64,000 bases of DNA from Phycicoccus sp. Soil748. GTDB taxonomy: Bacteria; Actinomycetota; Actinomycetes; Actinomycetales; Dermatophilaceae. Every line of letters begins with the position of its first letter. The first letter of the stretch is position 1. The stretch is from contig NZ_LMSC01000006.1 of the NCBI RefSeq assembly GCF_001428025.1, positions 201,943 through 265,942 on the forward strand, in the 5' to 3' direction. This document shows, in pieces, positions 1-64,000 of the stretch. The position numbers and the translations under genes are program-made. A model generated the notes under the pieces. It had not been told where the DNA came from. It saw nothing but the letters and a program-made list of their open reading frames with translations, and did not search any database.

Positions 1-453
1 CGTCGGGCCGGCGTAGTTGCCGCCGCCCCACGAGTACGGGTACTTGCCGGTCATCGACTCGGCGGCGTTGACCGTGGCCGTGACCCGGGCCGCGACGGTC
101 CCGGTGCCGCTGCAGTCCGGGGCCACCCGGCCGTCGGATCCCGTGTAGATGTAGGCGTCCGAGACGAACCGGCCGGTGCCGATCTTGTCCCAGGTGGTCG
201 TGGTTCCGTAGGTGCCCGTGACGCTGGTGCCGGCCGTCTGGCAGCTGATCGTCACCGCGGCCCCGTCGGCGACGGTGCCCACCGACGTGTACCCGGTGCC
301 CGGACCGGAGCGGACGGTCAGCGCCGTACCCGCCGTGTTGACGGTGCCCGACGCGGCGCTCGCCGCGGTGGCGCCTGCCAGGGCGAGGCCCCCGGCCAGC
401 ATCGTCACGGCCGCGACGCGGGCGAACCCGGCCCTGCGTTGAAGTGCTCGCAT
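1..453 (-). CDS. Secreted SH3-domain cell-wall hydrolase, 3' end outside window
   Basis: The first 151 codons are present. Translation from ATG at 453 has AAGGAGG seven bases upstream. It gives a signal peptide (about residues 1-33, ending in ASA-A), then a bacterial SH3 domain (about 36-115: LTVRSGPGTGYT, CQTAG, WDKIGTGRFV). From about residue 135 comes KYPYSWGGGNYAG, which resembles the start of an NlpC/P60 or related peptidoglycan-hydrolase module. The catalytic residues lie beyond base 1. The SH3 part is nearly identical to that of the divergent gene at 682, so the two are paralogues carrying different catalytic modules. The likely role is extracellular peptidoglycan cleavage. The SH3 and secretion calls are firm; the hydrolase type is inferred from a short stretch. 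Confidence 0.8.
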   Translation of the reverse strand, partial: MRALQRRAGFARVAAVTMLAGGLALAGATAASAASGTVNTAGTALTVRSGPGTGYTSVGTVADGAAVTISCQTAGTSVTGTYGTTTTWDKIGTGRFVSDAYIYTGSDGRVAPDCSGTGTVAARVTATVNAAESMTGKYPYSWGGGNYAGPT

Positions 454-681
454 GCTTCCTCCTTCAGTTCGTGGCCGGATGGCCCATCGCAGGATCGCGC
501 GGGCGGCAGAGGCGCGGACAGCGCCCGGGGTGGCCGGTCGGTGCCATGGCCGCGACGTGACGACGGCAGTGGTGTCGCTGGCCGCGGCGGCCGACCTACG
601 TTCGGCGTCGAGCGGATGCCACCGGCGCCGCCGGCGGTGAACCTCCAACAGCCGCAACGACCCACGAAGGAGCTCGAAGAC
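454..681. promoter_or_regulatory. Divergent promoter region between two cell-wall hydrolase genes
   Basis: This is a 228-bp spacer between divergent hydrolase genes, so both promoters must lie here. Each gene has a clear ribosome-binding site at its edge (AAGGAGG on the minus strand, AAGGAG on the plus strand). I looked for the conserved core of a c-di-AMP (ydaO) riboswitch, which often precedes such genes in actinobacteria, and could not recognise one by eye. No convincing -35/-10 pair stands out. Confidence 0.4.
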
Positions 682-1422
682 ATGAAGAAGCTGTTTGCCC
701 GCACCGGCCGCCGCGGCGGTCTCGCCGTCGGTGGCGCTGCCGTCGCCATCGTCACCCTCGCCACGGCCGCCCTCGCGGCCGGTGGCACCGTCAACACCGC
801 CGGTGCCCCGCTCACCGTCCGCTCCGGCCCCGGCACCGGCTACACCGCCGTCGGCACCGTCAACGACGGCGCCTCCGTCACCATCAGCTGCCAGACCGCG
901 GGCTCCACCGTGACGGGGACCTACGGCACCTCGAGCCTGTGGGACAAGATCGGCACCGGCCGGTTCGTCGCCGACGCGTACGTCTACACCGGTTCCGACA
1001 ACGCCGTCGCCCCCGCCTGCTCCACCAGCAACACCGGCATGGTCGACGACTACCCCTACCGCGGCGCCACCTCGGGCATCGACCCGTGGAACTTCTACAA
1101 GGGCCAGTGCACGTCGTTCGCGGCCTGGCGCATCGTCGACCGCAAGAACGCCAACTTCTCCAACTCGTTCAAGGGCCAGCACTGGGGCAATGCCAACCAC
1201 TGGGACGAGGCCGCCCGGGCCGCGGGCATCTCCGTGAACAGCACGCCGACCGTGGGCTCGGTCGCCCAGTCCGACGCGGGCAGCTACGGCCACGTCGCCT
1301 GGGTCGCCGCGGTCAACAGCGACGGCACCGTCACGGTGGAGGAGTACAACTACGCCTCCCCCGACCACTACGGCACGCGCCGCGTCTCCAAGGGCAGCTT
1401 CGAGTACATCCACATCGGCTGA
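682..1422 (+). CDS. Secreted SH3-CHAP peptidoglycan hydrolase
   Basis: 246 aa. The start is ATG 682 (MKKLFARTGRR), preceded by GAAGGAG. An upstream in-frame extension exists but has no signal peptide at its N-terminus. Residues 1-33 are a Sec signal peptide. Residues 36-112 are a bacterial SH3 domain. Residues 118-246 are a CHAP domain with the nucleophile Cys143 in GQCTSFAAW and His204 in YGHVAWV. CHAP enzymes cleave peptidoglycan amide bonds outside the cell, usually for daughter-cell separation or wall turnover. The partner is the divergent paralogue at 1-453. A perfect 16-bp hairpin follows the stop. Confidence 0.9.
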   Translation: MKKLFARTGRRGGLAVGGAAVAIVTLATAALAAGGTVNTAGAPLTVRSGPGTGYTAVGTVNDGASVTISCQTAGSTVTGTYGTSSLWDKIGTGRFVADAYVYTGSDNAVAPACSTSNTGMVDDYPYRGATSGIDPWNFYKGQCTSFAAWRIVDRKNANFSNSFKGQHWGNANHWDEAARAAGISVNSTPTVGSVAQSDAGSYGHVAWVAAVNSDGTVTVEEYNYASPDHYGTRRVSKGSFEYIHIG

Positions 1423-1488
1423 CCCCGACTCCCACCGGGCACCCCTGCGACTGACGGCACTCGTCGTCGACCGCCGCCGGCGGCAGGA

Positions 1489-1525
1489 CCGTGGCCCCGC
1501 ACCCCTCCCGGGTGCGGGGCCACGG
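1489..1525. terminator. Bidirectional hairpin terminator
   Basis: A perfect 16-bp inverted repeat (1489-1504 / 1510-1525; CCGTGGCCCCGCACCC and its complement) encloses a 5-nt loop. It lies between the convergent CHAP hydrolase and LuxR-type regulator genes. There is no U-tract, as is usual for high-GC actinobacteria. Confidence 0.75.
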
Positions 1526-1529
1526 CTCG

Positions 1530-2552
1530 TCAGCCGACCGGTACGTCCGGGTGGCCGGGGCCGGGCACCCAGCCGCGGTGGGCGGCGAGGACGCCCGCCT
1601 GGAACCGGCTCTGGGCGTGGAGTGCATCCACCGCCTCCGACACCAGCCTGCGCACGGTGCGCACGGACACTCCCATGCGGCGCGCGATCGCCTCGTCCTT
1701 CTGGCCCTGCGCGAGGAGGGTCACGACCTGGCGGATCCGGGCCTCGCTGAGGTGCGGGTCACCGGGCAGCTCGGTCGGCTCGGCCGGCAGGGGCGTGCTG
1801 TCGTGCCAGATCTCGTCGAACAACGCGGCCACCGGGGCGGTCAGCGCCCCGTGCACCACCATCGCCCCGGCGGTGAGGTCGACGCCCTGCGGGATGACGG
1901 CCGAGCTGTTGTCGATGACGACGGCGAGCATCGGGGGTGCCGGGTGCGCCCGCACCTGCGCCCCGAGGGCGACGGTGCGTCGCAGGTAGGCGTCCCAGTG
2001 CGGCGTGGCCAGCGAGACCTCGGAGACGATGGTGCGCAACGAGATCCCGCGCTCCAGCAGGGACGTGTCGAGGCGCAGCGAGGCCTCGGTGGCCCGCACC
2101 GAGAACGCTTCCCCGGGCACCATGCTGGCCGCCTGGCGGGTGGCCGAGGCGGTCAGCTGGTAGAGCCTGGACCGGACCACGCGGAAGCCCTCGAGCTGCT
2201 CGACGAGGCCGTCGTCACCCACCGTGCTGCGGCTCGCGACGAACGAGTCGACGAGCTCGCCGATGGAGGTGCGGGTCGCGTCGACCTCCCGCTGCCGGGC
2301 GAGCAGCCGCTCCTCCTCGCGGGCGATGAGCACCTCCACGGCCTGGTCCGGAGGCAGCGCGAGGTAGTGGTGCAGCCGGCCGTCGCCCGGCTCGACGAGG
2401 GTGAGCCCGGCCAGGTGGTCGAGCTCGGTGCGGATGTCCTGGTCGCCGAGCCCCAGGTACGCGGCCAGCTCCTCGATGCCGGCCCGCGGCAGCTGCAGCA
2501 TGGCGCGGTACACCTCCTCGGTGCGCTGGTCGACGCCGAAGGACTGCAGCAT
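1530..2552 (-). CDS. TrmB/LuxR-type transcriptional regulator
   Basis: 340 aa from ATG 2552 (MLQSFGVDQRTEEVYRAML), preceded by GGGGGAAT. The N-terminal ~70 residues look like a TrmB-type winged helix (YRAMLQLPRAGIEELAAYLGL). A coiled region with many charged residues follows (about 85-115), then an effector-like middle part. The C-terminal ~65 residues are a LuxR-type helix-turn-helix (DEAIARRMGVSVRTVRRLV). There is no receiver domain, so the signal is probably a bound ligand or peptide rather than phosphorylation. It is divergent from the secreted 65-aa peptide at 2824, which makes that peptide a candidate target or ligand. Identification of the DNA-binding domain is firm; the ligand is unknown. 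Confidence 0.8.
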   Translation of the reverse strand: MLQSFGVDQRTEEVYRAMLQLPRAGIEELAAYLGLGDQDIRTELDHLAGLTLVEPGDGRLHHYLALPPDQAVEVLIAREEERLLARQREVDATRTSIGELVDSFVASRSTVGDDGLVEQLEGFRVVRSRLYQLTASATRQAASMVPGEAFSVRATEASLRLDTSLLERGISLRTIVSEVSLATPHWDAYLRRTVALGAQVRAHPAPPMLAVVIDNSSAVIPQGVDLTAGAMVVHGALTAPVAALFDEIWHDSTPLPAEPTELPGDPHLSEARIRQVVTLLAQGQKDEAIARRMGVSVRTVRRLVSEAVDALHAQSRFQAGVLAAHRGWVPGPGHPDVPVG

Positions 2553-2604
2553 GGATTCCCCCCTGTGTCCGCCGGCCGTGCAGCCGGTCTGGGCAGATGC
2601 CGTC

Positions 2605-2610
2605 TTTATA
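2605..2610 (-). promoter_or_regulatory. Candidate -10 box for the LuxR-type regulator
   Basis: On the minus strand the string TATAAA stands out in otherwise very GC-rich DNA, about 50 bases before the regulator's start at 2552. No good -35 box lies at the standard distance, so the promoter may need an activator, possibly the regulator itself. Confidence 0.4.
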
Positions 2611-2823
2611 CCCCTTCGTCCTCGCCGGGGACGGGAGTCTGCACTGTCCTCACCAAGCCCTTGCCGTTCCCTTGCCATCTCCTCGCCTTCCCGACGACGG
2701 GGTGTCACCAACTGGTCACGTCCACTCGGTGCCAGCCGTTCGTCTTCCCCTGCTGCGCCAGGCGGTCCACGCTCGTCCCGGGGGGACCGCAGCAGGCGGT
2801 TCACGTCAGATGGGGAGACACAG

Positions 2824-3021
2824 ATGAAGCGCAGGTCCCGGATCGTCAGCACCGCCGTCGCCGCGATGGTGCTGGCCGTGCTCGCGGCGCCCGTGGTGGC
2901 CTCGGCCGCCGACCACCACGCAGGCCTCTCGTCGCACGCGGCGTCGCCCGCCTCGTCGGGTCACGTCGCGGCCATCGGCTGGCCCGGAGACGACGTCAAG
3001 CCCGGTCACGAGCCCGGCTGA
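2824..3021 (+). CDS. Small secreted peptide precursor, 65 aa
   Basis: ATG 2824 is preceded by GGGGAGA. The N-terminal MKRRSR and a 20-residue hydrophobic stretch ending VVASAA form a clean Sec signal peptide with a predicted cut after ASA. That would release about 36-37 residues rich in His, Ser, Gly and Pro, ending in GWPGDDVKPGHEPG. There is no cysteine and no lipobox. I recognise no family. It is divergent from the LuxR-type regulator and is followed after 6 bases by the 100-aa gene at 3028, so the two are probably cotranscribed. Its size, secretion and position beside a ligand-type regulator fit an extracellular signal peptide. That role is inference. Confidence 0.65.
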   Translation: MKRRSRIVSTAVAAMVLAVLAAPVVASAADHHAGLSSHAASPASSGHVAAIGWPGDDVKPGHEPG

Positions 3022-3027
3022 GCGACC

Positions 3028-3330
3028 GTGTACCCCGTCGAGGCGACGATCCGCCTGCGCGCCGAGTCGCGCGCGGGGACCGTCGACGCCTCGACGGCGT
3101 CGCTGCTCGGTCTGGCGGGGACGGGTGCGGTCGAGCACGTCTCGGTGCTGGCCACCGACCCGCGGCTGCTGCGGGCGGTCCTGTTCGTGCGGGCCGAGCG
3201 CGCGCTCGGTGCCGAGCAGGCGGCCCGGGTCGCGCTGTGGCAGTGGTGCCGCGAGGTCGGGGGCGCCGAGCTGCTCGAGTGCTCGGTCGTGCTGGGTGCG
3301 GCGCCACGGACCACCCCCGGCCGGGCCTGA
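3028..3330 (+). CDS. Small cytosolic protein of unknown function, 100 aa
   Basis: The GTG start lies 6 bases after the stop of the secreted peptide gene, so translation is probably coupled. The protein has no signal peptide or membrane segment. Its composition (many Ala, Val, Leu and Arg; strands such as VEATIRLRAES and VEHVSVLATDP alternating with helices) suggests a small alpha/beta fold. I do not recognise a family. A perfect 17-bp hairpin follows the stop, closing a two-gene transcript. Possible roles are helping to process or sense the neighbouring peptide; nothing in the sequence proves this. Confidence 0.6.
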   Translation: MYPVEATIRLRAESRAGTVDASTASLLGLAGTGAVEHVSVLATDPRLLRAVLFVRAERALGAEQAARVALWQWCREVGGAELLECSVVLGAAPRTTPGRA

Positions 3331-3341
3331 GCGGGGGTGTG

Positions 3342-3378
3342 GAGAAGGGCTGGCCTCCGGGGGAGGCCAGCCCTTCTC
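3342..3378. terminator. Bidirectional hairpin terminator
   Basis: A perfect 17-bp stem (3342-3358 / 3362-3378) with a 3-nt GGG loop sits between the convergent 100-aa gene and fadE5. It insulates the regulator/peptide island from fatty-acid oxidation genes. Confidence 0.8.
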
Positions 3379-3405
3379 GTGGTGCGGTGCTGAGTGCGAG
3401 CGGCG

Positions 3406-5280
3406 TCAGAACGCGGACTCGGGCACGTCCATCAGCGCGTTGTCGGTCGCCTCGGCGATGGCCCGCTCAGCGGCGATCTTCGGCAGGACGGTGCGGGCGA
3501 AGAACGAGGCCGCGGCGATCTTGCCCTGGTAGAAGTCGGTGTCCTTCTGGGTGGTGCCGCCGGCCTCGAGCGCGGCGTGCGCGACCTCGGCCTGGCGCAG
3601 CAGGAGCCACCCGATGACGAGGTCACCGGCTGCCAGGAGCAGGCGCGAGGTGTTCTGGCCGACCTTGTAGAGGTTGGTGACGTCGCCGCCGTCCTGACGC
3701 GGGTCGGACTTCATGAGCTCGCCGACCATGTAGCCGAGGATGCCCTGGACGTCCTCGAGGCCCTTGCCGAGCAGCTCGCGCTCGGTGGTGAGGAACTGGC
3801 CGCCCTCGCCCGCCTTGGCGAACTCCTGGATCTGCAGGGCGAGGTGCGACAGAGCCTGCGCCTTGTCCTTGATGATCTTGCGGAAGAAGAAGTCGAGGCC
3901 CTGGATGGCGGTCGTGCCCTCGTAGAGGGTGTCGATCTTGGCGTCGCGGATGTACTGCTCGATCGGGTAGTCCTGCAGGAACCCCGACCCGCCGAGCGTC
4001 TGCAGCGACTCGGTGCCGAGCAGGACCCAGGCGCGCTCGGAGCCGACGCCCTTGACGATGGGCAGCAGCAGGTCGTTGACGCGGCTCGCCAGCTGGGCCG
4101 GGCTGTCCTCCGCGAGCTGCTCGGTGCCGCTGGCGAGCTGGGCCTGGTCGACGGTGTCCTGCTGGGTGGCGGTGAACATCACCAGTGCACGCAGGCCCTC
4201 GGCGTACGCCTTCTGGGTCATGAGCGACCGGCGCACGTCCGGGTGGTGCGTGATGGTCACGCGCGGGGCGGACTTGTCGGCCTGCTGCGTCAGGTCGGCG
4301 CCCTGCACGCGCTCCTTGGCGTAGTCGAGGGCGTTGAGGTAGGCCGTCGACAGCGTGGAGATGGCCTTGGTGCCGACCAGCATCCGTGCGTGCTCGATGA
4401 CGCGGAACATCTGCGCGATGCCGTCGTGGATCCCGCCGGTGAGGGTGCCGACGGCAGGCTCCTTCTCACCGAAGGTCACCTCGCACGTCGTGGAGACCTT
4501 GAGGCCCATCTTGTGCTCGAGGTTGGTGACGTAGGCGCCGTTGCGCTCGCCGAGCTCACCCGTCTCGAGGTCGACGTGGAACTTGGGGACGATGAACAGC
4601 GACAGGCCCTTGGTGCCGGGACCGGCGCCCTCGGGGCGGGCCAGCACGAAATGGATGACGTTGTCGGTCATGTCGGACTCGGCCGAGGTGATGAAGCGCT
4701 TCACGCCGGTGACGTTCCAGGTGCCGTCGGCGTTCTCGGTGGCCTTGGTGCGCCCGGCGCCGACGTCGGAGCCCGCGTCGGGCTCGGTCAGCACCATGGT
4801 GCAGTGCCAGCCCTTCTCGACGATCCAGCGCGCGAGCTTCTTCTGCTCGTCGGTGCCGAGGATGTGGAGCAGCTTGGCGAACGAGTAGGAGGCCGCGAAC
4901 ATCGCGATGGCGGGGTTGGCGCCGAGGACCATCTCGTTCATGGCCCACTTCAGCGACGGCGGGGCGACCGTGCCGTCGAGCTCGCCGGGGACGTCGACGG
5001 CCCAGAAGCCGGACTCGACGTACGCGGCGTACGACTTCTTGAAGCTCTCGGGCATGGCCACCGAGAAGGTCTTCGGGTCGTAGACCGGCGGGTTGCGGTC
5101 GGCGTCGCTGAACGACTCGGCGAGCTCGTGCTCGGAGAGGCGCGCGACCTCCTTGAGCATCTCGCGGGCGGTGTCCTCGTCGACCTCCGCGTAGGGGCCC
5201 CGGCCGAGGACGTCCTGGCGGCCGAACACCTCGAAGAGGTTGAACTCCAGGTCTCGCAGGTTGCTCTTGTAGTGGCCCAT
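3406..5280 (-). CDS. fadE5: FadE5-type acyl-CoA dehydrogenase
   Basis: 624 aa from ATG 5280, with GGAGG nine bases upstream. It starts [18 protein letters not shown], matching the long (about 610 aa) mycobacterial FadE5 family, which oxidises a broad range of saturated acyl-CoAs in beta-oxidation. Recognisable parts are the FAD/substrate segment [20 protein letters not shown] and the catalytic-Glu motif [10 protein letters not shown]. The extra ~150 C-terminal residues are typical of this large subclass. Electrons would pass through ETF to the EtfD-type protein encoded at 25176-27521. Two operator-like repeats lie just upstream (5324-5362). Confidence 0.93.
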
Positions 5281-5323
5281 GGCGGGCACCTCCGCACGTG
5301 TCGCACATCGTCGTCGCCGGTCG

Positions 5324-5362
5324 TACTGGCCGGTAACTTCCATGGTGCTACTGGCGGGTAAC
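5324..5362. promoter_or_regulatory. Two operator-like repeats upstream of fadE5
   Basis: TACTGGCCGGTAAC (5324-5337) and TACTGGCGGGTAAC (5349-5362) are direct repeats with one mismatch and 25-bp periodicity. Each is itself an imperfect palindrome of the form TAC-N-GGCC-N-GTA. They lie 44-82 bases before the fadE5 start, where a TetR-family repressor of fatty-acid genes would be expected to bind. The binding protein is not in the window. Confidence 0.55.
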
Positions 5363-5476
5363 GAATGCAAGCCCTCCTGACGTGACATCGGCCGCTCGGA
5401 CGAGGGCTGCCGCGGCCCCGGTGCGAGGGGACCTCCGGCCGGTGTCGGAGGAGCAGGGCGTCCGTAGCCTCGAGTG

Positions 5477-5897
5477 GTGACCGAGGAGCTGGCGTACGAG
5501 GTCGTGGACCACCTGCCCGACGGGGTGGAGCTGCGCCGGTACCCGGCCCACGGCGTCGCGGAGGTCACCGTCCGCGGCTCGCTGGGCGGGGCAGGGAACA
5601 TCGCCTTCGCACCCCTGTTCTCGTACATCAGCGGCCGAGACGGCTCCCCAGCCGGCCCACGACCGTGTCAGCCTGCGGACCGTGCCACCGGCCGTGAGCG
5701 CAGCCGTCCGCTACTCCGGCCGCTGGAGTGCCTCCGCGTACGAGAGGCACCGGGACCGGCTGCTCGCGGCCGTGGAGGCGGCCGGCCTGCACCCGGTCGG
5801 TCAGCCCCGGTGGCTGCGCTTCGACCCGCCGTTCACGCCATGGTTCCTGCGCCACAACGAGGTGGTCGTCGACGTGGCTGAGCCGACGCAGCCGTGA
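5477..5897 (+). pseudogene. Broken SOUL haem-binding protein gene
   Basis: Frame 1 from GTG 5477 reads [22 protein letters not shown] and later [10 protein letters not shown], the classic N-terminal half of a SOUL haem-binding protein. It then loses similarity. From about 5634 another frame reads [26 protein letters not shown] and finally FTPWFLRHNEVVVDV, the classic SOUL C-terminus. The central part expected after YISG (the KIAMTAPV region, roughly 40-50 residues) is missing. This looks like an internal deletion that also shifted the frame. A TAGCCT -10 box lies 6 bases before the start. Alternatives are a sequencing or assembly loss. Confidence 0.75.
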
Positions 5898-5942
5898 GGC
5901 CGCCTGTCTCCACGGGAGGAGCCCACCCGCCATACTTCCGGG

Positions 5943-6503
5943 GTGGACGACGACACCCGCAGCCAGCCCGCACCCGCAGGCCGTGACGGCGCGACCCCTG
6001 GAAGGGGCGCCGGCGCCCCGGGGGCGCAGGACGTGCTGGGATCGGCCCGGGCCGACCTCGAGGCGGGACGGGAGTGGAAGGCGCGCGACCGGCTGACCTC
6101 CCACGTCGCAGGCACCTGGGACCCGGAGGCGTTGGGGCTGCTCGGGGAGGTGCACGCCCGGATGCGCGACCTGCCGTCCGCCGGCGCAGCGTGGTTCGGC
6201 TCGACCCGCCGTGGGGCCGAGGTCGATGCGGCCGTCGAGGCCTGGCGCGAGCGGCACGCCGACAGCTTCGTGCAGATGTGGCACAGCCTGCCCCGCTCGG
6301 TGCGCGAGCACGAGGGCAACGCCCGGGTGGACGCCCTGCGCCGGCGGGTCGAGCGCGACCAGCCGGCACCGGTCGACCACGCCGAGGGCGACGGCAGCGG
6401 TGGGGTCGACGCCGCCGTCATCATCGCCATCGCGCTCGGCGTGCTCTTCGTGGTGTGCGCCGTGATCGGGTTCGTCACGCTGCTCGGCTGGCTCGTCCCC
6501 TGA
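5943..6503 (+). CDS. DUF6584-like protein with C-terminal membrane anchor
   Basis: 186 aa. GTG 5943 has no Shine-Dalgarno but lies 6 bases after a CATACT -10 box, so the mRNA is probably leaderless. Residues 1-30 are a disordered Gly/Pro/Ala stretch. Residues ~32-75 (ARADLEAGREWKARDRL, LGEVHARMRDLPSAGAAWF) resemble the DUF6584 family, a short TPR-like helical domain. Residues ~155-185 form one transmembrane helix. Its function is unknown. The next gene follows with almost no gap, which suggests cotranscription. Confidence 0.65.
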   Translation: MDDDTRSQPAPAGRDGATPGRGAGAPGAQDVLGSARADLEAGREWKARDRLTSHVAGTWDPEALGLLGEVHARMRDLPSAGAAWFGSTRRGAEVDAAVEAWRERHADSFVQMWHSLPRSVREHEGNARVDALRRRVERDQPAPVDHAEGDGSGGVDAAVIIAIALGVLFVVCAVIGFVTLLGWLVP

Positions 6504-6550
6504 CCACCTCACCCGCACGGACCGCCCTGCTGGCCCAGGTCGCGGACCTG

Positions 6551-7171
6551 GTGCCGCCGGCGGTCGGCGACGACTGCACGCGCATCGGGGTCGACGGCGT
6601 CGACGGTGCGGGCAAGTCGACGTTCGCCCGGGAGCTGGCCGAGGCGCTGCGGCGCCTGGGCCGTCCTGTGGTCGAGCTGACCGTCGACGACTGGCACCAC
6701 CCGCGCGAGCGACGGTATGCGCGCGGGCGGCGTTCCCCCGAAGGGTTCTGGCTGGACTCCTTCGACTACGAGCGCCTCGTCACCGAGTGCCTCCGTCCGC
6801 TTGGACCGAGCGGTACGCGGCGCTACCGGGCGGCCGGGCACGACCTCGGGACCGACCGGCTCCTGTTCGACGAGCTCGACAGCGCGCCGGCGGGGGCAGC
6901 CGTGGTGGTGGACGGGCTGTTCCTGCACCGGGCCGAGCTCGAGGGCGCGTTCGACCTCACCGTGTTCGTCGACGTGCCCTTCGAGGTGTCGGCGGCGCGG
7001 ATGGCGGTGCGCGACGGCTCGCCACCCGACCCGGCCCACCCCGACCTGCGCCGGTACGTCGAGGCGCAGCGGACCTACTTCGCGGAATGCGCGCCCCGCG
7101 ACCGCGCCGACCTGGTGGTCGACAACACCGAGCTCGACGCGCCGTACCTCGTGCAGGCACCACTCGACTGA
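6551..7171 (+). CDS. Uridine kinase-like P-loop NTPase
   Basis: The protein carries a Walker A motif GVDGAGKST, a central ELTVDDWHHPRERRY, and AVVVDGLFLHRAEL / LTVFVDVPFEVSAARM typical of uridine/nucleoside kinases of the AAA_18 group. These phosphorylate small substrates with ATP in the cytosol. The start is uncertain. GTG 6551 is the first ordinary start after the preceding gene, but similarity-like sequence (LTTSPARTALLAQVADL) begins at a CTG at 6500 that overlaps the preceding stop as CTGA. Translation may therefore begin there. Confidence 0.75.
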   Translation: MPPAVGDDCTRIGVDGVDGAGKSTFARELAEALRRLGRPVVELTVDDWHHPRERRYARGRRSPEGFWLDSFDYERLVTECLRPLGPSGTRRYRAAGHDLGTDRLLFDELDSAPAGAAVVVDGLFLHRAELEGAFDLTVFVDVPFEVSAARMAVRDGSPPDPAHPDLRRYVEAQRTYFAECAPRDRADLVVDNTELDAPYLVQAPLD

Positions 7172-7276
7172 CCCTCGACCTCCATCGACCGGCGCTCGGG
7201 CGACGTCGGCGTGGGGTCGGCGCGGGGTCGGCGCGGCAGCGAGGGACTGTCGGTGGGTCGTGCCACGCTCGTCGGC

Positions 7277-7468
7277 ATGGACACCACGTCGAACGTGCTC
7301 TTGCTGCACGCCGAGCTCGCCCGGTGCGACGTCTGCGCGGCCGAGCAGCTCCTCATGCCGACCGACGACGGAGGGCTCTGCTGCACCGCGTGCGACGCCG
7401 CCGTCTTCGTCGTCCCCGGCCCGTGGGGCGAGGTCGCGCCCGGCCTGACCGAGCGCCGTTCCGCCTGA
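7277..7468 (+). CDS. Small zinc-ribbon-like protein, 63 aa
   Basis: ATG 7277 begins MDTTSNVLLLHAELARCDVC. The protein contains two CxxC pairs, CDVC near residue 17 and CTAC near residue 38, spaced as in small zinc ribbons, followed by a hydrophobic strand (AVFVVPGPW). There is no signal peptide. An in-frame GTG at 7259 is an alternative start. The function is unknown; such proteins usually bind a metal for structure. Confidence 0.55.
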   Translation: MDTTSNVLLLHAELARCDVCAAEQLLMPTDDGGLCCTACDAAVFVVPGPWGEVAPGLTERRSA

Positions 7469-7492
7469 GGCTCCGCCCGGGGGCGTTGCGGC

Positions 7493-8353
7493 TCAGCGCG
7501 CGGCGCGAAGGTCGGGCGCGCCCCAGCGGGCCAGGTGGTGCCACACCTTCTTGAGCCGCTGCGGGTCGTGCGCGCCCGACAGTGCGGCAGCCCCGATGAC
7601 GGCCGGGTCGAGGACGCCCTCGACCGCGACCTTCTCGGCGAGGGCCACGACCTCCGGTCCCCGGTACCCGGGATGGCGCCGGACCGTGTCGAGGTCCACC
7701 ACGAAGCCCTCGTGCCACTCCAGGGCGCACGGCAGGTCGCGCGCGGCGCGCTCGACGTCGGACCCGCGGTAGACGGGGTCGAGGACCAGCGCCTCCACGT
7801 CGAGGGCGAGGTCGACGACCCCGTGGACGTGCGCCTCGACGTAGCTGTCGAGCTCCTCGACCGTGCCCGCGGCGAGGTCGTCGTCGGCCCGCCGCGTGAG
7901 GTCGAGGGCGGTGGCGGTCCCGAGGTGCTCGGGCTCGAAGACGGAGTCGGGGTAGCAGAACGTCGTCCGCTCCAGCGTGTGCGGAGCGAGCCGAAGGTGC
8001 GCCGAGCCGAACCGCGGGGCGCCGCCCACGCTGCGCAGCCGATGGTTGAGCGCGCCGTACTTGGGTCGCTGGTCGGCCGGCGCCCGGTCGTAGGCGCCAC
8101 CGAAGATGCGTTGCTCCCAGCGCCACCGGTCGCCACCCGGGTGCGCGGTGAGGCCACCGTTGCTCGTGCCGGTCTCGAACTGGGAGCGGTAGGCGCCGGC
8201 GGTCGCCAGGGCCCGCAGGATCGGGACGCCCTGGTGGAGGCGGTCGGGGTGGAAGTTGAGCGTGACCCGCAGCGACGGGTCCACCGCAGTGCCTCGGGCG
8301 GCGCGCTGCACGTGGGTGACCGCGGCCGCGGCCCACGTCGACAGGTCAGTCAC
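7493..8353 (-). CDS. DUF3626 family protein
   Basis: 286 aa from GTG 8353. The signature stretch is intact: RGTAVDPSLRVTLNFHPDR, followed by YRSQFETGTSNGGLTAHPGG and WEQRIFGGAYD. It matches the uncharacterised DUF3626 family found in actinobacteria and other bacteria, whose conserved His, Asp, Arg and Glu residues look enzymatic (some relatives resemble ADP-ribosyl-type toxins, but I cannot show that here). It lies 50 bases downstream of the lipoprotein gene on the same strand, so the two may share a transcript. Confidence 0.8.
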   Translation of the reverse strand: MTDLSTWAAAAVTHVQRAARGTAVDPSLRVTLNFHPDRLHQGVPILRALATAGAYRSQFETGTSNGGLTAHPGGDRWRWEQRIFGGAYDRAPADQRPKYGALNHRLRSVGGAPRFGSAHLRLAPHTLERTTFCYPDSVFEPEHLGTATALDLTRRADDDLAAGTVEELDSYVEAHVHGVVDLALDVEALVLDPVYRGSDVERAARDLPCALEWHEGFVVDLDTVRRHPGYRGPEVVALAEKVAVEGVLDPAVIGAAALSGAHDPQRLKKVWHHLARWGAPDLRAAR

Positions 8354-8403
8354 GCGGAGAGCCTGCCACGGTCGCCCGTCGGCCCACCTGCCTTTTTCTC
8401 GTC

Positions 8404-9228
8404 CTACCTGCGGACCTGGCTGGCGGGAGGGGCGGCGATCTCGTAGTCGTCCCAGTGCGAGTACCGCACGGTGCGTGAGCGGTCCGACGCCGTGTAGCTC
8501 ACCGGTCGGCCGTCGAGGTCGAGCTCCCAGGTGCCGGGGATGGCTGTCCTCTTCGAGTCGGAGAACTTGCTGCCCTGGCTCTCGGGGTCCGTCGGGGCGG
8601 AGACGGTCCACCCCTTGCGACCGACGGCCTTGACCCTGGCCTTGCCGGCCGCGTCGATCGCGGCGTACCGGTCGATAGCCCGGCAGTCGCCCGACCAGAC
8701 GTCGTCGACGAGGTTGAGGGCGTCGGCGACGGCTTGGGAGGGCATGTCGGTCGGGTCGCTGCTGAGGTCCACCTCCAGCCAGGACTGCGCCGATCCGGGA
8801 CGGTCCTGCACGTAGGCCGTGTTCCGGACGACCCGCAGCTCGGCGACGCCCTTCACCGGGTTCGTCACCAGGAAGTCGCTGCCACCCACCTCGGCCACGC
8901 ACGTCACGGCGCTGTCGGCCGTGGTGGTCTCCAAGCGGACCGTCGCACCCTCGGTCCGCTCGAGCAGCTGTGCGGCGAACTCCGTGCCCGTCAACGTCCC
9001 GCCCACGCGGTAGGCGGGTGCCGCGGGAGTCGACGGGGACGGGCTCAGGAGCGACGAGCTCGAGGAGGCCGAGGTCGAGGGTGTGGCGGCGGCCGTGGTG
9101 GCAGTGCCGCCGGAGCCGTTGCCGGGGGAGGTGGCTGCGAACCGCGGCAGCTCGTCACCCGAGGCGCACCCCGCCGCGAGCGCGACGACGCAGGCCAGAG
9201 CCACCGCGGTGGCAGGTGCCCGTCCCAT
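8404..9228 (-). CDS. Lipoprotein of unknown function
   Basis: 274 aa from ATG 9228, preceded by GGGGGGA. A signal peptide ends in a lipobox with Cys21 (VALAAGC). A Ser/Thr/Pro-rich linker runs to about residue 65. A folded domain follows, with features of LppX/LprG-like or DUF-type actinobacterial lipoproteins (YRVGGTLTGTEFAAQLLERT, then a beta-rich half ending RTVRYSHWDDYEIAAPP). It would sit on the outer face of the membrane. Ligand or partner cannot be told from sequence. Confidence 0.8.
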   Translation of the reverse strand: MGRAPATAVALACVVALAAGCASGDELPRFAATSPGNGSGGTATTAAATPSTSASSSSSLLSPSPSTPAAPAYRVGGTLTGTEFAAQLLERTEGATVRLETTTADSAVTCVAEVGGSDFLVTNPVKGVAELRVVRNTAYVQDRPGSAQSWLEVDLSSDPTDMPSQAVADALNLVDDVWSGDCRAIDRYAAIDAAGKARVKAVGRKGWTVSAPTDPESQGSKFSDSKRTAIPGTWELDLDGRPVSYTASDRSRTVRYSHWDDYEIAAPPASQVRR

Positions 9229-9309
9229 GGTCCCCCCTGACCGTCGCACCGTGCGACGCGCCGGAGTCTGCCACGATGGACGGCCCGGACGAACAGGACA
9301 CGGCTGAGC

Positions 9310-9825
9310 ATGATCCTTCCCGAGGTCAGGGACCCGCGGTTCGTGACGATCCGCCGTGGCGGCACCCTCACCGACGCCGACCACCACCTGTTGGCCCTGT
9401 GGGCGGCGACCTGCGCGGAGCACGTCCTCGAGCTGTTCGAGTCGGTCCGGCCCCGGGACACGCGACCACGGGAGGCGATCGCGCACGCGCGCCGCTGGGC
9501 CGGCGGCGACGTCGGGATGATGGAGGCACGCGCTGCGGGTGGCCACGCGATGGGCGCCGCCCGCGACCTGCGTGGGGCGCCGAGGTTCGCCGCGTACGCC
9601 GCCGGCCAGGCGGCCGTTGTCGCGCACGTGGCGGCGCACGAGCTCGGCGCGGCGGCATACGCGATCAAGGCCGTTCGAGCCACGGTCCCCGCCGACGAGT
9701 CGGTTGCCGTCGGGCGCCTCGAGTGCCGGTGGCAGCGCGAGCACCTGCCCGACGCGATCCGTGAGCTGGTGCTCGACGACCAGCGGCTGCGCAACGAGAT
9801 CTGCTGGTCGGTCTTCGAGGTCTGA
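9310..9825 (+). CDS. Imm-5-like putative immunity protein
   Basis: 171 aa, ATG 9310. It is an all-helical protein with ALWAATCAEHVLELFE, RPREAIAHARRWAGGD, AARDLRGAPRFAAYAAGQA and a final WQREHLPDAIRELV. This pattern is seen in proteins annotated as Imm-5-like putative immunity proteins. Family members are thought to neutralise polymorphic toxins, but no toxin gene lies next to it here. It could be an orphan immunity gene or have another role. There is no signal peptide. Confidence 0.6.
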   Translation: MILPEVRDPRFVTIRRGGTLTDADHHLLALWAATCAEHVLELFESVRPRDTRPREAIAHARRWAGGDVGMMEARAAGGHAMGAARDLRGAPRFAAYAAGQAAVVAHVAAHELGAAAYAIKAVRATVPADESVAVGRLECRWQREHLPDAIRELVLDDQRLRNEICWSVFEV

Positions 9826-9978
9826 GCAAGCTCACCCGAACAGCCATACAGCGCCGCAACCTGCGCATTCGTGGCAGGTGGGGCGAATCGTCGTGTTACG
9901 TTCCGCTCAGTCGAGTGGTTGCTGCTGCACACGGACCCCCGTGATGTCGTTCACCACGTCTGTTGGGGGTTTCTCGGT

Positions 9979-11763
9979 ATGCGGTGTGTGCGTGGACGCG
10001 GTCCTGCTGTGACGGTGGCCGCCCTCCTGGGGCTGTCGGTGGTCGGCGTCGAGGCGGCTACGGCACCCGCAGCCCTCGCCGCCCCGGCGACGCCGACGTA
10101 CGCGGTCACCGACACCGTGTCGGTCGGCAGCGGCCCGGGCCCCATCGCGGTGAACCCCCGCACCGGCCGCGTCTACGTCGGGAACCAGTCCGACCGGACG
10201 GTCACGGTCCTCACGACCCCGGACGACGCCGTGGCGGCCACCGTGCCAGTGGGCGGCACGCCCTTCTCGGTCGCGGCCAACCCCACGACCGGCAAGGCCT
10301 ACGTCACCACGGGCACCGGTGGGTCGGGTGACCACCCCGGCGATCTCGTCCTCATCGACGCCTCCAACTCGGTCGGCCCCACGCGCTCGCTCCAGCAGGA
10401 CGGCGACGGCCCGCACTTCGGTGTCGCCGTCAACTCGGTGACCGACGACGTGTACGTCAGCCACTTCTACGGCAACTCGGTCACTGAGTACTCCGGCGCG
10501 ACGCTCGCCCCGACGTCGCGGACCTTCTGGGCCGGCCCCATCGTGACTGGTGTGTCCGTCGACGAGCAGACCAACCGGCTCTACGTGGCCAACCTCGATG
10601 CCCGAACCGTGGCGGTCATCAGCGGCTCGACGCACCAGTGGCTGGCAGCCATCCCGGTCGCTGGACGACCGGCCGGCATCGCGGTGGACCCCTCCAACCA
10701 CACCGCCTACGTCGCCACCGACGCCGGCACGGTCGCCGTGGTCGACACCGTGACCAACCTCGTCGTGGGCACGGTGCCGGTGGGCCGGGCGCCCAGCGGC
10801 GCTGCGGTCGACCCCAGCGCGGGAGTCGTCTACGTGACCAACAGCCAGGACGGCACGGTGTCGGTCATCGACGAGGCGACCAACACGGTGACGGCCACCA
10901 TCCCAGTCGGGACGAAGCCGGGCGGCGTGGCCGTCGACCCGGGCACCCACACCGCGTACGTCACCAACAACGGCAGCAACACGGTGTCGGTGATCCGGAC
11001 CGTTGCCTCGGCGCCCTTCGTCACCAACGTGCCGACGGGCGCGGTGGCCGCCGGTGCCTTCACCGCGACCGTGGACACGAACGGCGACGGCACGCGCTCC
11101 GTGAGCTCGTCCACGCCCGAGGTGTGCACCACCGACGGCCTGAAGGTGCAGCTGGTCGGCGTGGGCACGTGCACGCTGACCGCCGCCGTGGGCGCGGGCA
11201 CCGAGTACGGCGCCGCCACCGGTTCGCCGCAGTCGTTCCAGGTCGCGCAGGCCGCGACGACGACCACGCTCACCGCGCCGGGTACCGCGACCGCCGGCGA
11301 CAAGGTGACGATCACCGCTCACACTGCGCCGACCTCCGAAGGCTCGCTCACCCCCACGGGAACGGTCGACTTCTACCTCAACGGCTCCTCCACAGCGTTC
11401 GCCACGGCAACCCTGGCCGCCGACGGCACCGCGAGCACCACCACCCGTGACCTGCCTGTCGGTTCCGACAGCATCGTCGCGGTCTACAACGGCGACGCGA
11501 GCTTCACCACGAGCACCTCGAAGGCCGCCACGGTCACGGTGAGCGCGGCCCCGACCCCGGCGCCGACCACCACGACCCGCCCGCCGGCGGCCGCTGTTCC
11601 GACCACGTCGCCGACCACCGAGGCGTCGCAGGCGCCGGCCGACGAGCTCGCCCGCACCGGCTCCGATCCCGTCCCGCTCGGGTTCGCCGGCCTCGCGCTC
11701 GTCTTTGCAGGTGCAGGTGCCATCGCGCTCAGCCGTCGTCGTCCGCGGGGCCACCACAGCTGA
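9979..11763 (+). CDS. Cell-wall-anchored YVTN beta-propeller surface protein
   Basis: 594 aa from ATG 9979, preceded by TTGGGGGT. An upstream in-frame extension lacks a ribosome site and a signal peptide. A signal peptide occupies residues 1-36. Residues ~40-345 contain about seven repeats of the type GRVYVGNQSDRTVTVL or TAYVTNNGSNTVSVI, which build a beta-propeller. An Ig-like Big domain follows (about 420-535), then a Thr/Pro-rich wall-spanning stretch. The tail has an LARTG sortase motif, a hydrophobic helix and RRRPRGHHS, so the protein should be linked to peptidoglycan. The likely role is adhesion or ligand binding. Confidence 0.88.
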   Translation: MRCVRGRGPAVTVAALLGLSVVGVEAATAPAALAAPATPTYAVTDTVSVGSGPGPIAVNPRTGRVYVGNQSDRTVTVLTTPDDAVAATVPVGGTPFSVAANPTTGKAYVTTGTGGSGDHPGDLVLIDASNSVGPTRSLQQDGDGPHFGVAVNSVTDDVYVSHFYGNSVTEYSGATLAPTSRTFWAGPIVTGVSVDEQTNRLYVANLDARTVAVISGSTHQWLAAIPVAGRPAGIAVDPSNHTAYVATDAGTVAVVDTVTNLVVGTVPVGRAPSGAAVDPSAGVVYVTNSQDGTVSVIDEATNTVTATIPVGTKPGGVAVDPGTHTAYVTNNGSNTVSVIRTVASAPFVTNVPTGAVAAGAFTATVDTNGDGTRSVSSSTPEVCTTDGLKVQLVGVGTCTLTAAVGAGTEYGAATGSPQSFQVAQAATTTTLTAPGTATAGDKVTITAHTAPTSEGSLTPTGTVDFYLNGSSTAFATATLAADGTASTTTRDLPVGSDSIVAVYNGDASFTTSTSKAATVTVSAAPTPAPTTTTRPPAAAVPTTSPTTEASQAPADELARTGSDPVPLGFAGLALVFAGAGAIALSRRRPRGHHS

Positions 11764-11777
11764 GGCCCACCCCCCAG

Positions 11778-11817
11778 CGCCAAGGACCCCCGACGATCAG
11801 GTCGGGGGTCCTTGGCG
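11778..11817 (+). terminator. Hairpin terminator of the surface-protein gene
   Basis: A perfect 17-bp stem (11778-11794 / 11801-11817; CGCCAAGGACCCCCGAC) with a 6-nt loop starts 15 bases after the stop codon. Confidence 0.8.
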
Positions 11818-11820
11818 TTG

Positions 11821-11897
11821 GAGCCGGTGACGAGATCCGGCACCCGGGCTCGCTCCGCTCGCGGAGGTGCCTCCCGATTCTCGGCCTGCTGTCGATG
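11821..11897 (-). repeat. Copy of tRNA-Gly 3' end plus downstream element
   Basis: Bases 11821-11835 (GAGCCGGTGACGAGA) exactly repeat the 3' end of the tRNA-Gly gene at 11962-11976. Between them, after the tRNA terminator, the minus strand reads CATCGACAGC...CGGGAGG followed by GAGCGGAGCGAGC. This is a diverged version of the element found after both tRNA-Ser genes in this window. Confidence 0.6.
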
Positions 11898-11954
11898 CAG
11901 ACACAGGTGAGGCCCCCAAACGAATAGCGTGTTTGGGGGCCTCACCTGTGTCTG
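11898..11954 (-). terminator. Hairpin terminator of tRNA-Gly
   Basis: A perfect 24-bp stem (11898-11921 / 11931-11954) with a 9-nt loop begins 9 bases after the mature 3' end of tRNA-Gly. It is unusually long for a terminator. Confidence 0.75.
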
Positions 11955-11962
11955 TCTGTCTG

Positions 11963-12033
11963 AGCCGGTGACGAGAATCGAACTCGCGTGTCCAGCTTGG
12001 GAAGCTGGCGCTCTACCATTGAGCTACACCGGC
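11963..12033 (-). tRNA. tRNA-Gly (anticodon CCC)
   Basis: 71 nt. The acceptor stem GCCGGTG pairs with CACCGGC. The anticodon loop TTCCCAA gives anticodon CCC, and the T arm contains GTTCGATTC. The 3' CCA is not encoded. It reads GGG codons. Confidence 0.95.
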
Positions 12034-12123
12034 GCACACCGCCTCACCGGCGGTGCGGCAGGAGTCTAACCGACGACCCGCCGCAGACCGGACACCCCTC
12101 GACACGGGTTCTACCCTCGGCTC

Positions 12124-13398
12124 GTGAGCGCCATCAACCTGGTCCCCCTGCTGCGGCCCATGGGGCCTCGCGACCCGCAGGAGGCGCACCGCGTCGCCTC
12201 GCCGCTGGAGCTGCTCTTCGACCTCGTCTTCGTCGTCGCCATCGCCAGTGCCGCCGCCGAGCTGCACCACGGGCTCTCGACCGGTCACTACGAGGCGGTG
12301 GTCGGGTTCGGCCTCGTCTTCTTCGCCATCTGGTGGGCGTGGATGAACTACGCCTGGTTCGCCTCGGCCTACGACTGCGACGACGTGGTCTACCGCCTGC
12401 TCACCTTCGCCATCATGGCCGGCTCGCTGCTGCTCGCCGCGGGGGTGCCCGACCTGTTCGACGACGGCCAGTCCGTCGCCGTCGTCGCGGGGTACGCGCT
12501 CATGCGCCTGGCGATGGTCGCGCTGTGGCTCCGTGTCGCACGGGGGGACACCCCACACCGCACCACCGCGATGACGTATGCCGTGGGCATCACCGTCGTG
12601 CAGGCGCTCTGGATCGGACGGCTGGCCCTCGACGGCTCGGCGGTGCTCTACGGCTCCTTCGCCGCCCTCGTCCTGGCAGAGATGGCAGTGCCGTGGCTGG
12701 CGGAGCAGCGCGGGGGTGCGACGCCGTTCCACCCGCACCACATCGCCGAGCGCTACAGCCTGTTCACGATCATCGTGCTCGGGGAGGTCATCCTGGCCAG
12801 CGTCCAGGCGGTGCAGGGCGTCCTCGCCAAGCCCGCTGTGGGTGAAGCCGACGGCAGCGGGGGCAGCAACGCCGGCCACACCGCTACACCGGTCGCCGAG
12901 GGAGGGGCGGGGCTGACCCCGGGCCTCGTGCTGCTGGCCCTCGGCGGTCTGCTCATCGTCTTCTCCCTGTGGTGGCTCTACTTCAAGCGCGACCACGTCG
13001 ACCTCATCGGGCACGGCCGGACGATGACCTGGGTCTTCTCCTACTCCCACGTCCTGGTGTTCGCCGCCGTCGCGGCGGTCGGCGGGGCGCTGGCGGCTGC
13101 CGTGGACGTCGTCGAGCACCAGTCGGCGGTGTCGTCACGTTCCGTCGCGTTCGCCCTGGCCGTCCCGGTGGCGGTGTACTCGGTGGTGCTCGGCCTGCTG
13201 CACAGGGCGGCCGACCGCAGCGCGCGGACAGCGGTGCCCGCCCTGTCGCTCGCCGCGGTCGTGCTGGCCATCGCCGCCCTGGGGCTCGACATGCCACTGG
13301 CTGTCCTGCTCATCGGCCTGGCCATGGCGGGCGGGGTCGCCCAGCACGTCGTCGCCGCCCAGCGCCTCCTCGCCCAGCGCGTCCCCACCGCGGGCTGA
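12124..13398 (+). CDS. ltrA: Low temperature requirement protein A (LtrA) family membrane protein
   Basis: 424 aa, GTG 12124, with no ribosome site but a TACCCT -10 box 6 bases upstream, so it is probably leaderless. The sequence has the LtrA signatures ASPLELLFDLVFVVAI at the N-terminus, FAIWWAWMNYAWFASAYD, AERYSLFTIIVLGEVILA and SLWWLYFKRDHVDL. It is predicted to have about ten transmembrane helices. LtrA was named from a Listeria mutant unable to grow in the cold; its biochemical role is not known. Confidence 0.93.
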   Translation: MSAINLVPLLRPMGPRDPQEAHRVASPLELLFDLVFVVAIASAAAELHHGLSTGHYEAVVGFGLVFFAIWWAWMNYAWFASAYDCDDVVYRLLTFAIMAGSLLLAAGVPDLFDDGQSVAVVAGYALMRLAMVALWLRVARGDTPHRTTAMTYAVGITVVQALWIGRLALDGSAVLYGSFAALVLAEMAVPWLAEQRGGATPFHPHHIAERYSLFTIIVLGEVILASVQAVQGVLAKPAVGEADGSGGSNAGHTATPVAEGGAGLTPGLVLLALGGLLIVFSLWWLYFKRDHVDLIGHGRTMTWVFSYSHVLVFAAVAAVGGALAAAVDVVEHQSAVSSRSVAFALAVPVAVYSVVLGLLHRAADRSARTAVPALSLAAVVLAIAALGLDMPLAVLLIGLAMAGGVAQHVVAAQRLLAQRVPTAG

Positions 13399-13441
13399 CG
13401 AAGCCCGCTGCCGCGCGCGGTACGGGCGTTAGTCTCTCCCC

Positions 13442-14017
13442 GTGCTGCTCAGCGACCGTGACATCAAGGCCGAGATCGACGCCGGACGGGTGGTCCTCGA
13501 CCCGTGGGACCCCGAGATGGTCCAGCCGTCGAGCATCGACGTGCGGCTCGACCGCTACTTCCGGCTGTTCGACAACCACAAGTACCCCTACATCGACCCC
13601 GCCGAGGAGCAGCCCGACCTCACCCGGCTCGTCGAGGTCGAGCCCGGCGAACCCTTCGTGCTGCACCCGGGTGAGTTCGTCCTCGGGTCGATCTACGAGA
13701 CCGTCACGCTGCCCGACGACGTGGCCGCCCGCGTCGAGGGGAAGTCGAGCCTCGGCCGCCTCGGCCTGCTCACCCACGCCACCGCCGGCTTCGTCGACCC
13801 CGGGTTCACGGGTCACGTCACGCTCGAGCTGAGCAACGTCGCCACCCTGCCCATCAAGCTCTGGCCGGGTATGAAGATCGGCCAGCTGTGCTTCTTCCGC
13901 CTGTCCTCGCCGGTCGAGAACCCCTACGGCAGTGCGAAGTACGGGTCGCACTACCAGGGGCAGCGCGGCCCGACGGCCAGCCGCTCGTTCCAGAGCTTCC
14001 GCGCCACCGAGGTCTGA
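13442..14017 (+). CDS. dcd: dCTP deaminase
   Basis: 191 aa, GTG 13442, 6 bases after a TAGTCT -10 box (leaderless type). It contains the family hallmarks [36 protein letters not shown] and [11 protein letters not shown] with the catalytic Glu of GHVTLEL. The C-terminal Y-G-S-x-Y-Q-G-Q motif closes over the nucleotide. It deaminates dCTP for thymidylate synthesis. Actinobacterial and archaeal relatives often also hydrolyse the product to d[14 protein letters not shown] fits that bifunctional subgroup, but this is inference. Confidence 0.95.
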
Positions 14018-14149
14018 GGTGGCCGCCACGGCATAGTCCGGCGGGTGCCCGCGTTGGACCGCAGGACGTCCTGCACCGGTCAGCCATCCGTCGGGGGAGC
14101 GGCGTCGAACACCCGACGTCACCCCTTGCACGAAGGAGACCGCACGCCC

Positions 14150-14845
14150 ATGCCCGCCGCACGCCTGCTCTGGCCCACCGAGGTCGAGGATCCCCGCGCC
14201 GTCGTCCTGGTGCTCCACGGCGGCCGGTCACGCGGCCGCGGAGCGGTGCGACCGTGGCAGGGTGCCGTGCTGCGGATGGGGCCGTTCGCCAGTGCCGTCG
14301 CCCAGGCCGGGGAGGGCGAGATCGCCGTGGCCGTACTCCGCTACGCCGTGCGCGGCTGGAACGGTGACGAGGCGAGTCCCCTCGCCGACACCCGGCTCGC
14401 CCTCGAGCAGATCGCGGCGCGTCACCCCGGTGTGCCGATCGGACTCCTGGGCCACTCCATGGGCGGGCGGGTGGCGCTGCACCTCGCCGACGACCCGCGC
14501 ATAGAGGCCATCGCCGCGCTCGCGCCCTGGGTCGAGCGGCCCGACCAGCCCCGCTCACACCCCGGCCTGCACCTGCTGGTGATGCACGGCTCGATGGACC
14601 GGATGACCTCGGCCAAGGCCTCACGCGCGATGGCCACAGCCATCGAGGGCCTGGGCGCAGACGTCACCTACGAGCGCGTCACCGGCGACAGCCACGCCAT
14701 GCTGCGCCGCGCCCAGCACTGGCACGAGCAGTCGGCCGGCTACCTCGCCCGCCACCTGCTCGAGAACGCCGCCGGTCAGGACGGCTCCGACGTGCACGGG
14801 CGCACGCATCTGCCTCAGGACTCCTCCGTGCACCGTGCCCACTGA
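14150..14845 (+). CDS. Alpha/beta hydrolase
   Basis: 231 aa. The start is ATG 14150, with AAGGAG ten bases upstream; a longer frame from 14045 lacks a ribosome site. It has the nucleophile elbow GLLGHSMGGRVA (catalytic Ser), the acid in HGSMDRMTS and the His in GDSHAML, with an oxyanion strand VLVLHGG near the N-terminus. It is a cytosolic serine hydrolase of dienelactone-hydrolase-like type; the substrate is unknown. The gene follows dcd by 132 bases and converges on the HNH pseudogene. Confidence 0.82.
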   Translation: MPAARLLWPTEVEDPRAVVLVLHGGRSRGRGAVRPWQGAVLRMGPFASAVAQAGEGEIAVAVLRYAVRGWNGDEASPLADTRLALEQIAARHPGVPIGLLGHSMGGRVALHLADDPRIEAIAALAPWVERPDQPRSHPGLHLLVMHGSMDRMTSAKASRAMATAIEGLGADVTYERVTGDSHAMLRRAQHWHEQSAGYLARHLLENAAGQDGSDVHGRTHLPQDSSVHRAH

Positions 14846-14939
14846 CCCCCGCACGTGACCCATCGCCCGCTCAGGTGGTGGCGGGTACGGAGCGGGGCCG
14901 GGTTCGCCGGCGTTGTCGCCGTTCGGTGAGGGCGGGGTC

Positions 14940-16381
14940 CTAGGAGCCGGGGTTCAGGTCCCACTCGACCCGGGGCCGGCCGGTCCTGGTGCCACTTCCG
15001 TCGCCGTTCTCGCCGTTCTCGCCGTCGTCGCCGTCGTTGTCGTGGGTGATCCGTGCGCTGTAGCGGTGGGTGTGGACGGTGCTGTGGTGGGCGCGGCAGA
15101 GCAGGGCGGCGTTGTCGATGCTGGTGGGGCCGCCGTCGGCCCAGTGGACCAGGTGGTGCGCGTCGGTCCAGCCCGCGGGTCTGGTGCAGCCGGGGAACGT
15201 GCACCCGCCGCGGTCGCGCAGCCACAGGTGCCGGACCTGGGCCCGGTCGAACAACCGCCGCCCCCTGCCCTGGTCCAGGACCTCCCCGGCGGTGCCGAGC
15301 ACGACCGGGACGACCTGGGCGTCACACGCGAGGCGGCGCACCGTGCCGGCGGTCAGGACCTCCCCGGTGCGGGTGGTCCCGGCGCCGCGGCACCGACCCT
15401 CGAGGACCTGCAACGGGATGGTGACGACCAGGGCGGTCTTCGCCTGCCGCGGCACCCCCTCCGGCGCCCCGACGGCGCGGGTGACCAGGTCGAGCAGGGC
15501 GTCCACGCGCCGCGCGGCGGGGGTGCGCGGGTCACGCTCCCCGGTGCCGGTGTCGGCGTCACGCGCGGGTTTGGCCAAGGCGTCGACGGCGGCGTCGACG
15601 ATGGCGGCGCCCTCGTCGTCCAGGACCGGGGTGTAGCGCCACATCCCGACCGGGCCACGGCCCTTGACCAGCGACCGGTGTGCCCGCCGCACCGCGGCGT
15701 CGTGCTCGACCACCCGGTCCGGGCGCAGCAGCTGCCCGGCGTGCCTCACCGCCGCGGCGAGCTGCCGCTCCTCCAGACCAGCCGGGCCGCGCGCGGCGTC
15801 GACCAGCGTCGCAGTCACCTCGCCCAGCACACCCGGGTCGGCCAGACCCCGCACGGAGCGGTGGAACCGGCAGACCAGCGCCGCCTTGCCCACCCCACCG
15901 CACCCGCCCGGTCCTGCGCGGACGGTGAGGCCGCGTCCACCACCGCGTCCACGAGCTCGTCGAGGCGGTGGTCACCACCATCGACCGAGATCCCGGCTGA
16001 GGCCATGGCGGTGGCGACCTCGTGCGCGTCGAGCAGGTCCCGCGTCGACAACGACGGCGCCGCCGCCCGCGCCCAGTCCACCGCACCCCACCCCTGCCCG
16101 GCGCCCAGGCTGCGACGCTGCGCCTCGGCCAGCACCACCACCAGCTGCGCCCGCGCCGCCGCCACCACCTCACCCAGCACGCCGATGGCCGCGGCGACCT
16201 CGTCGTCCCGCAACGCCCACACCCGCCCCGACCCAGCCCCGGTCAACGCCCCCAACGCCACCGCGGCCCCGCCCAGCACCGGCCGCCCGAAACCCCCGAC
16301 AGTGCCCTCCACCGCGCCCTCGCCCGCACCCTCGAACACACCGTCAACGGTGAGGGTCGAAGCATCCGGACTGGTCGCCAT
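14940..16381 (-). pseudogene. DUF222/HNH endonuclease-type gene with a frameshift
   Basis: From ATG 16381 the first frame reads the N-terminal half of a DUF222 protein (LRDDEVAAAIGVLGEVVAAARAQ, LLDAHEVATAMASAG) up to SPSAQDRAGAVG. There the frame breaks. The other frame continues from VGKAALVCRFHRSV and runs to an intact HNH domain (WLRDRGGCTFPGC, WTDAHHLVHWADGG, LLCRAHHSTVH) ending at 14940. Adding one G to the run at 15893-15896 would restore a ~480-residue protein. This is either a real inactivating indel or a homopolymer sequencing error. DUF222-HNH genes are common multi-copy genes in actinobacteria. Confidence 0.85.
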
Positions 16382-16470
16382 ACCCAGGACACTATCGGCG
16401 ACCACCGACAACCCCACGCCTTCATCCACAGGGCTGAAACCATTGTGGCAGAAGGGTTTTCGTGAGGAGG

Positions 16471-17949
16471 TCAGCGCTCTTCGGGGATGCTCACGGCATA
16501 CCGCTCGACGATGCGCTCGGCCACGACGAGCTCGGGGGAGAGGTCGCGGTCCTCCATCCCGGCCGGCAGCTCGGCGCACCGCGCGAACGCCGCCGCCAGC
16601 TCTCCCACCGGCCGCACGCCCCGCATCCGCAGCGCCCTGACGGCACACACGAGCTCGACCGCCAGCAGCCGACGGTAGGCGGTCGTCGCCTCACCGAGCC
16701 GAACCGCAGCCATGCCCGCGAAGCTCGCGTCGTCCTCGATGCCCGCCGACACGCCCGCGGTCTGCACGCTCGACGGGGTCGAGGCATGACCGCGGATCGT
16801 CGAGAGGGCGGACGCGGCGACGTACTCGGCGATGAGCACGCCCGACGAACCCGGCGTGGCGTCGGAGAGGAACAGCGGGAGGCCGCTCGCCGCGTCGGTC
16901 AGCACGTGGCTGACCCGCGACTGCACGGCTTGCGCCGAGCGCGTGAGGGCGAGCAGCGCGGTGTCCACCGCGAGCACGAGGTATGCCGCGTGGAAGCCTC
17001 CGTGGTGGGTGACCTGTCCGCCGTCGGGGGTCACGGTGAAGAGGGGGTTCTCGGACGCGGTGTTGGCGGCTGTCTCGACGACGGAGCGCAGGTCGGTGAC
17101 GGTGTCGATGACCAGACCGTGCACCTGCGGCCAGGTCCGCAGCCCGAAGAAGTCCTGGAGGTGGGCCGGCTCGCCGGGCTGCCCCTCCAGCAGCTCGCGC
17201 AGCACGCGGGCCACCGCACGGGCACCGTCGAAGGGGGTGGCGTCGGCGGCAGTGCGGCTCACGGCCTCCGGGTTGCCCCGCAGGGCCAGGAAGCTGAGGG
17301 CGCACACCGTGTCGGCGGCGCGGGCGAGGGCGTGGAGCGAGGCGGCGTGCAGACCGGTCTCGGCGATGGCGAACGCGTTCGACGACATGAGGGGCAGCGC
17401 GTCGGCTGAGGTGAGCGACAGGTCGCGGCGCTGGTGGCCCCCGGCTCGCGCCCGCTCGCCGATGAGGGCGAGGCCGACCTCCGCGAGCGACGTGAGGTCT
17501 CCGGTGCCGAGCGACCCGTAGCGGTGGACGACCGGCAGGTCGGCGGCCTCGGCCCCGACGAGACCGGCCAGCGCCTGCGCCAGCTCCGGCGACGCCCCGG
17601 AGCCCCCGGCCAGCAGCTGGTTGGCACGCACCGCCGCGGCCGCGCGAACGACGGGTTCGGGGACGACGGCACCCCAGCCCGCGGCGTGCGAACGCAGCAG
17701 CCGCAACCCGTGCTCGACCTCGGAGTCGGTGCTCTCGGCGCGGGCGGCACCGACGCCGGTGGTGCGCCCGTAGACCGGCCGCTCCGCGCTGACCTCGGCC
17801 GCGAGCCGGTGCGACGCCGCGGCACGCTCCAGGGCCTGCGGGTCGATCGTGGCCGTGGCGCCGCCCGCCGCCCGCAGCAGTCCGTCGAGGTCGAGGGTGC
17901 GCCCGTCGAGGTGCAGCGTGGGTCCTTCGCGGTGCAGGGCTTCGTCCAC
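16471..17949 (-). CDS. Aromatic amino acid lyase (HAL/PAL) family protein without MIO triad
   Basis: 492 aa from GTG 17949. It shares the histidine-ammonia-lyase fold markers: Tyr60 in VYGRTTGVG, LQDFFGLRTWPQVHG, SENPLFT, GGFHAAYL, SHVLTDAASGLPLFLS. Where HAL has GSVGASGDL, whose Ala-Ser-Gly cyclises to the MIO electrophile, this protein has GSLGTGDL (residues 145-152), one residue shorter and lacking Ala-Ser-Gly. The usual QDxYSLR Tyr is Phe. It therefore probably cannot use MIO chemistry and may do a different reaction or none. No hut genes are nearby. Confidence 0.75.
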   Translation of the reverse strand: MDEALHREGPTLHLDGRTLDLDGLLRAAGGATATIDPQALERAAASHRLAAEVSAERPVYGRTTGVGAARAESTDSEVEHGLRLLRSHAAGWGAVVPEPVVRAAAAVRANQLLAGGSGASPELAQALAGLVGAEAADLPVVHRYGSLGTGDLTSLAEVGLALIGERARAGGHQRRDLSLTSADALPLMSSNAFAIAETGLHAASLHALARAADTVCALSFLALRGNPEAVSRTAADATPFDGARAVARVLRELLEGQPGEPAHLQDFFGLRTWPQVHGLVIDTVTDLRSVVETAANTASENPLFTVTPDGGQVTHHGGFHAAYLVLAVDTALLALTRSAQAVQSRVSHVLTDAASGLPLFLSDATPGSSGVLIAEYVAASALSTIRGHASTPSSVQTAGVSAGIEDDASFAGMAAVRLGEATTAYRRLLAVELVCAVRALRMRGVRPVGELAAAFARCAELPAGMEDRDLSPELVVAERIVERYAVSIPEER

Positions 17950-18026
17950 ACGCGCAGTATCGCGCGGGCCCGGCGGCGCGCGGAGCCGGACTCCGAGGTC
18001 CGCGGAGCCCGGCTCGCGAGGTCGGC

Positions 18027-18059
18027 GGAGGTCTCGGGGAGGTCTCGGGGAGGTCTCGG
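18027..18059. repeat. Three tandem 11-bp repeats upstream of the OpuC-type operon
   Basis: GGAGGTCTCGG is repeated three times without gaps (18027-18037, 18038-18048, 18049-18059), 42 bases before the ATG of the ABC ATPase gene. One unit is about one helical turn, so a multimeric regulator could bind one DNA face. A TAGGTT -10 box follows at 18088-18093. Confidence 0.6.
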
Positions 18060-18100
18060 GGGCAGTGTGCTGGTCGGTGGGCTGCATTAGGTTGGCTCGC

Positions 18101-19297
18101 ATGATCGTCTTCGACGGGGTGACCAAGACGTACCCGGACGGCACGGTGGCGGTCGACGACCTGAGCCTCGAGGCCCCCAGCGGCAAGATCACCGTCCTGG
18201 TCGGCCCTTCGGGCTGCGGCAAGACGACGTCCCTGCGCATGGTCAACCGGATGATCAAGCCGACGTCCGGCACCATCTCGCTCGACGGCCGCGACACGAG
18301 CCGGATGAAGGAGGCCGAGCTGCGTCGCGGCATCGGCTACGTCATCCAGCACGCCGGCCTGTTCCCCCACCGCACGGTCCTCGACAACGTCAGCACCGTC
18401 CCGCGGCTGCTCGGGGTCAACCGTCGCGACAGCGAGAAGCGGTCGATGGAGCTGCTCGAACGCGTCGGCCTCGACCCGGCGTTCGCCAAGCGCTACCCGG
18501 CCCAGCTGTCCGGCGGCCAGCAGCAGCGCGTCGGCGTCGCCCGAGCCCTCGCCGCCGACCCGCCGGTCATGCTCATGGACGAGCCGTTCAGCGCGGTCGA
18601 CCCGGTGGTCCGCGAGCAGCTTCAGGACGAGTTCCTGCGCCTGCAGGGCGAGCTCGGCAAGACCATCATCTTCGTCACCCACGACATCGACGAGGCCATC
18701 AAGCTGGGGGACCAGGTCGCGGTGCTGCGGGTCGGTGGCAAGCTGGCCCAGGTGGCCGAGCCCGCCTACCTGCTGTCCCACCCGGTCGACGACTTCATCG
18801 CCGACTTCGTGGGGCGCGACCGGGGGTATCGCGCGCTGTCCTTCCAGCCCACGCCTCGTCTGCCCCTGGCCCAGGAGCGCACCGTCGCGATGGGCGAGGA
18901 CGTGGCGCGCCTCGACACCGACTGGGTGCTGGTGGTCGACGAGCGCAACCACCCGCTCGGCTGGGTGGAACCCCGCCGCGTCCACGGCGAGGTGACGAGC
19001 GAGGTGCTGCACCGCGGAGGCACGGTGGCGCGGGCGAGCGGCCCACTGCGAGCGGCCCTCGACGCGGCCCTGTCCAGCCCCAGCCGGCGCGGCGTCATCG
19101 TCGACGACGCGGGCGCCCTGGTCGGCACGGTCCGTGCCCACGAGGTCCTCACCGCCATCGAGGACACCGACCGCCCGGAGCTCGAGGACCCCGACCACCC
19201 CGGCGCCGCCTCGCCGGCCGCGTCCGGCACCAGCGCCCCGACGTCCGCTGCGAGCGCCTCCTCAGCTGCGGGCACGGTTTCCGACGCGAGCGCCTGA
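18101..19297 (+). CDS. opuCA: Glycine betaine/choline-type ABC transporter ATPase
   Basis: 398 aa, ATG 18101, 7 bases after a TAGGTT -10 box with no Shine-Dalgarno, so it is probably leaderless. Walker A is GPSGCGKTT (about 37-45), the signature is LSGGQQQR, Walker B is [13 protein letters not shown] and the H-loop is THD. The C-terminal third contains CBS-like sequence ([21 protein letters not shown]), which in OpuA/OpuC ATPases can sense ionic strength. A Ser/Ala/Pro-rich tail follows. It is the first gene of a four-gene importer operon for osmoprotectants. Confidence 0.9.
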
Positions 19298-19306
19298 GGC
19301 CTCGTC

Positions 19307-19954
19307 ATGACCTGGTTCATTGACCACCTCGACGACGTGCAGGCCCGCACCCTGCAGCACGTTTACCTCGCCGGGCTCCCGCTGGTGCTCGGGCTGCTCA
19401 TCGCCCTGCCGTTGGGCTGGCTCGCCCGGCGCTACAAGCCCCTCTACGCGCCGTTCACCGCCGGGTTCGGGCTCCTCTACACGATTCCCAGCCTGGCCCT
19501 GTTCGTCCTGCTGCCGGGGCTGCTCGGCACCAAGATCCTCGACCCGGTCAACGTCGTCGTGGGCATGACCCTCTACACCGTGGCGCTGCTCGTCCGCACT
19601 GTCGCCGACGGACTGGGTGCGGTGCCCGAGGACGTCCAGCAGGCGGCGACGGCGATGGGCTACACGAGGGTCAAGCGGTTCTTCGCCATCGAGCTCCCCC
19701 TGGCGGTGCCCGTGATCTCGGCCGGCCTGCGTGTGGCGGCGGTGAGCAACGTCAGCATCGTCAGCGTCGCCGCCGTGCTCGGCATCCCCCAGCTCGGCCT
19801 CTTCTTCACCGACGGCTTCGCCCGCGCATTCTACGACCCCCTGGTCGTCGGCATCATCGCGTGCGTCGTGCTCGCCCTGTTCTTCGACGCCGTCATCGTC
19901 CTCGCCACCCGCGCCCTGACGCCGTGGCTGCGTGCGACGGGAGCCCGCTCGTGA
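19307..19954 (+). CDS. opuCB: OpuC-type ABC transporter permease 1
   Basis: 215 aa, ATG 19307, nine bases after the ATPase gene. It has five to six transmembrane helices and the permease EAA-like loop VPEDVQQAATAMGYTRVKRF facing the ATPase. It matches the short OpuCB/OpuCD/OsmW type rather than fused permeases. Its stop overlaps the start of the next permease (GTGA at 19951-19954), so both are made together as a heterodimer. Confidence 0.92.
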   Translation: MTWFIDHLDDVQARTLQHVYLAGLPLVLGLLIALPLGWLARRYKPLYAPFTAGFGLLYTIPSLALFVLLPGLLGTKILDPVNVVVGMTLYTVALLVRTVADGLGAVPEDVQQAATAMGYTRVKRFFAIELPLAVPVISAGLRVAAVSNVSIVSVAAVLGIPQLGLFFTDGFARAFYDPLVVGIIACVVLALFFDAVIVLATRALTPWLRATGARS

Positions 19955-20706
19955 TCCCCGGCATCATCGACTGGCTCACCGACCCCGCCAACTGGTCGGG
20001 CCCGGACGGCGTGCCCGCCCACCTCTTCGAGCACATCTGGTACTGCGCGCTCGCCCTCCTCGTCGCCGCAGCGGTCGCCATTCCGGTCGGCCTGGCGATC
20101 GGGCACACCGGCCGTGGACGCTTCCTGGCGGTCAACCTCGCGGGGGCGGCACGCGCCATACCGTCGCTGGGCCTGCTCTTCGTCCTGGTGCTGTGGCTCT
20201 TCCCCAAGCTGACGGGCGACTCCGCCTTCCTCGTGCCGACCCTCATCGTGCTCGTCGTCCTGGCGATCCCGCCGATCATGGCGGGCGCGTACGCAGGGGT
20301 GGAGGGGGTCGACCCCGCAGCCCGTGACGCCGCGCTGGGCATGGGCATGACCGGTGGCCAGGTGCTCCGCAAGGTCGAGGTGCCCTGCGCGCTGCCGCTC
20401 ATCTTCTCCGGGCTGCGCTCCGCGACGCTGCAGGTGGTCGGCACCGCGACGATCGCCGCGGTCGTCGGCACCGGAGGCCTCGGGCGCTTCCTCATCGACG
20501 GCCAGAAGGTGCAGGACTTCCCCCAGATGGCGTCCGGTGCGCTGCTCGTGGCCCTGTTGGCCCTGGGGCTGGACCTGCTCCTGGCCCTGGTCCAGCGGGG
20601 CGTCGTGTCCCCCGGCCTCACGGGCCGCACCGTCCGCCGTGGGAATACCCCCGTGGACGTGGAGATTGACCCTGCTGGGCGTACCGTCGACGCACCGGCC
20701 CGATGA
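19951..20706 (+). CDS. opuCD: OpuC-type ABC transporter permease 2
   Basis: 251 aa from GTG 19951, overlapping the previous stop by four bases. Several transmembrane helices are visible, with the ATPase-contact loop GVDPAARDAALGMGMTGGQVL and VVGTATIAAVVGTGGLGRFL. It is expected to pair with the permease at 19307. A hydrophilic tail of about 25 residues (TVRRGNTPVDVEIDP) is longer than usual. Confidence 0.92.
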   Translation: MIPGIIDWLTDPANWSGPDGVPAHLFEHIWYCALALLVAAAVAIPVGLAIGHTGRGRFLAVNLAGAARAIPSLGLLFVLVLWLFPKLTGDSAFLVPTLIVLVVLAIPPIMAGAYAGVEGVDPAARDAALGMGMTGGQVLRKVEVPCALPLIFSGLRSATLQVVGTATIAAVVGTGGLGRFLIDGQKVQDFPQMASGALLVALLALGLDLLLALVQRGVVSPGLTGRTVRRGNTPVDVEIDPAGRTVDAPAR

Positions 20707-20755
20707 CCCACCCGAGTTCCACCCACCCGAGTTGGACCCACTGAGGAGCAGGACC

Positions 20756-21682
20756 GTGAAGCTGAGCAGAATCACCCTGACCATCGCCACCGCCGCGGCC
20801 CTGATGACGACGGCTGCCTGCGGCAACTCCGGCGGTGACCCGCTCTCCACGAAGAGCTCGTCGTCCGGCGGATCCGCCGCGGGTGGTGTCACGGTCGGCT
20901 CCGCCGACTTCCCCGAGAGCGCCCTGCTCGCCGAGATCTACGCCGGCGCCCTGGAGGCCAAGGGGGTCAAGGTCACCAAGAAGCTGAACATCGGCGCCCG
21001 CGAGGTCTACATCCCCGCCCTCCAGGACGGCTCGATCGACCTCATCCCCGAGTACACCGGCGTGCTGGCCCAGTACTTCGACAAGAACGCCAAGGCCACG
21101 GACGCCGACGGCGTCTACACCGAGCTCAAGGCCGCCGTCCCCGCCACCCTGACCGTGCTCGACAAGTCGGCGGCCGAGGACAAGGACGCCCTCGTCATGA
21201 AGAAGTCCAAGGCCGACGAGCTGGGCGTGAAGTCCATCGCCGACCTGCAGGGCAAGAGCAAGGACCTCGTCGTCGGTGGCCCGCCGGAGTGGAAGACCCG
21301 CCTCACCGGCATCCCCGGCTTCAAGAAGATCTACGGCCTGGAGTTCAAGCAGTTCCGCCCGCTCGACGCCGGCGGCCCGCTGACCCTGCAGGCGCTGAAG
21401 TCCGGCCAGATCGACGCGGGCGACCTGTTCACGACCGACCCGAGCATCGCCGCGAACGACCTGGTCGCGCTCGAGGACCCCAAGAACATGTACGCCGCGC
21501 AGAACGTCGTCCCGCTGATCACCAAGAGCAAGAGCAACCCCACCATCGAGGGCGCGCTCAACGCGGTCTCCGCCAAGCTCGACACCGCGACGCTGGCGGC
21601 CCTGGTCAAGGAGGTCGTCGCGGACAAGAAGGACGCCGACGTCGTGGCCAAGGAGTTCCTCTCCAAGAACAACCTCGGCTGA
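20756..21682 (+). CDS. opuCC: Osmoprotectant-binding lipoprotein (OpuCC/OsmF-like)
   Basis: 308 aa from GTG 20756 with GAGGAGCAGGA upstream. The signal peptide ends at a lipid-accepting Cys22 (MTTAAC), followed by a Ser/Gly linker and an OpuAC-type substrate-binding fold (VTVGSADFPESALLAEIYAGAL, IGAREVYIPALQDGSIDLIPEYTG, FRPLDAGGPLTLQAL). It captures betaine, choline or a related solute outside the membrane and delivers it to the two permeases. The operon ends with an 18-bp hairpin. Confidence 0.92.
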   Translation: MKLSRITLTIATAAALMTTAACGNSGGDPLSTKSSSSGGSAAGGVTVGSADFPESALLAEIYAGALEAKGVKVTKKLNIGAREVYIPALQDGSIDLIPEYTGVLAQYFDKNAKATDADGVYTELKAAVPATLTVLDKSAAEDKDALVMKKSKADELGVKSIADLQGKSKDLVVGGPPEWKTRLTGIPGFKKIYGLEFKQFRPLDAGGPLTLQALKSGQIDAGDLFTTDPSIAANDLVALEDPKNMYAAQNVVPLITKSKSNPTIEGALNAVSAKLDTATLAALVKEVVADKKDADVVAKEFLSKNNLG

Positions 21683-21724
21683 GGCAGCACACCGGCAACA
21701 CCAGAGAGCCACCGCGAGACCCAC

Positions 21725-21772
21725 GACAAGGGCCGGGTGAGGGTGCCCCCAGCACCTCACCCGGCCCTTGTC
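21725..21772 (+). terminator. Rho-independent terminator of the OpuC-type operon
   Basis: An 18-bp perfect outer stem (21725-21742 / 21755-21772) encloses a short inner GTGC/GCAC stem and is followed by a T-rich string (TGTCTTT). It is one of the few hairpins here with a U-tract. Confidence 0.85.
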
Positions 21773-21940
21773 TTTCGGGCCCCGGCCCGTTGGCCCGGTC
21801 CCCGCGACGGTGGGACACGCCCCTCCACGTCTCCCACGGCCACGGCGCCGGACCTACCGCGACCAGCGTGGCGGTGCCGTCCCGACGAGGCATCGGTGAA
21901 ACCACCGATATTGCACGGTGGCCGTCGGTAGCCTGACGTG

Positions 21941-24367
21941 GTGCTGACTCCCTGCGTGGGGCGCGACGAGGCCCTTGATCGCCTCCGTCTGCTGCTGAGT
22001 GGTCACCGGTGGGTGACCCTCACCGGTGCTCCGGGGTGCGGCAAGACGCTGGTGGCCCGTCACGCGGCGGCGGCTGCGACGAGCTCCGCGTGGGTGACCG
22101 GCCACGGGCACTCGACGCGCGAGTCGCTCGTCACCGCCTGCCTCGACGCGCTCGGGGCCGACGTCGCGCCGGGCGACTCCCCGGAGGCCGCGTTCAAGCG
22201 GGCCCTCGACGGCCGCGACCTCCTGCTCGTCCTGGACGGGGTCGACTCCATCGACGGACTGGGCGAGGTCCTCGACGAGCTCGTCGACGAGGCAGCGACC
22301 TTCCGCCTGCTGTGCACCGCGACCACCGTCGCCGGTCGGCCGCACGAGCAGGTCATGCGCCTGCAGCCGCTGCCTCTGCCGACCGCGTCCCAGCCGTTCG
22401 AGGGAGCCGCGGTCGAGCTCCTGCTCTCGCGGGTGGCGGCGGCCGGTGGCCACATCCTGGACGTCGTCCAGCACGAGCGCACGCTGCGGCGCCTGCTCCA
22501 GGCCAGCGGTGGCCTGCCCTCGCTCATCGAGCAGCTGGGCGTGCAGATCGCGCTGGTCGGGGTGAGCGACGTGTCCCCGGCCGGTTCCATGGACGAGGCC
22601 GTCCGCGCGTCGTACGAGCTGCTCGACGAGGACCAGCGGCGATGCTTCCGCCGGCTCGCCGTGATCGGCCTGCCCGTCGGCCTCGACGTCGTCGCCGACG
22701 TGTGCGGCGTGTCCCGGGCCCAGGCGGTCCAGCTGGCCTCGGCGCTCTCGCGCAGGAGCCTCGTCGAGGTCCACCCCGACGGACGGTTCGCGATGCTGGT
22801 GCCCCTGCGCGAGGTCGGGCGCGCACTGGCCGCCGAGACCGACGACGAGGCCGGGGCGTTCGAGGGGCTGGTCGCCTGGGCCGACCGTGTCCTGCCGCGC
22901 GACTTCTTCGCCGGGGCGGCGAACGAGCCGTGGCTCGCCGAGCTCGACCTGTTGGCCATGGCGGTCCGCCACGCCTGCGGCACGGAGGCCACCCGTCCCC
23001 AGGGGTACGCGCTGGCCAACCGCGCCTTCTCCACCCTCTACACCGCGATGCGGGTCCGTGAGGCCGTGAACCTGTTGGAGTCGGTGCTCGACAGCGGGGA
23101 CGGGCCGCCGCTCATCGGCTCCCAGCTCGCCCGCCGCGCCGGCATCTGCGCGTCCGAGGCGCGCGGCACCTACGAGGGACTGCGCCTGCTCGACCGGGCC
23201 GAGCAGCACGCGGCCGCACTCGAGCCCGGCAGCCGAGACCTCGAGCTCGCCCGCAACGCCGCCATCAGGGCCGAGATGCACCTGGACGCCGGCAACCTCG
23301 CCGAGGCGCGCGCCGACGCCGAGCGGACGCTGCGGCTCGGCCGGCTCGACCCGTACGTCGTGCGCCAGGTGCGCCGCACGCTGATGGACGCGTTCGTCTC
23401 GGGTGGCGACCTGGACGAGGCGGAGCGTCTCGGCCCGCTGGTCGTCGACGCGCCCCCGGCGGACGAGATGTGGATCGCCCTGTCCGCGAGGACCCTGCAG
23501 GCCGAGATCGCCTGGGAGAGAGGGCAGCTCGTGGAGGCGGAGTCGCTCGCGGAGTTCGCCCGGGCACAGTCCCAGGAGATCCACGAGGACCGGATCGCCC
23601 TGCTGGCCGACACCGTGCTGCGCCGGGTCACCGGCCGCCCGGGCCTGCCGGTGGAGCTCGAGACGCTGCCGTGGGCGGTGCGGGTCGTGGTGCAGCTGCA
23701 GGACGCCCGCGACCTCCTCGCGAGCGGTGAACCGTCCCGCGCGGCCGGTCGCGCCGCCGACGCCGTCGTGCTGGCCGACAGCAGCCGACTGGGTCGCGAC
23801 GGCGTCCACGGTCGCCTGCTGGTGGCGGATGTGCTGATGGCCCTGGACGACCCGGCGCAGGCTCGCCCCTCCTACCTCTCCGCCCTGCGGCGCGCCGGCG
23901 AGGTGCCGATGCCGTTGCGCGCCGCGGACGCGCTCGACGGGCTGGCCGCGGGCTGCGAACCCGGCTCGGCTGCCTACCGCCAGCTCGCCGGAGCGGCGGC
24001 GGCGCTGCGGCTGCCGCGCCGTGCGGTGGCCCACGGTCGTCCGGGTGTGCCCTCCGTCGTGGGCGCGGTCCGGGACTGCCCGCCCGGGTGGGTGGTGGGT
24101 GGCCGGCTCACCGCGGTCGGTGTCGCCGGGGCCGCCGGCCTGCTGGCGGCAGCGAGCGAGCCGGAGGCGTCCTCGCCCCTCGCGGTGCTCACCCGCGCCG
24201 AGCGTGCGGTGGCCGAGCTGGTGTCGGAGGGCCTGACCAGCCGCCAGATCGCCGAGCAGCTGTTCGTCTCCCCGCGCACCGTCGACGCCCACCTGTCCCA
24301 CATCTTCCGCAAGCTCGAGATCAGCTCGCGCGCCAAGCTGGCGGCCCTGATGGCCGAGGTCGCCTGA
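21941..24367 (+). CDS. Large LuxR-family ATPase regulator
   Basis: 808 aa. GTG 21941 lies 6 bases after a TAGCCT -10 box (leaderless type); GTG 21938 is the alternative. The N-terminal STAND/AAA-type ATPase has Walker A GAPGCGKT (about 29-36) and Walker B LLLVLDGVD. The middle ~450 residues are TPR-like helical repeats. Residues ~745-808 are a LuxR helix-turn-helix (LTRAERAVAELVSEGL, SRQIAEQLFVSPRTVDAHL). It is similar in plan to MalT/LAL regulators that switch on when a ligand drives oligomerisation. Target genes are unknown; neighbours point to no single pathway. Confidence 0.87.
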   Translation: MLTPCVGRDEALDRLRLLLSGHRWVTLTGAPGCGKTLVARHAAAAATSSAWVTGHGHSTRESLVTACLDALGADVAPGDSPEAAFKRALDGRDLLLVLDGVDSIDGLGEVLDELVDEAATFRLLCTATTVAGRPHEQVMRLQPLPLPTASQPFEGAAVELLLSRVAAAGGHILDVVQHERTLRRLLQASGGLPSLIEQLGVQIALVGVSDVSPAGSMDEAVRASYELLDEDQRRCFRRLAVIGLPVGLDVVADVCGVSRAQAVQLASALSRRSLVEVHPDGRFAMLVPLREVGRALAAETDDEAGAFEGLVAWADRVLPRDFFAGAANEPWLAELDLLAMAVRHACGTEATRPQGYALANRAFSTLYTAMRVREAVNLLESVLDSGDGPPLIGSQLARRAGICASEARGTYEGLRLLDRAEQHAAALEPGSRDLELARNAAIRAEMHLDAGNLAEARADAERTLRLGRLDPYVVRQVRRTLMDAFVSGGDLDEAERLGPLVVDAPPADEMWIALSARTLQAEIAWERGQLVEAESLAEFARAQSQEIHEDRIALLADTVLRRVTGRPGLPVELETLPWAVRVVVQLQDARDLLASGEPSRAAGRAADAVVLADSSRLGRDGVHGRLLVADVLMALDDPAQARPSYLSALRRAGEVPMPLRAADALDGLAAGCEPGSAAYRQLAGAAAALRLPRRAVAHGRPGVPSVVGAVRDCPPGWVVGGRLTAVGVAGAAGLLAAASEPEASSPLAVLTRAERAVAELVSEGLTSRQIAEQLFVSPRTVDAHLSHIFRKLEISSRAKLAALMAEVA

Positions 24368-24402
24368 GCCAACCGAACCCGGGCCCGCGCCGAACCACCC
24401 CC

Positions 24403-25173
24403 GTGCCCGACCTCACCTACCGCGTCGTCATCCGCCTGTGCCGAGCCCTGTTCCGGGTGCTGGGGCTGCGGATCGACATCGACGGCGCGCACCACCTCCC
24501 ACGGACCGGCCCGGTCGTCGTCGCGGCCAACCACAGCAGCTTCATCGACTTCATGGTCGTCGGCCTCGTGGGGACGCGGCGCGGGCGCCTCATCCGGTTC
24601 ATGGCCAAGCAGGCCGTGTTCGACGCTCCGGTCTCCAGCCAGCTGATGCGCGGCATGGGCCACATCCCGGTCGACCGGGCGCACGGGGAGACGGCGGCGC
24701 GGACGGCGTACCGGGCGCTGCAGGCGGGCGAGGTCGTGGGCATCTACCCCGAGGCCACCATCGGGCGCGCCTTCGAGGTCAAGGACCGGGCCGACCTCAG
24801 GCGGGGGGCCGCCTACCTCGCGCTGTGCACCGGTGCGTCGGTCGTGCCGGTCGCGCACTGGGGCGTGCACCGGGTCCTCACCGTCGGCGGGCGCGTCAGC
24901 CTGCGGCGGGGCACGGCCGTGCGCGTGCTCGTCGGCGAGCCCCTCACGCGCCTGCCGGGTGAGGACGCCGAGGGCCTGACCAACCGGTTGCACGCCGTCC
25001 TCGCAGCGATGGTGGAGCAGCTCTTGGACACCTACCCGCAGACGCCGGCCGAGCCGGGTACGGCGTGGTGGTGGCCGGCCTCGCGCGGCGGGGCCGCCCC
25101 GGGAACGCAGGAGGCGCGCCTCCTCGACGAGGAAGCGCGCCTCCTGGCGGACGCAGGCCGACGCGGCCGCTGA
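24403..25173 (+). CDS. plsC: 1-acyl-sn-glycerol-3-phosphate acyltransferase family protein
   Basis: 256 aa from GTG 24403. It has the acyltransferase block I NHSSFID (residues 43-49, catalytic His44 and Asp49), block II RFMAKQAVF, and block III YPEATIGR (115-122) in place of the commoner FPEGT, then VVPVAHWG. It probably transfers an acyl chain to lysophosphatidate at the inner face of the membrane for phospholipid synthesis. The C-terminus ends in a short duplicated helix (EARLLDEEARLLADAG). The stop is two bases from the convergent etfD stop. Confidence 0.88.
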   Translation: MPDLTYRVVIRLCRALFRVLGLRIDIDGAHHLPRTGPVVVAANHSSFIDFMVVGLVGTRRGRLIRFMAKQAVFDAPVSSQLMRGMGHIPVDRAHGETAARTAYRALQAGEVVGIYPEATIGRAFEVKDRADLRRGAAYLALCTGASVVPVAHWGVHRVLTVGGRVSLRRGTAVRVLVGEPLTRLPGEDAEGLTNRLHAVLAAMVEQLLDTYPQTPAEPGTAWWWPASRGGAAPGTQEARLLDEEARLLADAGRRGR

Positions 25174-25175
25174 GG

Positions 25176-27521
25176 TCAGGCGACGGGAGCGGGCTCCGGC
25201 TCGGGATCGGGCGTCGGCTCCGCGGCCGGGGCGTCGGCCGGCTGGCCACCGTCCCCACGCTTCACGGCAGCGAGGAGCATCTGCGCGACGTCGACGACCT
25301 CGACCTCCTCGCCCCTCCCCTCGGACTGCGCGGCGGTGAGGCCGTCGGACATCATCACGCGGCAGAACGGGCAGCCGATGGCGATCCGCTCGGCGCCGGT
25401 GGCGATGGCCTCCTCGGTACGGTTGGTGTTGATCCGCGTCCCGAGCTTCTCCTCCATCCACATGCGGGCACCACCGGCGCCGCAGCAGAACGACTTCTCC
25501 TTGGTGCGCTCCATCTCCTTGAGCTCGACGCCGGGCAGGGCGCCGATCAGCTCGCGCGGCGGGGCGTAGACGCCGTTGTGCCGGCCGAGGTAGCAGGGGT
25601 CGTGGTAGGTCACGGTCTCCGCGGTGGAGGCGACGTCCTTGTTCGTCGACTTGGGCGAGGCGCCGGGTGCCCCGGCCGGACGGGCGACGGGGACGAGCTT
25701 CTTCTCGCGGACGAGGCGGTTGAGCAGCTGGGTGTGGTGGACGACCTCGTACTTGCCGCCGAGCTGCGGGTACTCGTTCTTGATGGTGTTGAAGCAGTGG
25801 GCGCAGGTGACGACGATCTTGGTGGCGCCGACCTCGTTGAGCGTCTCGACGTTCTGCTGGGCCAGCATCTGGAAGAGGAACTCGTTGCCGGCGCGGCGGG
25901 CGGAGTCACCGGTGCAGGACTCGCCGTCGCCGAGGATCGCGAACGACACCCCGGCCTGGTCGAGCAGCTCGGCGACCGCACGGGTCGTCTTCTTGGCACG
26001 GTCCTCGTAGGCACCGGCGCAGCCCACCCAGAACAGGTAGTCCACGTCGTCGGCGGAGTCGACGTCCTGGCCGAGGATCTTGACCTCGAACGGCAGGTCC
26101 TTGGCCCAGTCGAGGCGGGCGCGAGCCGCCATGCCCCACGGGTTGCCCTTGTTCTCGAGGTTCTTGAACAGGCCACCGAGCTCGTTGGGGAACGCCGACT
26201 CGATGAGGTTCTGGTAGCGCCGCATGTCGACGATCGCGTCGACGTGCTCGATGTCGACCGGGCACTGCTCGACGCAGGCGCCGCAGGTGGTGCAGGACCA
26301 CAGCACGTCCTGGTCGATGACCGCGTCGGGGCCGTGCGGGTTGTAGGCGCCGAGCGGGTTGGTGATGTCGTACCCGGTGTCGCCGATGAGGGGGACCTCG
26401 GCCAGCGCGGCGGCGGACTCGCCCAGCGCCTCGCGGTCACCCTCGGCTGCGAGCAGCCACGGCGCCTTGGCGTGCGCGTGGTCGCGCAGCGTCATCACGA
26501 GCATCTTCGGCGACAGGGGCTTGTCGGTGTTCCACGCCGGGCACTGGGACTGGCAACGGCCGCACTCGGTGCAGGTCGTGAAGTCGAGCAGGCCCTTCCA
26601 GGTGAAGTCCTCGACCTTGCCGACCCCGAGCGCCGCGTCCTCGTCGAGCTCCTCGATGTTCTCGAAGTCGACCGGGGCCCCGCCCACCATCAGGGGCTGG
26701 AGCTCACCGAGGGAGGTGCGGCCGTCGGCGTGCCGCTTGAGGAAGATGTTGAAGAACGCGAGGAACCGGTGCCAGGCGACGCCCATGGTCGGCTGCAGCG
26801 AGATGGTGATCATCCACGCAAAGGAGATGAGGATCTTGATCGCGGCGATGACGACGATGAGGTTCTTCACCGTGTCGGTGGACAGGCCGGTGAAGGCGTT
26901 GCCGATCCAGCCGGTGAGCGGGAAGTGCAGCGCGGTGTCCTGGCCGGTGCCGAGCTGCCGGGCCAGGGTCCACTCCAGCGCGCGGAGCAGGCCGATGCAG
27001 ATCGTGACGCCGAGGATGGTGAGCTCGACGTAGTAGGCCTGCCAGAACGTCGACCCGTAGAAGCGGCTGCGGCGCCCGCCCTCGCCGGCGGCGCTGCGCG
27101 GGTGGTTCTTCTGGCGGATCGCCATGAGCAGGACGATGCCGATGAACCCACCGAACGCGAAGACGTCGGTGACCCACTCGTAGAGGAAGAAGTGCCCGAT
27201 CAGGGGGAGGGCGAACTCCGGGTCGGCCAGCTGGCCGAACGCGTTGACCAGGGTGAAGAACAGGACCCCGAAGCTGATCATCGTGAACCAGTGCGCCACC
27301 GCCACGACCGGCAGCCGCGACATCCGCGTGTGCCCGAGGAACTCGCGCAGCAGCGTGACCGTGCGTGCCCCCTTGTCATCGGTGCGCCCGGGTGCGGGCT
27401 GGCCGAGTCGGAACACGCTGAGGAAGTGACGGACCACGCGGGCGAACAGGGCGATGGCCACGAGAGTGACCACGCCGCAGACCACGAGCGCGACGACCTG
27501 GAGGGCAGACATGGCGGTCAT
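25176..27521 (-). CDS. etfD: EtfD-type membrane Fe-S oxidoreductase
   Basis: 781 aa. ATG 27521 is used here; ATG 27512 is equally possible. The N-terminal ~245 residues hold about six transmembrane helices like a nitrate-reductase gamma subunit. Two [4Fe-4S] motifs follow, CTECGRCQSQCP (317-328) and CTTCGACVEQCP (410-421). The C-terminal half has two CCG domains (VTCAHCFNTI, CCGAGGARMW) as in heterodisulfide reductase. The same layout is seen in mycobacterial EtfD (Rv0338c), which passes electrons from ETF to menaquinone during beta-oxidation. This fits the FadE5-type and other acyl-CoA dehydrogenases in the window. Confidence 0.88.
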   Translation of the reverse strand: MTAMSALQVVALVVCGVVTLVAIALFARVVRHFLSVFRLGQPAPGRTDDKGARTVTLLREFLGHTRMSRLPVVAVAHWFTMISFGVLFFTLVNAFGQLADPEFALPLIGHFFLYEWVTDVFAFGGFIGIVLLMAIRQKNHPRSAAGEGGRRSRFYGSTFWQAYYVELTILGVTICIGLLRALEWTLARQLGTGQDTALHFPLTGWIGNAFTGLSTDTVKNLIVVIAAIKILISFAWMITISLQPTMGVAWHRFLAFFNIFLKRHADGRTSLGELQPLMVGGAPVDFENIEELDEDAALGVGKVEDFTWKGLLDFTTCTECGRCQSQCPAWNTDKPLSPKMLVMTLRDHAHAKAPWLLAAEGDREALGESAAALAEVPLIGDTGYDITNPLGAYNPHGPDAVIDQDVLWSCTTCGACVEQCPVDIEHVDAIVDMRRYQNLIESAFPNELGGLFKNLENKGNPWGMAARARLDWAKDLPFEVKILGQDVDSADDVDYLFWVGCAGAYEDRAKKTTRAVAELLDQAGVSFAILGDGESCTGDSARRAGNEFLFQMLAQQNVETLNEVGATKIVVTCAHCFNTIKNEYPQLGGKYEVVHHTQLLNRLVREKKLVPVARPAGAPGASPKSTNKDVASTAETVTYHDPCYLGRHNGVYAPPRELIGALPGVELKEMERTKEKSFCCGAGGARMWMEEKLGTRINTNRTEEAIATGAERIAIGCPFCRVMMSDGLTAAQSEGRGEEVEVVDVAQMLLAAVKRGDGGQPADAPAAEPTPDPEPEPAPVA

Positions 27522-27531
27522 GCTACCCGTG

Positions 27532-27549
27532 GGTAAGCGTCCGCTTACC
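27532..27549. promoter_or_regulatory. Perfect palindromic operator upstream of etfD
   Basis: GGTAAGCGTCCGCTTACC is a perfect inverted repeat of two 8-bp arms around TC, starting 11 bases before ATG 27521. The size and placement suit a TetR-family repressor dimer. No such regulator is encoded in the window. Confidence 0.65.
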
Positions 27550-27564
27550 TCGATGTGACCCGGC

Positions 27565-28116
27565 TCAACCGCGTGGCGCGGCTGACGACCTCCCGGCAGC
27601 CGCGAGCGGTACGGCGTCGTGCCCCCGGAGCGCCCCCGCGAGGCGCTCGCGGGCCCGCTGGATCCGCTTGCGGGTCGCGGCCGCGCCGGCCCCCACCACC
27701 GCAGCCACCTGCTCGCTGGTCAGGCCCTCCCAGTAGGTGAGGAGCAGGACCTCGCGGTCGTCCTCGCCGAGGTCGGCCAGCGCGGACCGGACCTCGTCCA
27801 CGCGGTCGTCCCCGCCCGCCCCCTCCGAGGGCAGGGACGCCGCGAGCTCGTGGCGCAGCCGGTCCGTGGCTGCGAGCCGCCGCCCGGTCGAGCGCCGGTG
27901 GTTGGCCAGGGTGCGCCGCGCGATGGCGAGCATCCACGCCAACGCCTCGCCCTGCACCTCGGGGGCGTGGTGGACCTTGCGCCAGGTCGTGGTGAGGACC
28001 TCCTGGTAGACGTCGGCGGCGTCCTCGCGAGGTGTCGTCCGACGGGCGAGGTAGGCGAGGACGCGCGGACCGCAGGTGGTCGCCAGCTCCTCGAACCGCC
28101 GCTCGGCCGGCGTCAT
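27565..28116 (-). CDS. RNA polymerase sigma factor, sigma-70/ECF family
   Basis: 183 aa from ATG 28116, overlapping the upstream gene's stop as ATGA. Region 2 (YLARRTTPREDAADVYQEVLTTTWRKV) and region 4 (LGEDDREVLLLTYWEGLTSEQVAAVVGAGAAATRKRIQRAR) are clear. Its translation is tied to the membrane protein upstream, which could act as its anti-sigma or sensor. The Ala/Gly-rich C-terminal tail is probably disordered. Confidence 0.9.
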   Translation of the reverse strand: MTPAERRFEELATTCGPRVLAYLARRTTPREDAADVYQEVLTTTWRKVHHAPEVQGEALAWMLAIARRTLANHRRSTGRRLAATDRLRHELAASLPSEGAGGDDRVDEVRSALADLGEDDREVLLLTYWEGLTSEQVAAVVGAGAAATRKRIQRARERLAGALRGHDAVPLAAAGRSSAAPRG

Positions 28117-28808
28117 CGCTCGCACCCCACGAACTTGGGGTCCTTGCTGATGCGCAGGAAACCGTCCGGGTCCCAGGTCCCGACGGTGCCCTCCTGGGGG
28201 CTGAGCCGTCGAGCCTCCGAGTCGAGGCCGACCATCGCCGCACGTGCCGTCGACGCCGCCGACCGGTCGTGGTCCTCGCCGGCCCACACCAGCGAGCAGC
28301 CCCAGTCGCCGCTGGCCATCGTGAGCAGCTGCGTTCGCAGCATCGTCTCCTGCACCAGGCCCTGGTTGGTGCCGGTGCAGCCGCCCTCCTGGGCGTAGCT
28401 GCGGGCGGTGACCTCGGCGTACTCCTGCCACGAGTGCCCGGGTGCCGCCTGGATCGTGGAAGGTGCCAGCGTCGCGACGTAGTCGGCAAAGTCCTTGGCG
28501 CAGATGTTGATCCGCTCCGAGCCGTCCTCGAACTCCCCGTTGAGGGCGGGGTTGCCGTAGGTCCCGGTCTGGGCGAGGAAGTGCTGGGCGGCGAAGGCGC
28601 CGGTCGGCACGAGGACGATCGCCGCCGCGGTGAACGCCGTGGCGACCTTGTGGCGGCGTCGGAGCCCGCGGACCCGGCCCTGCAGCCCACGGTCGGCGGC
28701 CACGACCTCGCGGGCGACCGTCAGGGACAGCGAGGCAGCCGGTGCGTGGTCGGGTGCCGGTGGTGCGCTCGCCGTGAGCAGCGCGCCCAGCTCGTCGTGG
28801 TCGTTCAT
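28113..28808 (-). CDS. Single-pass membrane protein cotranscribed with sigma factor
   Basis: 231 aa from ATG 28808, with GAGGGGGA upstream. Residues 1-50 are cytoplasmic, residues ~53-75 (KVATAFTAAAIVLVPTGAFAA) form one membrane helix, and the outer ~155 residues contain four Cys, including Cys-Thr in EGGCTGTNQG and the final VGCER. There is no recognised zinc anti-sigma motif. Unusually the partner is encoded before, not after, the sigma gene. An anti-sigma role is inferred from coupling and topology only. Confidence 0.65.
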   Translation of the reverse strand: MNDHDELGALLTASAPPAPDHAPAASLSLTVAREVVAADRGLQGRVRGLRRRHKVATAFTAAAIVLVPTGAFAAQHFLAQTGTYGNPALNGEFEDGSERINICAKDFADYVATLAPSTIQAAPGHSWQEYAEVTARSYAQEGGCTGTNQGLVQETMLRTQLLTMASGDWGCSLVWAGEDHDRSAASTARAAMVGLDSEARRLSPQEGTVGTWDPDGFLRISKDPKFVGCER

Positions 28809-28906
28809 CGGTCCGTCCCCCTCGTCCTCGACACCCCGGTGGTGCCCTCGTGCCTTCACAGGGGGAGATGTCCGCGCACCGCAGGAGTGTGACACCCGGA
28901 CGCCCG

Positions 28907-28950
28907 TTGCACCCGACATAACGATCTGTTGGAATATCCATAACGGGTTC
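28907..28950 (+). promoter_or_regulatory. AT-rich promoter region of cysK-cysE
   Basis: This is a locally AT-rich stretch with TTGCAC at 28907, CATAACG twice (28917 and 28939) and an imperfect dyad TGGAATATCCA (28930-28940). It lies about 90 bases before cysK. The dyad may bind a sulfur-response regulator. I cannot fix the exact -10 box. Confidence 0.4.
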
Positions 28951-29033
28951 TTCGCTGACACGGAGGACTGGCACCACACACTGCCCACGACCGCGCTCGA
29001 GGTGAGCCCGCGGCATACCGAAAGTAGAGGCGC

Positions 29034-29960
29034 ATGCCGATCCACGACGACGTGACCCAGCTCATCGGCAACACCCCGCTGGTGCGCATCAACCGCATCA
29101 TCACCAGCGACGCGACGGTGGCTGCCAAGCTCGAGTTCTACAACCCGGCGTCCTCGGTGAAGGACCGCATCGGCGTCGCCATCGTCGACGCCGCGGAGGC
29201 GAGCGGTGAGCTCACGCCCGGCGGCACGATCGTCGAGGCCACCTCGGGCAACACCGGTATCGCGCTCGCGATGGTCGGTGCCGCGCGCGGCTACAAGGTC
29301 GTGCTCACCATGCCCGAGACCATGTCGAAGGAGCGCCGCGCGCTGCTGCGCGCCTACGGCGCCGAGCTCGTCCTCACCGAGGGAGCCCTCGGCATGAAGG
29401 GCGCGGTCGCGAAGTCCGAGGAGATCGCCGCCGAGCGGGGCGGCATCCTCGCCCGCCAGTTCGCCAACGAGGCCAACCCCGAGATCCACCGCAAGACCAC
29501 GGCGGAGGAGATCTGGAAGGACACCGACGGCGAGGTCGACATCGTCGTCGCCGGCATCGGCACGGGCGGCACCATCACCGGCGTCGGCCAGGTGCTCAAG
29601 TCGCGCAAGCCCGGGGTGAAGATGATCGCCGTCGAGCCCGAGGAGTCCCCGATCCTCAACGGCGGCCAGCCCGGACCCCACAAGATCCAGGGCCTCGGCG
29701 CCAACTTCGTGCCCGAGATCCTCGACCGCGACATCTACGACGAGGTCATCGACATCAACGCCGAGACCTCGGTGGAGTGGGCGCGCCGTGCAGCCAAGGA
29801 GGAGGGCCTGCTCGTCGGCATCTCCTCCGGCGCAGCGCTTGCCGCCGCAGACCAGGTCGCCCGCCGCCCCGAGAACGCCGGCAAGACGATCGTCGTGATC
29901 ATCCCGTCGTTCGGTGAGCGCTACCTGTCCACCATCCTGTTCTCCGACCTCCTCGACTGA
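29034..29960 (+). CDS. cysK: Cysteine synthase (O-acetylserine sulfhydrylase)
   Basis: 308 aa, ATG 29034 with GTAGAGG upstream. It has the PLP Lys43 in [11 protein letters not shown], the substrate loop [13 protein letters not shown], the phosphate-binding [12 protein letters not shown] and the C-terminal [11 protein letters not shown]. It condenses O-acetylserine with sulfide to make cysteine. cysE follows after 17 bases, making a standard two-gene cysteine operon in which the products also form the cysteine synthase complex. Confidence 0.97.
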
Positions 29961-29977
29961 CTGGCGGCGCTGTACCC

Positions 29978-30577
29978 GTGACCTTGGCCCTGTATGCGCG
30001 TCGCGCGCGAAGCCGTGTCGTCGACGACCTCGACGCGGCCATCGCGCGCGACCCCGCGGCTGCCTCGCGCCTCGACCTCGCGCTCAACTCGCCGGGGCTG
30101 CACGCCATCTGGGTGTACCGGCTGGCGCACCGCCTCTGGCTGCGCGGTGGCGCGGCGAAGCTGGTGGCGCGGGTGCTGATGACGGCGGCCCGGTCGCTCA
30201 CGGGCGTGGAGATCCACCCCGGCGCCACCATCGGCCGGCGCTTCTTCATCGACCACGGCATGGGTGTGGTCATCGGCGAGACGGCCGAGGTGGGCGACGA
30301 CGTGATGCTCTACCACGGGGTCACCCTGGGCGGTCGTTCGCTGGCGAAGGTCAAGCGACACCCCACCCTGGGCAACCGGGTGACCGTCGGAGCCGGGGCC
30401 CGCATCCTCGGGGCGGTGCACATCGGCGACGACGTGCAGGTGGGCGCCAACTCGGTGGTCGTCAAGGACGTGCCCGCCGGTGCCGTGGCGACGGGGATCC
30501 CCGCGGCGATCCGGTTCCCGGAGGGTCGCGAGGACCCCTACGAGGCGATGTTCAAGGACCCCGCCCTCTGGATCTGA
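29978..30577 (+). CDS. cysE: Serine O-acetyltransferase
   Basis: 199 aa, GTG 29978. It is a hexapeptide-repeat left-handed helix enzyme: [57 protein letters not shown] and [14 protein letters not shown], with the catalytic His in DHG. It is short at the N-terminus like the EpsC-type enzymes. The C-terminal Ile (DPALWI) is what inserts into the CysK active site to form the complex. It makes O-acetylserine from serine and acetyl-CoA. Confidence 0.96.
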
Positions 30578-30638
30578 GCCTCACCCACGGCGCGCGCCCG
30601 GTCAGCGTGACGCGGCTCCCTGCGGTGCCGAGTGCAGG

Positions 30639-33230
30639 TCAGGAGGGTGCTGCGGTACGGGGTGCGGCCCAGTCGGCGCCGTAGAGGTTGAAGGCGCGCG
30701 CGCCCGGGTGGGCGGCCACCGTCGCAGCCAGGGCCTCGGCCGAGCCGTGGCCGGTCGCGAGCAGCCGGTGGTAGTCGACCATGGCAGCCGCAGCCACTTC
30801 GTCGGGCACCGGGGCGACGGCGGCGACCACGCTGCGTACGCCCAGGGCGAGCAGGGCCGACGTGAGCCCCAGCGGCTCGTCGCCCGGCCGCAGGTCTGCC
30901 TGGCCGACGTCGCACGCCGACAGCACCACGTGGCTCGACGTGACCGGCCGCGGGAGCTCGTGGGCGAAGAGCGGGCCGTCGGCGAGGAGCAACGAGGAGA
31001 AGTAGGGGTTCTGCCGTTCGTGGGTGCCGTGGGCCGCGACGTGCACCACGGTGTCCCGGCGCAGCGCCCGCCGCAGGGCCGGACCGTCGGCGGTGCCCGA
31101 GGCGCTCACGGACGCGCCCCACACCGATGCGACGGAGTCCGCCTCCAGGCGGGCTCGCCGCAGGTCGGGGCCGGCGAGGGCCGACACCGACAGTGGCGTG
31201 TGGGCCGGCGTCCCGGGCACGGACGTGGGAGCCGCCCAGCGCGTCATCGACGTGGCGACGGTGACCGGGCGCCCGGCCAGGGTGGGCAGGGCAGCCCAGG
31301 GCACGCTCGCGAGCGACCGGCTCGGGCACACCACGATGCCCCCCGGCTCGTCGCCGAGTTCGGTGGCGCCTAGGAGCACCCGGTCGAGCTGGGCCAGGGA
31401 GCTGTCGACGGCACGGCCCACGGCGCGGGCCATGACCGGGTCGGCCGCGGCGTAGGCCCCGGCCCGGAGGTCGCGCGTGAGGCGCTCGGCCAGCGCCTCG
31501 ACCTCGGCGAGGCCGTCCAGGCGCTGCACCGTCGTCCCGGACGGACCGGTGTGCAGCAGGTACTGGTCGTGTCCGTGGTCGAAGAGCACCAGGGCCTGCT
31601 CCTGCCGGCGCTCGAGCGCTGCCCGGGCCCCGGTCAGCGTGGTCGCGCCGTCCACGCCCGACCCGTCGCCGTGCTCGGCGGTGGACCAGTCCTGCTGGGA
31701 CACCTGCCACTCCAGGCGGGCCACCCGTGCCTGCAGCCGGTCGAGCTCGCCGGACCTGCCGCCGTCGTGGTCCGTGACGTCGGCGCCACCGCCGCCGCGC
31801 TCGGCAGCATCGGCCAGCTGGCGCCTGGCCAGGCGCAGCTCGGCCACCAGCTCGGCGCCGGCCGGGTCGTCGGTGCCGGCCAGCGGTGGCAGCCGGTGCG
31901 AGACCGCCCGCCACCGCTCCACGCTGTCGAACACCCGCCTGGCCGAACCGCTGCGCAGGGCGTCGTCGAGGTCCCACTCGGCGAGGCGCCGACCGTGGAC
32001 AGCCAGCGCCGACCGCACCTCGAGGCTCTGGCTCGGTGCCTGACGCTGCGTGAGCCGCCGCAGGGCCGTGTGCACCTCGCGGCGGGCGCGTCGTGAGTCG
32101 CCCTGTGCCGCAGCGACCTTGGCCAGCAGGAGGCGGTCGTGCATGTCACCCGCGAGCCCTTGGCGCGCACGTCCACCGAGGCGTTGTGCAGCCCGGCCCG
32201 CAGCCTCGACGTCGCCGGAGAGGAGCAGCGACTCGACGCGCAGCCGCGCAGCCAGCCGCTCGTCCGGGGTCACGGGCGAGGGACCGGTGCCCGACGGCAG
32301 GTACGGGGCGAGGACCTCGTCGAGGTCGCGGGGTACGCGCCCCTCGGCGACGTCGACCGAGGCGCGCAGCAGGGCCGTGCTCTGCTGGCGGCCGACGGCC
32401 CCCCGCGACCGGAACACCCGGATGGCCGCCCCCAGCTCGCGCCGGGCGCGGGCGGTGTCGCGGTCGAGCACCGCGACAGCGGCGAGGTCGAGCCTGATGT
32501 CGGCCTGCTCCAGCCGCAGTCCCTCGGCCCGCGCCCGGCCCAGGGCGTCGACGAGGGTGTCACGGGCCTGGTCGAGGAGGCCTGCCTCCAGCAGCACGGC
32601 CGCGAGGTCCTGCTTGGCCCGCGCCCGCGCCACGGGCGCGTCGACCTCGTCGGCGGCGCGCATGAGGGCGATGGCCTGCGGCAGGTGGCCGGCGTAGAAC
32701 TCCAGGCAGCCCAGGTTGTGCCGTGCCTTGAACTCCTGCTCGGGCAGGTCGTGCTCGAGGCTGAGGGCCAGGGCGCGCTCGAGCTCGGTCCGGGCCGGCC
32801 CGAGCTGGAGCAGCGACAGGTGCGAGAGGCCGCCGTTGAGCAGGGCGGCCACCTGCTCGCGCTCGGTGAGCAGGTCGAAGGCGGGTCCGACCCGGTCGAG
32901 TGCCGCCACGGCTTCACGCCACTCCGCGCAGTACACGTGGAGCATGGCCTGCTGCACGTGGGTGAGCGCGACGAGCCGCGGCGCGTCGGTCAGGCTGCGG
33001 GCCTCGTCGAGCAACGCGAGGGCCCTGCCCCGGTCCCGCAGGGCCAAGGTGGTCCATGCGAGGGTGATGAGCACGCGTGCCCTGGCCACCGACTGCTCCT
33101 CGTCCGGGAGCCGGGTACTGCGCCTGAGCGCCTGCCGCAGCGCGCGCTCGGCATCGCGGAACCGCCCGATGGAGTTGAGGTGGCGGGCCCGCGAGAGCAG
33201 CTCCCCGACCTGTGGGTCCGCGACCTCGAT
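30639..33230 (-). CDS. TPR-CHAT domain protease
   Basis: About 863 aa. The first ~520 residues are TPR-like helical repeats (ARHLNSIGRFRDAERALRQAL; ARHNLGCLEFYAGHLPQAI), with a coiled-coil-rich stretch around 470-560. The C-terminal ~280 residues are a CHAT domain of the caspase clan with the dyad His in VVHVAAHGTHE (about 734) and Cys in VVLSACDVGQ (about 773). The start is unusual. No ATG, GTG or TTG fits after the upstream stop; an ATC at 33230 has AGGGGA at the right distance and is used here. It is the last gene of the subtilase-sigma operon, probably a protease gated by a signal on its TPR part. Confidence 0.85.
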   Translation of the reverse strand: MEVADPQVGELLSRARHLNSIGRFRDAERALRQALRRSTRLPDEEQSVARARVLITLAWTTLALRDRGRALALLDEARSLTDAPRLVALTHVQQAMLHVYCAEWREAVAALDRVGPAFDLLTEREQVAALLNGGLSHLSLLQLGPARTELERALALSLEHDLPEQEFKARHNLGCLEFYAGHLPQAIALMRAADEVDAPVARARAKQDLAAVLLEAGLLDQARDTLVDALGRARAEGLRLEQADIRLDLAAVAVLDRDTARARRELGAAIRVFRSRGAVGRQQSTALLRASVDVAEGRVPRDLDEVLAPYLPSGTGPSPVTPDERLAARLRVESLLLSGDVEAAGRAAQRLGGRARQGLAGDMHDRLLLAKVAAAQGDSRRARREVHTALRRLTQRQAPSQSLEVRSALAVHGRRLAEWDLDDALRSGSARRVFDSVERWRAVSHRLPPLAGTDDPAGAELVAELRLARRQLADAAERGGGGADVTDHDGGRSGELDRLQARVARLEWQVSQQDWSTAEHGDGSGVDGATTLTGARAALERRQEQALVLFDHGHDQYLLHTGPSGTTVQRLDGLAEVEALAERLTRDLRAGAYAAADPVMARAVGRAVDSSLAQLDRVLLGATELGDEPGGIVVCPSRSLASVPWAALPTLAGRPVTVATSMTRWAAPTSVPGTPAHTPLSVSALAGPDLRRARLEADSVASVWGASVSASGTADGPALRRALRRDTVVHVAAHGTHERQNPYFSSLLLADGPLFAHELPRPVTSSHVVLSACDVGQADLRPGDEPLGLTSALLALGVRSVVAAVAPVPDEVAAAAMVDYHRLLATGHGSAEALAATVAAHPGARAFNLYGADWAAPRTAAPS

Positions 33231-33238
33231 GGCGTCCC

Positions 33239-33742
33239 CTAGATCTCGATGGCCGGGGTGATGACCGGGCGGCTGTCCGGCAGGTCGAGCCGGCGCAGCA
33301 CCAGGTGCACGAGCCCACGTTCGACCGTCGTGAACCTGAACCTGCCGTCGGCGTCGGTCTCGGTGGTCTGCGTGCGGGAGCGCTCGCGCAGCTCCACCGC
33401 GGTGGGGCCGTCGGCGCTGACCCACCCGCTGATGCGGGCCCGGCCACCGTCGACCGGCTCGATGGTGATCATCGCGCTGAGGTGGGCGCTGGAGAACGTG
33501 ATGGTCTGCGCGCGGTCGTAGGTCGTCGTCCGTACCCCGGCCGTCTCGGCGCCGGCCCGGGTGATCTGGGCGACCTCGGCCTCCAGGGCGGCCACCGTCA
33601 TGGCGAACTTCGAGCGCTCCGCCAGTCCCGACGGCACGGGGTCGCTGGCCGCGACGATCGACCGCAGGGTGGCCAGGGCGCGCGCGTCCTCAGCGTCCAG
33701 GGGCTCCTCGGCCAGGCGGTCGAGGTCGAGGTCCTCGTTCAC
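33239..33742 (-). CDS. Carboxypeptidase-regulatory-like domain protein
   Basis: 167 aa from GTG 33742, overlapping the sigma gene's stop as GTGA. Residues 1-65 are acidic and helical (NEDLDLDRLAEEPLDAEDARALATL), possibly a docking segment. Residues ~85-165 form a beta-sandwich resembling carboxypeptidase-regulatory-like domains (ISGWVSADGPTAVELRE, TDADGRFRFTTV, LVHLVLRR). There is no signal peptide or membrane segment. It sits between the sigma factor and the CHAT protease. That position suggests an adaptor or protease substrate holding the sigma factor, but this is inference. Confidence 0.7.
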   Translation of the reverse strand: MNEDLDLDRLAEEPLDAEDARALATLRSIVAASDPVPSGLAERSKFAMTVAALEAEVAQITRAGAETAGVRTTTYDRAQTITFSSAHLSAMITIEPVDGGRARISGWVSADGPTAVELRERSRTQTTETDADGRFRFTTVERGLVHLVLRRLDLPDSRPVITPAIEI

Positions 33743-34335
33743 GACGCCACGTCCCATCCGGGATCGGCCTTGAGCGCCACGCGGAGCTTGGCCAGGCACC
33801 GGCCACGGGTGGGGCCGATGCTGCCGACCGGCATGCCCAGTGCCTCCGCCACGTGCGCGTAGTCCGGCCGCTCGGCGAGGGCCACGACGCGCAGCAGCTG
33901 CTGGCACCGGGTCGACAGCGTGGCGAAGTGCCTCCACAGCACCACCTGCTCCTGGCCCCGGACGAGCACCTGCTCGGGCTCGCCGGCCACGTCCTGCGTG
34001 GTGTCGAGGTCCTCGCCGAGCTCCTCGCGGACGTCCTCGCGCCGGGACTTCCTGGCCGTGGCCCACGCCTCGCGCCGGGTGGTGGTGATGAGCCACTTGA
34101 GCACGGCCTGGGGGTCGTGGATGGACGGCGCGTGCTGGACCAGCAGCAGCCAGGTCGTCTGGACGACGTCCTCCGCCTGAGCGGGGTCGAGGCCCTGGCT
34201 CCGGGCGGTGTGCCAGAGGAGGGTCGTGGTGGTGTCGACCAGGTCCGACATGGCCTGGGCGTCACCCTCGCGGTAGGCGGAGAACGCGCGTGCCGCGCGT
34301 TCGGCCAGGCTCCCGGTGGTGCCGTCGGTGTGCAT
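33739..34335 (-). CDS. Sigma-70 family RNA polymerase sigma factor
   Basis: 198 aa from ATG 34335, with GAAGGGGG upstream; its start overlaps the subtilase stop as TGATG. Region 2 includes LLWHTARSQGLDPAQAEDVVQTTW and region 4 includes LSTRCQQLLRVVALAERPDYAHVAEALGMPVGSIGPTRGRCLAKLR. It should direct polymerase to a special promoter set when freed or made. Lying between two proteases in one operon, it is the likely output of the system. Confidence 0.88.
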   Translation of the reverse strand: MHTDGTTGSLAERAARAFSAYREGDAQAMSDLVDTTTTLLWHTARSQGLDPAQAEDVVQTTWLLLVQHAPSIHDPQAVLKWLITTTRREAWATARKSRREDVREELGEDLDTTQDVAGEPEQVLVRGQEQVVLWRHFATLSTRCQQLLRVVALAERPDYAHVAEALGMPVGSIGPTRGRCLAKLRVALKADPGWDVAS

Positions 34336-35939
34336 CAGTGGTCCCCCTTCACGGCGGCGGCAACGGCTCGACCTGCGAGCTTCACGCGGGCCGCCGCGTC
34401 CGCGTCCGGTGTGGCATGGGTGACGAGCCAGGCCGCGACGTCGCCGGCGAGGGCGGGGGCCGCGAACGACGTGCCGCTCCACTGGCCGAAGCCGCCGGAG
34501 TAGTCGTCGAGGTCGATCGAGCCGCGCGTCGGGTTCTTCGAGCCGGGCAGGTTGAGCACGCTGCGGATGCTGCCGTCGAACGTGGTCGGCATGGTGCTGA
34601 CGACCGCGGTGCCGCAGCGGTAGCCCTTCACCCAGGTGCCGGTGTTGGAGTAGACCGACACGGTCCGGCCGCCCTTGTTGCGGCCCCCGGGGTTGTGCGC
34701 GCCGACGCTCACCAGGGGCACGGCGAACCCGCTGCCCACGGCGAACGCCGCCGGGAAGAACTCGACGTCGCTGGCTCCGTTGCCGGCGGCCGCGACCACG
34801 GCGACGCCGGTGGAGGCGAGCGCCTTCAGGGCCGTGACGAGGGCGCCCTCGTCGTCGAAGGTGCCGACGGTCTCGTGGTAGTAGCCGAGCGACAGCGACA
34901 GCACGTCGACCAGCGGTCCCCAGCGCTCCGGGTCGCGCAGGGCGAGGAGCTGGCGGGCGTAGAGCAGCTGCAGTGCGTCGACGACCACCGCCTCGTCGGC
35001 CACCCCGTCGCCGTACATCACGGGCACCGCCATGAGGGTCGCCTCGGGGCAGTGCTGGCGCACGATGCCCGCGATGAAGGTCCCGTGGCCGGCGAGCCGG
35101 TCGAGGACGCCGTTGACACGGTCGATGGTGACACCGGTGTTCTCGGGGTCGTCCTCGGCCGTGAAGACGAGGCCGACCGGCTCGCCGCCCACCTCCACGT
35201 CACGGATGACCCCGCGCTCGAACCACTCGTGCCTGCCGATCCCGGTGTCCAGCAGGGCGACCACCGGGCCCTTCGGCATCGTCTCCGGGCAGGGGTTCGG
35301 TGCGGCCAAGGTGACGGGGGAGCGGCCGGAGGGGCCGCCCCCGGGCAGGCCCGCGAGGCCCACACCCTCTCCGTACCCGACGCCCTCGCCGTAGCCGACG
35401 CCTTCCCCGTAACCCACGCCCTCGCCGTACCCGACCCCTTCGCCGTACCCGACGCCCTCGCCGTACCCGGTGCCGACCATGACGTGGCAGAGCTCGACGG
35501 AGCGGGCGGCGCCGGGGTCGGCAGCGCGCAGGTCCTGCAGGATCTTCCAGGCGTCCGGGGGCTCGACGGCGACACCGGTGAGCGGGGCGATGACCACGCT
35601 CGTGGTGCCCACCCGGTCGAGCTCCTCGGTGAGCTCGAGGCGGGCGAACAGGTCGCCGAGGCCGGTCTCGCGCCGCTCCTCGACGCTGTAGCGGTCCTTC
35701 AGCAGCTCGCGCAGGGCGGCGATCGGCCCGCCGGCGCGTCCCTGGACGAGGCCGCGGACCAGCAGGCAGTCACCCACGTATGCCGTGGGGCTGGGTGCCG
35801 GCTGGTCGCCGAGCCGCTTGCTCGTGGCGGGGTCGAGGGCGCGTACCCCGAGCCGGCGGACGGCACTGCCCGGCACCCCCACCCGGGGGATGCGTCGACC
35901 CGGTCCTCGGCTCGAGGTGGGGGCCGTCGTCTGTGCCAT
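34335..35939 (-). CDS. Intracellular S8 (subtilisin-like) peptidase with GYGEGV repeats
   Basis: 534 aa from ATG 35939. No signal peptide follows the start (MAQTTAPTSSRGPGRR), so it is probably cytosolic. Residues 1-155 are a distinct N-terminal domain. Residues 156-191 are six GYGEGV hexapeptides in tandem. The subtilase domain follows, with catalytic Asp230 (VVALLDTGIG), His284 (AGHGTFIAG) and Ser491 (SGTSFAAPALAG) all present, plus the oxyanion Asn region AAAGNGASDV. The repeat region may be a flexible hinge or cleavage site between the two domains. It is first of four overlapping genes ending with the CHAT protease. Confidence 0.88.
   Translation of the reverse strand: MAQTTAPTSSRGPGRRIPRVGVPGSAVRRLGVRALDPATSKRLGDQPAPSPTAYVGDCLLVRGLVQGRAGGPIAALRELLKDRYSVEERRETGLGDLFARLELTEELDRVGTTSVVIAPLTGVAVEPPDAWKILQDLRAADPGAARSVELCHVMVGTGYGEGVGYGEGVGYGEGVGYGEGVGYGEGVGYGEGVGLAGLPGGGPSGRSPVTLAAPNPCPETMPKGPVVALLDTGIGRHEWFERGVIRDVEVGGEPVGLVFTAEDDPENTGVTIDRVNGVLDRLAGHGTFIAGIVRQHCPEATLMAVPVMYGDGVADEAVVVDALQLLYARQLLALRDPERWGPLVDVLSLSLGYYHETVGTFDDEGALVTALKALASTGVAVVAAAGNGASDVEFFPAAFAVGSGFAVPLVSVGAHNPGGRNKGGRTVSVYSNTGTWVKGYRCGTAVVSTMPTTFDGSIRSVLNLPGSKNPTRGSIDLDDYSGGFGQWSGTSFAAPALAGDVAAWLVTHATPDADAAARVKLAGRAVAAAVKGDH
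35365..35472 (-). repeat. Six tandem 18-bp coding repeats (GYGEGV) in the subtilase gene
   Basis: Six consecutive 18-bp units encode the hexapeptide GYGEGV without interruption. The DNA units differ at several third positions, so the amino-acid sequence has been kept by selection or recent gene conversion rather than being a fresh slippage product. Confidence 0.85.
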
Positions 35940-36450
35940 GAGCTCTCCCCTGTGGGCGGAAGCCGACGCGGACGCAACCGGTGCGCCGCTGGTCAGCGTA
36001 GTGAGACCACCACGTCGCTGACAGGAGAACCGGAGGTTCCCGCTGATACAAGTCAGACGGACCCGGTTGCGCCTGCTGGACCCTCGGGACGAGAAGTTCG
36101 GGCGCCGGTGTATCAGGCGGGGGACGGGCCGCTCCTTCATGGTGTCCGGTTCGGTCAAGGGGAACGGGTCGGACGCCACGAAAGGACCCTCATGTCACCC
36201 AGGTCTGGTGAGTGCCGATGGCGGCGGACACGGGTGGCCGAGGTCAGCTGGCCCGGGGGGAGCCAGCGAGTGGTCCGGTCGCGACAGGGGTTTCGCGGTC
36301 GGGCAGCCCTGCGGGGCGCGTCGTCGGGAGGCGTCGGTGCGGGGCGGTGCTGGTCGGGGGTCGCCAGCAGCCGTCCGGCCCGGCCTTCCGGGCGACGTCC
36401 CTAGGCGGCGTCCTCCGTAGGGGCGTGGCCGCGTACGGGGGTGCGCGCGA
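35940..36450. other. Gene-free region upstream of the subtilase-sigma-CHAT operon
   Basis: About 510 bases carry no convincing coding sequence on either strand; open frames here lack ribosome sites and have arginine-rich, shadow-like translations. The operon promoter must lie here. CGCTGATACA (36041-36050) and its near-complement TGTATCAGGCG (36109-36119) form an inverted pair about 58 bases apart that could be regulator sites. I see no clear -35/-10 pair. Confidence 0.4.
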
Positions 36451-36501
36451 AGGAGCCCGCGGTGCTGCACACACATCCGGTGTGCGGCGCCGCGGGCTCC
36501 T
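36451..36501 (-). terminator. Hairpin terminator of the YtxH gene
   Basis: A 12-bp perfect outer stem (36451-36462 / 36490-36501; AGGAGCCCGCGG) extends into an imperfect inner stem around CACAC/GTGTG. It lies 73 bases after the stop of the YtxH gene on the minus strand. Confidence 0.65.
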
Positions 36502-36573
36502 CGTCGTGCCCGGCCTGGCGAGAACACGGCCAGGGCCGACTCATGCTCGACTCGTGGTCGGTTCAAGGTCGGC

Positions 36574-36927
36574 TCAGGGGAGCTTGGAGCCCCCGGGACC
36601 GAAGCCGGTGGTGTCGGCGTGCAGCTTGCCGTCGCTGCCGCGGTGGATCGTGTCGGGGAGGTCCTCGCCGGTGACGCGGTCCTTGGCGCTCGCTCCAGCG
36701 CTCAGCGCGGTGGAACCGGCGCTCTTCGCGACGTCGCCCAGCTTGGCGGCCACGACCGGGGCCTGCTCCTTGACGACGTCCTTGACGGTGTCGACGCGGG
36801 ACTGGACCGGGTCGCTGGTCCACAGCTGGTTGGCCCGCCCACGGATCTGCTCGTAGCGCTTCTGCCCGGCCTTGGCGCCGAGGACGTAACCGGCGGCGAC
36901 GCCGGCGATGAAGGTCAACTTGCCCAT
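36574..36927 (-). CDS. YtxH-like membrane-associated protein
   Basis: 117 aa from ATG 36927 with AAAGGA upstream. The start MGKLTFIAGVAAGYVLGAKAGQKRYEQI is typical of YtxH-type proteins: one short hydrophobic N-terminal helix with a Gly zipper (GxxxGxxxG-like), then an amphipathic helix. The rest (VDTVKDVVKEQAPVVAAKL and a polar tail) is probably an extended coil. These small proteins are common near stress genes in Gram-positive bacteria; their biochemical role is not known. Confidence 0.75.
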   Translation of the reverse strand: MGKLTFIAGVAAGYVLGAKAGQKRYEQIRGRANQLWTSDPVQSRVDTVKDVVKEQAPVVAAKLGDVAKSAGSTALSAGASAKDRVTGEDLPDTIHRGSDGKLHADTTGFGPGGSKLP

Positions 36928-36974
36928 GGTGAATCCTTTGTTCGGGGTGGCTTCGACCCTAACAAAACCGCTGC

Positions 36975-37469
36975 TCAGGGGCTTGTCGAGCGGTCGCCGG
37001 TGGTGAACCGCCGGCGCAGGGAGAGGGGCAGGACGACCCACGCCCCCAGGAACACGATGACGCCGCAGGCGGCCACGACGGCCCCGAGGAGGTCGCTGAA
37101 GACGAGGGCGAACGTGAACGCCATGACGCTGACGACCGCGCCCGCGAGGACGACGAGCCCCGCGATGGCGAGGTGGTGGGCCATCAGGACCAGGGTCTCC
37201 TTGCGCCGCTGCCGGAACAGCCACCGGTGCATCGCGACCGGGGTGATGAGGAGGCAGGTGGCCATGATGCTGGCGCTGATGGCGGCCACGTAGGCCGCCC
37301 GCTCGAACGTGGTGATCCCGTGGAACGCGGGCTGGATCGGCAGGGTGAGCAGGAAGCCGGTGAGGATCTGGACGCCGGTCTGGGACACCCGGAACTCCTG
37401 GAGCAGCTCGTCCCAGTTGCGGTCCAGGCGCTGCGCCTCGGTCTCGCCCTCACGTTGGTAGGCGTCCAC
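36975..37469 (-). CDS. DUF6328 family membrane protein
   Basis: 164 aa from GTG 37469. The N-terminal RNWDELLQEFRVSQTGVQILTGFLLTLPIQPAF is the conserved core of DUF6328, and four transmembrane helices follow (about 48-66, 76-95, 105-128, 132-152). A charged loop HRWLFRQRRK lies between helices 2 and 3. The function is unknown. An in-frame start near the tRNA at 37535 would add 22 residues but lacks a ribosome site and runs into the tRNA-Ser gene. Confidence 0.75.
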   Translation of the reverse strand: MDAYQREGETEAQRLDRNWDELLQEFRVSQTGVQILTGFLLTLPIQPAFHGITTFERAAYVAAISASIMATCLLITPVAMHRWLFRQRRKETLVLMAHHLAIAGLVVLAGAVVSVMAFTFALVFSDLLGAVVAACGVIVFLGAWVVLPLSLRRRFTTGDRSTSP

Positions 37470-37522
37470 GACGTGACGATAGCGTGGCCCCCGGCTGGCC
37501 GGCTTCGATGTCGGCGGGTCAT

Positions 37523-37609
37523 GGAGGGCTCGCATAGTGGCCTAGTGCGGCGGTCTTGAAAACCGCTATGGCGGCAACGTCATCGTGGGTTCGAATCCCA
37601 CGCCCTCCG
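37523..37609 (+). tRNA. tRNA-Ser (anticodon TGA)
   Basis: 87 nt. The acceptor GGAGGGC pairs with GCCCTCC, discriminator G. The anticodon stem GCGGT/ACCGC encloses CTTGAAA, giving anticodon TGA. It has the long variable arm expected of class II tRNAs and the T arm GTTCGAATC. It reads UCA and related codons. Confidence 0.95.
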
Positions 37610-37659
37610 CGCGAAGGGTTCGTACGGGCCGAGGAACGAGGTCCGGGCGGTTCCTGCGC

Positions 37660-37724
37660 ATCGAGCACGCGGGATTCGGGAGGAGCCGGAGCGCAGCGGA
37701 GGCGACGGCTCCCACGCCCTCCGC
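37660..37724 (+). repeat. tRNA-linked 50-bp repeat followed by copy of tRNA-Ser 3' end
   Basis: Bases 37660-37709 match 51614-51663 (after tRNA-Ser GCT) at 48 of 50 positions; the core is GGGAGGAGCCGGAGCGCAGC. Directly after it, 37710-37724 (TCCCACGCCCTCCGC) is an exact copy of the last 15 bases at the tRNA-Ser(TGA) 3' edge (37596-37610). Confidence 0.85.
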
Positions 37725-37866
37725 CGGGGGCTCCGGTGGGCCAGCCAGCGAGACGCCGGGCCCAAACCGGTGCGCTGGCTACGCCCATTGCGGGATCCTC
37801 GGTGTCGAACGGTGTGGTTACCCTCGACTGGGGCCACTTGACGTCCGCTCTAGGGCGGCGGGCCGG

Positions 37867-37893
37867 AGGCCGGGCAACCCTGCAGCCCGGCCT
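37867..37893 (-). terminator. Hairpin downstream of the MocR-type gene
   Basis: A 9-bp perfect stem (37867-37875 / 37885-37893; AGGCCGGGC) with a 9-nt loop lies about 60 bases after the stop of the MocR-type gene on the minus strand. The rest of the 37725-37950 stretch holds only another weak inverted repeat (AGCCAGCG at 37743, CGCTGGCT at 37773) and no gene. Confidence 0.45.
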
Positions 37894-37950
37894 TCGCGCC
37901 TGCCCGGACCCGTTCGAGGCTGGCTCTGCGGGAAGGCTGAGCCGGTGGCC

Positions 37951-39321
37951 TCAGCGGGCGCGACCGCTCCAGCCCGTCGTCTGCGCGGCGTCGGCGAGCG
38001 CGTCGACGAGGGGCTCGAGGTCGCCGGTGGCCAGCCCGACGGTGACGCGGACGTGACCACCGTCGGCGGCGGGCGCGCCCAGGCGGAACGGTGCGCCGGG
38101 CGCCACGCCGATCCCCTGGCTGGCGAGACGGACCACGGCGGCGGTCTCGTCGTGCACCGGCACCCAGATGTTGATGCCCTCGCTGCCGCCGACCTCGACC
38201 CCGCGGGCGCGGAGGCCGCTGACGACGGACGCCCGCCGCGCGGCATACGTGGTGGCGGCCGTGCGCACCTGCGCAGTGGCGGCGTCGTCGGTGAGGAGGG
38301 AGAGGAGCACCTGTTGCAAGAGCCTGCTGGACCAGCCCTGCGCGAGCTGGCGCCGGGCGGACACCGCGCCGAGGACCGGGGCCGGCGCGCTCAGGGCGGC
38401 CAGCCGCAGGTCTGGGCCGTGCGACTTGGAGAACGACCGGATGTGGACGGTGCGGTCGGGTATCCAGCGTCCGAGGCTCGCGAGCGCCGCCGACGACAGG
38501 CCGGCCGCGGAGTCGTCCTCGACGACGAGGGCGTCCGTCCCCGACAGGAGCTCGGCCAGTGCGCGGGCCCGCCGTCGGGTGGTGGTCACGCCGGTGGGGT
38601 TCTGCGCCCGTGGCTGGAGGAAGACGGCCGCCACCGGTTCGGCCAGCGCGGCGCGCAGGCCCTCGACCGACAGGCCCTCCTCGTCCACGGCGACCCCCAC
38701 CAGCTGCGCCCCCATCGACTCGAGCAGGTCGACCAGCGGTGGGAACGCGGGGTCCTCGACCACGACCCGGTCGCCGAACCGCAGCTGGGTGCGCACCACC
38801 AGGTCCATCGCGTCCATGGCCCCGTCGACGACCGTGACCTCAGCGACCTCGAACGGCCAGTCGCCTCGCAGCGCCTCTCCCAGCGCGGGCAGGACCGGGT
38901 CGTCGAGGTAGCTGCCGGTGCGCGGGGCCGAGGTCAGGCCCGCCAGCGCCGCGCCGAGGTCGGGGAGCAGGGCCGGGTCCGGGACGCCGGTGGACAGGTC
39001 GAGCTCGAACGTCGAGGGCCGTTCGAGCGCCTTGCGGTACCGGGTGGTGCCCCCACCGCGGGCGTCGAGGACGGTGGTGCCCCGCCGTCCGTTGGTCGCC
39101 ACGGTGCCCGACCGCGCGAGCAGCGCCCAGGCCGCGCTCACCGTCGTGGGCGAGAGGGCCAGCTGCGCGGCCACGGTGCGGATCGGGGGGAGCCGGTCGC
39201 CGGCGACGAGGTGGCCGTCGCGGATGGCGGCCGAGACGGCATGGGCCAGCCCCTTGGCCGTCGGAGTGTCCAGCCGCTCCTCGAGCGCGGTCAGTGTCGC
39301 GCCGTCGGGCCCTGAGGTCAT
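37951..39321 (-). CDS. MocR-type (GntR + aminotransferase) regulator
   Basis: 456 aa from ATG 39321. Residues ~15-85 are a GntR winged helix (AAIRDGHLVAGDRLPPIRTVAAQLALSPTTVSAAWALL). The remaining ~350 residues are a fold-type I aminotransferase domain with the PLP Lys in IRSFSKSHGPDLRL and YLDDPVLPALGEALR. MocR proteins use PLP and an amino acid as effector. It is divergent from mmsA with only 60 bases between, so it probably controls the amine/amino-acid catabolic genes at 39382-43758. Confidence 0.92.
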   Translation of the reverse strand: MTSGPDGATLTALEERLDTPTAKGLAHAVSAAIRDGHLVAGDRLPPIRTVAAQLALSPTTVSAAWALLARSGTVATNGRRGTTVLDARGGGTTRYRKALERPSTFELDLSTGVPDPALLPDLGAALAGLTSAPRTGSYLDDPVLPALGEALRGDWPFEVAEVTVVDGAMDAMDLVVRTQLRFGDRVVVEDPAFPPLVDLLESMGAQLVGVAVDEEGLSVEGLRAALAEPVAAVFLQPRAQNPTGVTTTRRRARALAELLSGTDALVVEDDSAAGLSSAALASLGRWIPDRTVHIRSFSKSHGPDLRLAALSAPAPVLGAVSARRQLAQGWSSRLLQQVLLSLLTDDAATAQVRTAATTYAARRASVVSGLRARGVEVGGSEGINIWVPVHDETAAVVRLASQGIGVAPGAPFRLGAPAADGGHVRVTVGLATGDLEPLVDALADAAQTTGWSGRAR

Positions 39322-39345
39322 GTTTGCACCATAACAAAAAGTCTA

Positions 39346-39374
39346 TTGTGCCAGCAATGGTTGGGTCGTACTGT
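39346..39374 (+). promoter_or_regulatory. Promoter of mmsA (leaderless)
   Basis: TTGTGC (39346-39351) and TACTGT (39369-39374) are separated by exactly 17 bases, and ATG 39382 follows 7 bases after the -10 box, so transcription should start at or next to the A of ATG. The 60-bp spacer is AT-rich and shared with the divergent MocR promoter, suggesting the regulator binds here. Confidence 0.65.
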
Positions 39375-39381
39375 GTGGAGC

Positions 39382-40872
39382 ATGACGACGCGCATCTCGC
39401 ACTGGATCGACGGCAAGGCCGCCCCCGGCACCTCAGGTCGCACGGCGCCGGTCTTCAACCCTGCCACCGGGGCGGTCAGCGGCGAGGTCGACCTCGCCTC
39501 GGTCGAGGAGCTCGGCGCCGCCGTCGCCAGCGCCACCGTCGCGGCTCGCGAGTGGCGACGGGCCTCCCTGTCTCGCCGCAGCGCCGTGCTCTTCGCCTTC
39601 CGCGAGCTGCTTCACCAGCGCACCCCCGAGCTCGCCGAGATCATCACCGCCGAGCACGGCAAGGTGCTGTCCGACGCCGCGGGTGAGATCGCGCGCGGCC
39701 TCGAGAACGTCGAGTTCGCCACCGGTGTCCCCAACCTGCTCAAGGGGGGCTTCAGCGAGCAGGCCGCGACCGGCGTCGACGTCTACAACATCCGCCAGCC
39801 GCTCGGTGTCGTGGCCGGTGTCACGCCCTTCAACTTCCCCGCGATGGTGCCGCTGTGGATGTGCGCCAACGCGATCGCCTGTGGCAACGCCTTCATCCTC
39901 AAGCCGTCGGAGAAGGACCCGTCCGCGGCGCTCTTCCTGGCCCAGCTGTGGAAGGAGGCCGGCCTGCCCGACGGCGTCTTCACGGTCGTGCACGGTGACA
40001 AGGTGGCCGTCGACGCCATCCTCGACCACCCCGGCATCGCCGCGGTGAGCTTCGTCGGCTCCACGCCGATCGCGCGGTACATCTACGAGCGCGGCACGGC
40101 CAACGGCAAGCGGGTCCAGGCCCTCGGCGGCGCCAAGAACCACGCCCTCGTACTCCCCGACGCCGACATCGACATGGCCGCGGACGCGGTCGTCTCCGCG
40201 GCCTACGGGTCGGCCGGCGAGCGCTGCATGGCCCTGTCGGTCGCGGTCGCCGTCGGGGACGTCGCGCAGCCGCTCGTGGACGCCATCGCCGCCCGCCTGC
40301 CCAAGCTCACCGTGGGGCCCGGCACCGACCCCGACACCGACATGGGCCCACTCATCACCGCCGAGCACCGCGACAAGGTGGCCAGCTACATCGGCGCCGG
40401 TCAGGAGGCCGGCGCGAGCGTGGTCGTCGACGGCCGTGAGGGCGACCTGCCTCCCGACGGCTTCTTCCTCGGCACCACGCTGCTCGACCACGTCACCCCG
40501 GAGATGACCGTCTACACCGACGAGATCTTCGGGCCCGTCCTGTCCGTGGTCCGCGTGGACACCTACGACGAGGGCCTCGAGCTCATCAACTCCAACCCGT
40601 ATGCCAACGGCACCGCGATCTTCACCCGCGACGGGGGGGCCGCGCGCGAGTTCCAGTTCGACGTCGAGGTCGGCATGGTCGGCATCAACGTCCCGATCCC
40701 GGTCCCCGTCGCCTACTACTCCTTCGGCGGCTGGAAGGACTCGCTGTTCGGCGACACGCACATGTACGGGCCCGAGGGCGTCAGCTTCTACACGCGCGGC
40801 AAGGTCGTCACGCAGCGCTGGCCCGACCCCGCGACCTCGAGCGTCGACCTCGGCTTCCCGCAGACCCGCTGA
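39382..40872 (+). CDS. mmsA: CoA-acylating methylmalonate-semialdehyde dehydrogenase
   Basis: 496 aa, ATG 39382. Aldehyde dehydrogenase fold with the conserved VTPFNFPAMVPLWM and the catalytic Cys in GSAGERCMALSVAV, which is the MmsA-type context, rather than the ordinary ALDH context. The NAD site includes FVGSTPIARYIY and GGAKNHALVLPDAD. It converts (methyl)malonate semialdehyde to propionyl- or acetyl-CoA with NAD and CoA in valine, beta-alanine and inositol breakdown. Followed by an aminotransferase that could produce its substrate. Confidence 0.95.
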   Translation: MTTRISHWIDGKAAPGTSGRTAPVFNPATGAVSGEVDLASVEELGAAVASATVAAREWRRASLSRRSAVLFAFRELLHQRTPELAEIITAEHGKVLSDAAGEIARGLENVEFATGVPNLLKGGFSEQAATGVDVYNIRQPLGVVAGVTPFNFPAMVPLWMCANAIACGNAFILKPSEKDPSAALFLAQLWKEAGLPDGVFTVVHGDKVAVDAILDHPGIAAVSFVGSTPIARYIYERGTANGKRVQALGGAKNHALVLPDADIDMAADAVVSAAYGSAGERCMALSVAVAVGDVAQPLVDAIAARLPKLTVGPGTDPDTDMGPLITAEHRDKVASYIGAGQEAGASVVVDGREGDLPPDGFFLGTTLLDHVTPEMTVYTDEIFGPVLSVVRVDTYDEGLELINSNPYANGTAIFTRDGGAAREFQFDVEVGMVGINVPIPVPVAYYSFGGWKDSLFGDTHMYGPEGVSFYTRGKVVTQRWPDPATSSVDLGFPQTR

Positions 40873-40880
40873 CGCCACAC

Positions 40881-40910
40881 CGCTGACGACAGACCCGCTG
40901 ACGACAGACC
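40881..40910 (+). repeat. Tandem 15-bp repeats between mmsA and the aminotransferase
   Basis: CGCTGACGACAGACC occurs twice in tandem (40881-40895, 40896-40910), flanked by partial copies (CGCTGACGCC at 40868 and CGCTGGCACC at 40911). It lies in the 71-bp spacer of the operon and is probably slippage-derived. Confidence 0.7.
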
Positions 40911-40943
40911 CGCTGGCACCGCAGAACCGTTGAGAGGCAACGC

Positions 40944-42332
40944 ATGACCGACACCACCGTCCAGCCGGACGTGCTCGACGCCGTCACGGGCGCCACCGAG
41001 GAGCAGGTCCGTCGCGACGACCGGGGCCACGTGTTCCACTCGTGGTCGGCGCAGGGGCTGATCGACCCGCTGCCGATCGCCTCGGCGCAGGGGTCGTACT
41101 TCACCGACTACGCGGGCAGGCGCTACCTCGACTTCTCCAGCCAGCTGGTCAACGTCAACATCGGCTACCAGCACCCCAGGCTGGTCGCCGCGATCCAGGA
41201 GCAGGCTGCTCGCCTCACGACGATCAGCCCGGCCTTCGCCAACGACGCCCGCTCCGAGGCGGCACGCCTCATCGCCGAGCTCGCCCCCGGCGACCTCAAC
41301 CGGGTGTTCTTCACCAACGGCGGGGCAGAGGCCAACGAGAACGCGCTGCGGATGGCGCGCCTGCACACGGGCCGCCACAAGGTGCTGGCCGCCTACCGCA
41401 GCTACCACGGTGCCACCGCGGGTTCCATTGCCCTGACCGGCGACCCGCGCCGGTGGCCCTCCGAGCCGGGTATGCCGGGCGTGGTGCGCTACTGGGGCCC
41501 GTACCTGTACCGCTCCGCCTTCCACGCCACCACCGAGGAGGAGGAGTGCGAGCGCGCGCTGCAGCACCTGCGCGACACCCTCATGGTCGAGGGCGCGCAC
41601 ACCGTGGCCGCGATCATCCTCGAGTCGGTCGTCGGCACCAACGGCATCCTCGTGCCCCCGCCCGGCTACCTCGCAGGGGTCCGCCGGATCTGCGACGAGC
41701 ACGGCATCGCCATGATCGCCGACGAGGTGATGGCCGGGTTCGCGCGCTGCGGTGAGTGGTTCGCCGTCGACCACTGGGGCGTCGCGCCCGACCTCATCAC
41801 CTTCGCCAAGGGCGTCAACAGCGGCTACGTCCCCCTGGGTGGCGTCATCATCTCCGAGCGCATCGCCCGGTCCTTCGACACCAGGCCCTTCCCGGGCGGC
41901 CTCACCTACTCCGGTCACCCGCTCGCCTGCGCCTCCGCCGTCGCCTCCATCAACATCTTCAAGGAGGAGCGCATCGTCGAGCACGCCCGCGACCTGGGGA
42001 CCGACGTGATCGGCCCCGGACTGCGAGAGCTCGCCGAGCGGCACCCCAGCGTGGGCGAGGTCCGCGGGCTCGGGACGTTCTGGGCCCTGGAGCTGGTCCG
42101 TGACCGTGAGACCCGGGAGCCGCTGGTGCCGTTCAACTCCGGTGGCGCCGACGCCAAGCCGATGAACGACTTCGCCGCGGCCTGCAAGGAGCGCGGGCTC
42201 TGGCCGTTCACCCACTTCAACCGGACCCACGTCGTGCCGCCGTGCACGACGACGCCCGACGAGGTGCGTGAGGGCCTGGCCATCCTCGACGAGGCGCTCG
42301 AGGTGGCCGACCGCCACTGCACCGGCAGCTGA
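40944..42332 (+). CDS. Class III (omega-type) aminotransferase
   Basis: 462 aa, ATG 40944, with TTGAGAGG upstream. It has the PLP-fold features FTNGGAEANENALRMAR, AAYRSYHGATAGSIALTGD, the PLP-ring Asp in IADEVMAGFARCGEW and the Schiff-base Lys in FAKGVNSGYVPLGG. Closest in pattern to taurine/beta-alanine/aminobutyrate--pyruvate transaminases. With mmsA upstream, transamination of beta-alanine or 3-aminoisobutyrate to a semialdehyde is the likely reaction. The amine substrate itself cannot be read from sequence. Confidence 0.9.
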   Translation: MTDTTVQPDVLDAVTGATEEQVRRDDRGHVFHSWSAQGLIDPLPIASAQGSYFTDYAGRRYLDFSSQLVNVNIGYQHPRLVAAIQEQAARLTTISPAFANDARSEAARLIAELAPGDLNRVFFTNGGAEANENALRMARLHTGRHKVLAAYRSYHGATAGSIALTGDPRRWPSEPGMPGVVRYWGPYLYRSAFHATTEEEECERALQHLRDTLMVEGAHTVAAIILESVVGTNGILVPPPGYLAGVRRICDEHGIAMIADEVMAGFARCGEWFAVDHWGVAPDLITFAKGVNSGYVPLGGVIISERIARSFDTRPFPGGLTYSGHPLACASAVASINIFKEERIVEHARDLGTDVIGPGLRELAERHPSVGEVRGLGTFWALELVRDRETREPLVPFNSGGADAKPMNDFAAACKERGLWPFTHFNRTHVVPPCTTTPDEVREGLAILDEALEVADRHCTGS

Positions 42333-42336
42333 CGTC

Positions 42337-43758
42337 GTGGCCCTTCTGGGCGGACCGGCTGCGGGTGCGCTCGCGGCCGCCGCGCCGTCGGTGTTCTGGC
42401 TCGACCGTGCCGACCGCCCTGCGCCCCGCCCCCGCCTGGACGACGGTGGGCAGGACGGGCGGGCCGACGTCACCGCCGACCTGGTCGTGGTCGGCGGCGG
42501 CTACACGGGCCTGTGGACCGCACTGCTCGCCAAGGAGGCCGACCCGGCGCGCGACGTCCTGCTCCTCGAGGCCGGACGGATCGGCTGGGCCGCATCCGGG
42601 CGCAACGGCGGCTTCTGCTCCGCGAGCCTGACCCACGGCGAGGCCAACGGGCGCGAGCGGTGGCCGGCGGAGTACGAGCAGCTGCACCGCCTCGGGCTCG
42701 CGAACCTCGACGCGATCGAGAGCACGGTGCAGCGCCACGGCATCGAGTGCGACTTCCGCCGGACCGGCGAGCTCACGGTCGCCACCGCGCCCCACCAGGT
42801 GGAGTGGCTGCGCGAGGAGGCCGGCTCTGGAGGCGCGATCCGGTTCCTCGACCGCGACGCCGTTCGCGCAGAGCTGGACTCGCCCACCTACCTCGCGGGC
42901 GTCCACAGCCCTGACGAGACCGCCATGGTCGACCCGGCCCGGCTCGCGTGGGGCCTCGCCGCCGCAGCCGAGTCGCTCGGCGTGCGGATCGTGGAGGGCA
43001 CCAAGGTGACGGGCCTCCAGCGCGACGGTGCGGGGATGAGGCTGCGTACCGAGCAGGGTCCGGATGTGCGCGCGGCGCGAGTCGCGTTGGGCACCAACGC
43101 GTTCCCGTCACTGGTGCGCCGTACGCGCCTGCACACCGTGCCCGTCTACGACTACGTCCTCATGACCGAGCCCCTCTCCGACCAGCAACTGGCGTCGATC
43201 GGCTGGCAGAGTCGCGCGGGTGTCGGCGACATGGCCAACCAGTTCCACTACTACAGGCTCACCGACGACAACCGGGTCCTGTGGGGCGGCTACGACGCGA
43301 TCTACCACCTCGGGCGACGGGTGCGGCCGTCGCGCGACCAGCGGCCGCAGACGTTCGAGCGGCTCGCCGCCCACTTCTTCGAGACCTTCCCCCAGCTCGA
43401 GGGGCTGCGGTTCACCCACCGCTGGGGCGGCGCGATCGACACCTGCACCCGGTTCTGCGCCTTCTACGGCTCGGCGTTCGGCGGCCGGGTCGCCTACGCC
43501 CTCGGTTACACGGGTCTCGGGGTCGGGGCGTCCCGGTTCGGTGCAGCCGTCACCCTCGACCTGCTCGACGGTGCCGACACCGAGCGGACCCGCCTGCAGA
43601 TGGTCCGCGAGAAGCCGTTGCCGTTCCCGCCGGAACCGTTGGCCTACGCCGGGATCCAGCTCACCCGGTGGTCACTGGCCCGCGCGGACGAGAACGCCGG
43701 ACGGCGCAACGCCTGGCTGCGCACCCTTGACCGGCTGGGCCTGGGCTTCGACTCCTAG
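42337..43758 (+). CDS. FAD-dependent amine/amino-acid oxidoreductase (DAO family)
   Basis: 473 aa from GTG 42337, four bases after the aminotransferase stop. The ADP-binding fold VVVGGGYTGLWTALLAKE and LLLEAGRIGWAASGRNGGFC are typical of DAO-family enzymes related to gamma-glutamylputrescine oxidase (PuuB). C-terminal RFTHRWGGAIDTCTRFCAF and YALGYTGLGVGASRFGA complete the FAD site. It probably oxidises an amine, feeding an aldehyde to the same operon. Followed 17 bases on by a convergent gene. Confidence 0.87.
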   Translation: MALLGGPAAGALAAAAPSVFWLDRADRPAPRPRLDDGGQDGRADVTADLVVVGGGYTGLWTALLAKEADPARDVLLLEAGRIGWAASGRNGGFCSASLTHGEANGRERWPAEYEQLHRLGLANLDAIESTVQRHGIECDFRRTGELTVATAPHQVEWLREEAGSGGAIRFLDRDAVRAELDSPTYLAGVHSPDETAMVDPARLAWGLAAAAESLGVRIVEGTKVTGLQRDGAGMRLRTEQGPDVRAARVALGTNAFPSLVRRTRLHTVPVYDYVLMTEPLSDQQLASIGWQSRAGVGDMANQFHYYRLTDDNRVLWGGYDAIYHLGRRVRPSRDQRPQTFERLAAHFFETFPQLEGLRFTHRWGGAIDTCTRFCAFYGSAFGGRVAYALGYTGLGVGASRFGAAVTLDLLDGADTERTRLQMVREKPLPFPPEPLAYAGIQLTRWSLARADENAGRRNAWLRTLDRLGLGFDS

Positions 43759-43775
43759 ACGCGCGCGGACCCCAC

Positions 43776-44837
43776 CTACAGGCGCGACAGGGCCCGGTCG
43801 ACGAGCAACGGCACCGACGTCCCCACCCGGTCGTACCCCTCGCCCATCGACTTCCCGGCGAGGTACCGCGCGTGCACGCCCTCGAGGATCACGGCGAGCC
43901 GGAAGTCGGTGAACGCGCGGTAGTAGTCCAGGCCCGACACGTCGCGACCGGTCGCCGCGGCATACCGGTGCGCGAGCTCGTCGGTGGTCGGGAAGCCTTC
44001 GTGGGCGGTCAGGCCCGCGGCCACGGGGACGGCGCTGCCGTCCTCGCCGGGGCCGGAGTAGTAGGTGAGCCAGGTGGCCAGGTCGGCCAGCGGGTCGCCG
44101 AGGGTGCTCAGCTCCCAGTCGACCACGGCCGCGACGGTGGGCCGTCCGTGCTCCTCGGCGACGAGGGTGTTGTCGAGGCGGTAGTCGCCGTGCACCAGCG
44201 TGACCTCGCCACCCATCGGGCGCTGGGCGTCGAGGGCCCGGATGAGGTCGTCCATCGCCGGCAGGTCGCGGGTCCGGCTGGCCTCCCACTGGCCGCTCCA
44301 CCGGCGGATCTGGCGCGCGAGGTAGCCGTCGGGCCGGCCGAAGTCGCGCAACCCGGTGGCGTCGAGGTCGACGGCGTGGATGGCGGCGAGCACCTCCACG
44401 AGGGAGTCGGAGAGCCGGTCTCGGTGTGCCTCAGTGAGCTCCGCCGTCTGCGACGGCTCGCGGTACACGGTGCCCTCGACGAGGGCCATGACGTAGAACG
44501 GTGCCCCGACCACGTCGGCATCCGTCGTGGCAGCGAGCACCTGCGGCACCGGCACGGCGGTCTGCCAGAGGGCCGACAGCACCCTCGACTCGCGACCCAT
44601 GTCGTGGGCGCTCGGCAGGAGCCTGCCCAGCGGTGGCCGCCGGACGATGACCGTCGCGGTGGGGCTGCTCACCCGGTAGGTGATGTTGGACAGCCCTCCC
44701 GAGATCACCTCTGCCGTCCAGTCCGGCCCGAGCCCGGGCACGGCGTCGGCAGCCCACCGGGTGAAGGACTCGCGCGGCAGCCCGGGGGCCTCCTCGCGGT
44801 CCTGCCCCGGCTCCGGTACCCCGCCGAGCTGGCTCAC
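43776..44837 (-). CDS. Phosphotransferase family protein (ACAD10-kinase-like)
   Basis: 353 aa from GTG 44837, which overlaps the acyl-CoA dehydrogenase stop as GTGA. APH/choline-kinase fold: ISGGLSNITYRV, the catalytic loop LVHGDYRLDNTLV, and VVDWELSTLGDPLADLATWL carrying the metal-binding Asp. Same family as the kinase half of vertebrate ACAD10/11, where a hydroxyacyl-CoA is phosphorylated and then handled by the dehydrogenase half. Here the two functions are separate adjacent genes, so a joint role in 4-hydroxy acid use is likely. Confidence 0.87.
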   Translation of the reverse strand: MSQLGGVPEPGQDREEAPGLPRESFTRWAADAVPGLGPDWTAEVISGGLSNITYRVSSPTATVIVRRPPLGRLLPSAHDMGRESRVLSALWQTAVPVPQVLAATTDADVVGAPFYVMALVEGTVYREPSQTAELTEAHRDRLSDSLVEVLAAIHAVDLDATGLRDFGRPDGYLARQIRRWSGQWEASRTRDLPAMDDLIRALDAQRPMGGEVTLVHGDYRLDNTLVAEEHGRPTVAAVVDWELSTLGDPLADLATWLTYYSGPGEDGSAVPVAAGLTAHEGFPTTDELAHRYAAATGRDVSGLDYYRAFTDFRLAVILEGVHARYLAGKSMGEGYDRVGTSVPLLVDRALSRL

Positions 44838-46039
44838 GCGCGCGCGTCCCGGCTCGCGGCGCGGTCGGCGGCCCTGCGGGCCGCGCGCCGGGCGATCGAC
44901 ATCTTGTGCACCTCGGTGGCGCCGTCGTAGATGCGGAACGACCTGATGTCACGGTAGATCCGGCCGAGCACCAGCTCCTCGGACGTGCCCATGCCACCGG
45001 CCAGCTGGACCGAGCGGTCGACCACGCGGCAGGCGGCCTCGCTCGCGAACACCTTGGTGCGCGAGGACTGCTCGCTGCTGCGCTGGCCCTCGGCGATGGC
45101 CCACGAGGCGTGCCAGATCATCGACCGGGCTGCGTCGAGGTCGATCTCGTTCTCGGCGATGAGGGCCTGCGCCATACCCAGGTCCGAGAGCGTGCTGCCG
45201 AACAGCTCACGCCCGACGGCGCGTTCGACCGCGATGTCGTGGGCGCGGCGTGCCGCGCCGAGCCAGCGCATGCAGTGCGTTAGCCGGGCAGGGGCCAGGC
45301 GCACCTGCGCGCTCTGGAACCCCTTGCCCACCTCGCCGAGCACATGGTCGTCGGGCACGAAGCAGTCGCGCAGCGTGACACGGCAGTGGCCGCCGACCCC
45401 GGTCGCGTCGATGGTGTCGATGTGGTCGCCGACGACGAAACCCGGGTTGTCGGCGTCGACGAGGAACATGGTCGCGCCCTGCGGGACGTCGTCACCCTCG
45501 TTGAGGGCCATCACGATCGAGAACGCAGCGCCGTCGGCCCCGGTGATGAGCCACTTGTCGCCGTTGACGACCCAGCCACCGTCGGTGCGACGGGCGCGCG
45601 TCCGCAGGGCGGAGGGGTCCGACCCGGCGCCGGGCGGCGGCTCGGTCATCGAGAAGCAGGACCGCACCTCGCCGGCCACCAGGGGCTCGAGGTACTTCTC
45701 CTTCTGCATCGCCGACCCGGTCACGTGCAGCAGGTGGATGTTGCCCTCGTCAGGCGCCGCGCAGTTGAGGGCGAGCGGGCCGAGCAGCGAGTAGCCGGCC
45801 TCCTCGAGCAGCACCGCGGACTCGTCGAACCGGAAGCCGCCGCCCCCGAGCTCCTGGGGTGCCTGGGGCGCGAAGACGCCGGCCGCCTTGGCCTTCGCCT
45901 GCAGCTCCACCCGCAGGGCGTCGGTCATGCCCTCGGCGAAGACGCGCTGCTCGAGCGGCACGACCTCGGTCGCGACGAACTCCTCGACCCGGCGACGCTG
46001 CTGCTCGACGGCTGGGCTCATGCTGAAGTCAAAGGCCAC
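44834..46039 (-). CDS. Acyl-CoA dehydrogenase (ACAD10/11-like)
   Basis: 401 aa from GTG 46039. It has SCFSMTEPPPGAGSDPSALR, the FAD-binding WVVNGDKWLITGAD, QLAGGMGTSEELVLGRIYRD and IYDGATEVHKMSIARRAAR, where the last motif resembles ACAD10/11 and lacks the YEGT context of short-chain enzymes. It is translationally coupled to the kinase-like gene at 43776. The pair probably oxidises or dehydrates an acyl-CoA in the beta-oxidation network with FadE5 and EtfD. Confidence 0.9.
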   Translation of the reverse strand: MAFDFSMSPAVEQQRRRVEEFVATEVVPLEQRVFAEGMTDALRVELQAKAKAAGVFAPQAPQELGGGGFRFDESAVLLEEAGYSLLGPLALNCAAPDEGNIHLLHVTGSAMQKEKYLEPLVAGEVRSCFSMTEPPPGAGSDPSALRTRARRTDGGWVVNGDKWLITGADGAAFSIVMALNEGDDVPQGATMFLVDADNPGFVVGDHIDTIDATGVGGHCRVTLRDCFVPDDHVLGEVGKGFQSAQVRLAPARLTHCMRWLGAARRAHDIAVERAVGRELFGSTLSDLGMAQALIAENEIDLDAARSMIWHASWAIAEGQRSSEQSSRTKVFASEAACRVVDRSVQLAGGMGTSEELVLGRIYRDIRSFRIYDGATEVHKMSIARRAARRAADRAASRDARA

Positions 46040-46111
46040 GTCCCGACCCTACCCAGCGCGCCGCGCCATGGCCGGCGACCGGGGCGCAGGTGCCGGTGCG
46101 AGGATGGCGCC

Positions 46112-47029
46112 GTGTCGACCCCGGAGCCGCAGCCCGTGCACCTACCCAGCACGCCGCCGCTGGTCCTGCGCGGTCGAACGTTCGACTCCTCGGCCCCGGC
46201 GGTGATGGGCATCATCAACCGCACCCGCGACTCGTTCTTCGCCGGCAACCGGCACGTCGACCTCGACTCCGCGAAGCGCGCCCTCGACGACGCGGTCGCG
46301 GCCGGTGCCGACATCGTCGATGTGGGCGGTGTCCGCGCAGGCCAGGAGGGCGAGCACGTCTCTGCGCAGGAGGAGGTCGAACGGGTGGTGCCGTTCCTCG
46401 AGCACGCCCGCGCGGCCTACCCCGACCTCGTGCTGAGCCTCGACACCTGGCGCAGTGAGGTCGCCCTCGAGGCCGGCCGGCACGGCCTGGACCTCGTCAA
46501 CGACACCTGGGCCGGGCATGACCCGGAGCTGGTGCACGTGGCCGCGCGCATCGGCGCGGGGGTGGTCTGCTCACACACCGGCGGGCTCCCCCCGAGGACC
46601 GACCCGGTGCACGTCTCCTACGGGCCGGACCCCCTCGACGTCGTCCGCGACGTCCTGCACACGCTCGCCGAGGGCGCCGCCGCAGCCGTCGAGGCCGGGA
46701 TCCCGGCGCAGCGCGTGCTGGTCGACCCCACGCTCGACTTCGGCAAGACGACCGCACACTCCCTGGTCGTCCTGCGGCACACCGCCGACCTTGCCGAGCT
46801 GGGCTTCCCGATCCTGCAGGCGTTGTCCCGCAAGGACTTCGTGGGCGAGTCGCTCGGCGTCGAGGTCGACGACCGGCTCGAGGGGACCCTCGCCGCGACC
46901 GCCGTGGCGGCCTGGCTCGGGGCCACGGTCTTCCGCGCCCACGACGTGCGGGCCACGCGCCGCGTCGTCGACATGGTGGCCACGATCCGCGGCGACCGCC
47001 CCCCGGTCCGCGCGGTCCGCGGCGTCTGA
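46112..47029 (+). CDS. folP2: FolP2-type dihydropteroate synthase homologue
   Basis: 305 aa from GTG 46112, 6 bases after a GAGGAT -10-like box. The fold is that of dihydropteroate synthase, but key motifs follow the mycobacterial FolP2 pattern: IINRTRDSFF rather than the usual NVTPDSFSDGG, DVGGVRAGQEGE rather than GGESTRPG, and ALSRKDFVGE. Mycobacterium FolP2 lacks DHPS activity in published work. The true reaction of this subfamily is not known. No other folate genes are adjacent. Confidence 0.87.
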   Translation: MSTPEPQPVHLPSTPPLVLRGRTFDSSAPAVMGIINRTRDSFFAGNRHVDLDSAKRALDDAVAAGADIVDVGGVRAGQEGEHVSAQEEVERVVPFLEHARAAYPDLVLSLDTWRSEVALEAGRHGLDLVNDTWAGHDPELVHVAARIGAGVVCSHTGGLPPRTDPVHVSYGPDPLDVVRDVLHTLAEGAAAAVEAGIPAQRVLVDPTLDFGKTTAHSLVVLRHTADLAELGFPILQALSRKDFVGESLGVEVDDRLEGTLAATAVAAWLGATVFRAHDVRATRRVVDMVATIRGDRPPVRAVRGV

Positions 47030-47336
47030 GCCGCCGCCCTCGGCGCGAGCCGGACGAGCCGCCCGCCCACGCAGTTGCGCGGAACGGGAGGGGTGGGGAG
47101 AAGGGGGAAGAAAATGACTCCTGCGGGCCTCCACGATTCGCATCCTGCGTGCTAGCGTCTGTCGCGGTTGCAACAAGCAGTTCCTCGCAGAGGTCGATGA
47201 AGTGCCCGCCCTAGCACCACCAGAGCGGGCCTTTCTCATCTGAGGGCGGGCATGTCTCGTCGGTGGGGTTGTGCATGGCAGCCGGGGGCCTCGCAAAGTG
47301 CGGGGTTCCAATGGCTACGAAGGAAAGAGTTACCCC
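47030..47336 (+). promoter_or_regulatory. Promoter and long 5' leader of the cold-shock gene
   Basis: This 307-bp gene-free stretch holds an extended -10 box, TGC-TAGCGT (47150-47158). Transcription would start near 47165, leaving a leader of about 170 nt. It contains GCCCGC/GCGGGC (around 47203 and 47224) that can form a hairpin and a strong ribosome site GAAGGAAAGAG at the end. Long structured leaders are typical of cold-shock mRNAs and control their translation with temperature. Confidence 0.6.
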
Positions 47337-47540
47337 ATGGCACAGGGAACCGTGAAGTGGTTCAACGCTGAGAAGGGCTTCGGCTTCATCGCCCAGGACG
47401 GCGGCGGCCCGGACGTGTTCGTCCACTACTCGGCCATCGAGTCCTCGGGCTACCGCTCGCTGGACGAGGCGCAGCGCGTGGAGTTCGAGGTCACCCAGGG
47501 CCCGAAGGGCCCCCAGGCTGACGCCGTTCGCCCGATCTGA
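47337..47540 (+). CDS. cspA: Cold-shock protein, CspA family
   Basis: 67 aa, ATG 47337, with GAAGGAAAG upstream. A single cold-shock domain with RNP1 KGFGFIAQD and RNP2 DVFVHYSAI on a five-strand barrel. It begins [18 protein letters not shown], the standard actinobacterial CspA form. It binds single-stranded RNA and DNA and keeps mRNAs unfolded, especially at low temperature. A 16-bp hairpin terminator follows. Confidence 0.97.
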
Positions 47541-47568
47541 TCCGAGGACTGCTCAACCACAGTCTTCA

Positions 47569-47603
47569 ACGAGGCCCCCACCGGATCCCGGTGGGGGCCT
47601 CGT
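47569..47603 (+). terminator. Hairpin terminator of cspA
   Basis: A perfect 16-bp stem (47569-47584 / 47588-47603; ACGAGGCCCCCACCGG) with a 3-nt loop sits 28 bases after the cspA stop. It also faces the end of the convergent penicillin-binding protein gene, so it probably works both ways. Confidence 0.85.
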
Positions 47604-47624
47604 GCTGTGTTGGCTCTGCTGGGA

Positions 47625-49547
47625 CTACTTCATCGCCAGCGCCGCGAGGAAGTCCTTGACGACCGGCGCCGCGACGGTGCCGCCGCTCTTGCCCTTCTCC
47701 ACCAGCGCCGCGAAGGCGACGTCGCCCTGGTAGCCGACGAACCACGCGTGCGTCTCAGGCGGGTTGGCGGAGCCGAACTCCGCCGTGCCGGTCTTGCCGC
47801 TGACCGGGCCGCCGGGGGCGTCGCGCAGGACGGTGCCGGTGCCGCCGGTCACGACCTGCCGCATGAGCGCCCGCAGCTCCTTCACCGCACCCGCGTCGAG
47901 CGGCCTGGGGGTGCGGTCCGCACCGGCCGGCGCCGGCTCGGTCACCAGCGCCGGCGGTATGGCGCTGCCGCGGGCCACCGACGCGGACATGGTCGCCAGC
48001 GCGAGCGGGGAGGTGAGGTTGCGCCCCTGGCCGATCATGGCCGAGGCCTTGTCGGTCTTGCCGTTGTTGGTGGGGACGCTCGCCGCGAAGGCGTTGCCGA
48101 CGCCGACGCCCTTGGCCCAGCCGGTGAGGCCGAGCGCGTCGGCCGCCTTGCTGAGGTCGCTGTCGCCGAGGTCGGTCGAGAGCTTCACGAACGCGGTGTT
48201 GCAGGAGTGCGCGAAGTCGGTGGCGAAGTCGGGCTTGCCGAAGGACTCGCCCTCGTAGTTCTTGTAGGAACGGCCGTCGACCACGAACTTCTCGGGGCAG
48301 TCCACCGACGTCGTCGGCGTCACCTTGCCACCGGTCAGCAGGGCGTAGGTGCTGACGATCTTGAACGACGATCCCGGGGGGTACTGGCCGGTGAGGGCCC
48401 GGTCGAACCCGAGGGCCGGCGAGTTGGCGGAGGCCAGGACGTCGCCCGTCCTCACGTCGACGGCGACCAGGGCCGAGGGCACCGAGCCGGTGCGGGCGAC
48501 CGCGGACTCCGCCGCCGTCTGCGCGTCGGGGGAGAGGGTCGTCTGCACGTCCTTGCCGTCGACCGCGTCCTTGCTGAACAGGGGGCTGTCGGGCTTGGCG
48601 CTCGAGGTCACCTGCACTCCCGGGGTCCCGGCGAGCTCGGCGTCGTAGCGTCCCTGCAGCCCGCTGACGCCGGCGTAGTCGCCCGCGACGTAGCGGCCCT
48701 TGCTGGCACTGACCTGCTCCGCGTTGACCGGGCCGTACGACCCGAGGAGGGGCTGGCCGAAGGTCCGGGTGCGAGCCAGTGGCTGTTCGCGCACCGGGTA
48801 GATGATGCCCTTGAGCCCGTCGAGTGCGGCCTTGCGCTGCTGGAAGTCGCTCTCGCGGTAGGTGATCACCGCGATGGGCGCCTTGCTGCCGCTCTTGGTG
48901 GCGGCCTCGAGCTTGGCGACGAGCGACCCGGCCGGCTCGTCGACGACCTTCTCGAGCTGGCGGACCGTCGCGGCGGTGGCGCGGCTCGGGTCGATCTGCA
49001 CCGGGTAGACCTTGCCGACCGGCATGAGCGGCTGGCCGTCGCGGTCGAGCAGGTCGCCGCGCTGTCCCCAGGTCCGTGATGCCGAGAGCGTTGCCCCGGA
49101 GCCGAGTCCCGGCGCCCAGGCAGTGGCCGACGCCGGCAGGCTGACCGCCCACGCGTCACCCGACCCGGCCGGCTTCGCGGTGAGCGGGACGTCGTAGGAC
49201 CACGGGACGCCGCCGGGCAGGGTCCACGTCACGGCGACCGTCGAGGTGGCGCGGTCGCCCTTGCGGTTCACGGTGCCGGGTTCGACCTTGACCGGCCCGC
49301 TGCCGAGACCCTGGGTGGCCTTCGTGAACGAGTCCTGCACCGCCTGGGCCGTGGTGCCGGCGAACCGGGCGCCGGACTTGGGGAAGGACCGCTGCGCCCA
49401 GCCCGCCGCGAAGGCGTCGACCGCGGCTGCTGCCTCCCGGTCCGAGGTCTTCGCAGCCTCCGAATGCTGCCACCACAGGCCCCCTCCGGCCGCCGCCGCC
49501 ACGACGACGACCGCAGCCACCGACCCCACCAGTGCACGTCTGTCCAT
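47625..49547 (-). CDS. Class B penicillin-binding protein (transpeptidase)
   Basis: 640 aa from ATG 49547. One N-terminal membrane helix (VGSVAAVVVVAAAAGGGLWW) is followed by a MecA-N-like NTF2 domain (about 35-150). Residues ~155-310 are a dimerisation-type domain. The transpeptidase domain has SSFK (PGSSFKIV, nucleophile Ser393), HSCNTAF and KTGTAE motifs. It cross-links peptidoglycan outside the membrane and is the target of beta-lactams. A convergent cspA lies downstream, and a divergent LCP ligase gene shares its promoter region. Confidence 0.93.
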   Translation of the reverse strand: MDRRALVGSVAAVVVVAAAAGGGLWWQHSEAAKTSDREAAAAVDAFAAGWAQRSFPKSGARFAGTTAQAVQDSFTKATQGLGSGPVKVEPGTVNRKGDRATSTVAVTWTLPGGVPWSYDVPLTAKPAGSGDAWAVSLPASATAWAPGLGSGATLSASRTWGQRGDLLDRDGQPLMPVGKVYPVQIDPSRATAATVRQLEKVVDEPAGSLVAKLEAATKSGSKAPIAVITYRESDFQQRKAALDGLKGIIYPVREQPLARTRTFGQPLLGSYGPVNAEQVSASKGRYVAGDYAGVSGLQGRYDAELAGTPGVQVTSSAKPDSPLFSKDAVDGKDVQTTLSPDAQTAAESAVARTGSVPSALVAVDVRTGDVLASANSPALGFDRALTGQYPPGSSFKIVSTYALLTGGKVTPTTSVDCPEKFVVDGRSYKNYEGESFGKPDFATDFAHSCNTAFVKLSTDLGDSDLSKAADALGLTGWAKGVGVGNAFAASVPTNNGKTDKASAMIGQGRNLTSPLALATMSASVARGSAIPPALVTEPAPAGADRTPRPLDAGAVKELRALMRQVVTGGTGTVLRDAPGGPVSGKTGTAEFGSANPPETHAWFVGYQGDVAFAALVEKGKSGGTVAAPVVKDFLAALAMK

Positions 49548-49671
49548 GACCCCATCCAACAGCACGCGCTCGGCCGCGCCTGTCCGGTTTGTCCCGGGCA
49601 GGCAACCAAACCGGAGGCCCGGACGTCAGGGAAGTGGACGCACACCGGGCGGGACGCTCAGATGGCGCCCG

Positions 49672-49677
49672 TAGAAT
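49672..49677 (+). promoter_or_regulatory. -10 box of the LCP gene
   Basis: TAGAAT at 49672-49677 is a near-consensus -10 box. The start of transcription would be near 49684, leaving about 55 nt of leader with AGAGAGG before GTG 49739. No clear -35 box is seen. Confidence 0.5.
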
Positions 49678-49738
49678 CGGCGGGGCGATGCGCCGCCCAG
49701 CCACCCCCGGGTGGCGTGATCGATCCAGAGAGGTACAC

Positions 49739-51373
49739 GTGAGCGAGCCCACCCACGGCTCTGCGCAGGGCGACGAGCCCGGCCAGGACGCCAGTGTCGG
49801 CCACGACCCCACTGAGGCCTCGGATGCCGCGAAGCCGGTGACCGATGGCCAGCCTCTCGAGGGGCCTGCGACCGAGGACTCCGCCGGTGCCGCCGTCGCC
49901 CGCCGCCGCGCCGACCGGCACGCGGGTCGGACGCACCGCCACCCGTGGCTGCGCCGGGTCGCGTTCGGCGTCTCCGCCCTCCTCGTGGTGGTGCTGGTGC
50001 TCGGCATCGCGGCGTACATCAAGCTCAACGGCAACATCGACCGGGTCGACATCACCGGGGCCCTGGGCCAGCGTCCGAAACAGGTCGCCACCGCGGACGC
50101 CAAGACCAAGCTCAAGGCGATCAACATCATGGTGATCGGCTCCGACAGCCGCGGCAGCGGCAGCAGCATCGTGGGCGCACGCTCGGACACCAACCTCGTG
50201 GTGCACCTCTCCGCAGACCGGAAGTCGGCCATCGTCGTCTCGATCCCGCGCGACTCGATGACGATGGCGCCGCGCGACTGCAAGAACCTCGACGACACGG
50301 TCCAGAACGGCGTGATCCGCCAGTGGAACGCGAACTTCCAGGACGGCGGCGAGGCCTGCACGATCCGCACGTTCGAGGGCCTCACCGACATCTACATCGA
50401 CCACTTCGTCATCATCGACTTCCGCGGGTTCCAGCAGATGGTCGACGCCCTGGGCGGGGTGACGGTCTGCACGCCGGTCGCGATCAACGACCGGGACGCG
50501 CAGCTGACGCTGCCGGCGGGCAGGACCAAGGTGAACGGCAAGCAGGCGCTCGGCTACGTCCGCGTCCGGCACGGGATCGGCGACGGCTCCGACCTCGGCC
50601 GGATCGACCGCCAGCAGGCGTTCCTCTCCTCGGTGATCCAGGAGGCGACGAAGTCCTCGTTGCTGCTGCGTCCCGACAAGCTCTTCCGGTTCCTCGACGC
50701 CGCCACCGGGGCGATGACGACCGACAAGGGGCTGGACACCGGCGAGATGAAGGACATCGCGCAGAGCGTGGCGAGGATCGGCACCGACCAGATCCGCTTC
50801 GTCAAGCTGCCGACGCGGCCCTACCCGGCCGACACCAACCGGGTGGAGTGGCTGCCTGCTGCCGACACGATCTGGAAGGCGATCCGCGAGGACCAGCCGC
50901 TGCCCGGCACCAAGCCGCCGGCCGGCACCCCGAAGCCGACCCCGTCGACCACCAGCGCGGCACCGCTCACCGTCGCCCCCAGCCAGATCTCGGTGCGCGT
51001 CACCAACGACTCCGGCGTCGGCGGCCTCGCCAAGCAGGCCGCGACCGAGCTGCAGACCGAGGGCTTCAAGGTCACGACCTACCTCACGGGCACCGGGACC
51101 CCCACCGAGGGCGTCGTCGTCCGCTACGGACCCGGGAAGGAGGCCGCGGCGCGCACCGTCGCCGCGGTCTACCCGGGAGCGAAGCTCAAGGCGGACGCCA
51201 CCCTCGGTTCCACCATCGAGCTCAGCATGGGCCTCAACGCACCGAAGGCTGTCGAGATCCCGAACCGGGAGGGGACGCAGCCGCTGCCCACCCCGTCGGT
51301 GACGGCCACGAGCACCCCGAGCACCGCGGCGACGATCGCGGCGCGCACGGCCAACCAGGACATCTGCAGCTGA
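49739..51373 (+). CDS. LytR-CpsA-Psr (LCP) cell-wall polymer ligase
   Basis: 544 aa from GTG 49739. Residues 1-70 are a disordered cytoplasmic tail. One membrane helix is at about 76-95. The LCP domain (about 115-300) includes NIMVIGSDSRG, GARSDTNLVVHLSADRKSAIVVSIPRDS and GKQALGYVRVRHGIGDGSDLGRIDRQQ with the conserved Arg and Asp that bind pyrophosphate. A C-terminal LytR_C domain follows (ISVRVTNDSGVGGLAKQAATEL). These enzymes attach secondary polymers such as teichoic acids or arabinogalactan to peptidoglycan. Divergent from the penicillin-binding protein, so both are wall-building genes. Confidence 0.92.
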   Translation: MSEPTHGSAQGDEPGQDASVGHDPTEASDAAKPVTDGQPLEGPATEDSAGAAVARRRADRHAGRTHRHPWLRRVAFGVSALLVVVLVLGIAAYIKLNGNIDRVDITGALGQRPKQVATADAKTKLKAINIMVIGSDSRGSGSSIVGARSDTNLVVHLSADRKSAIVVSIPRDSMTMAPRDCKNLDDTVQNGVIRQWNANFQDGGEACTIRTFEGLTDIYIDHFVIIDFRGFQQMVDALGGVTVCTPVAINDRDAQLTLPAGRTKVNGKQALGYVRVRHGIGDGSDLGRIDRQQAFLSSVIQEATKSSLLLRPDKLFRFLDAATGAMTTDKGLDTGEMKDIAQSVARIGTDQIRFVKLPTRPYPADTNRVEWLPAADTIWKAIREDQPLPGTKPPAGTPKPTPSTTSAAPLTVAPSQISVRVTNDSGVGGLAKQAATELQTEGFKVTTYLTGTGTPTEGVVVRYGPGKEAAARTVAAVYPGAKLKADATLGSTIELSMGLNAPKAVEIPNREGTQPLPTPSVTATSTPSTAATIAARTANQDICS

Positions 51374-51471
51374 CCGTCGGGGCCCCGGCTCTCCCCTCGG
51401 GGGGTCGCTTTGCCCCGGCGAGCGGGCTCCGGATACCCTGTGCGGGCTCGGTCGACTTGTCGTCCGGGTGT

Positions 51472-51561
51472 GGAGACGTCGCCTAGTCCGGTCTATGGCG
51501 CCGCACTGCTAATGCGGTTTGGGTTCATCGCCCATCGAGGGTTCAAATCCCTCCGTCTCCG
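51472..51561 (+). tRNA. tRNA-Ser (anticodon GCT)
   Basis: 90 nt. The acceptor GGAGACG pairs with CGTCTCC, discriminator G. The anticodon stem CCGCA/TGCGG encloses CTGCTAA, giving anticodon GCT. It has the class II long variable arm and the T arm GTTCAAATC. It reads AGC and AGU. Confidence 0.95.
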
Positions 51562-51563
51562 CC

Positions 51564-51612
51564 AAAGCAAAGAAGGACCCGACACGCTTTTCGTCGGGTC
51601 CTTCTTTGCTTT
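51564..51612 (+). terminator. Hairpin terminator of tRNA-Ser(GCT)
   Basis: A perfect 20-bp stem (51564-51583 / 51593-51612; AAAGCAAAGAAGGACCCGAC) with a 9-nt loop starts three bases after the tRNA. Less GC-rich than neighbours, with T-rich 3' arm. Confidence 0.8.
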
Positions 51613-51613
51613 G

Positions 51614-51677
51614 ATCGAGCCCGCGGGATTTGGGAGGAGCCGGAGCGCAGCGGAGGCGACGGCGTCCCTCCGTCTCC
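51614..51677 (+). repeat. tRNA-linked 50-bp repeat followed by copy of tRNA-Ser(GCT) 3' end
   Basis: Bases 51614-51663 match 37660-37709 at 48 of 50 positions. Just after it, 51665-51677 (TCCCTCCGTCTCC) exactly repeats the end of the tRNA itself (51548-51560). Confidence 0.85.
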
Positions 51678-51695
51678 ACCCCACGGGAAGGCGAA

Positions 51696-51745
51696 AGTCG
51701 GGAAATGGTGTCGCCAGCACCCACTGAGACCGCCGTTTCCCGACT
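51696..51745 (-). terminator. Hairpin after the VOC gene
   Basis: A 10-bp stem (51696-51705 / 51736-51745; AGTCGGGAAA) with a 30-nt loop lies 16 bases after the stop of the VOC gene (minus strand). Confidence 0.45.
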
Positions 51746-51760
51746 CTCGACGAGGACCGG

Positions 51761-52153
51761 CTAGAACGCGGACCCCTTGCGCCAAGCCATCTCCTGCAGC
51801 TCGAACGAGTTGCCGTCGGGATCGGCGAAGTCGGCGCCCTTCACGCCCCCGCCGAAGTCGCGGACCTCGCCGACGTCCACGCCGCGGCCGATGAGCTCGG
51901 CGCGTGCCGCCTCGATGTCCTCCACCACGAGGTGCAGCCCCCTGGAGCTGCCGGGTTCACCGCCGTAGACGTCGAGGCCGGTGCCGAAACCGATCGAGCA
52001 CCCGGACCCCGGCGGCGTCAGCTGGACGACCCGGACCCCCTCCGCCGGCTGGACGTCGACGTCCTTGGTGAAGCCGAGACGCTCGGTGTAGAAGGCGATG
52101 GCCCGGTCCACGTCCGAGACGGGCAGCGGCACGAGCTCGAGCTTCATCTGCAT
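51761..52153 (-). CDS. VOC (glyoxalase/dioxygenase superfamily) protein
   Basis: 130 aa from ATG 52153 with GAGAGGA upstream. Two beta-alpha-beta-beta-beta modules, VPVSDVDRAIAFYTERLGF and GLHLVVEDIEAARAELIGRGV, with FADPDGNSFELQE at the end. These folds bind a divalent metal in glyoxalases and ring-cleaving dioxygenases; the C-terminal Glu of FELQE is at the metal position. Substrate unknown; this superfamily also covers antibiotic-binding proteins. Confidence 0.85.
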   Translation of the reverse strand: MQMKLELVPLPVSDVDRAIAFYTERLGFTKDVDVQPAEGVRVVQLTPPGSGCSIGFGTGLDVYGGEPGSSRGLHLVVEDIEAARAELIGRGVDVGEVRDFGGGVKGADFADPDGNSFELQEMAWRKGSAF

Positions 52154-52299
52154 CGGGGTGGGTCCTCTCGTCCGGTGGTGGTGCGCGCCATCCTCGCAGG
52201 CGCCGCGCCACGAGTCGTCCGTTCGGACCGGACGCAGCGGTATGGCGCCTGCCCGGCGCCGAGGTGGGGGATCCTGTCGCGACCGCACCGAGGAGTCCC

Positions 52300-52800
52300 A
52301 TGTCGCACCCGTCCAACCCCTACGGCCCGCCGCAGCCCCAGCCCGCGCAGCTGGTGCACCCCGCGCAGGCCGCCCAGCCCCACCCGTACCCTGCGCCCGG
52401 CCAGGTGTGGAGCCAGCCCGTCATGCCCCCGTACGGTGCGCCGCCCCGCCAGCGCAACGGGCTCGCCATCGCGGCGATCGCGATCAGCGTCGTGTCCCTG
52501 CTGGCCTCGCTGGGCGTCGTGGGGTTCATCGCGGTCAGCTCGGCGGCCGACCCGTCGTGGGTCCTGCAGGGCGAGGTGCGCCCGGCGGGCTCCGCGGTCT
52601 CCGCCGCCGACCTCGAGTCGGCGCTCACGAAGCTCGTCGAGGACGACGGCGGCTCGGTCGACGAGATCGTCTGTCCCGGCTCCTCTGCCGTCGGTCAGGG
52701 GCTCGTGGCGGTCTGCCACGGTTCCGTCGACGGGTTCGACTGGACGGGCCTCGTGGTGTTCGAGGACGAGTCGGGGACGTTCACCGTCAACCAGCTCTGA
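52300..52800 (+). CDS. Proline-rich membrane protein with DUF4333-like domain
   Basis: 166 aa from ATG 52300 with GAGGAG upstream. Residues 1-52 are Pro/Gln/His-rich (NPYGPPQPQPAQLV). One membrane helix is at about 55-80 (LAIAAIAISVVSLLASLGVVGFIAV). The extracytoplasmic part (about 85-166) has two Cys (IVCPGSS, AVCHGS) and resembles DUF4333. Many actinobacterial proteins of this layout exist without known function. The 3' 106 bases overlap the convergent glycosyltransferase gene on the other strand. Confidence 0.7.
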   Translation: MSHPSNPYGPPQPQPAQLVHPAQAAQPHPYPAPGQVWSQPVMPPYGAPPRQRNGLAIAAIAISVVSLLASLGVVGFIAVSSAADPSWVLQGEVRPAGSAVSAADLESALTKLVEDDGGSVDEIVCPGSSAVGQGLVAVCHGSVDGFDWTGLVVFEDESGTFTVNQL

Positions 52801-53969
52801 GGGCTCGGCCGGAACATCCAGGTCCGCATCGCCACGAAGCGCAGCACCGTCGACAGGGCCGTCGCGAGGGCCACGACGGCGGTCTGCGCCGCGGTCGCCG
52901 GAGTCGTGGCGAGCAGGTGCAGCAGCCCGAGTCCGCCGGCGGTCAGGAGCCACGTCACGCCGAAGAGGGCCAGCCCCTGGGCTTGGTGGCGTACGGCGCC
53001 GCGCCCCTGGGCCCCGAAGGTCCAGCGGCGGTTGAGGGCCGTGTTCGCGACGGTGGCCACGAGCAGTGCCACCAGGTTCGCCACTTGCGCTCCCGGGCCG
53101 CCGCTGCGCAGGGCGGCGAAGAGGCCGAGGTGCACGAGAGTGCTCAGCACGCCGACCACGGCGAACCGCTGCAGCTGCTGCCACGTCCGCGTGCCGGCCG
53201 TCCCGCGGCCGAGCCGGCGGGCGATGTCCTCCACCGGAAGCCGTCCCCCGGCCAGGGCGCGGCGCACGCGCCATACCCCGCGCAGGTCGTCCATCGCGGT
53301 GCCCACGACGTCGACGCGGGAGTCAGGGTCGTCGAACCAGTCGACCGGCACCTCGTGGATCCGCAGCCCGCTGCGCTCCGCCAGGACGAGCAGCTCGGTG
53401 TCGAAGAACCAGGTCGTGTCCTCCACCAGCGGCAGCAGCTCCGCGGCGACGTCGGCGCGGATCGCCTTGAAGCCGCACTGCGCGTCGGTGAACCGTGCCC
53501 CGAGCGCTCCGCGCAGCAGCAGGTTGTAGCAGCGCGAGATGACCTCGCGCCTGGCGCCGCGCACCACCCGCGACCCTGGGGCGAGTCGGGAGCCGATGGC
53601 GAGATCCGAGTGGCCGGACATCAACGGGGCCACCAGCGGCCACAGTGCGTCGAGGTCGGTCGACAGGTCGACGTCCATGTAGGCGAGGACCGGCGCGTCC
53701 GAGGCGAGCCACACCGCCTTGAGCGCCCGACCGCGTCCCTTCTGCTCCAGCCGGGCCAGGGCCACGCCGGGGAGCTCGGCCACCAGGCCCGACGCGACCT
53801 CGGCGGTCGCGTCGGTGCTGGCGTTGTCGGCCACCGTGATGCGGAACGGGTACGGGAACGTCTGCACCAGGTGCTCGTGCAGCCGCCGGACGCAGGCCGC
53901 CACGGTGTGCTGCTCGTTGTGGACCGGGATGACGACGTCGAGGACGGCCGTCGGGTTCGGGGTGCTCAT
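52695..53969 (-). CDS. GT2 glycosyltransferase fused to GtrA-like membrane domain
   Basis: 424 aa from ATG 53969 (GTG 53972 also possible). Residues 1-230 are a GT2 (dolichyl/polyprenyl-phosphate mannosyltransferase-type) domain with VVIPVHNEQHTV and YMDVDLSTDLDALWPL, whose DxD binds the sugar nucleotide. Residues ~265-390 are four transmembrane helices of the GtrA type (FAVVGVLSTLVHLGLFAALR, NRRWTFG). The last ~35 residues run antisense into the neighbouring gene. It probably makes a lipid-linked sugar used by the membrane GT39 enzyme upstream, 11 bases away. Confidence 0.9.
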   Translation of the reverse strand: MSTPNPTAVLDVVIPVHNEQHTVAACVRRLHEHLVQTFPYPFRITVADNASTDATAEVASGLVAELPGVALARLEQKGRGRALKAVWLASDAPVLAYMDVDLSTDLDALWPLVAPLMSGHSDLAIGSRLAPGSRVVRGARREVISRCYNLLLRGALGARFTDAQCGFKAIRADVAAELLPLVEDTTWFFDTELLVLAERSGLRIHEVPVDWFDDPDSRVDVVGTAMDDLRGVWRVRRALAGGRLPVEDIARRLGRGTAGTRTWQQLQRFAVVGVLSTLVHLGLFAALRSGGPGAQVANLVALLVATVANTALNRRWTFGAQGRGAVRHQAQGLALFGVTWLLTAGGLGLLHLLATTPATAAQTAVVALATALSTVLRFVAMRTWMFRPSPQSWLTVNVPDSSSNTTRPVQSNPSTEPWQTATSP

Positions 53970-53980
53970 CACCGTCGTCC

Positions 53981-56086
53981 TCAGGTGGTCTGGGCGCTGG
54001 CCGCCCCGGTCGTGCCCGTGGAGCCGGACAGCGGCTGGGTCAGGTCGTAGAACGTCGAGCCGCCGATCGTGACCGAGGCGAAGTTCGCCGCCACCCAGGT
54101 CGAGATCTCGCTGCCCGTGCCGCTGCCGCCCACGCCACCGCCCACGCCACCGCCCATGCCGCCACCCGGGCTGCCACGTCCGCCACTGCTGGCGGCGAAG
54201 TAGTGGATGTCACCGTCGGCGACGTACTGCTGGAACTGCGCCAGCGTGGGAGACGGGTCGCTGCCGTTGAACCCACCGATCGCCATGACCGGCAGGCCGG
54301 TGCCGAGCTGGAGCCCGGCCGCGTTCTGGGAGCCGATGGCCGCGGCCACCCAGCGGTAGGAGCCGGCGTCGGCGCTGAGGGCCGCCACGACCTCCGTGGA
54401 GGGGGTGCTCGCGTCAAGAAGGCCGCCCATGCCACCACCCGTGGTGCCTTGGGGAGCGCCGGTGGTGCCGCCGTTGGCCGCGGCGCCGGTCCCACCCTGG
54501 GTCATCCCGGGAGGGGTGCCCCCGCCCCCCGGCCCGCCACCGGGCATGCCGCCCCCGAAGCCTCCCCGCCCCGTGGACGGGCCGGCCGTGACGATGGAGC
54601 CGGTGTGGGCGGTGCCCACCGTCTGGAGGCTGTACGCCGCGGGGCCGGCGAGGGCGGCCACGAGGGCTCCGGCGACGACGACGGGGACCCAGCGCCGGTG
54701 CAGCTGCGTGACGGCGAGCAGGAGGAACGCGCTCGCCATGCCGACGACCAGGACGGCGATGCGCAACCAGCTCTGCCAGTCGGTGCGTGACAGGAGGATG
54801 AACGACCAGGTCGCCGCCGCGGCGGTGGCGCCCGCGAGGGTGATCGAGCCGATCGGGCGGTGCCGGTTCTCCCAGGCCTCGCCGGCTCCCATGCCGACGA
54901 CGGCGGCGACCGCCGGGGCCAGCGCCACCGTGTAGTACTCGTGGAAGATGCCGGCCATGAACGAGAAGGTCAGGCCCGTGACGAGGAGCCAGCCGCCCCA
55001 GACGACGTAGGCAGCGCGACGGCCGTCAGTGCGGGGGGCGCGGCCGCGCAGGACCAGGCCCACGGCGAGCAGGATGAGCGCAGACGGGACGAGCCAGGAG
55101 ATCTGGCCGCCGATGGTGGTGCCGAACATCCGGCCGATCCCGGTCGCACCCCAGCCGTTGCCGCCACCGACCGAGCCCGTCTCGTTGCCGCTGATGCGAC
55201 CGAGGCCGTTGTAGCCGAAGGTGACCGACAGGAACGAGTTGTCCTGGCTGCCGCCGATGTAGGGCCGCATGCTCGCCGGGACGAGCTCCACGATCGCGAC
55301 CCACCAACCGGCCGACACAACCATCGCCGCGGTGCCCATGAGGGCTCCGACGATGCGGCGGCGCAGGGACGTGTCGGCGAAGAGCAGGTAGGCGAGGCCG
55401 AATGCCGGGACGACGAGCAGGACCTGCAGGGCCTTGGTGAGGAAGCCGAGGCCGATGAGGACGCCGACGACGGTGAACCACTGGTGCGAGCCCTCGTCGA
55501 TCGACTTCAGCGTCGCCCAGGCGCCGAGCGCCATCAGCAGGACGAGCAGCGCGTCGGGGTTGTTGAACCGGAACATCAGCACCGCCACCGGTGTCAGGGC
55601 CATCACGAGTCCGCCGACCAGGCCTGCGGCAGCGCCGAAGTGGCGACGCACGGTCGCATACACGACGCCCACGGTGGCCACGCCCATGAGCACCTCGGGC
55701 AGGAGGATCGCGAACGAGCTGAGGCCGAGGACGCGCACCGACAGCGCCATCACCCAGAGCGAGGCCGGCGGCTTGTCGACGGTGATCGAGCTGCCGGCGT
55801 CGGAGGAGCCGTAGAAGAACGCCTTCCAGCTCGTGCTGCCGGCTTGCACGGCGGCGGAGTAGAACGAGTTCGCGTAGCCGCTCGAGGTCAGGTCGTAGAG
55901 GTAGAAGAGGGCGGTGGCCAGCAGCAGGCCCAGCAGGGCCGGGCGCGCCCAGGACGGGTCGCCGTCGTGTCCGCGCCACAGGCGCTGGAGACGGCGGGGT
56001 GCGGCTGGGTCGGCCTGCCCGGTGGTGGCACGGGGGAGGGCCGGGGTGCCGTCGGCCGCGCTGCGGTGGAGGGTCATGGTGTCCAT
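53981..56086 (-). CDS. GT39-family (ArnT/PMT-like) membrane glycosyltransferase
   Basis: 701 aa from ATG 56086 (MDTMTLHRS). Residues ~48-430 contain about ten transmembrane helices with the catalytic loop SSITVDKPPASLWVMALSVR, where Asp and Lys are conserved in GT39-type enzymes that use polyprenyl-phosphate sugars. After the last helix a Gly/Thr-rich linker (GGFGGGMPGGGPGGGG) leads to an extracytoplasmic domain of ~150 residues with a second Gly-rich loop. It modifies proteins or lipids outside the membrane. Coupled to the GT2-GtrA gene, which would supply the lipid-linked donor. Confidence 0.9.
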   Translation of the reverse strand: MDTMTLHRSAADGTPALPRATTGQADPAAPRRLQRLWRGHDGDPSWARPALLGLLLATALFYLYDLTSSGYANSFYSAAVQAGSTSWKAFFYGSSDAGSSITVDKPPASLWVMALSVRVLGLSSFAILLPEVLMGVATVGVVYATVRRHFGAAAGLVGGLVMALTPVAVLMFRFNNPDALLVLLMALGAWATLKSIDEGSHQWFTVVGVLIGLGFLTKALQVLLVVPAFGLAYLLFADTSLRRRIVGALMGTAAMVVSAGWWVAIVELVPASMRPYIGGSQDNSFLSVTFGYNGLGRISGNETGSVGGGNGWGATGIGRMFGTTIGGQISWLVPSALILLAVGLVLRGRAPRTDGRRAAYVVWGGWLLVTGLTFSFMAGIFHEYYTVALAPAVAAVVGMGAGEAWENRHRPIGSITLAGATAAAATWSFILLSRTDWQSWLRIAVLVVGMASAFLLLAVTQLHRRWVPVVVAGALVAALAGPAAYSLQTVGTAHTGSIVTAGPSTGRGGFGGGMPGGGPGGGGTPPGMTQGGTGAAANGGTTGAPQGTTGGGMGGLLDASTPSTEVVAALSADAGSYRWVAAAIGSQNAAGLQLGTGLPVMAIGGFNGSDPSPTLAQFQQYVADGDIHYFAASSGGRGSPGGGMGGGVGGGVGGSGTGSEISTWVAANFASVTIGGSTFYDLTQPLSGSTGTTGAASAQTT

Positions 56087-56187
56087 GGCTCCAACGGTCG
56101 AACCGGTCACTGTGGGGTTCCTGTGGCACCCCTGAGGCCCGCTGATGAGCCTCAGGGGCACCGCGCCCTACGCGGCGAGGGGTGGGA

Positions 56188-56221
56188 AGTGGCTGCTTCC
56201 GGTGAGCCGGAAGCAGCCACT
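56188..56221 (-). terminator. Hairpin terminator after the histidine kinase
   Basis: A perfect 15-bp stem (56188-56202 / 56207-56221; AGTGGCTGCTTCCGG) with a 4-nt loop and further imperfect GGTGGG/CCCCACC pairing lies 63 bases after the kinase stop, separating it from the GT39 gene. Confidence 0.75.
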
Positions 56222-56283
56222 CCCCACCTTTCGGTGGCGACGCGGAGCCGGTATGGCGCCCGCGCCCGGTGGGCGCGCGGGCG

Positions 56284-57750
56284 TCAGTGGGCGGGGAGCA
56301 GGACCGTGAAGGTCGTGTCGCCCGGGGTGCTCGCGAGCTCGACGCGGCCGCCGTGTGACTTGGCGACGGCGTCGACGATGCTCAGCCCGAGACCTGTCGA
56401 GCCGGCAGCACGGTTGCGTGAGTCGTCGCCACGGGTGAAGCGCGCGAAGACGTTGCGCTGCAGTGGCTTCGGGACTCCTGGTCCGTTGTCGGCGACCGTG
56501 AGCCGCACCCACTCGCCGTCGGGCCGCACGGAGGTGACGACCTTGGTGCCGGCAGGGGTGTGCGTGCGTGCGTTGGCGAGCAGGTTGGCCACCACCTGGT
56601 GCAGCCGTGCCTGGTCGCCGGCGACCTCGACGGGCTCGTCGGGCAGGTCGAGCTCCCAGCGGTGGTCGGGGGCAGCGGCGTGAGCGTCGCTCACCGCGTC
56701 CATCGCCAGCAGCGACAGGTCGACCGGCTCGCGTTCGAGCGGGCGGCCGGCGTCGAGTCGGGCGAGGAGGAGCAGGTCCTCGACGAGGCCCTGCATCCGC
56801 AGCGCCTCGGACTCGACGCGTGACAGGGCGTGGCTGACCGAGGCGGGCACGGGCTCGCGCTCGCGACTCGACAGCTCGGCATACCCCCGGATGGAGGCGA
56901 GCGGGGTACGCAGCTCGTGCGAGGCGTCGGCGACGAACTGGCGCACGCGCTGCTCGCTCTCGTGCCTCGACTGCAGGGCACCCTCGACGTTGTCGAGCAT
57001 GTTGTTGAGCGCGAGGCCGACCTGGCCCACCTCGGTGCGGGGGTCGGCGTCGGCGGGTCCCACGCGTTCGGCGAGGGCCACGTCGCCGGAGTCCAGCTTG
57101 AGCCGGGACACCTTCGTGGCCGTGTGCGCCACGCGTTGCAGGGGGGCGAGGTTGCGGCGCACGAGCCACAGGCCACCGCTGCCCACGAGGACGAACCCCA
57201 CGATGGTGCCGCCGACGACGAGGGTGACCATCTTGTTGACGGTCTCGGTGACGCCGGCCAGCGGCAGTCCGGTGATCGTGGTCGCGCCGGTCGGGGAGCG
57301 CGTGGAAACCAGGCGGAACTCGCCGAGGCCCTTGATGTCGAGCGAGGTGGGGCTCTGGCCGATGCCGGCGGCGTCGATCTGGCTGATCTGGTCACTCGTC
57401 AGCGTGCCGTAGCTGTCGCCACGCACGACCCGGTTGTTGGTGACCGAGCCGCCCGCGAGCGTGAGCGTGAGGAACCGCCCGCCGCCGCCAGGGGGAGCGC
57501 CGGGTGGCCGTCCGCGGCCGTCGCCGTCGCCGTCGTCGGGCCCGCCCCCGAGTCGCACCGCGCTCGAGCGCAGGTCCTGGTCGAGCTGCCCCTGCAGGTA
57601 GTCGTGCAGCAGAAGCACGGTGAGGGAGGAGGTCGCGAGGGTGACGGCGAGGAACAGCCCGACCACCGTGGCGACGAGCTTGGTGCTCAGCGACCAGGCG
57701 GCGGGATGGAGTCGGTGGCGCGCCGCACCGACCGCGGCAGCAGGGCTCAT
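56284..57750 (-). CDS. Sensor histidine kinase
   Basis: 488 aa from ATG 57750, overlapping the regulator stop as ATGA. Two membrane helices (about 22-48 and 175-197) flank an extracytoplasmic sensor with a Gly/Pro-rich insert (DDGDGDGRGRPPGAPPGGGG). A HAMP segment is at 198-255, the phospho-accepting His278 in ADASHELRTPLAS, then the N box (VVANLLANARTHTP), G1 (VADNGPGVP), F and G2 (STGLGLSIV) ATP motifs. Similar in build to MprB/TcrY-type kinases. Its extracellular signal is unknown; location suggests cell-envelope stress. Confidence 0.93.
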   Translation of the reverse strand: MSPAAAVGAARHRLHPAAWSLSTKLVATVVGLFLAVTLATSSLTVLLLHDYLQGQLDQDLRSSAVRLGGGPDDGDGDGRGRPPGAPPGGGGRFLTLTLAGGSVTNNRVVRGDSYGTLTSDQISQIDAAGIGQSPTSLDIKGLGEFRLVSTRSPTGATTITGLPLAGVTETVNKMVTLVVGGTIVGFVLVGSGGLWLVRRNLAPLQRVAHTATKVSRLKLDSGDVALAERVGPADADPRTEVGQVGLALNNMLDNVEGALQSRHESEQRVRQFVADASHELRTPLASIRGYAELSSREREPVPASVSHALSRVESEALRMQGLVEDLLLLARLDAGRPLEREPVDLSLLAMDAVSDAHAAAPDHRWELDLPDEPVEVAGDQARLHQVVANLLANARTHTPAGTKVVTSVRPDGEWVRLTVADNGPGVPKPLQRNVFARFTRGDDSRNRAAGSTGLGLSIVDAVAKSHGGRVELASTPGDTTFTVLLPAH

Positions 57751-58481
57751 GACGCGGGCTTGAGGACGTACCCGACGCCGCGCATGGTGTGGATCATGGG
57801 CTCGCGGCCGGCGTCGATCTTCTTGCGCAGGTAGGAGATGTAGAGCTCGACGACGTTGGCCTGGCCGCCGAAGTCGTAGTTCCAGACGCGGTCGAGGATC
57901 TGAGCCTTCGACAGGACGCGCTTGGGGTTGCGCATGAGGTAGCGCAGGAGCTCGAACTCGGTGGCCGTGAGCTGCACCTGCTCACCGCCGCGCGACACCT
58001 CGTGGCTGTCCTCGTCCATGGTCAGGTCGCCGACGACCAGCACCGACGACGACTCGTCGGCCACGACGGCGGTACGCCGCATCAGGGCCCGCAGCCGAGC
58101 GACGACCTCCTCGAGGCTGAACGGCTTGGTGACGTAGTCGTCGCCGCCCGCGGTCAGCCCGGCCACGCGGTCCTCGACGGCGTCCTTGGCCGTGAGGAAC
58201 AGGACGGGCACACCGGCGTTGTCGCCCCGCATGCGCCGCAGCACCTCGAGGCCGTCGAAGTCCGGCAGCATCATGTCGAGTGCCACCGCATCCGGCTGGA
58301 ACTCGCGGGCGGCGCGCACCGCTGCAGCCCCAGTGGCGGCGGTCCGGACCTCCCAGCCCTCGTAGCGCAGGGCCATGCTCAGCAGCTCGGTCAGGTTGCT
58401 CTCGTCGTCGACGACGAGGACCCGCACGGGCGACCCGTCGAGGCGCTGCAGGCGGGAGGAAGTGGACGGCTGCGTGTTCAT
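57747..58481 (-). CDS. OmpR-family response regulator
   Basis: 244 aa from ATG 58481 (MNTQPSTSSRLQRL). Receiver domain with the phospho-Asp69 (ALDMMLPDFDGLEVL) and Lys in DDYVTKPFSLEE. The winged-helix effector (about 145-240) has LTATEFELLRYLMRNPKRVLSKAQILDRVWNYDF and ISYLRKKIDAG. First gene of the pair with the kinase at 56284. Targets may include the neighbouring GT39/GT2 glycosyltransferases. Confidence 0.95.
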   Translation of the reverse strand: MNTQPSTSSRLQRLDGSPVRVLVVDDESNLTELLSMALRYEGWEVRTAATGAAAVRAAREFQPDAVALDMMLPDFDGLEVLRRMRGDNAGVPVLFLTAKDAVEDRVAGLTAGGDDYVTKPFSLEEVVARLRALMRRTAVVADESSSVLVVGDLTMDEDSHEVSRGGEQVQLTATEFELLRYLMRNPKRVLSKAQILDRVWNYDFGGQANVVELYISYLRKKIDAGREPMIHTMRGVGYVLKPAS

Positions 58482-58653
58482 GGTCCTAGGGAACACCGGA
58501 TTGCTGGGCAAAGGCCACGCACAGGCTGTGCGATTTCTGTGAGACCTCTGTGCGGGCTCCGGTCCGGAGTGGGCCTGCTGCGGCCCGAGCGGGAGGGTGC
58601 GCTCCCGCCCGGACGGGAGGCGGCCCGGGTGCGGGGTGGGGATACTCCTCAGG

Positions 58654-59133
58654 GTGCCCGACGACCGATCTCCGACGCAGGACCTGCGCGCCCACCCCGA
58701 CCGGTACCGCGTCGGGCGCGGCGAGCAGGGCGTGCTCACGGTGCAGCCCTACAAGGACGAGCTGCTGCCCCTGTGGCGGTTCCGCACCCCCGACGTCGCC
58801 CGCGAGAGTGCGGCGGCCCTGCGCGCGGCCTTTGACGACTACCTCGCGTCGGGCGACCTGGTCGGTGCGGACATGGCCCGCAAGTTCCTGCAGATGGGCT
58901 TCACCCGAGCGCGCCGCTACGCCAACCACCCCGGCGGTCGCAAGTACGACGGCCCGGTGCCGGCAGACCGCCGAGGGCAGAGCGGCGCGCACGGCCGGGC
59001 GGAGCTCCCCCGCGGACCCGAGGACCCGGTGAAGGCCGAGTCGGCGCGGATCTTCAAGCAGGCGTGGGACGAGGTCGAGCAGGTCGCCGAGTACACAGCC
59101 TGGCGCGCGGCCCACAAGAAGGAGCACGGCTGA
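58654..59133 (+). CDS. DUF4385 family protein
   Basis: 159 aa from GTG 58654, 7 bases after a GATACT -10-like box with no Shine-Dalgarno, so it is probably leaderless. The core YRVGRGEQGVLTVQPYKDELLPLWRFRTP and DMARKFLQMGFTRARRYANHPGGRKYD are the DUF4385 hallmarks. Cytosolic, no membrane segment. Function unknown. A longer frame from 58597 would begin inside the promoter. Confidence 0.85.
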   Translation: MPDDRSPTQDLRAHPDRYRVGRGEQGVLTVQPYKDELLPLWRFRTPDVARESAAALRAAFDDYLASGDLVGADMARKFLQMGFTRARRYANHPGGRKYDGPVPADRRGQSGAHGRAELPRGPEDPVKAESARIFKQAWDEVEQVAEYTAWRAAHKKEHG

Positions 59134-59234
59134 CGGGGACACTCAGTCGCCGGACACCACGGCCACAGCCTGCCCACAGCCTGCGCGCCGACCCTCGGTG
59201 GGACCAAGCCACCCCATCCCGCCGGAGGCGTCCG

Positions 59235-59690
59235 ATGACCCACCCCACGACCCCCACCGACGCCGTGCGCGACACCGGCGCTGACAGCGCGCCGATCGGC
59301 TGGGCCACCACCCGGACCATGCCGTATGCCGCCGCATCGGCGACACCGGCCGCCCCGGCTCCGACCGCACCCGCCGTGGGACCGACCGCACCGGCCACCG
59401 CTCCCGCGCCGGACACCGCCCCCGCCCTCAACCCGCCGGTGTGGTCCGGTCGCAAGACGGCCATCGCCGCGGCGCTCGCGATCGGCATCTCGTCCGTGGG
59501 AGCCGTCGGAGCAGCTGCCGCTATACCGGTCGGCTCGACCCAGGGTGGCTCCGGCCAGTTCCAGCCGGGAGGGTTGGGCGGTCGCGGACAGGGAGGTTTC
59601 GGGCCGGGCGGTGTCGGTCAGCAGGGTCAGCTCGGCCAGCCGGGGCAGCCCGGGGCCGCGCCCTCCGACCCGAACGCGGCGACGAGATGA
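59235..59690 (+). CDS. Pro/Ala-rich membrane protein with Gly/Gln-rich tail
   Basis: 151 aa from ATG 59235 with CCGGAGGCG upstream. Residues 1-70 are disordered and rich in Ala/Pro/Thr. One membrane helix lies at about 73-98 (TAIAAALAIGISSVGAVGAAAAIP). The outside part is a low-complexity Gly/Gln/Pro tail (GGRGQGGFGPGGVGQQ). It resembles the Gly-rich linkers in the nearby GT39 enzyme and sensor kinase, suggesting the same location, but no family is recognised. Confidence 0.6.
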   Translation: MTHPTTPTDAVRDTGADSAPIGWATTRTMPYAAASATPAAPAPTAPAVGPTAPATAPAPDTAPALNPPVWSGRKTAIAAALAIGISSVGAVGAAAAIPVGSTQGGSGQFQPGGLGGRGQGGFGPGGVGQQGQLGQPGQPGAAPSDPNAATR

Positions 59691-59838
59691 CCGCCCTCCC
59701 GCTGCTCCACGTCCCGCGGCGGTCCAGGGCCGTCGCGACCGGGTCGGATCCGCTGCCCCGAAAGGACTTCGGCGCCATTCCGGTCTGCGGCTCCGTACGC
59801 CCGCTGGCCTCCCAGCGCGTCGGCGCGACAGGGCGGGA

Positions 59839-60864
59839 CTAGGGGCGGATCTCCCCCGAGCCGCGGACCACGAGCTCGGGGGTGAGCACGACGTGGTGCG
59901 GTGCCGAGGTGTCGCCGTCGATGCGGGCGAACAGCCGCTTGGCCACCTCGGCGCCGATGGTCCGGACGTTCTGGCGCACCACGGTCAGCGGCGGGTCGAC
60001 GATGTCGGCCAGCGGGAAGTCGTCGAACCCGACCAGGGCCACGCGTCCGGCGAGCCCACGCTGGTGCAGGGCGCGGATCGCCCCTACTGCCAACGAGTTC
60101 CGCGCCGCGAAGATCGCGGTGGGTGGGTCGTCGAGGTCGAGCAGCCGGTACACGGCGGCGACGGCGTCGTCGGACGAGCGCACCGACATCGCCGCGAGGT
60201 CCGGGTCCGGCTCGACCCCCGCGTGACGCAGGGCCGACCGGTAGCCCTCCAGCCGGGCCCGGGCGGTCTGGATCGTGGGCATGTCGCCCACCATCGCGAT
60301 ACGGCGGTGGCCGTGCGCCACGAGGTGGTCGACGGCTAGGCGCGCGCCCAGCCCGTTGTCGACCGTCACCGAGTCGGTGTCGACGCCCTGCGGTCGGCGG
60401 TCGACGAACACCACGGGCAGGCCGTTGCGCAGGTCGTCGGCCAGGTAGTCCTGCCGCTCGGTGGCGGGCACGAGGAGCAGGCCGTCGACGCGTCGTCGGA
60501 CCAGGCTCTCGACGATGCTCCGCTCGCGCTCGGGCTCCTCGTCGAGGCTCGAGGCGACGATGGCGACGTCGCGGTCGCGCGCCTCGTCCTCGAGGCTGCG
60601 CAGCAGGCTGGCGGAGAACGAGTTGCTCACGTCCTGCAGGACCGCGCCGACCATGGCGCTGCGGCCGTGGGCACGCCGCAGGTTGCTCGCGGCGAGGTTG
60701 TGCCGGTAGCCGAGCTGGGCCACGGCCCGCTCGACGCGGGCGGTGACGTCGGGTGAGACCCCGGCCTCCCGGTTGACCACCCGAGAGACCGTCTTGAGGC
60801 TGACGCCGGCCAGGGCGGCGACGTCGCGCATGGTCGCGCGGGGCGGCCGTCCGCTCGCTGACAT
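59839..60864 (-). CDS. LacI-family transcriptional repressor
   Basis: 341 aa from ATG 60864. The N-terminal helix-turn-helix and hinge (MRDVAALAGVSLKTVSRVVNREAGVS, LGYRHNLAASNLR) are clear. The rest is a periplasmic-binding-protein-like ligand domain (MVGAVLQDVSNSFSASLLR, IAMVGDMPTIQTARARLEGYRSAL, TAIFAARNSLAVGAI). It is divergent from a FrcBCA-type sugar importer and an operator lies between, so it is the local repressor that leaves DNA when sugar binds. Confidence 0.93.
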   Translation of the reverse strand: MSASGRPPRATMRDVAALAGVSLKTVSRVVNREAGVSPDVTARVERAVAQLGYRHNLAASNLRRAHGRSAMVGAVLQDVSNSFSASLLRSLEDEARDRDVAIVASSLDEEPERERSIVESLVRRRVDGLLLVPATERQDYLADDLRNGLPVVFVDRRPQGVDTDSVTVDNGLGARLAVDHLVAHGHRRIAMVGDMPTIQTARARLEGYRSALRHAGVEPDPDLAAMSVRSSDDAVAAVYRLLDLDDPPTAIFAARNSLAVGAIRALHQRGLAGRVALVGFDDFPLADIVDPPLTVVRQNVRTIGAEVAKRLFARIDGDTSAPHHVVLTPELVVRGSGEIRP

Positions 60865-60901
60865 CGATGTCAAGATCACGCAGGTAGTTGTACAGGGTCC
60901 A

Positions 60902-60950
60902 TTGACAACAGCACAACCGGGGACTACACATTCTCTTGACAACGTTGTCA
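60902..60950 (+). promoter_or_regulatory. Promoter and LacI-type operator of the sugar ABC operon
   Basis: TGACAACGTTGTCA (60937-60950) is a perfect 14-bp palindrome with the CpG centre typical of LacI-family operators. A second half-like copy TTGACAACA lies at 60902. TTGACA (60902-60907) and TACACA (60925-60930), 17 bases apart, may be -35/-10, placing transcription start inside the palindrome. Bound repressor would block initiation. Confidence 0.7.
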
Positions 60951-60987
60951 CAGCGCGGCGACGCAGCCGCCAGAGAGGGAGCCCTCC

Positions 60988-62094
60988 ATGTCTCGATACA
61001 CCCCCACCCTGCGCCGGACCGTCGCCGTCGCCACCATCGCCTCCACGGCCTTCGCCCTGACCGCGTGCAACCGGTCCAGCAGCTCCGACTCCTCCAGCAG
61101 CGGTGGTGGGGGCGGCGCGAAGACCGTGGGTGTCAGCCTCATCACCAAGGACTCCACGAACCCGTTCTTCGTCGCCATGCAGAAGGGCGCCAAGGCCGAC
61201 GCCGCGAAGAACAACGTCAAGCTGACGGTGGCCTCGGGCAAGCAGGAGGGCGACGACCAGGGCCAGATCACCGCGATCGAGGACTCCATCGCCCGCGGCG
61301 ACAAGGGCATCCTGATCACGCCCATGAGCACCGGCGTCAACGCCGCGATCAAGAAGGCCCGCGACGCAGGTCTCTACGTCATCGCCCTCGACACCCCGCC
61401 CGACCCGGCCAACACCGTCGACATCACCTTCGCCACCGACAACCGTGCGGCAGGCAAGCTCGACGGGCAGTGGGCGGCCGCCACCATGGACGGCAAGCCG
61501 GCCGTGATCGCGCTGCTCGACCTGTTCAACGACAAGATCGTCTCGGTCGACTACAACCGCGACCAGGGCTTCCTCGAGGGCATGGGCATCGACGTGAAGG
61601 ACCCCAAGAAGAACGGCGACGAGGCCAAGACCGGCAAGTACACCGGCGGCAAGGGCGGCGACTACACGATCGTCTGCAACGAGGCCGGCAACGGCGCCGA
61701 GGACGGCGGCCGCACCGCGATGGAGAAGTGCCTCGCGAAGAACCCCGGCATCAACCTCGTCTACACCATCAACGAGCCCACCGCGGTCGGCGCCAACGCA
61801 GCGCTCAAGGCGGCCGGGAAGACGGCCCTGATCGTCTCGGTCGACGGCGGCTGCGCCGGTGTGGCCAGCGTCAAGAGCGGCGTCATCGGTGCCACCGCCC
61901 AGCAGTACCCGCTGAAGATGGCGACGATGGGCATGGAGGCGATCGCCAAGGTCGCCCGTGGCGGTGAGAAGCCCAAGACGTCCGACGGCCTCGACTTCTT
62001 CAACACCGGCGTCGCGCTGGTGACGGACAAGCCGGCGCAGGGTGTCGACAGCATCGACACCACCAAGGGCAGCCAGCTCTGCTGGGGCAACTGA
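60988..62094 (+). CDS. frcB: Sugar ABC transporter substrate-binding lipoprotein (FrcB-like)
   Basis: 368 aa, ATG 60988, with AGAGAGGGAG upstream. The signal peptide ends in a lipid-accepting Cys27 (AFALTAC), then a Ser/Gly linker. The binding-protein fold opens VGVSLITKDSTNPFFVAMQKGAK, with the hinge residues YTINEPTAVGANAALKAAGK, close to fructose/ribose-type proteins. A 30-residue insert around 205-230 (KNGDEAKTGKYTGGKGG) is longer than in E. coli RbsB, as in FrcB. It captures sugar outside for the permease and ATPase that follow. Confidence 0.9.
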   Translation: MSRYTPTLRRTVAVATIASTAFALTACNRSSSSDSSSSGGGGGAKTVGVSLITKDSTNPFFVAMQKGAKADAAKNNVKLTVASGKQEGDDQGQITAIEDSIARGDKGILITPMSTGVNAAIKKARDAGLYVIALDTPPDPANTVDITFATDNRAAGKLDGQWAAATMDGKPAVIALLDLFNDKIVSVDYNRDQGFLEGMGIDVKDPKKNGDEAKTGKYTGGKGGDYTIVCNEAGNGAEDGGRTAMEKCLAKNPGINLVYTINEPTAVGANAALKAAGKTALIVSVDGGCAGVASVKSGVIGATAQQYPLKMATMGMEAIAKVARGGEKPKTSDGLDFFNTGVALVTDKPAQGVDSIDTTKGSQLCWGN

Positions 62095-62099
62095 CTCCC

Positions 62100-63128
62100 A
62101 TGGCAACCACCACGACACCGTCCGCTGCTGCCGCCGAGTTCGCCCGGCGGCAGCAGTCGCCCCTCCAACGAGTGCAGCACCAGCTGCACGGCCGGCCATG
62201 GCTGAGCCCGCTGTTCCTGCTCCTCGTGGCCTTCGTGGCGTTCTTCATCGCCACCCCGACGTTCCTCACCGCCAACTCCATGGGCATCCTGCTCCAGCAG
62301 ACCGCCGTGGTGGCCGCGCTGGCGGTGGGTCAGACGCTGGTCATCCTGACCGCCGGCATCGACCTGTCGGTGGGCGCGATCATGGTCCTGTCGATGATGG
62401 TGATGGCCTCCCTCTCCAGGGACGGGGGCATGCCGGGCATCCTCGCCCTGGTGATCGGCGTCGTCCTGGCGACGGCGGCAGGTGCTCTCAACGGCTTCCT
62501 GGTGACCCGGATCAACCTGCCACCCTTCATCGTCACCCTCGGCACGCTGAGCATCTTCACCGCCATCGCGCTGCTCTACTCCGGTGGCGAGAGCATCCAG
62601 GCCGACCACCTGCCGGGCCTGCTCAACTTCCTCGGTGACGGCTTCAAGATCTTCGGCATCAGCCTGACCTGGGGCATCGTCGCGGTGATCCTCATCTACA
62701 TCGCCGTGGGCTTCGCCCTGGCCCAGACGGCCTGGGGGCGCTACGTGTACGCCGTGGGCGACGACCCCGAGTCGGCGCGCCTCTCGGGCGTGGCCAGCAA
62801 GCGGGTCCTGCTGACCGTCTACACGCTCGCGGGTCTCATCTACGGTCTCGCGGCGTGGGTCCTCATCGGCCGTGCCGGTGCGGCGACGCCCAACGCCGTC
62901 CCGGACGCCAACCTCCAGAGCATCACCGCGGTCGTCATCGGCGGCACCAGCCTCTTCGGCGGTCGCGGCCGGCTCATCGGCACCGCCATCGGTGCCCTCA
63001 TCGTGCAGACCCTGCAGTTCGGGCTCTCCCAGATGGGCGTCGACCAGCAGTGGCGCGTCCTCGCGACCGGCATCCTCGTCATCGTGGCCGTCGCGGTCGA
63101 CCAGTGGATCAGGAAGGTCAAGGCATGA
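62100..63128 (+). CDS. frcC: Sugar ABC transporter permease (FrcC-like)
   Basis: 342 aa, ATG 62100, five bases after the binding-protein gene. A BPD_transp_2 permease with about ten membrane helices: VVAALAVGQTLVILTAGIDLSVGAIMVL, GVLNGF-like GALNGFLVTRINLPPFIVTLGT, and the coupling loop YAVGDDPESARLSGVASKRV. C-terminal SLFGGRGRLIGTAIGALIV is standard. The stop overlaps the ATPase start as ATGA, so they are translated together. Confidence 0.95.
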   Translation: MATTTTPSAAAAEFARRQQSPLQRVQHQLHGRPWLSPLFLLLVAFVAFFIATPTFLTANSMGILLQQTAVVAALAVGQTLVILTAGIDLSVGAIMVLSMMVMASLSRDGGMPGILALVIGVVLATAAGALNGFLVTRINLPPFIVTLGTLSIFTAIALLYSGGESIQADHLPGLLNFLGDGFKIFGISLTWGIVAVILIYIAVGFALAQTAWGRYVYAVGDDPESARLSGVASKRVLLTVYTLAGLIYGLAAWVLIGRAGAATPNAVPDANLQSITAVVIGGTSLFGGRGRLIGTAIGALIVQTLQFGLSQMGVDQQWRVLATGILVIVAVAVDQWIRKVKA

Positions 63129-63958
63129 GTGCACCCACGATGGAGGTCGCCCACGGCGGCGTCCCTGCGGACAAGCAGCACATCTACAGCCAGGAGCCGG
63201 TGCTCTCGGCCCGCAAGCTCGTCATCACCTTCGGCCGCGTCATCGGACTCGACGGGGTCGACCTCGACCTCTACCCCGGCGAGGTGCTCGCCGTCATCGG
63301 TGACAACGGCGCGGGCAAGTCGACGCTCATCAAGTGCCTGACCGGCGCCTACACGCCTGACTCCGGCGAGATCACCCTCAGCGGCGAGCGCGTGCACTTC
63401 GCCCGGCCGCAGGACGCGCGGGCAGCCGGCATCGAGACCGTCTACCAGCAGCTGGCCGTCATCCCGGCGCTCGACATCGCGAGCAACCTCTACCTCGCCC
63501 GCGAGGAGCGCCGCAAGGGCATCCTCGGGTCGGTCTTCCGCATGCTCGACAAGAAGGGCATGGAGAAGCGGGCCGGGCAGTCGGTCCAGGACCTCGGCAT
63601 CCAGACCATCCAGAACATGGGGCAGGCCGTGGAGACCCTCTCCGGCGGTCAGCGACAGGCCGTCGCGGTGGCCCGCGCCGCGGCGTTCGGCAGCAAGGTG
63701 GTCATCCTCGACGAGCCGACCGCCGCCCTCGGTGTGAAGGAGTCGGGCATGGTGCTCGACATGATCAAGCAGCTGCGTGACCGCGGCCTGTCGGTCATCC
63801 TTATCAGCCACAACATGCCGCAGGTGTGGGAGGTGGCCGACCGCATCCACATCCAGCGGCTCGGCGGCCGGGCGGGGGTCATCACCCCGCAGTCGCACGA
63901 CATGGGTGAGGGCGTCGCGATCATGACGGGAGCCAAGCGCCTGGACGGCCCGTCGTGA
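63125..63958 (+). CDS. frcA: Sugar ABC transporter ATPase (FrcA-like, single domain)
   Basis: 277 aa from ATG 63125. Only one ABC domain: Walker A GDNGAGKST, signature LSGGQRQAVAVARA, Walker B VVILDEPTAALGVKE, H-loop SHN. Ribose ATPases (RbsA) are fused double domains; this single-domain form, with IETVYQQLAVIPALDIASNLYLARE and NMPQVWEVADRIHIQRLGG, matches fructose-type FrcA. It works as a homodimer with FrcC. The following gene overlaps its stop (GTGA). Confidence 0.93.
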   Translation: MSAPTMEVAHGGVPADKQHIYSQEPVLSARKLVITFGRVIGLDGVDLDLYPGEVLAVIGDNGAGKSTLIKCLTGAYTPDSGEITLSGERVHFARPQDARAAGIETVYQQLAVIPALDIASNLYLAREERRKGILGSVFRMLDKKGMEKRAGQSVQDLGIQTIQNMGQAVETLSGGQRQAVAVARAAAFGSKVVILDEPTAALGVKESGMVLDMIKQLRDRGLSVILISHNMPQVWEVADRIHIQRLGGRAGVITPQSHDMGEGVAIMTGAKRLDGPS

Positions 63959-64000
63959 GCACGGTCGTCGTCGGCTACATCCCGAGCCCGGAGGGGGTGG
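63955..64000 (+). CDS. Universal-stress-type protein, 5' end only
   Basis: Only 15 codons remain before the window ends: GTG 63955 gives MSTVVVGYIPSPEGV. The form VVVGYxPSPEG is how many actinobacterial universal stress (UspA) proteins begin. It overlaps the FrcA stop as GTGA, so it is part of the same operon. Identification rests on a very short stretch. Confidence 0.45.
   Translation, partial: MSTVVVGYIPSPEGV

Follow-up and report, generated by a model that had tools for sequence, protein, structure and literature searches.

A conserved chromosomal locus in Phycicoccus combining an ECF54-like sigma factor, a candidate inhibitor, two proteases, a promoter-like motif and a divergent structured RNA

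The window (the whole 64-kb stretch of DNA analyzed, to which all unattributed coordinates refer) contains an operon of four genes on the minus strand, encoding an S8 subtilase, an ECF sigma factor, a 167-aa protein and a TPR-CHAT protease, which were assigned as follows.

34335..35939, minus strand: S8 subtilase, 534 aa (Pfam, active-site positions and fold prediction)
33739..34335, minus strand: ECF sigma factor, 198 aa, ECF54-like by gene context (Pfam and NCBIfam)
33239..33742, minus strand: 167-aa sigma partner, proposed soluble anti-sigma factor (predicted fold and co-occurrence)
30639..33230, minus strand: TPR-CHAT cysteine protease, 863 aa, with an apparent ATC start (Pfam and His734/Cys773)

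An earlier sequence-only reading had described four genes joined by TGATG (34333-34337), GTGA (33739-33742) and an 8-nt gap, and all of these are present, with the gap at 33231-33238 and the start of the 167-aa gene overlapping the sigma stop codon. Pfam matches above cut-off were Peptidase_S8 (9e-15), Sigma70_r2 (7e-8) and CHAT (2e-26), and those below cut-off were TPR_12 (2.5e-4) and, in the 167-aa protein, CarboxypepD_reg (4e-3); the sigma factor also scored 56.9 bits on TIGR02937 (cut-off 42.9). Both proteases possess the complete catalytic sets that the earlier reading had claimed (S8 Asp231/His285/Ser491; CHAT His734/Cys773), but its positions for the S8 Asp and His, 230 and 284, were off by one. 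The S8 triad is kept in 50 of 50 rows compared and the CHAT His/Cys pair in 49 of 50, the exception being truncated by a contig end (one locus is counted twice in these rows, L001 and L035 being the same place). A simple hydropathy scan revealed no hydrophobic N-terminus in either protease, in agreement with the suggestion that neither has a signal peptide. Among named relatives that match closely, the nearest is Phycicoccus sp. Root101, whose 167-aa protein is 78% identical. Beyond cysK, a frame at approximately 27565-28190 on the minus strand reads in translation as a second ECF-like sigma factor.

The S8 protein comprises an N-domain (approximately residues 20 to 155), a disordered repeat linker and the catalytic domain. 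In the predicted structure, strands alternate with helices between residues 50 and 155, and Foldseek aligned the protein with pro-subtilisin E and PCSK9 over approximately 480 to 530 columns with query TM-scores of only 0.36 to 0.42; as modeled, the N-domain is possibly propeptide-like. The linker carries a short tandem repeat.

35361..35468, minus strand: six GYGEGV hexapeptide repeats in the S8 linker (translation and repeat scan)

The six copies differ only by synonymous changes in this genome, and the linker and one two-copy family are the close direct repeats in the window. No array-like repeat was found in the 64 kb, which bears out the earlier statement that CRISPR is absent. Among relatives, linker units include GYGDGV, GYGSGV, GYWGGV, FWGGHG and PFTSGG; repeats within one protein mostly change together, and the unit varies from species to species.

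In the window, as in close relatives, CHAT lacks a standard start codon (ATG, GTG or TTG) where one would be expected; the codon at its given start in the window is ATC (33228-33230, minus strand) behind an SD-like AGGGG, and the upstream in-frame GTG at 33425 lies within the small gene. ATC is a very rare start codon. At loci where CHAT directly follows the small gene, an in-frame ATC occupies the expected start in 17 of 26 (the window, L002, L003, L004, L035 to L041, L043, L045, L046, L053, L056 and L075), with an SD-like stretch in most. Seven of these 17 (L002, L003, L004, L037, L040, L041 and L075) also have an ATG, GTG or TTG within 45 bases of the small-gene stop, and three (the window, L002 and L037) have an in-frame GTG inside the small gene upstream of CHAT; because of these alternative standard codons, such loci are not decisive. 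In L039 and L043, CHAT is in the frame of the small gene and its start must therefore follow the small-gene stop, the next standard codon being 153 bases away in L039 and none occurring within 200 bases in L043. CHAT seems, from these comparisons, to start at ATC, with L039 and L043 providing the clearest cases.

The 167-aa protein is present in 27 of 58 relatives, including 10 of 11 genus genomes, and a profile search detected it in at least 29 of 298 phylum genomes (12 first-look candidates scored per genome). Sixty loci were read around its gene, usually over 12 to 18 kb each, leaving out L001 (the same place as L035), the short duplicates L005 to L034, and L062 to L064, which were first matches without module genes (L063 being a weak small-protein match only). 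These 60 loci are not independent, as many of them come from the same genus or family and, in some cases, two or three come from a single genome. The sigma factor is encoded at 57 of the 60, making the 167-aa protein its near-constant partner, and S8 and CHAT at 48 each (L093 was scored as S8-less, though Pfam places S8 beside its CHAT gene). All four genes occur together at 47 loci, far above chance, in several gene orders: 25 are S8-sigma-small-CHAT, 5 are sigma-small-S8-CHAT, and others have CHAT or S8 inverted. At 9 of the 60 loci, the sigma factor and 167-aa protein occur with no linked protease.

The 167-aa protein is predicted, at fair confidence, to contain three helices, a low-confidence flexible stretch and a seven-strand beta sandwich (pLDDT 87.6, pTM 0.55). 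A fold search returned nothing at an E value of 1e-3 or better, with Ig/FnIII-like sandwiches on top and no anti-sigma fold among the 50 matches listed, and Pfam, NCBIfam and PDB sequences contained no match to a known anti-sigma family. The CarboxypepD_reg match is weak throughout (18 of 22 members at E values up to 0.1). The protein is proposed to be a soluble inhibitor (anti-sigma factor) of the sigma factor. A different scheme has been published for ECF54 sigma factors, which adjoin carboxypeptidase, subtilase and CHAT proteins, mainly in Actinobacteria: in its passage on this group, PMC8999054, citing Casas-Pastor 2021 and Huang 2015, proposes that proteolysis, and no anti-sigma factor, exerts the control. 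The proteases would then hold the system off by degrading the sigma factor, and a sigma factor that drives its own degraders would give negative feedback. This scheme appears distinctly unlikely here, as no partner accompanies the sigma factor more constantly than the 167-aa protein, which is probably the “carboxypeptidase” of that account, its weak CarboxypepD_reg-like domain being a non-peptidase one.

In the window and in all nine fetched genus loci, the module is flanked by cysK-cysE on one side and a ytxH-like gene on the other (names from reading of translations), and cysK-cysE is nearby in 17 of 27 compared loci but not in the other 10. These conserved neighbors suggest that the module has been passed on with the chromosome, in the genus and near family at the least. 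A mobile origin was rejected, as tblastn with CHAT matched 2 of 72,556 plasmid records and 1 of 50,697 phage records. One of the plasmid matches, NZ_LT559118.1 (L167), is a Nonomuraea record of 11.85 Mb that is classed as a plasmid and that holds the whole module but lacks the exact motif described below; the other, a Streptomyces chartreusis record, covers 32% of the CHAT query. MT838002.1 (2467-4716) is a 7.5-kb “phage” record from feces, possibly a bacterial fragment, encoding a CHAT protein that aligns to 89% of the query at 36% identity. The best PADLOC match was weak (E value of 0.029). Given the chromosomal site and the conserved neighbors in the genus, a stress response fits better than a defense island.

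The region upstream of S8 in genus relatives has in common GTATCA, a 16-base spacer and CTCCT, and three short features were recognized there.

36025..36050, minus strand: TGTATCA-N16-CTC, promoter-like, reading into the S8-sigma-small-CHAT operon (pattern counts against controls)
36109..36134, plus strand: divergent copy of the motif, reading into a structured RNA (pattern scan)
35993..36004, minus strand: TCACTACGCTGA, invariant in 8 aligned genus loci (alignment)

TGTATCA-N15-17-CTC occurs twice in the 64 kb against an expectation of 0.07, both copies being upstream of S8 and divergent; TCACTACGCTGA is a possible second, sigma70-like promoter. Across the 60 loci (1.05 Mb), GTATCA-N16-CTC occurs 76 times, compared with 0 to 12 occurrences for the other spacings between 10 and 22, none for the reversed pattern and 0 to 3 for 12 permuted patterns. 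When GTATCA-N16/17-CTC was counted within 700 bases before the first module gene, it was found at 48 of 60 loci (before S8 in 30, the sigma gene in 16 and the small gene in 2), while eight control patterns were found there at 0 to 4 loci. Five of the 12 loci lacking it in this position (L066, L084, L086, L090 and L092) have their only copy of the motif within the sigma gene, at its 3' end and directly before the small gene; these are distant loci, where it may be an internal promoter or a coding coincidence. The remaining seven have no motif match, although L053 retains a CAC variant, and no match was found at the Nonomuraea locus (L167). The module is split in the draft genome G028, where the motif lies 105 bases upstream of sigma-small on contig C63 and 182 bases upstream of S8-CHAT on contig C1.

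From these positions, we infer that the sigma factor reads GTATCA-N16/17-CTC as its own promoter, and the layout fits a self-activating sigma circuit. The motif before an S8-CHAT pair unlinked from the sigma factor would also suit the strongest rival explanation, in which the proteases are output: the 167-aa protein would sense a signal and release the sigma factor, which would make proteases acting on cell proteins. The nine loci with the sigma factor and 167-aa protein and no linked protease point the same way, and the modeled beta sandwich could bind a ligand. However, no ligand-binding family was found for the 167-aa protein, and the adjacency of both proteases to the sigma factor at 47 of 60 loci fits a regulatory loop equally well; proteases as output are regarded as somewhat unlikely.

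The divergent motif copy is followed directly by a conserved structure on the opposite strand to the operon.

36135..36515 (ends estimated), plus strand: structured, probably non-coding RNA with G-rich hairpin loops (folding, covariation and covariance model)
36239-36404, plus strand: core of the RNA
approximately 36438-36514, plus strand: end hairpin of the RNA

Folding energy was -235.5 in the window, compared with -204.7 (standard deviation 5.4) for 40 mononucleotide shuffles, and -220.2 in L037, compared with -169.3 (standard deviation 5.0). All nine folded sequences, over a stretch including the end hairpin, fell below the shuffle mean, as did the opposite strand in several of the nine. 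In an eight-sequence alignment, 82 pairs were 92.7% formed versus 39 to 47% when slid, and double-change cells numbered 41 versus 14.9 in shuffles (0 of 500 reaching that number), figures that are favored by deriving the structure from the same alignment. A covariance model of the core, searched against 52 sources, recovered a ninth copy from outside the training set, in L052 of the same genus, with an E value of 2.8e-19. Among the candidates scored (150 per genome), the RNA occurs in 9 of 11 genus genomes and at this locus only; it is absent from G005, which is module-less, and was not called in G002, where there is a partial match of 28 bits. Two of the six loops listed have at least four G in all eight sequences, and another reads GGGG or GGGA.

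A 70-aa gene was considered for the divergent transcript and rejected, as there was no consistent third-codon substitution excess (15 pairs from 6 of the 8 sequences) and the L052 copy has no start codon at that place. In the Rfam search only tRNAs reached the gathering threshold, and a mir-Ro6-3 match on the end hairpin (30.5 of 79 bits) looks like chance. The stretch is probably a non-coding RNA and, with no Rfam match, may represent a new RNA family; its position suggests that it is driven by the divergent motif copy. It is a long shot that the RNA, produced from the operon's own type of promoter, takes part in the switch by binding or tuning the TPR-CHAT protease or its partner through its conserved G-rich loops, which would put a caspase-like protease under RNA control with no CRISPR involved.

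The motif counts speak against a large “defense regulon”. In this genome, the N16 motif is confined to this locus and one further site (L098), which was rejected as a target because it sits within a coding region, and at least one N17 site, before a small membrane-protein gene, is present; the T-prefixed N16 form occurs at the module locus only, and the longer form with one mismatch allowed gave 2 matches, at the locus, versus 10 for a reversed control. The 11 genus genomes contain 54 sites in total, of which 19, spread over 10 genomes, lie at the module and 35 lie elsewhere; since the latter are not far above the 24 of the reversed control, most are probably chance. Inspection of 18 of the 35 (including L098) revealed three orthologous groups.

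Small predicted membrane protein: N16 motif in 3 genomes
Small Cys/His protein after a DNA-ligase-like gene: N16 motif in 4 genomes
Large protein with weak Ig/CarboxypepD_reg-like matches: motif in 2 genomes

The small membrane-protein gene is present in 4 of 11 genus genomes and preceded by the motif in all 4, three times as N16 and in the present genome as N17 (G000:C9:157588, L219, before an 82-aa predicted membrane protein). Five genus genomes have the motif at the Cys/His gene (L191, L187, L199, L201 and L207, the last as N17), whose product has no significant Pfam match. The regulon looks, from these sites, small yet wider than the module. A purely self-contained loop was set aside, since the conserved off-module sites speak against it and strengthen the case that the motif is a genuine promoter.

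The 82-aa protein matched a TRADD-N-associated 2-TM family non-significantly (E value of 0.16), which would lend something to the idea that the module defends against phage or triggers cell death, with the proteases or the small membrane protein as the killing agent. Neighborhoods of caspase-superfamily proteases and ECF sigma factors are also predicted conflict systems in the part of PMC8195603 that treats them. Such a system is considered very unlikely, given that the chromosomal site next to cysK-cysE is conserved within the genus and in some of the family, that the PADLOC match is weak and that plasmid and phage collections gave few matches.

Our preferred reading, to which we assign slightly less than an even chance, is a chromosomal, self-amplifying ECF54-type sigma switch in which a protease frees the sigma factor from the 167-aa inhibitor. 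At rest, the 167-aa protein would bind the sigma factor via its helical N-terminus and keep it off, S8 would be a zymogen held by its own propeptide-like domain, and CHAT would be idle. A signal, probably sensed by the CHAT TPR region or the S8 linker, would trigger one of the proteases, which would cut the 167-aa protein and free the sigma factor. The freed sigma factor would then act at GTATCA-N16/17-CTC promoters of the operon itself, the divergent RNA and a few small genes, including that for the predicted membrane protein. With the inhibitor removed by a protease and the sigma factor driving the operon, the result would be positive feedback. The proposed order of events follows analogy with Craspase and with classical sigma/anti-sigma pairs, which serve as its model. 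Counting against this reading are the absence of any anti-sigma match, the published scheme of opposite sign, the nine loci with no linked protease (motif-bearing proteases turned up elsewhere in a single one of those genomes, G028), the 12 loci lacking the motif before the first module gene, the motif-free Nonomuraea locus and the small excess of off-module sites over the reversed control. The sequence-only reading, in which a CHAT or S8 protease likewise cuts the 167-aa protein or a partner to free the sigma factor, is supported in part, by the conserved gene set, the near-constant pairing of sigma factor and 167-aa protein, the intact active sites and the motif layout. With a candidate promoter and inhibitor, two candidate proteases and a handful of candidate targets, the circuit is directly testable in one soil genus.

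The locus is assigned to ECF54 by gene context only: its sigma factor is an actinobacterial ECF sigma factor, with named relatives in Phycicoccus, Tetrasphaera, Ornithinibacter and Nonomuraea, and the 47 loci that hold all four genes have neighboring subtilase, CHAT and carboxypeptidase(-regulatory) proteins. The gene set itself is already known as the ECF54 context, and the promoter, small regulon and RNA are additions. The passage on ECF54 in PMC8999054 describes no promoter motif, RNA or soluble inhibitor and gives control the opposite sign, with proteases keeping the sigma factor off. Among the papers listed in searches of the open-licence literature, there was no other study of the module, and the ECF54 context was given without promoter, inhibitor or targets. 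Unlike the EACC2/TRADD-N caspase systems, as outlined in the relevant part of PMC8195603, the four proteins have no EACC, TRADD-N or NTPase Pfam match.

The module would work like Craspase, yet is not one. In the portion of PMC10028731 on this pathway, Csx30, which inhibits an ECF sigma factor, is cleaved by the TPR-CHAT protein Csx29; the Craspase/CASP system (type III-E; Csx29, Csx30 and CASP-sigma) shares with the present module a TPR-CHAT protease, an ECF sigma factor and a two-domain partner, and sigma sites within the system's own locus are a further likeness. The 167-aa protein recalls Csx30 in its two-part plan, and none of the sequence and fold searches run matched it to Csx30. Unlike Craspase, the module has no CRISPR array in the 64-kb window and includes an additional S8 protease, and its CHAT protein, unlike Csx29, scores 17.6 bits on NF041237 (cut-off 300). 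If CHAT cuts the inhibitor, the release of a sigma factor by a caspase-like protease would be a general strategy of bacteria and no peculiarity of CRISPR.
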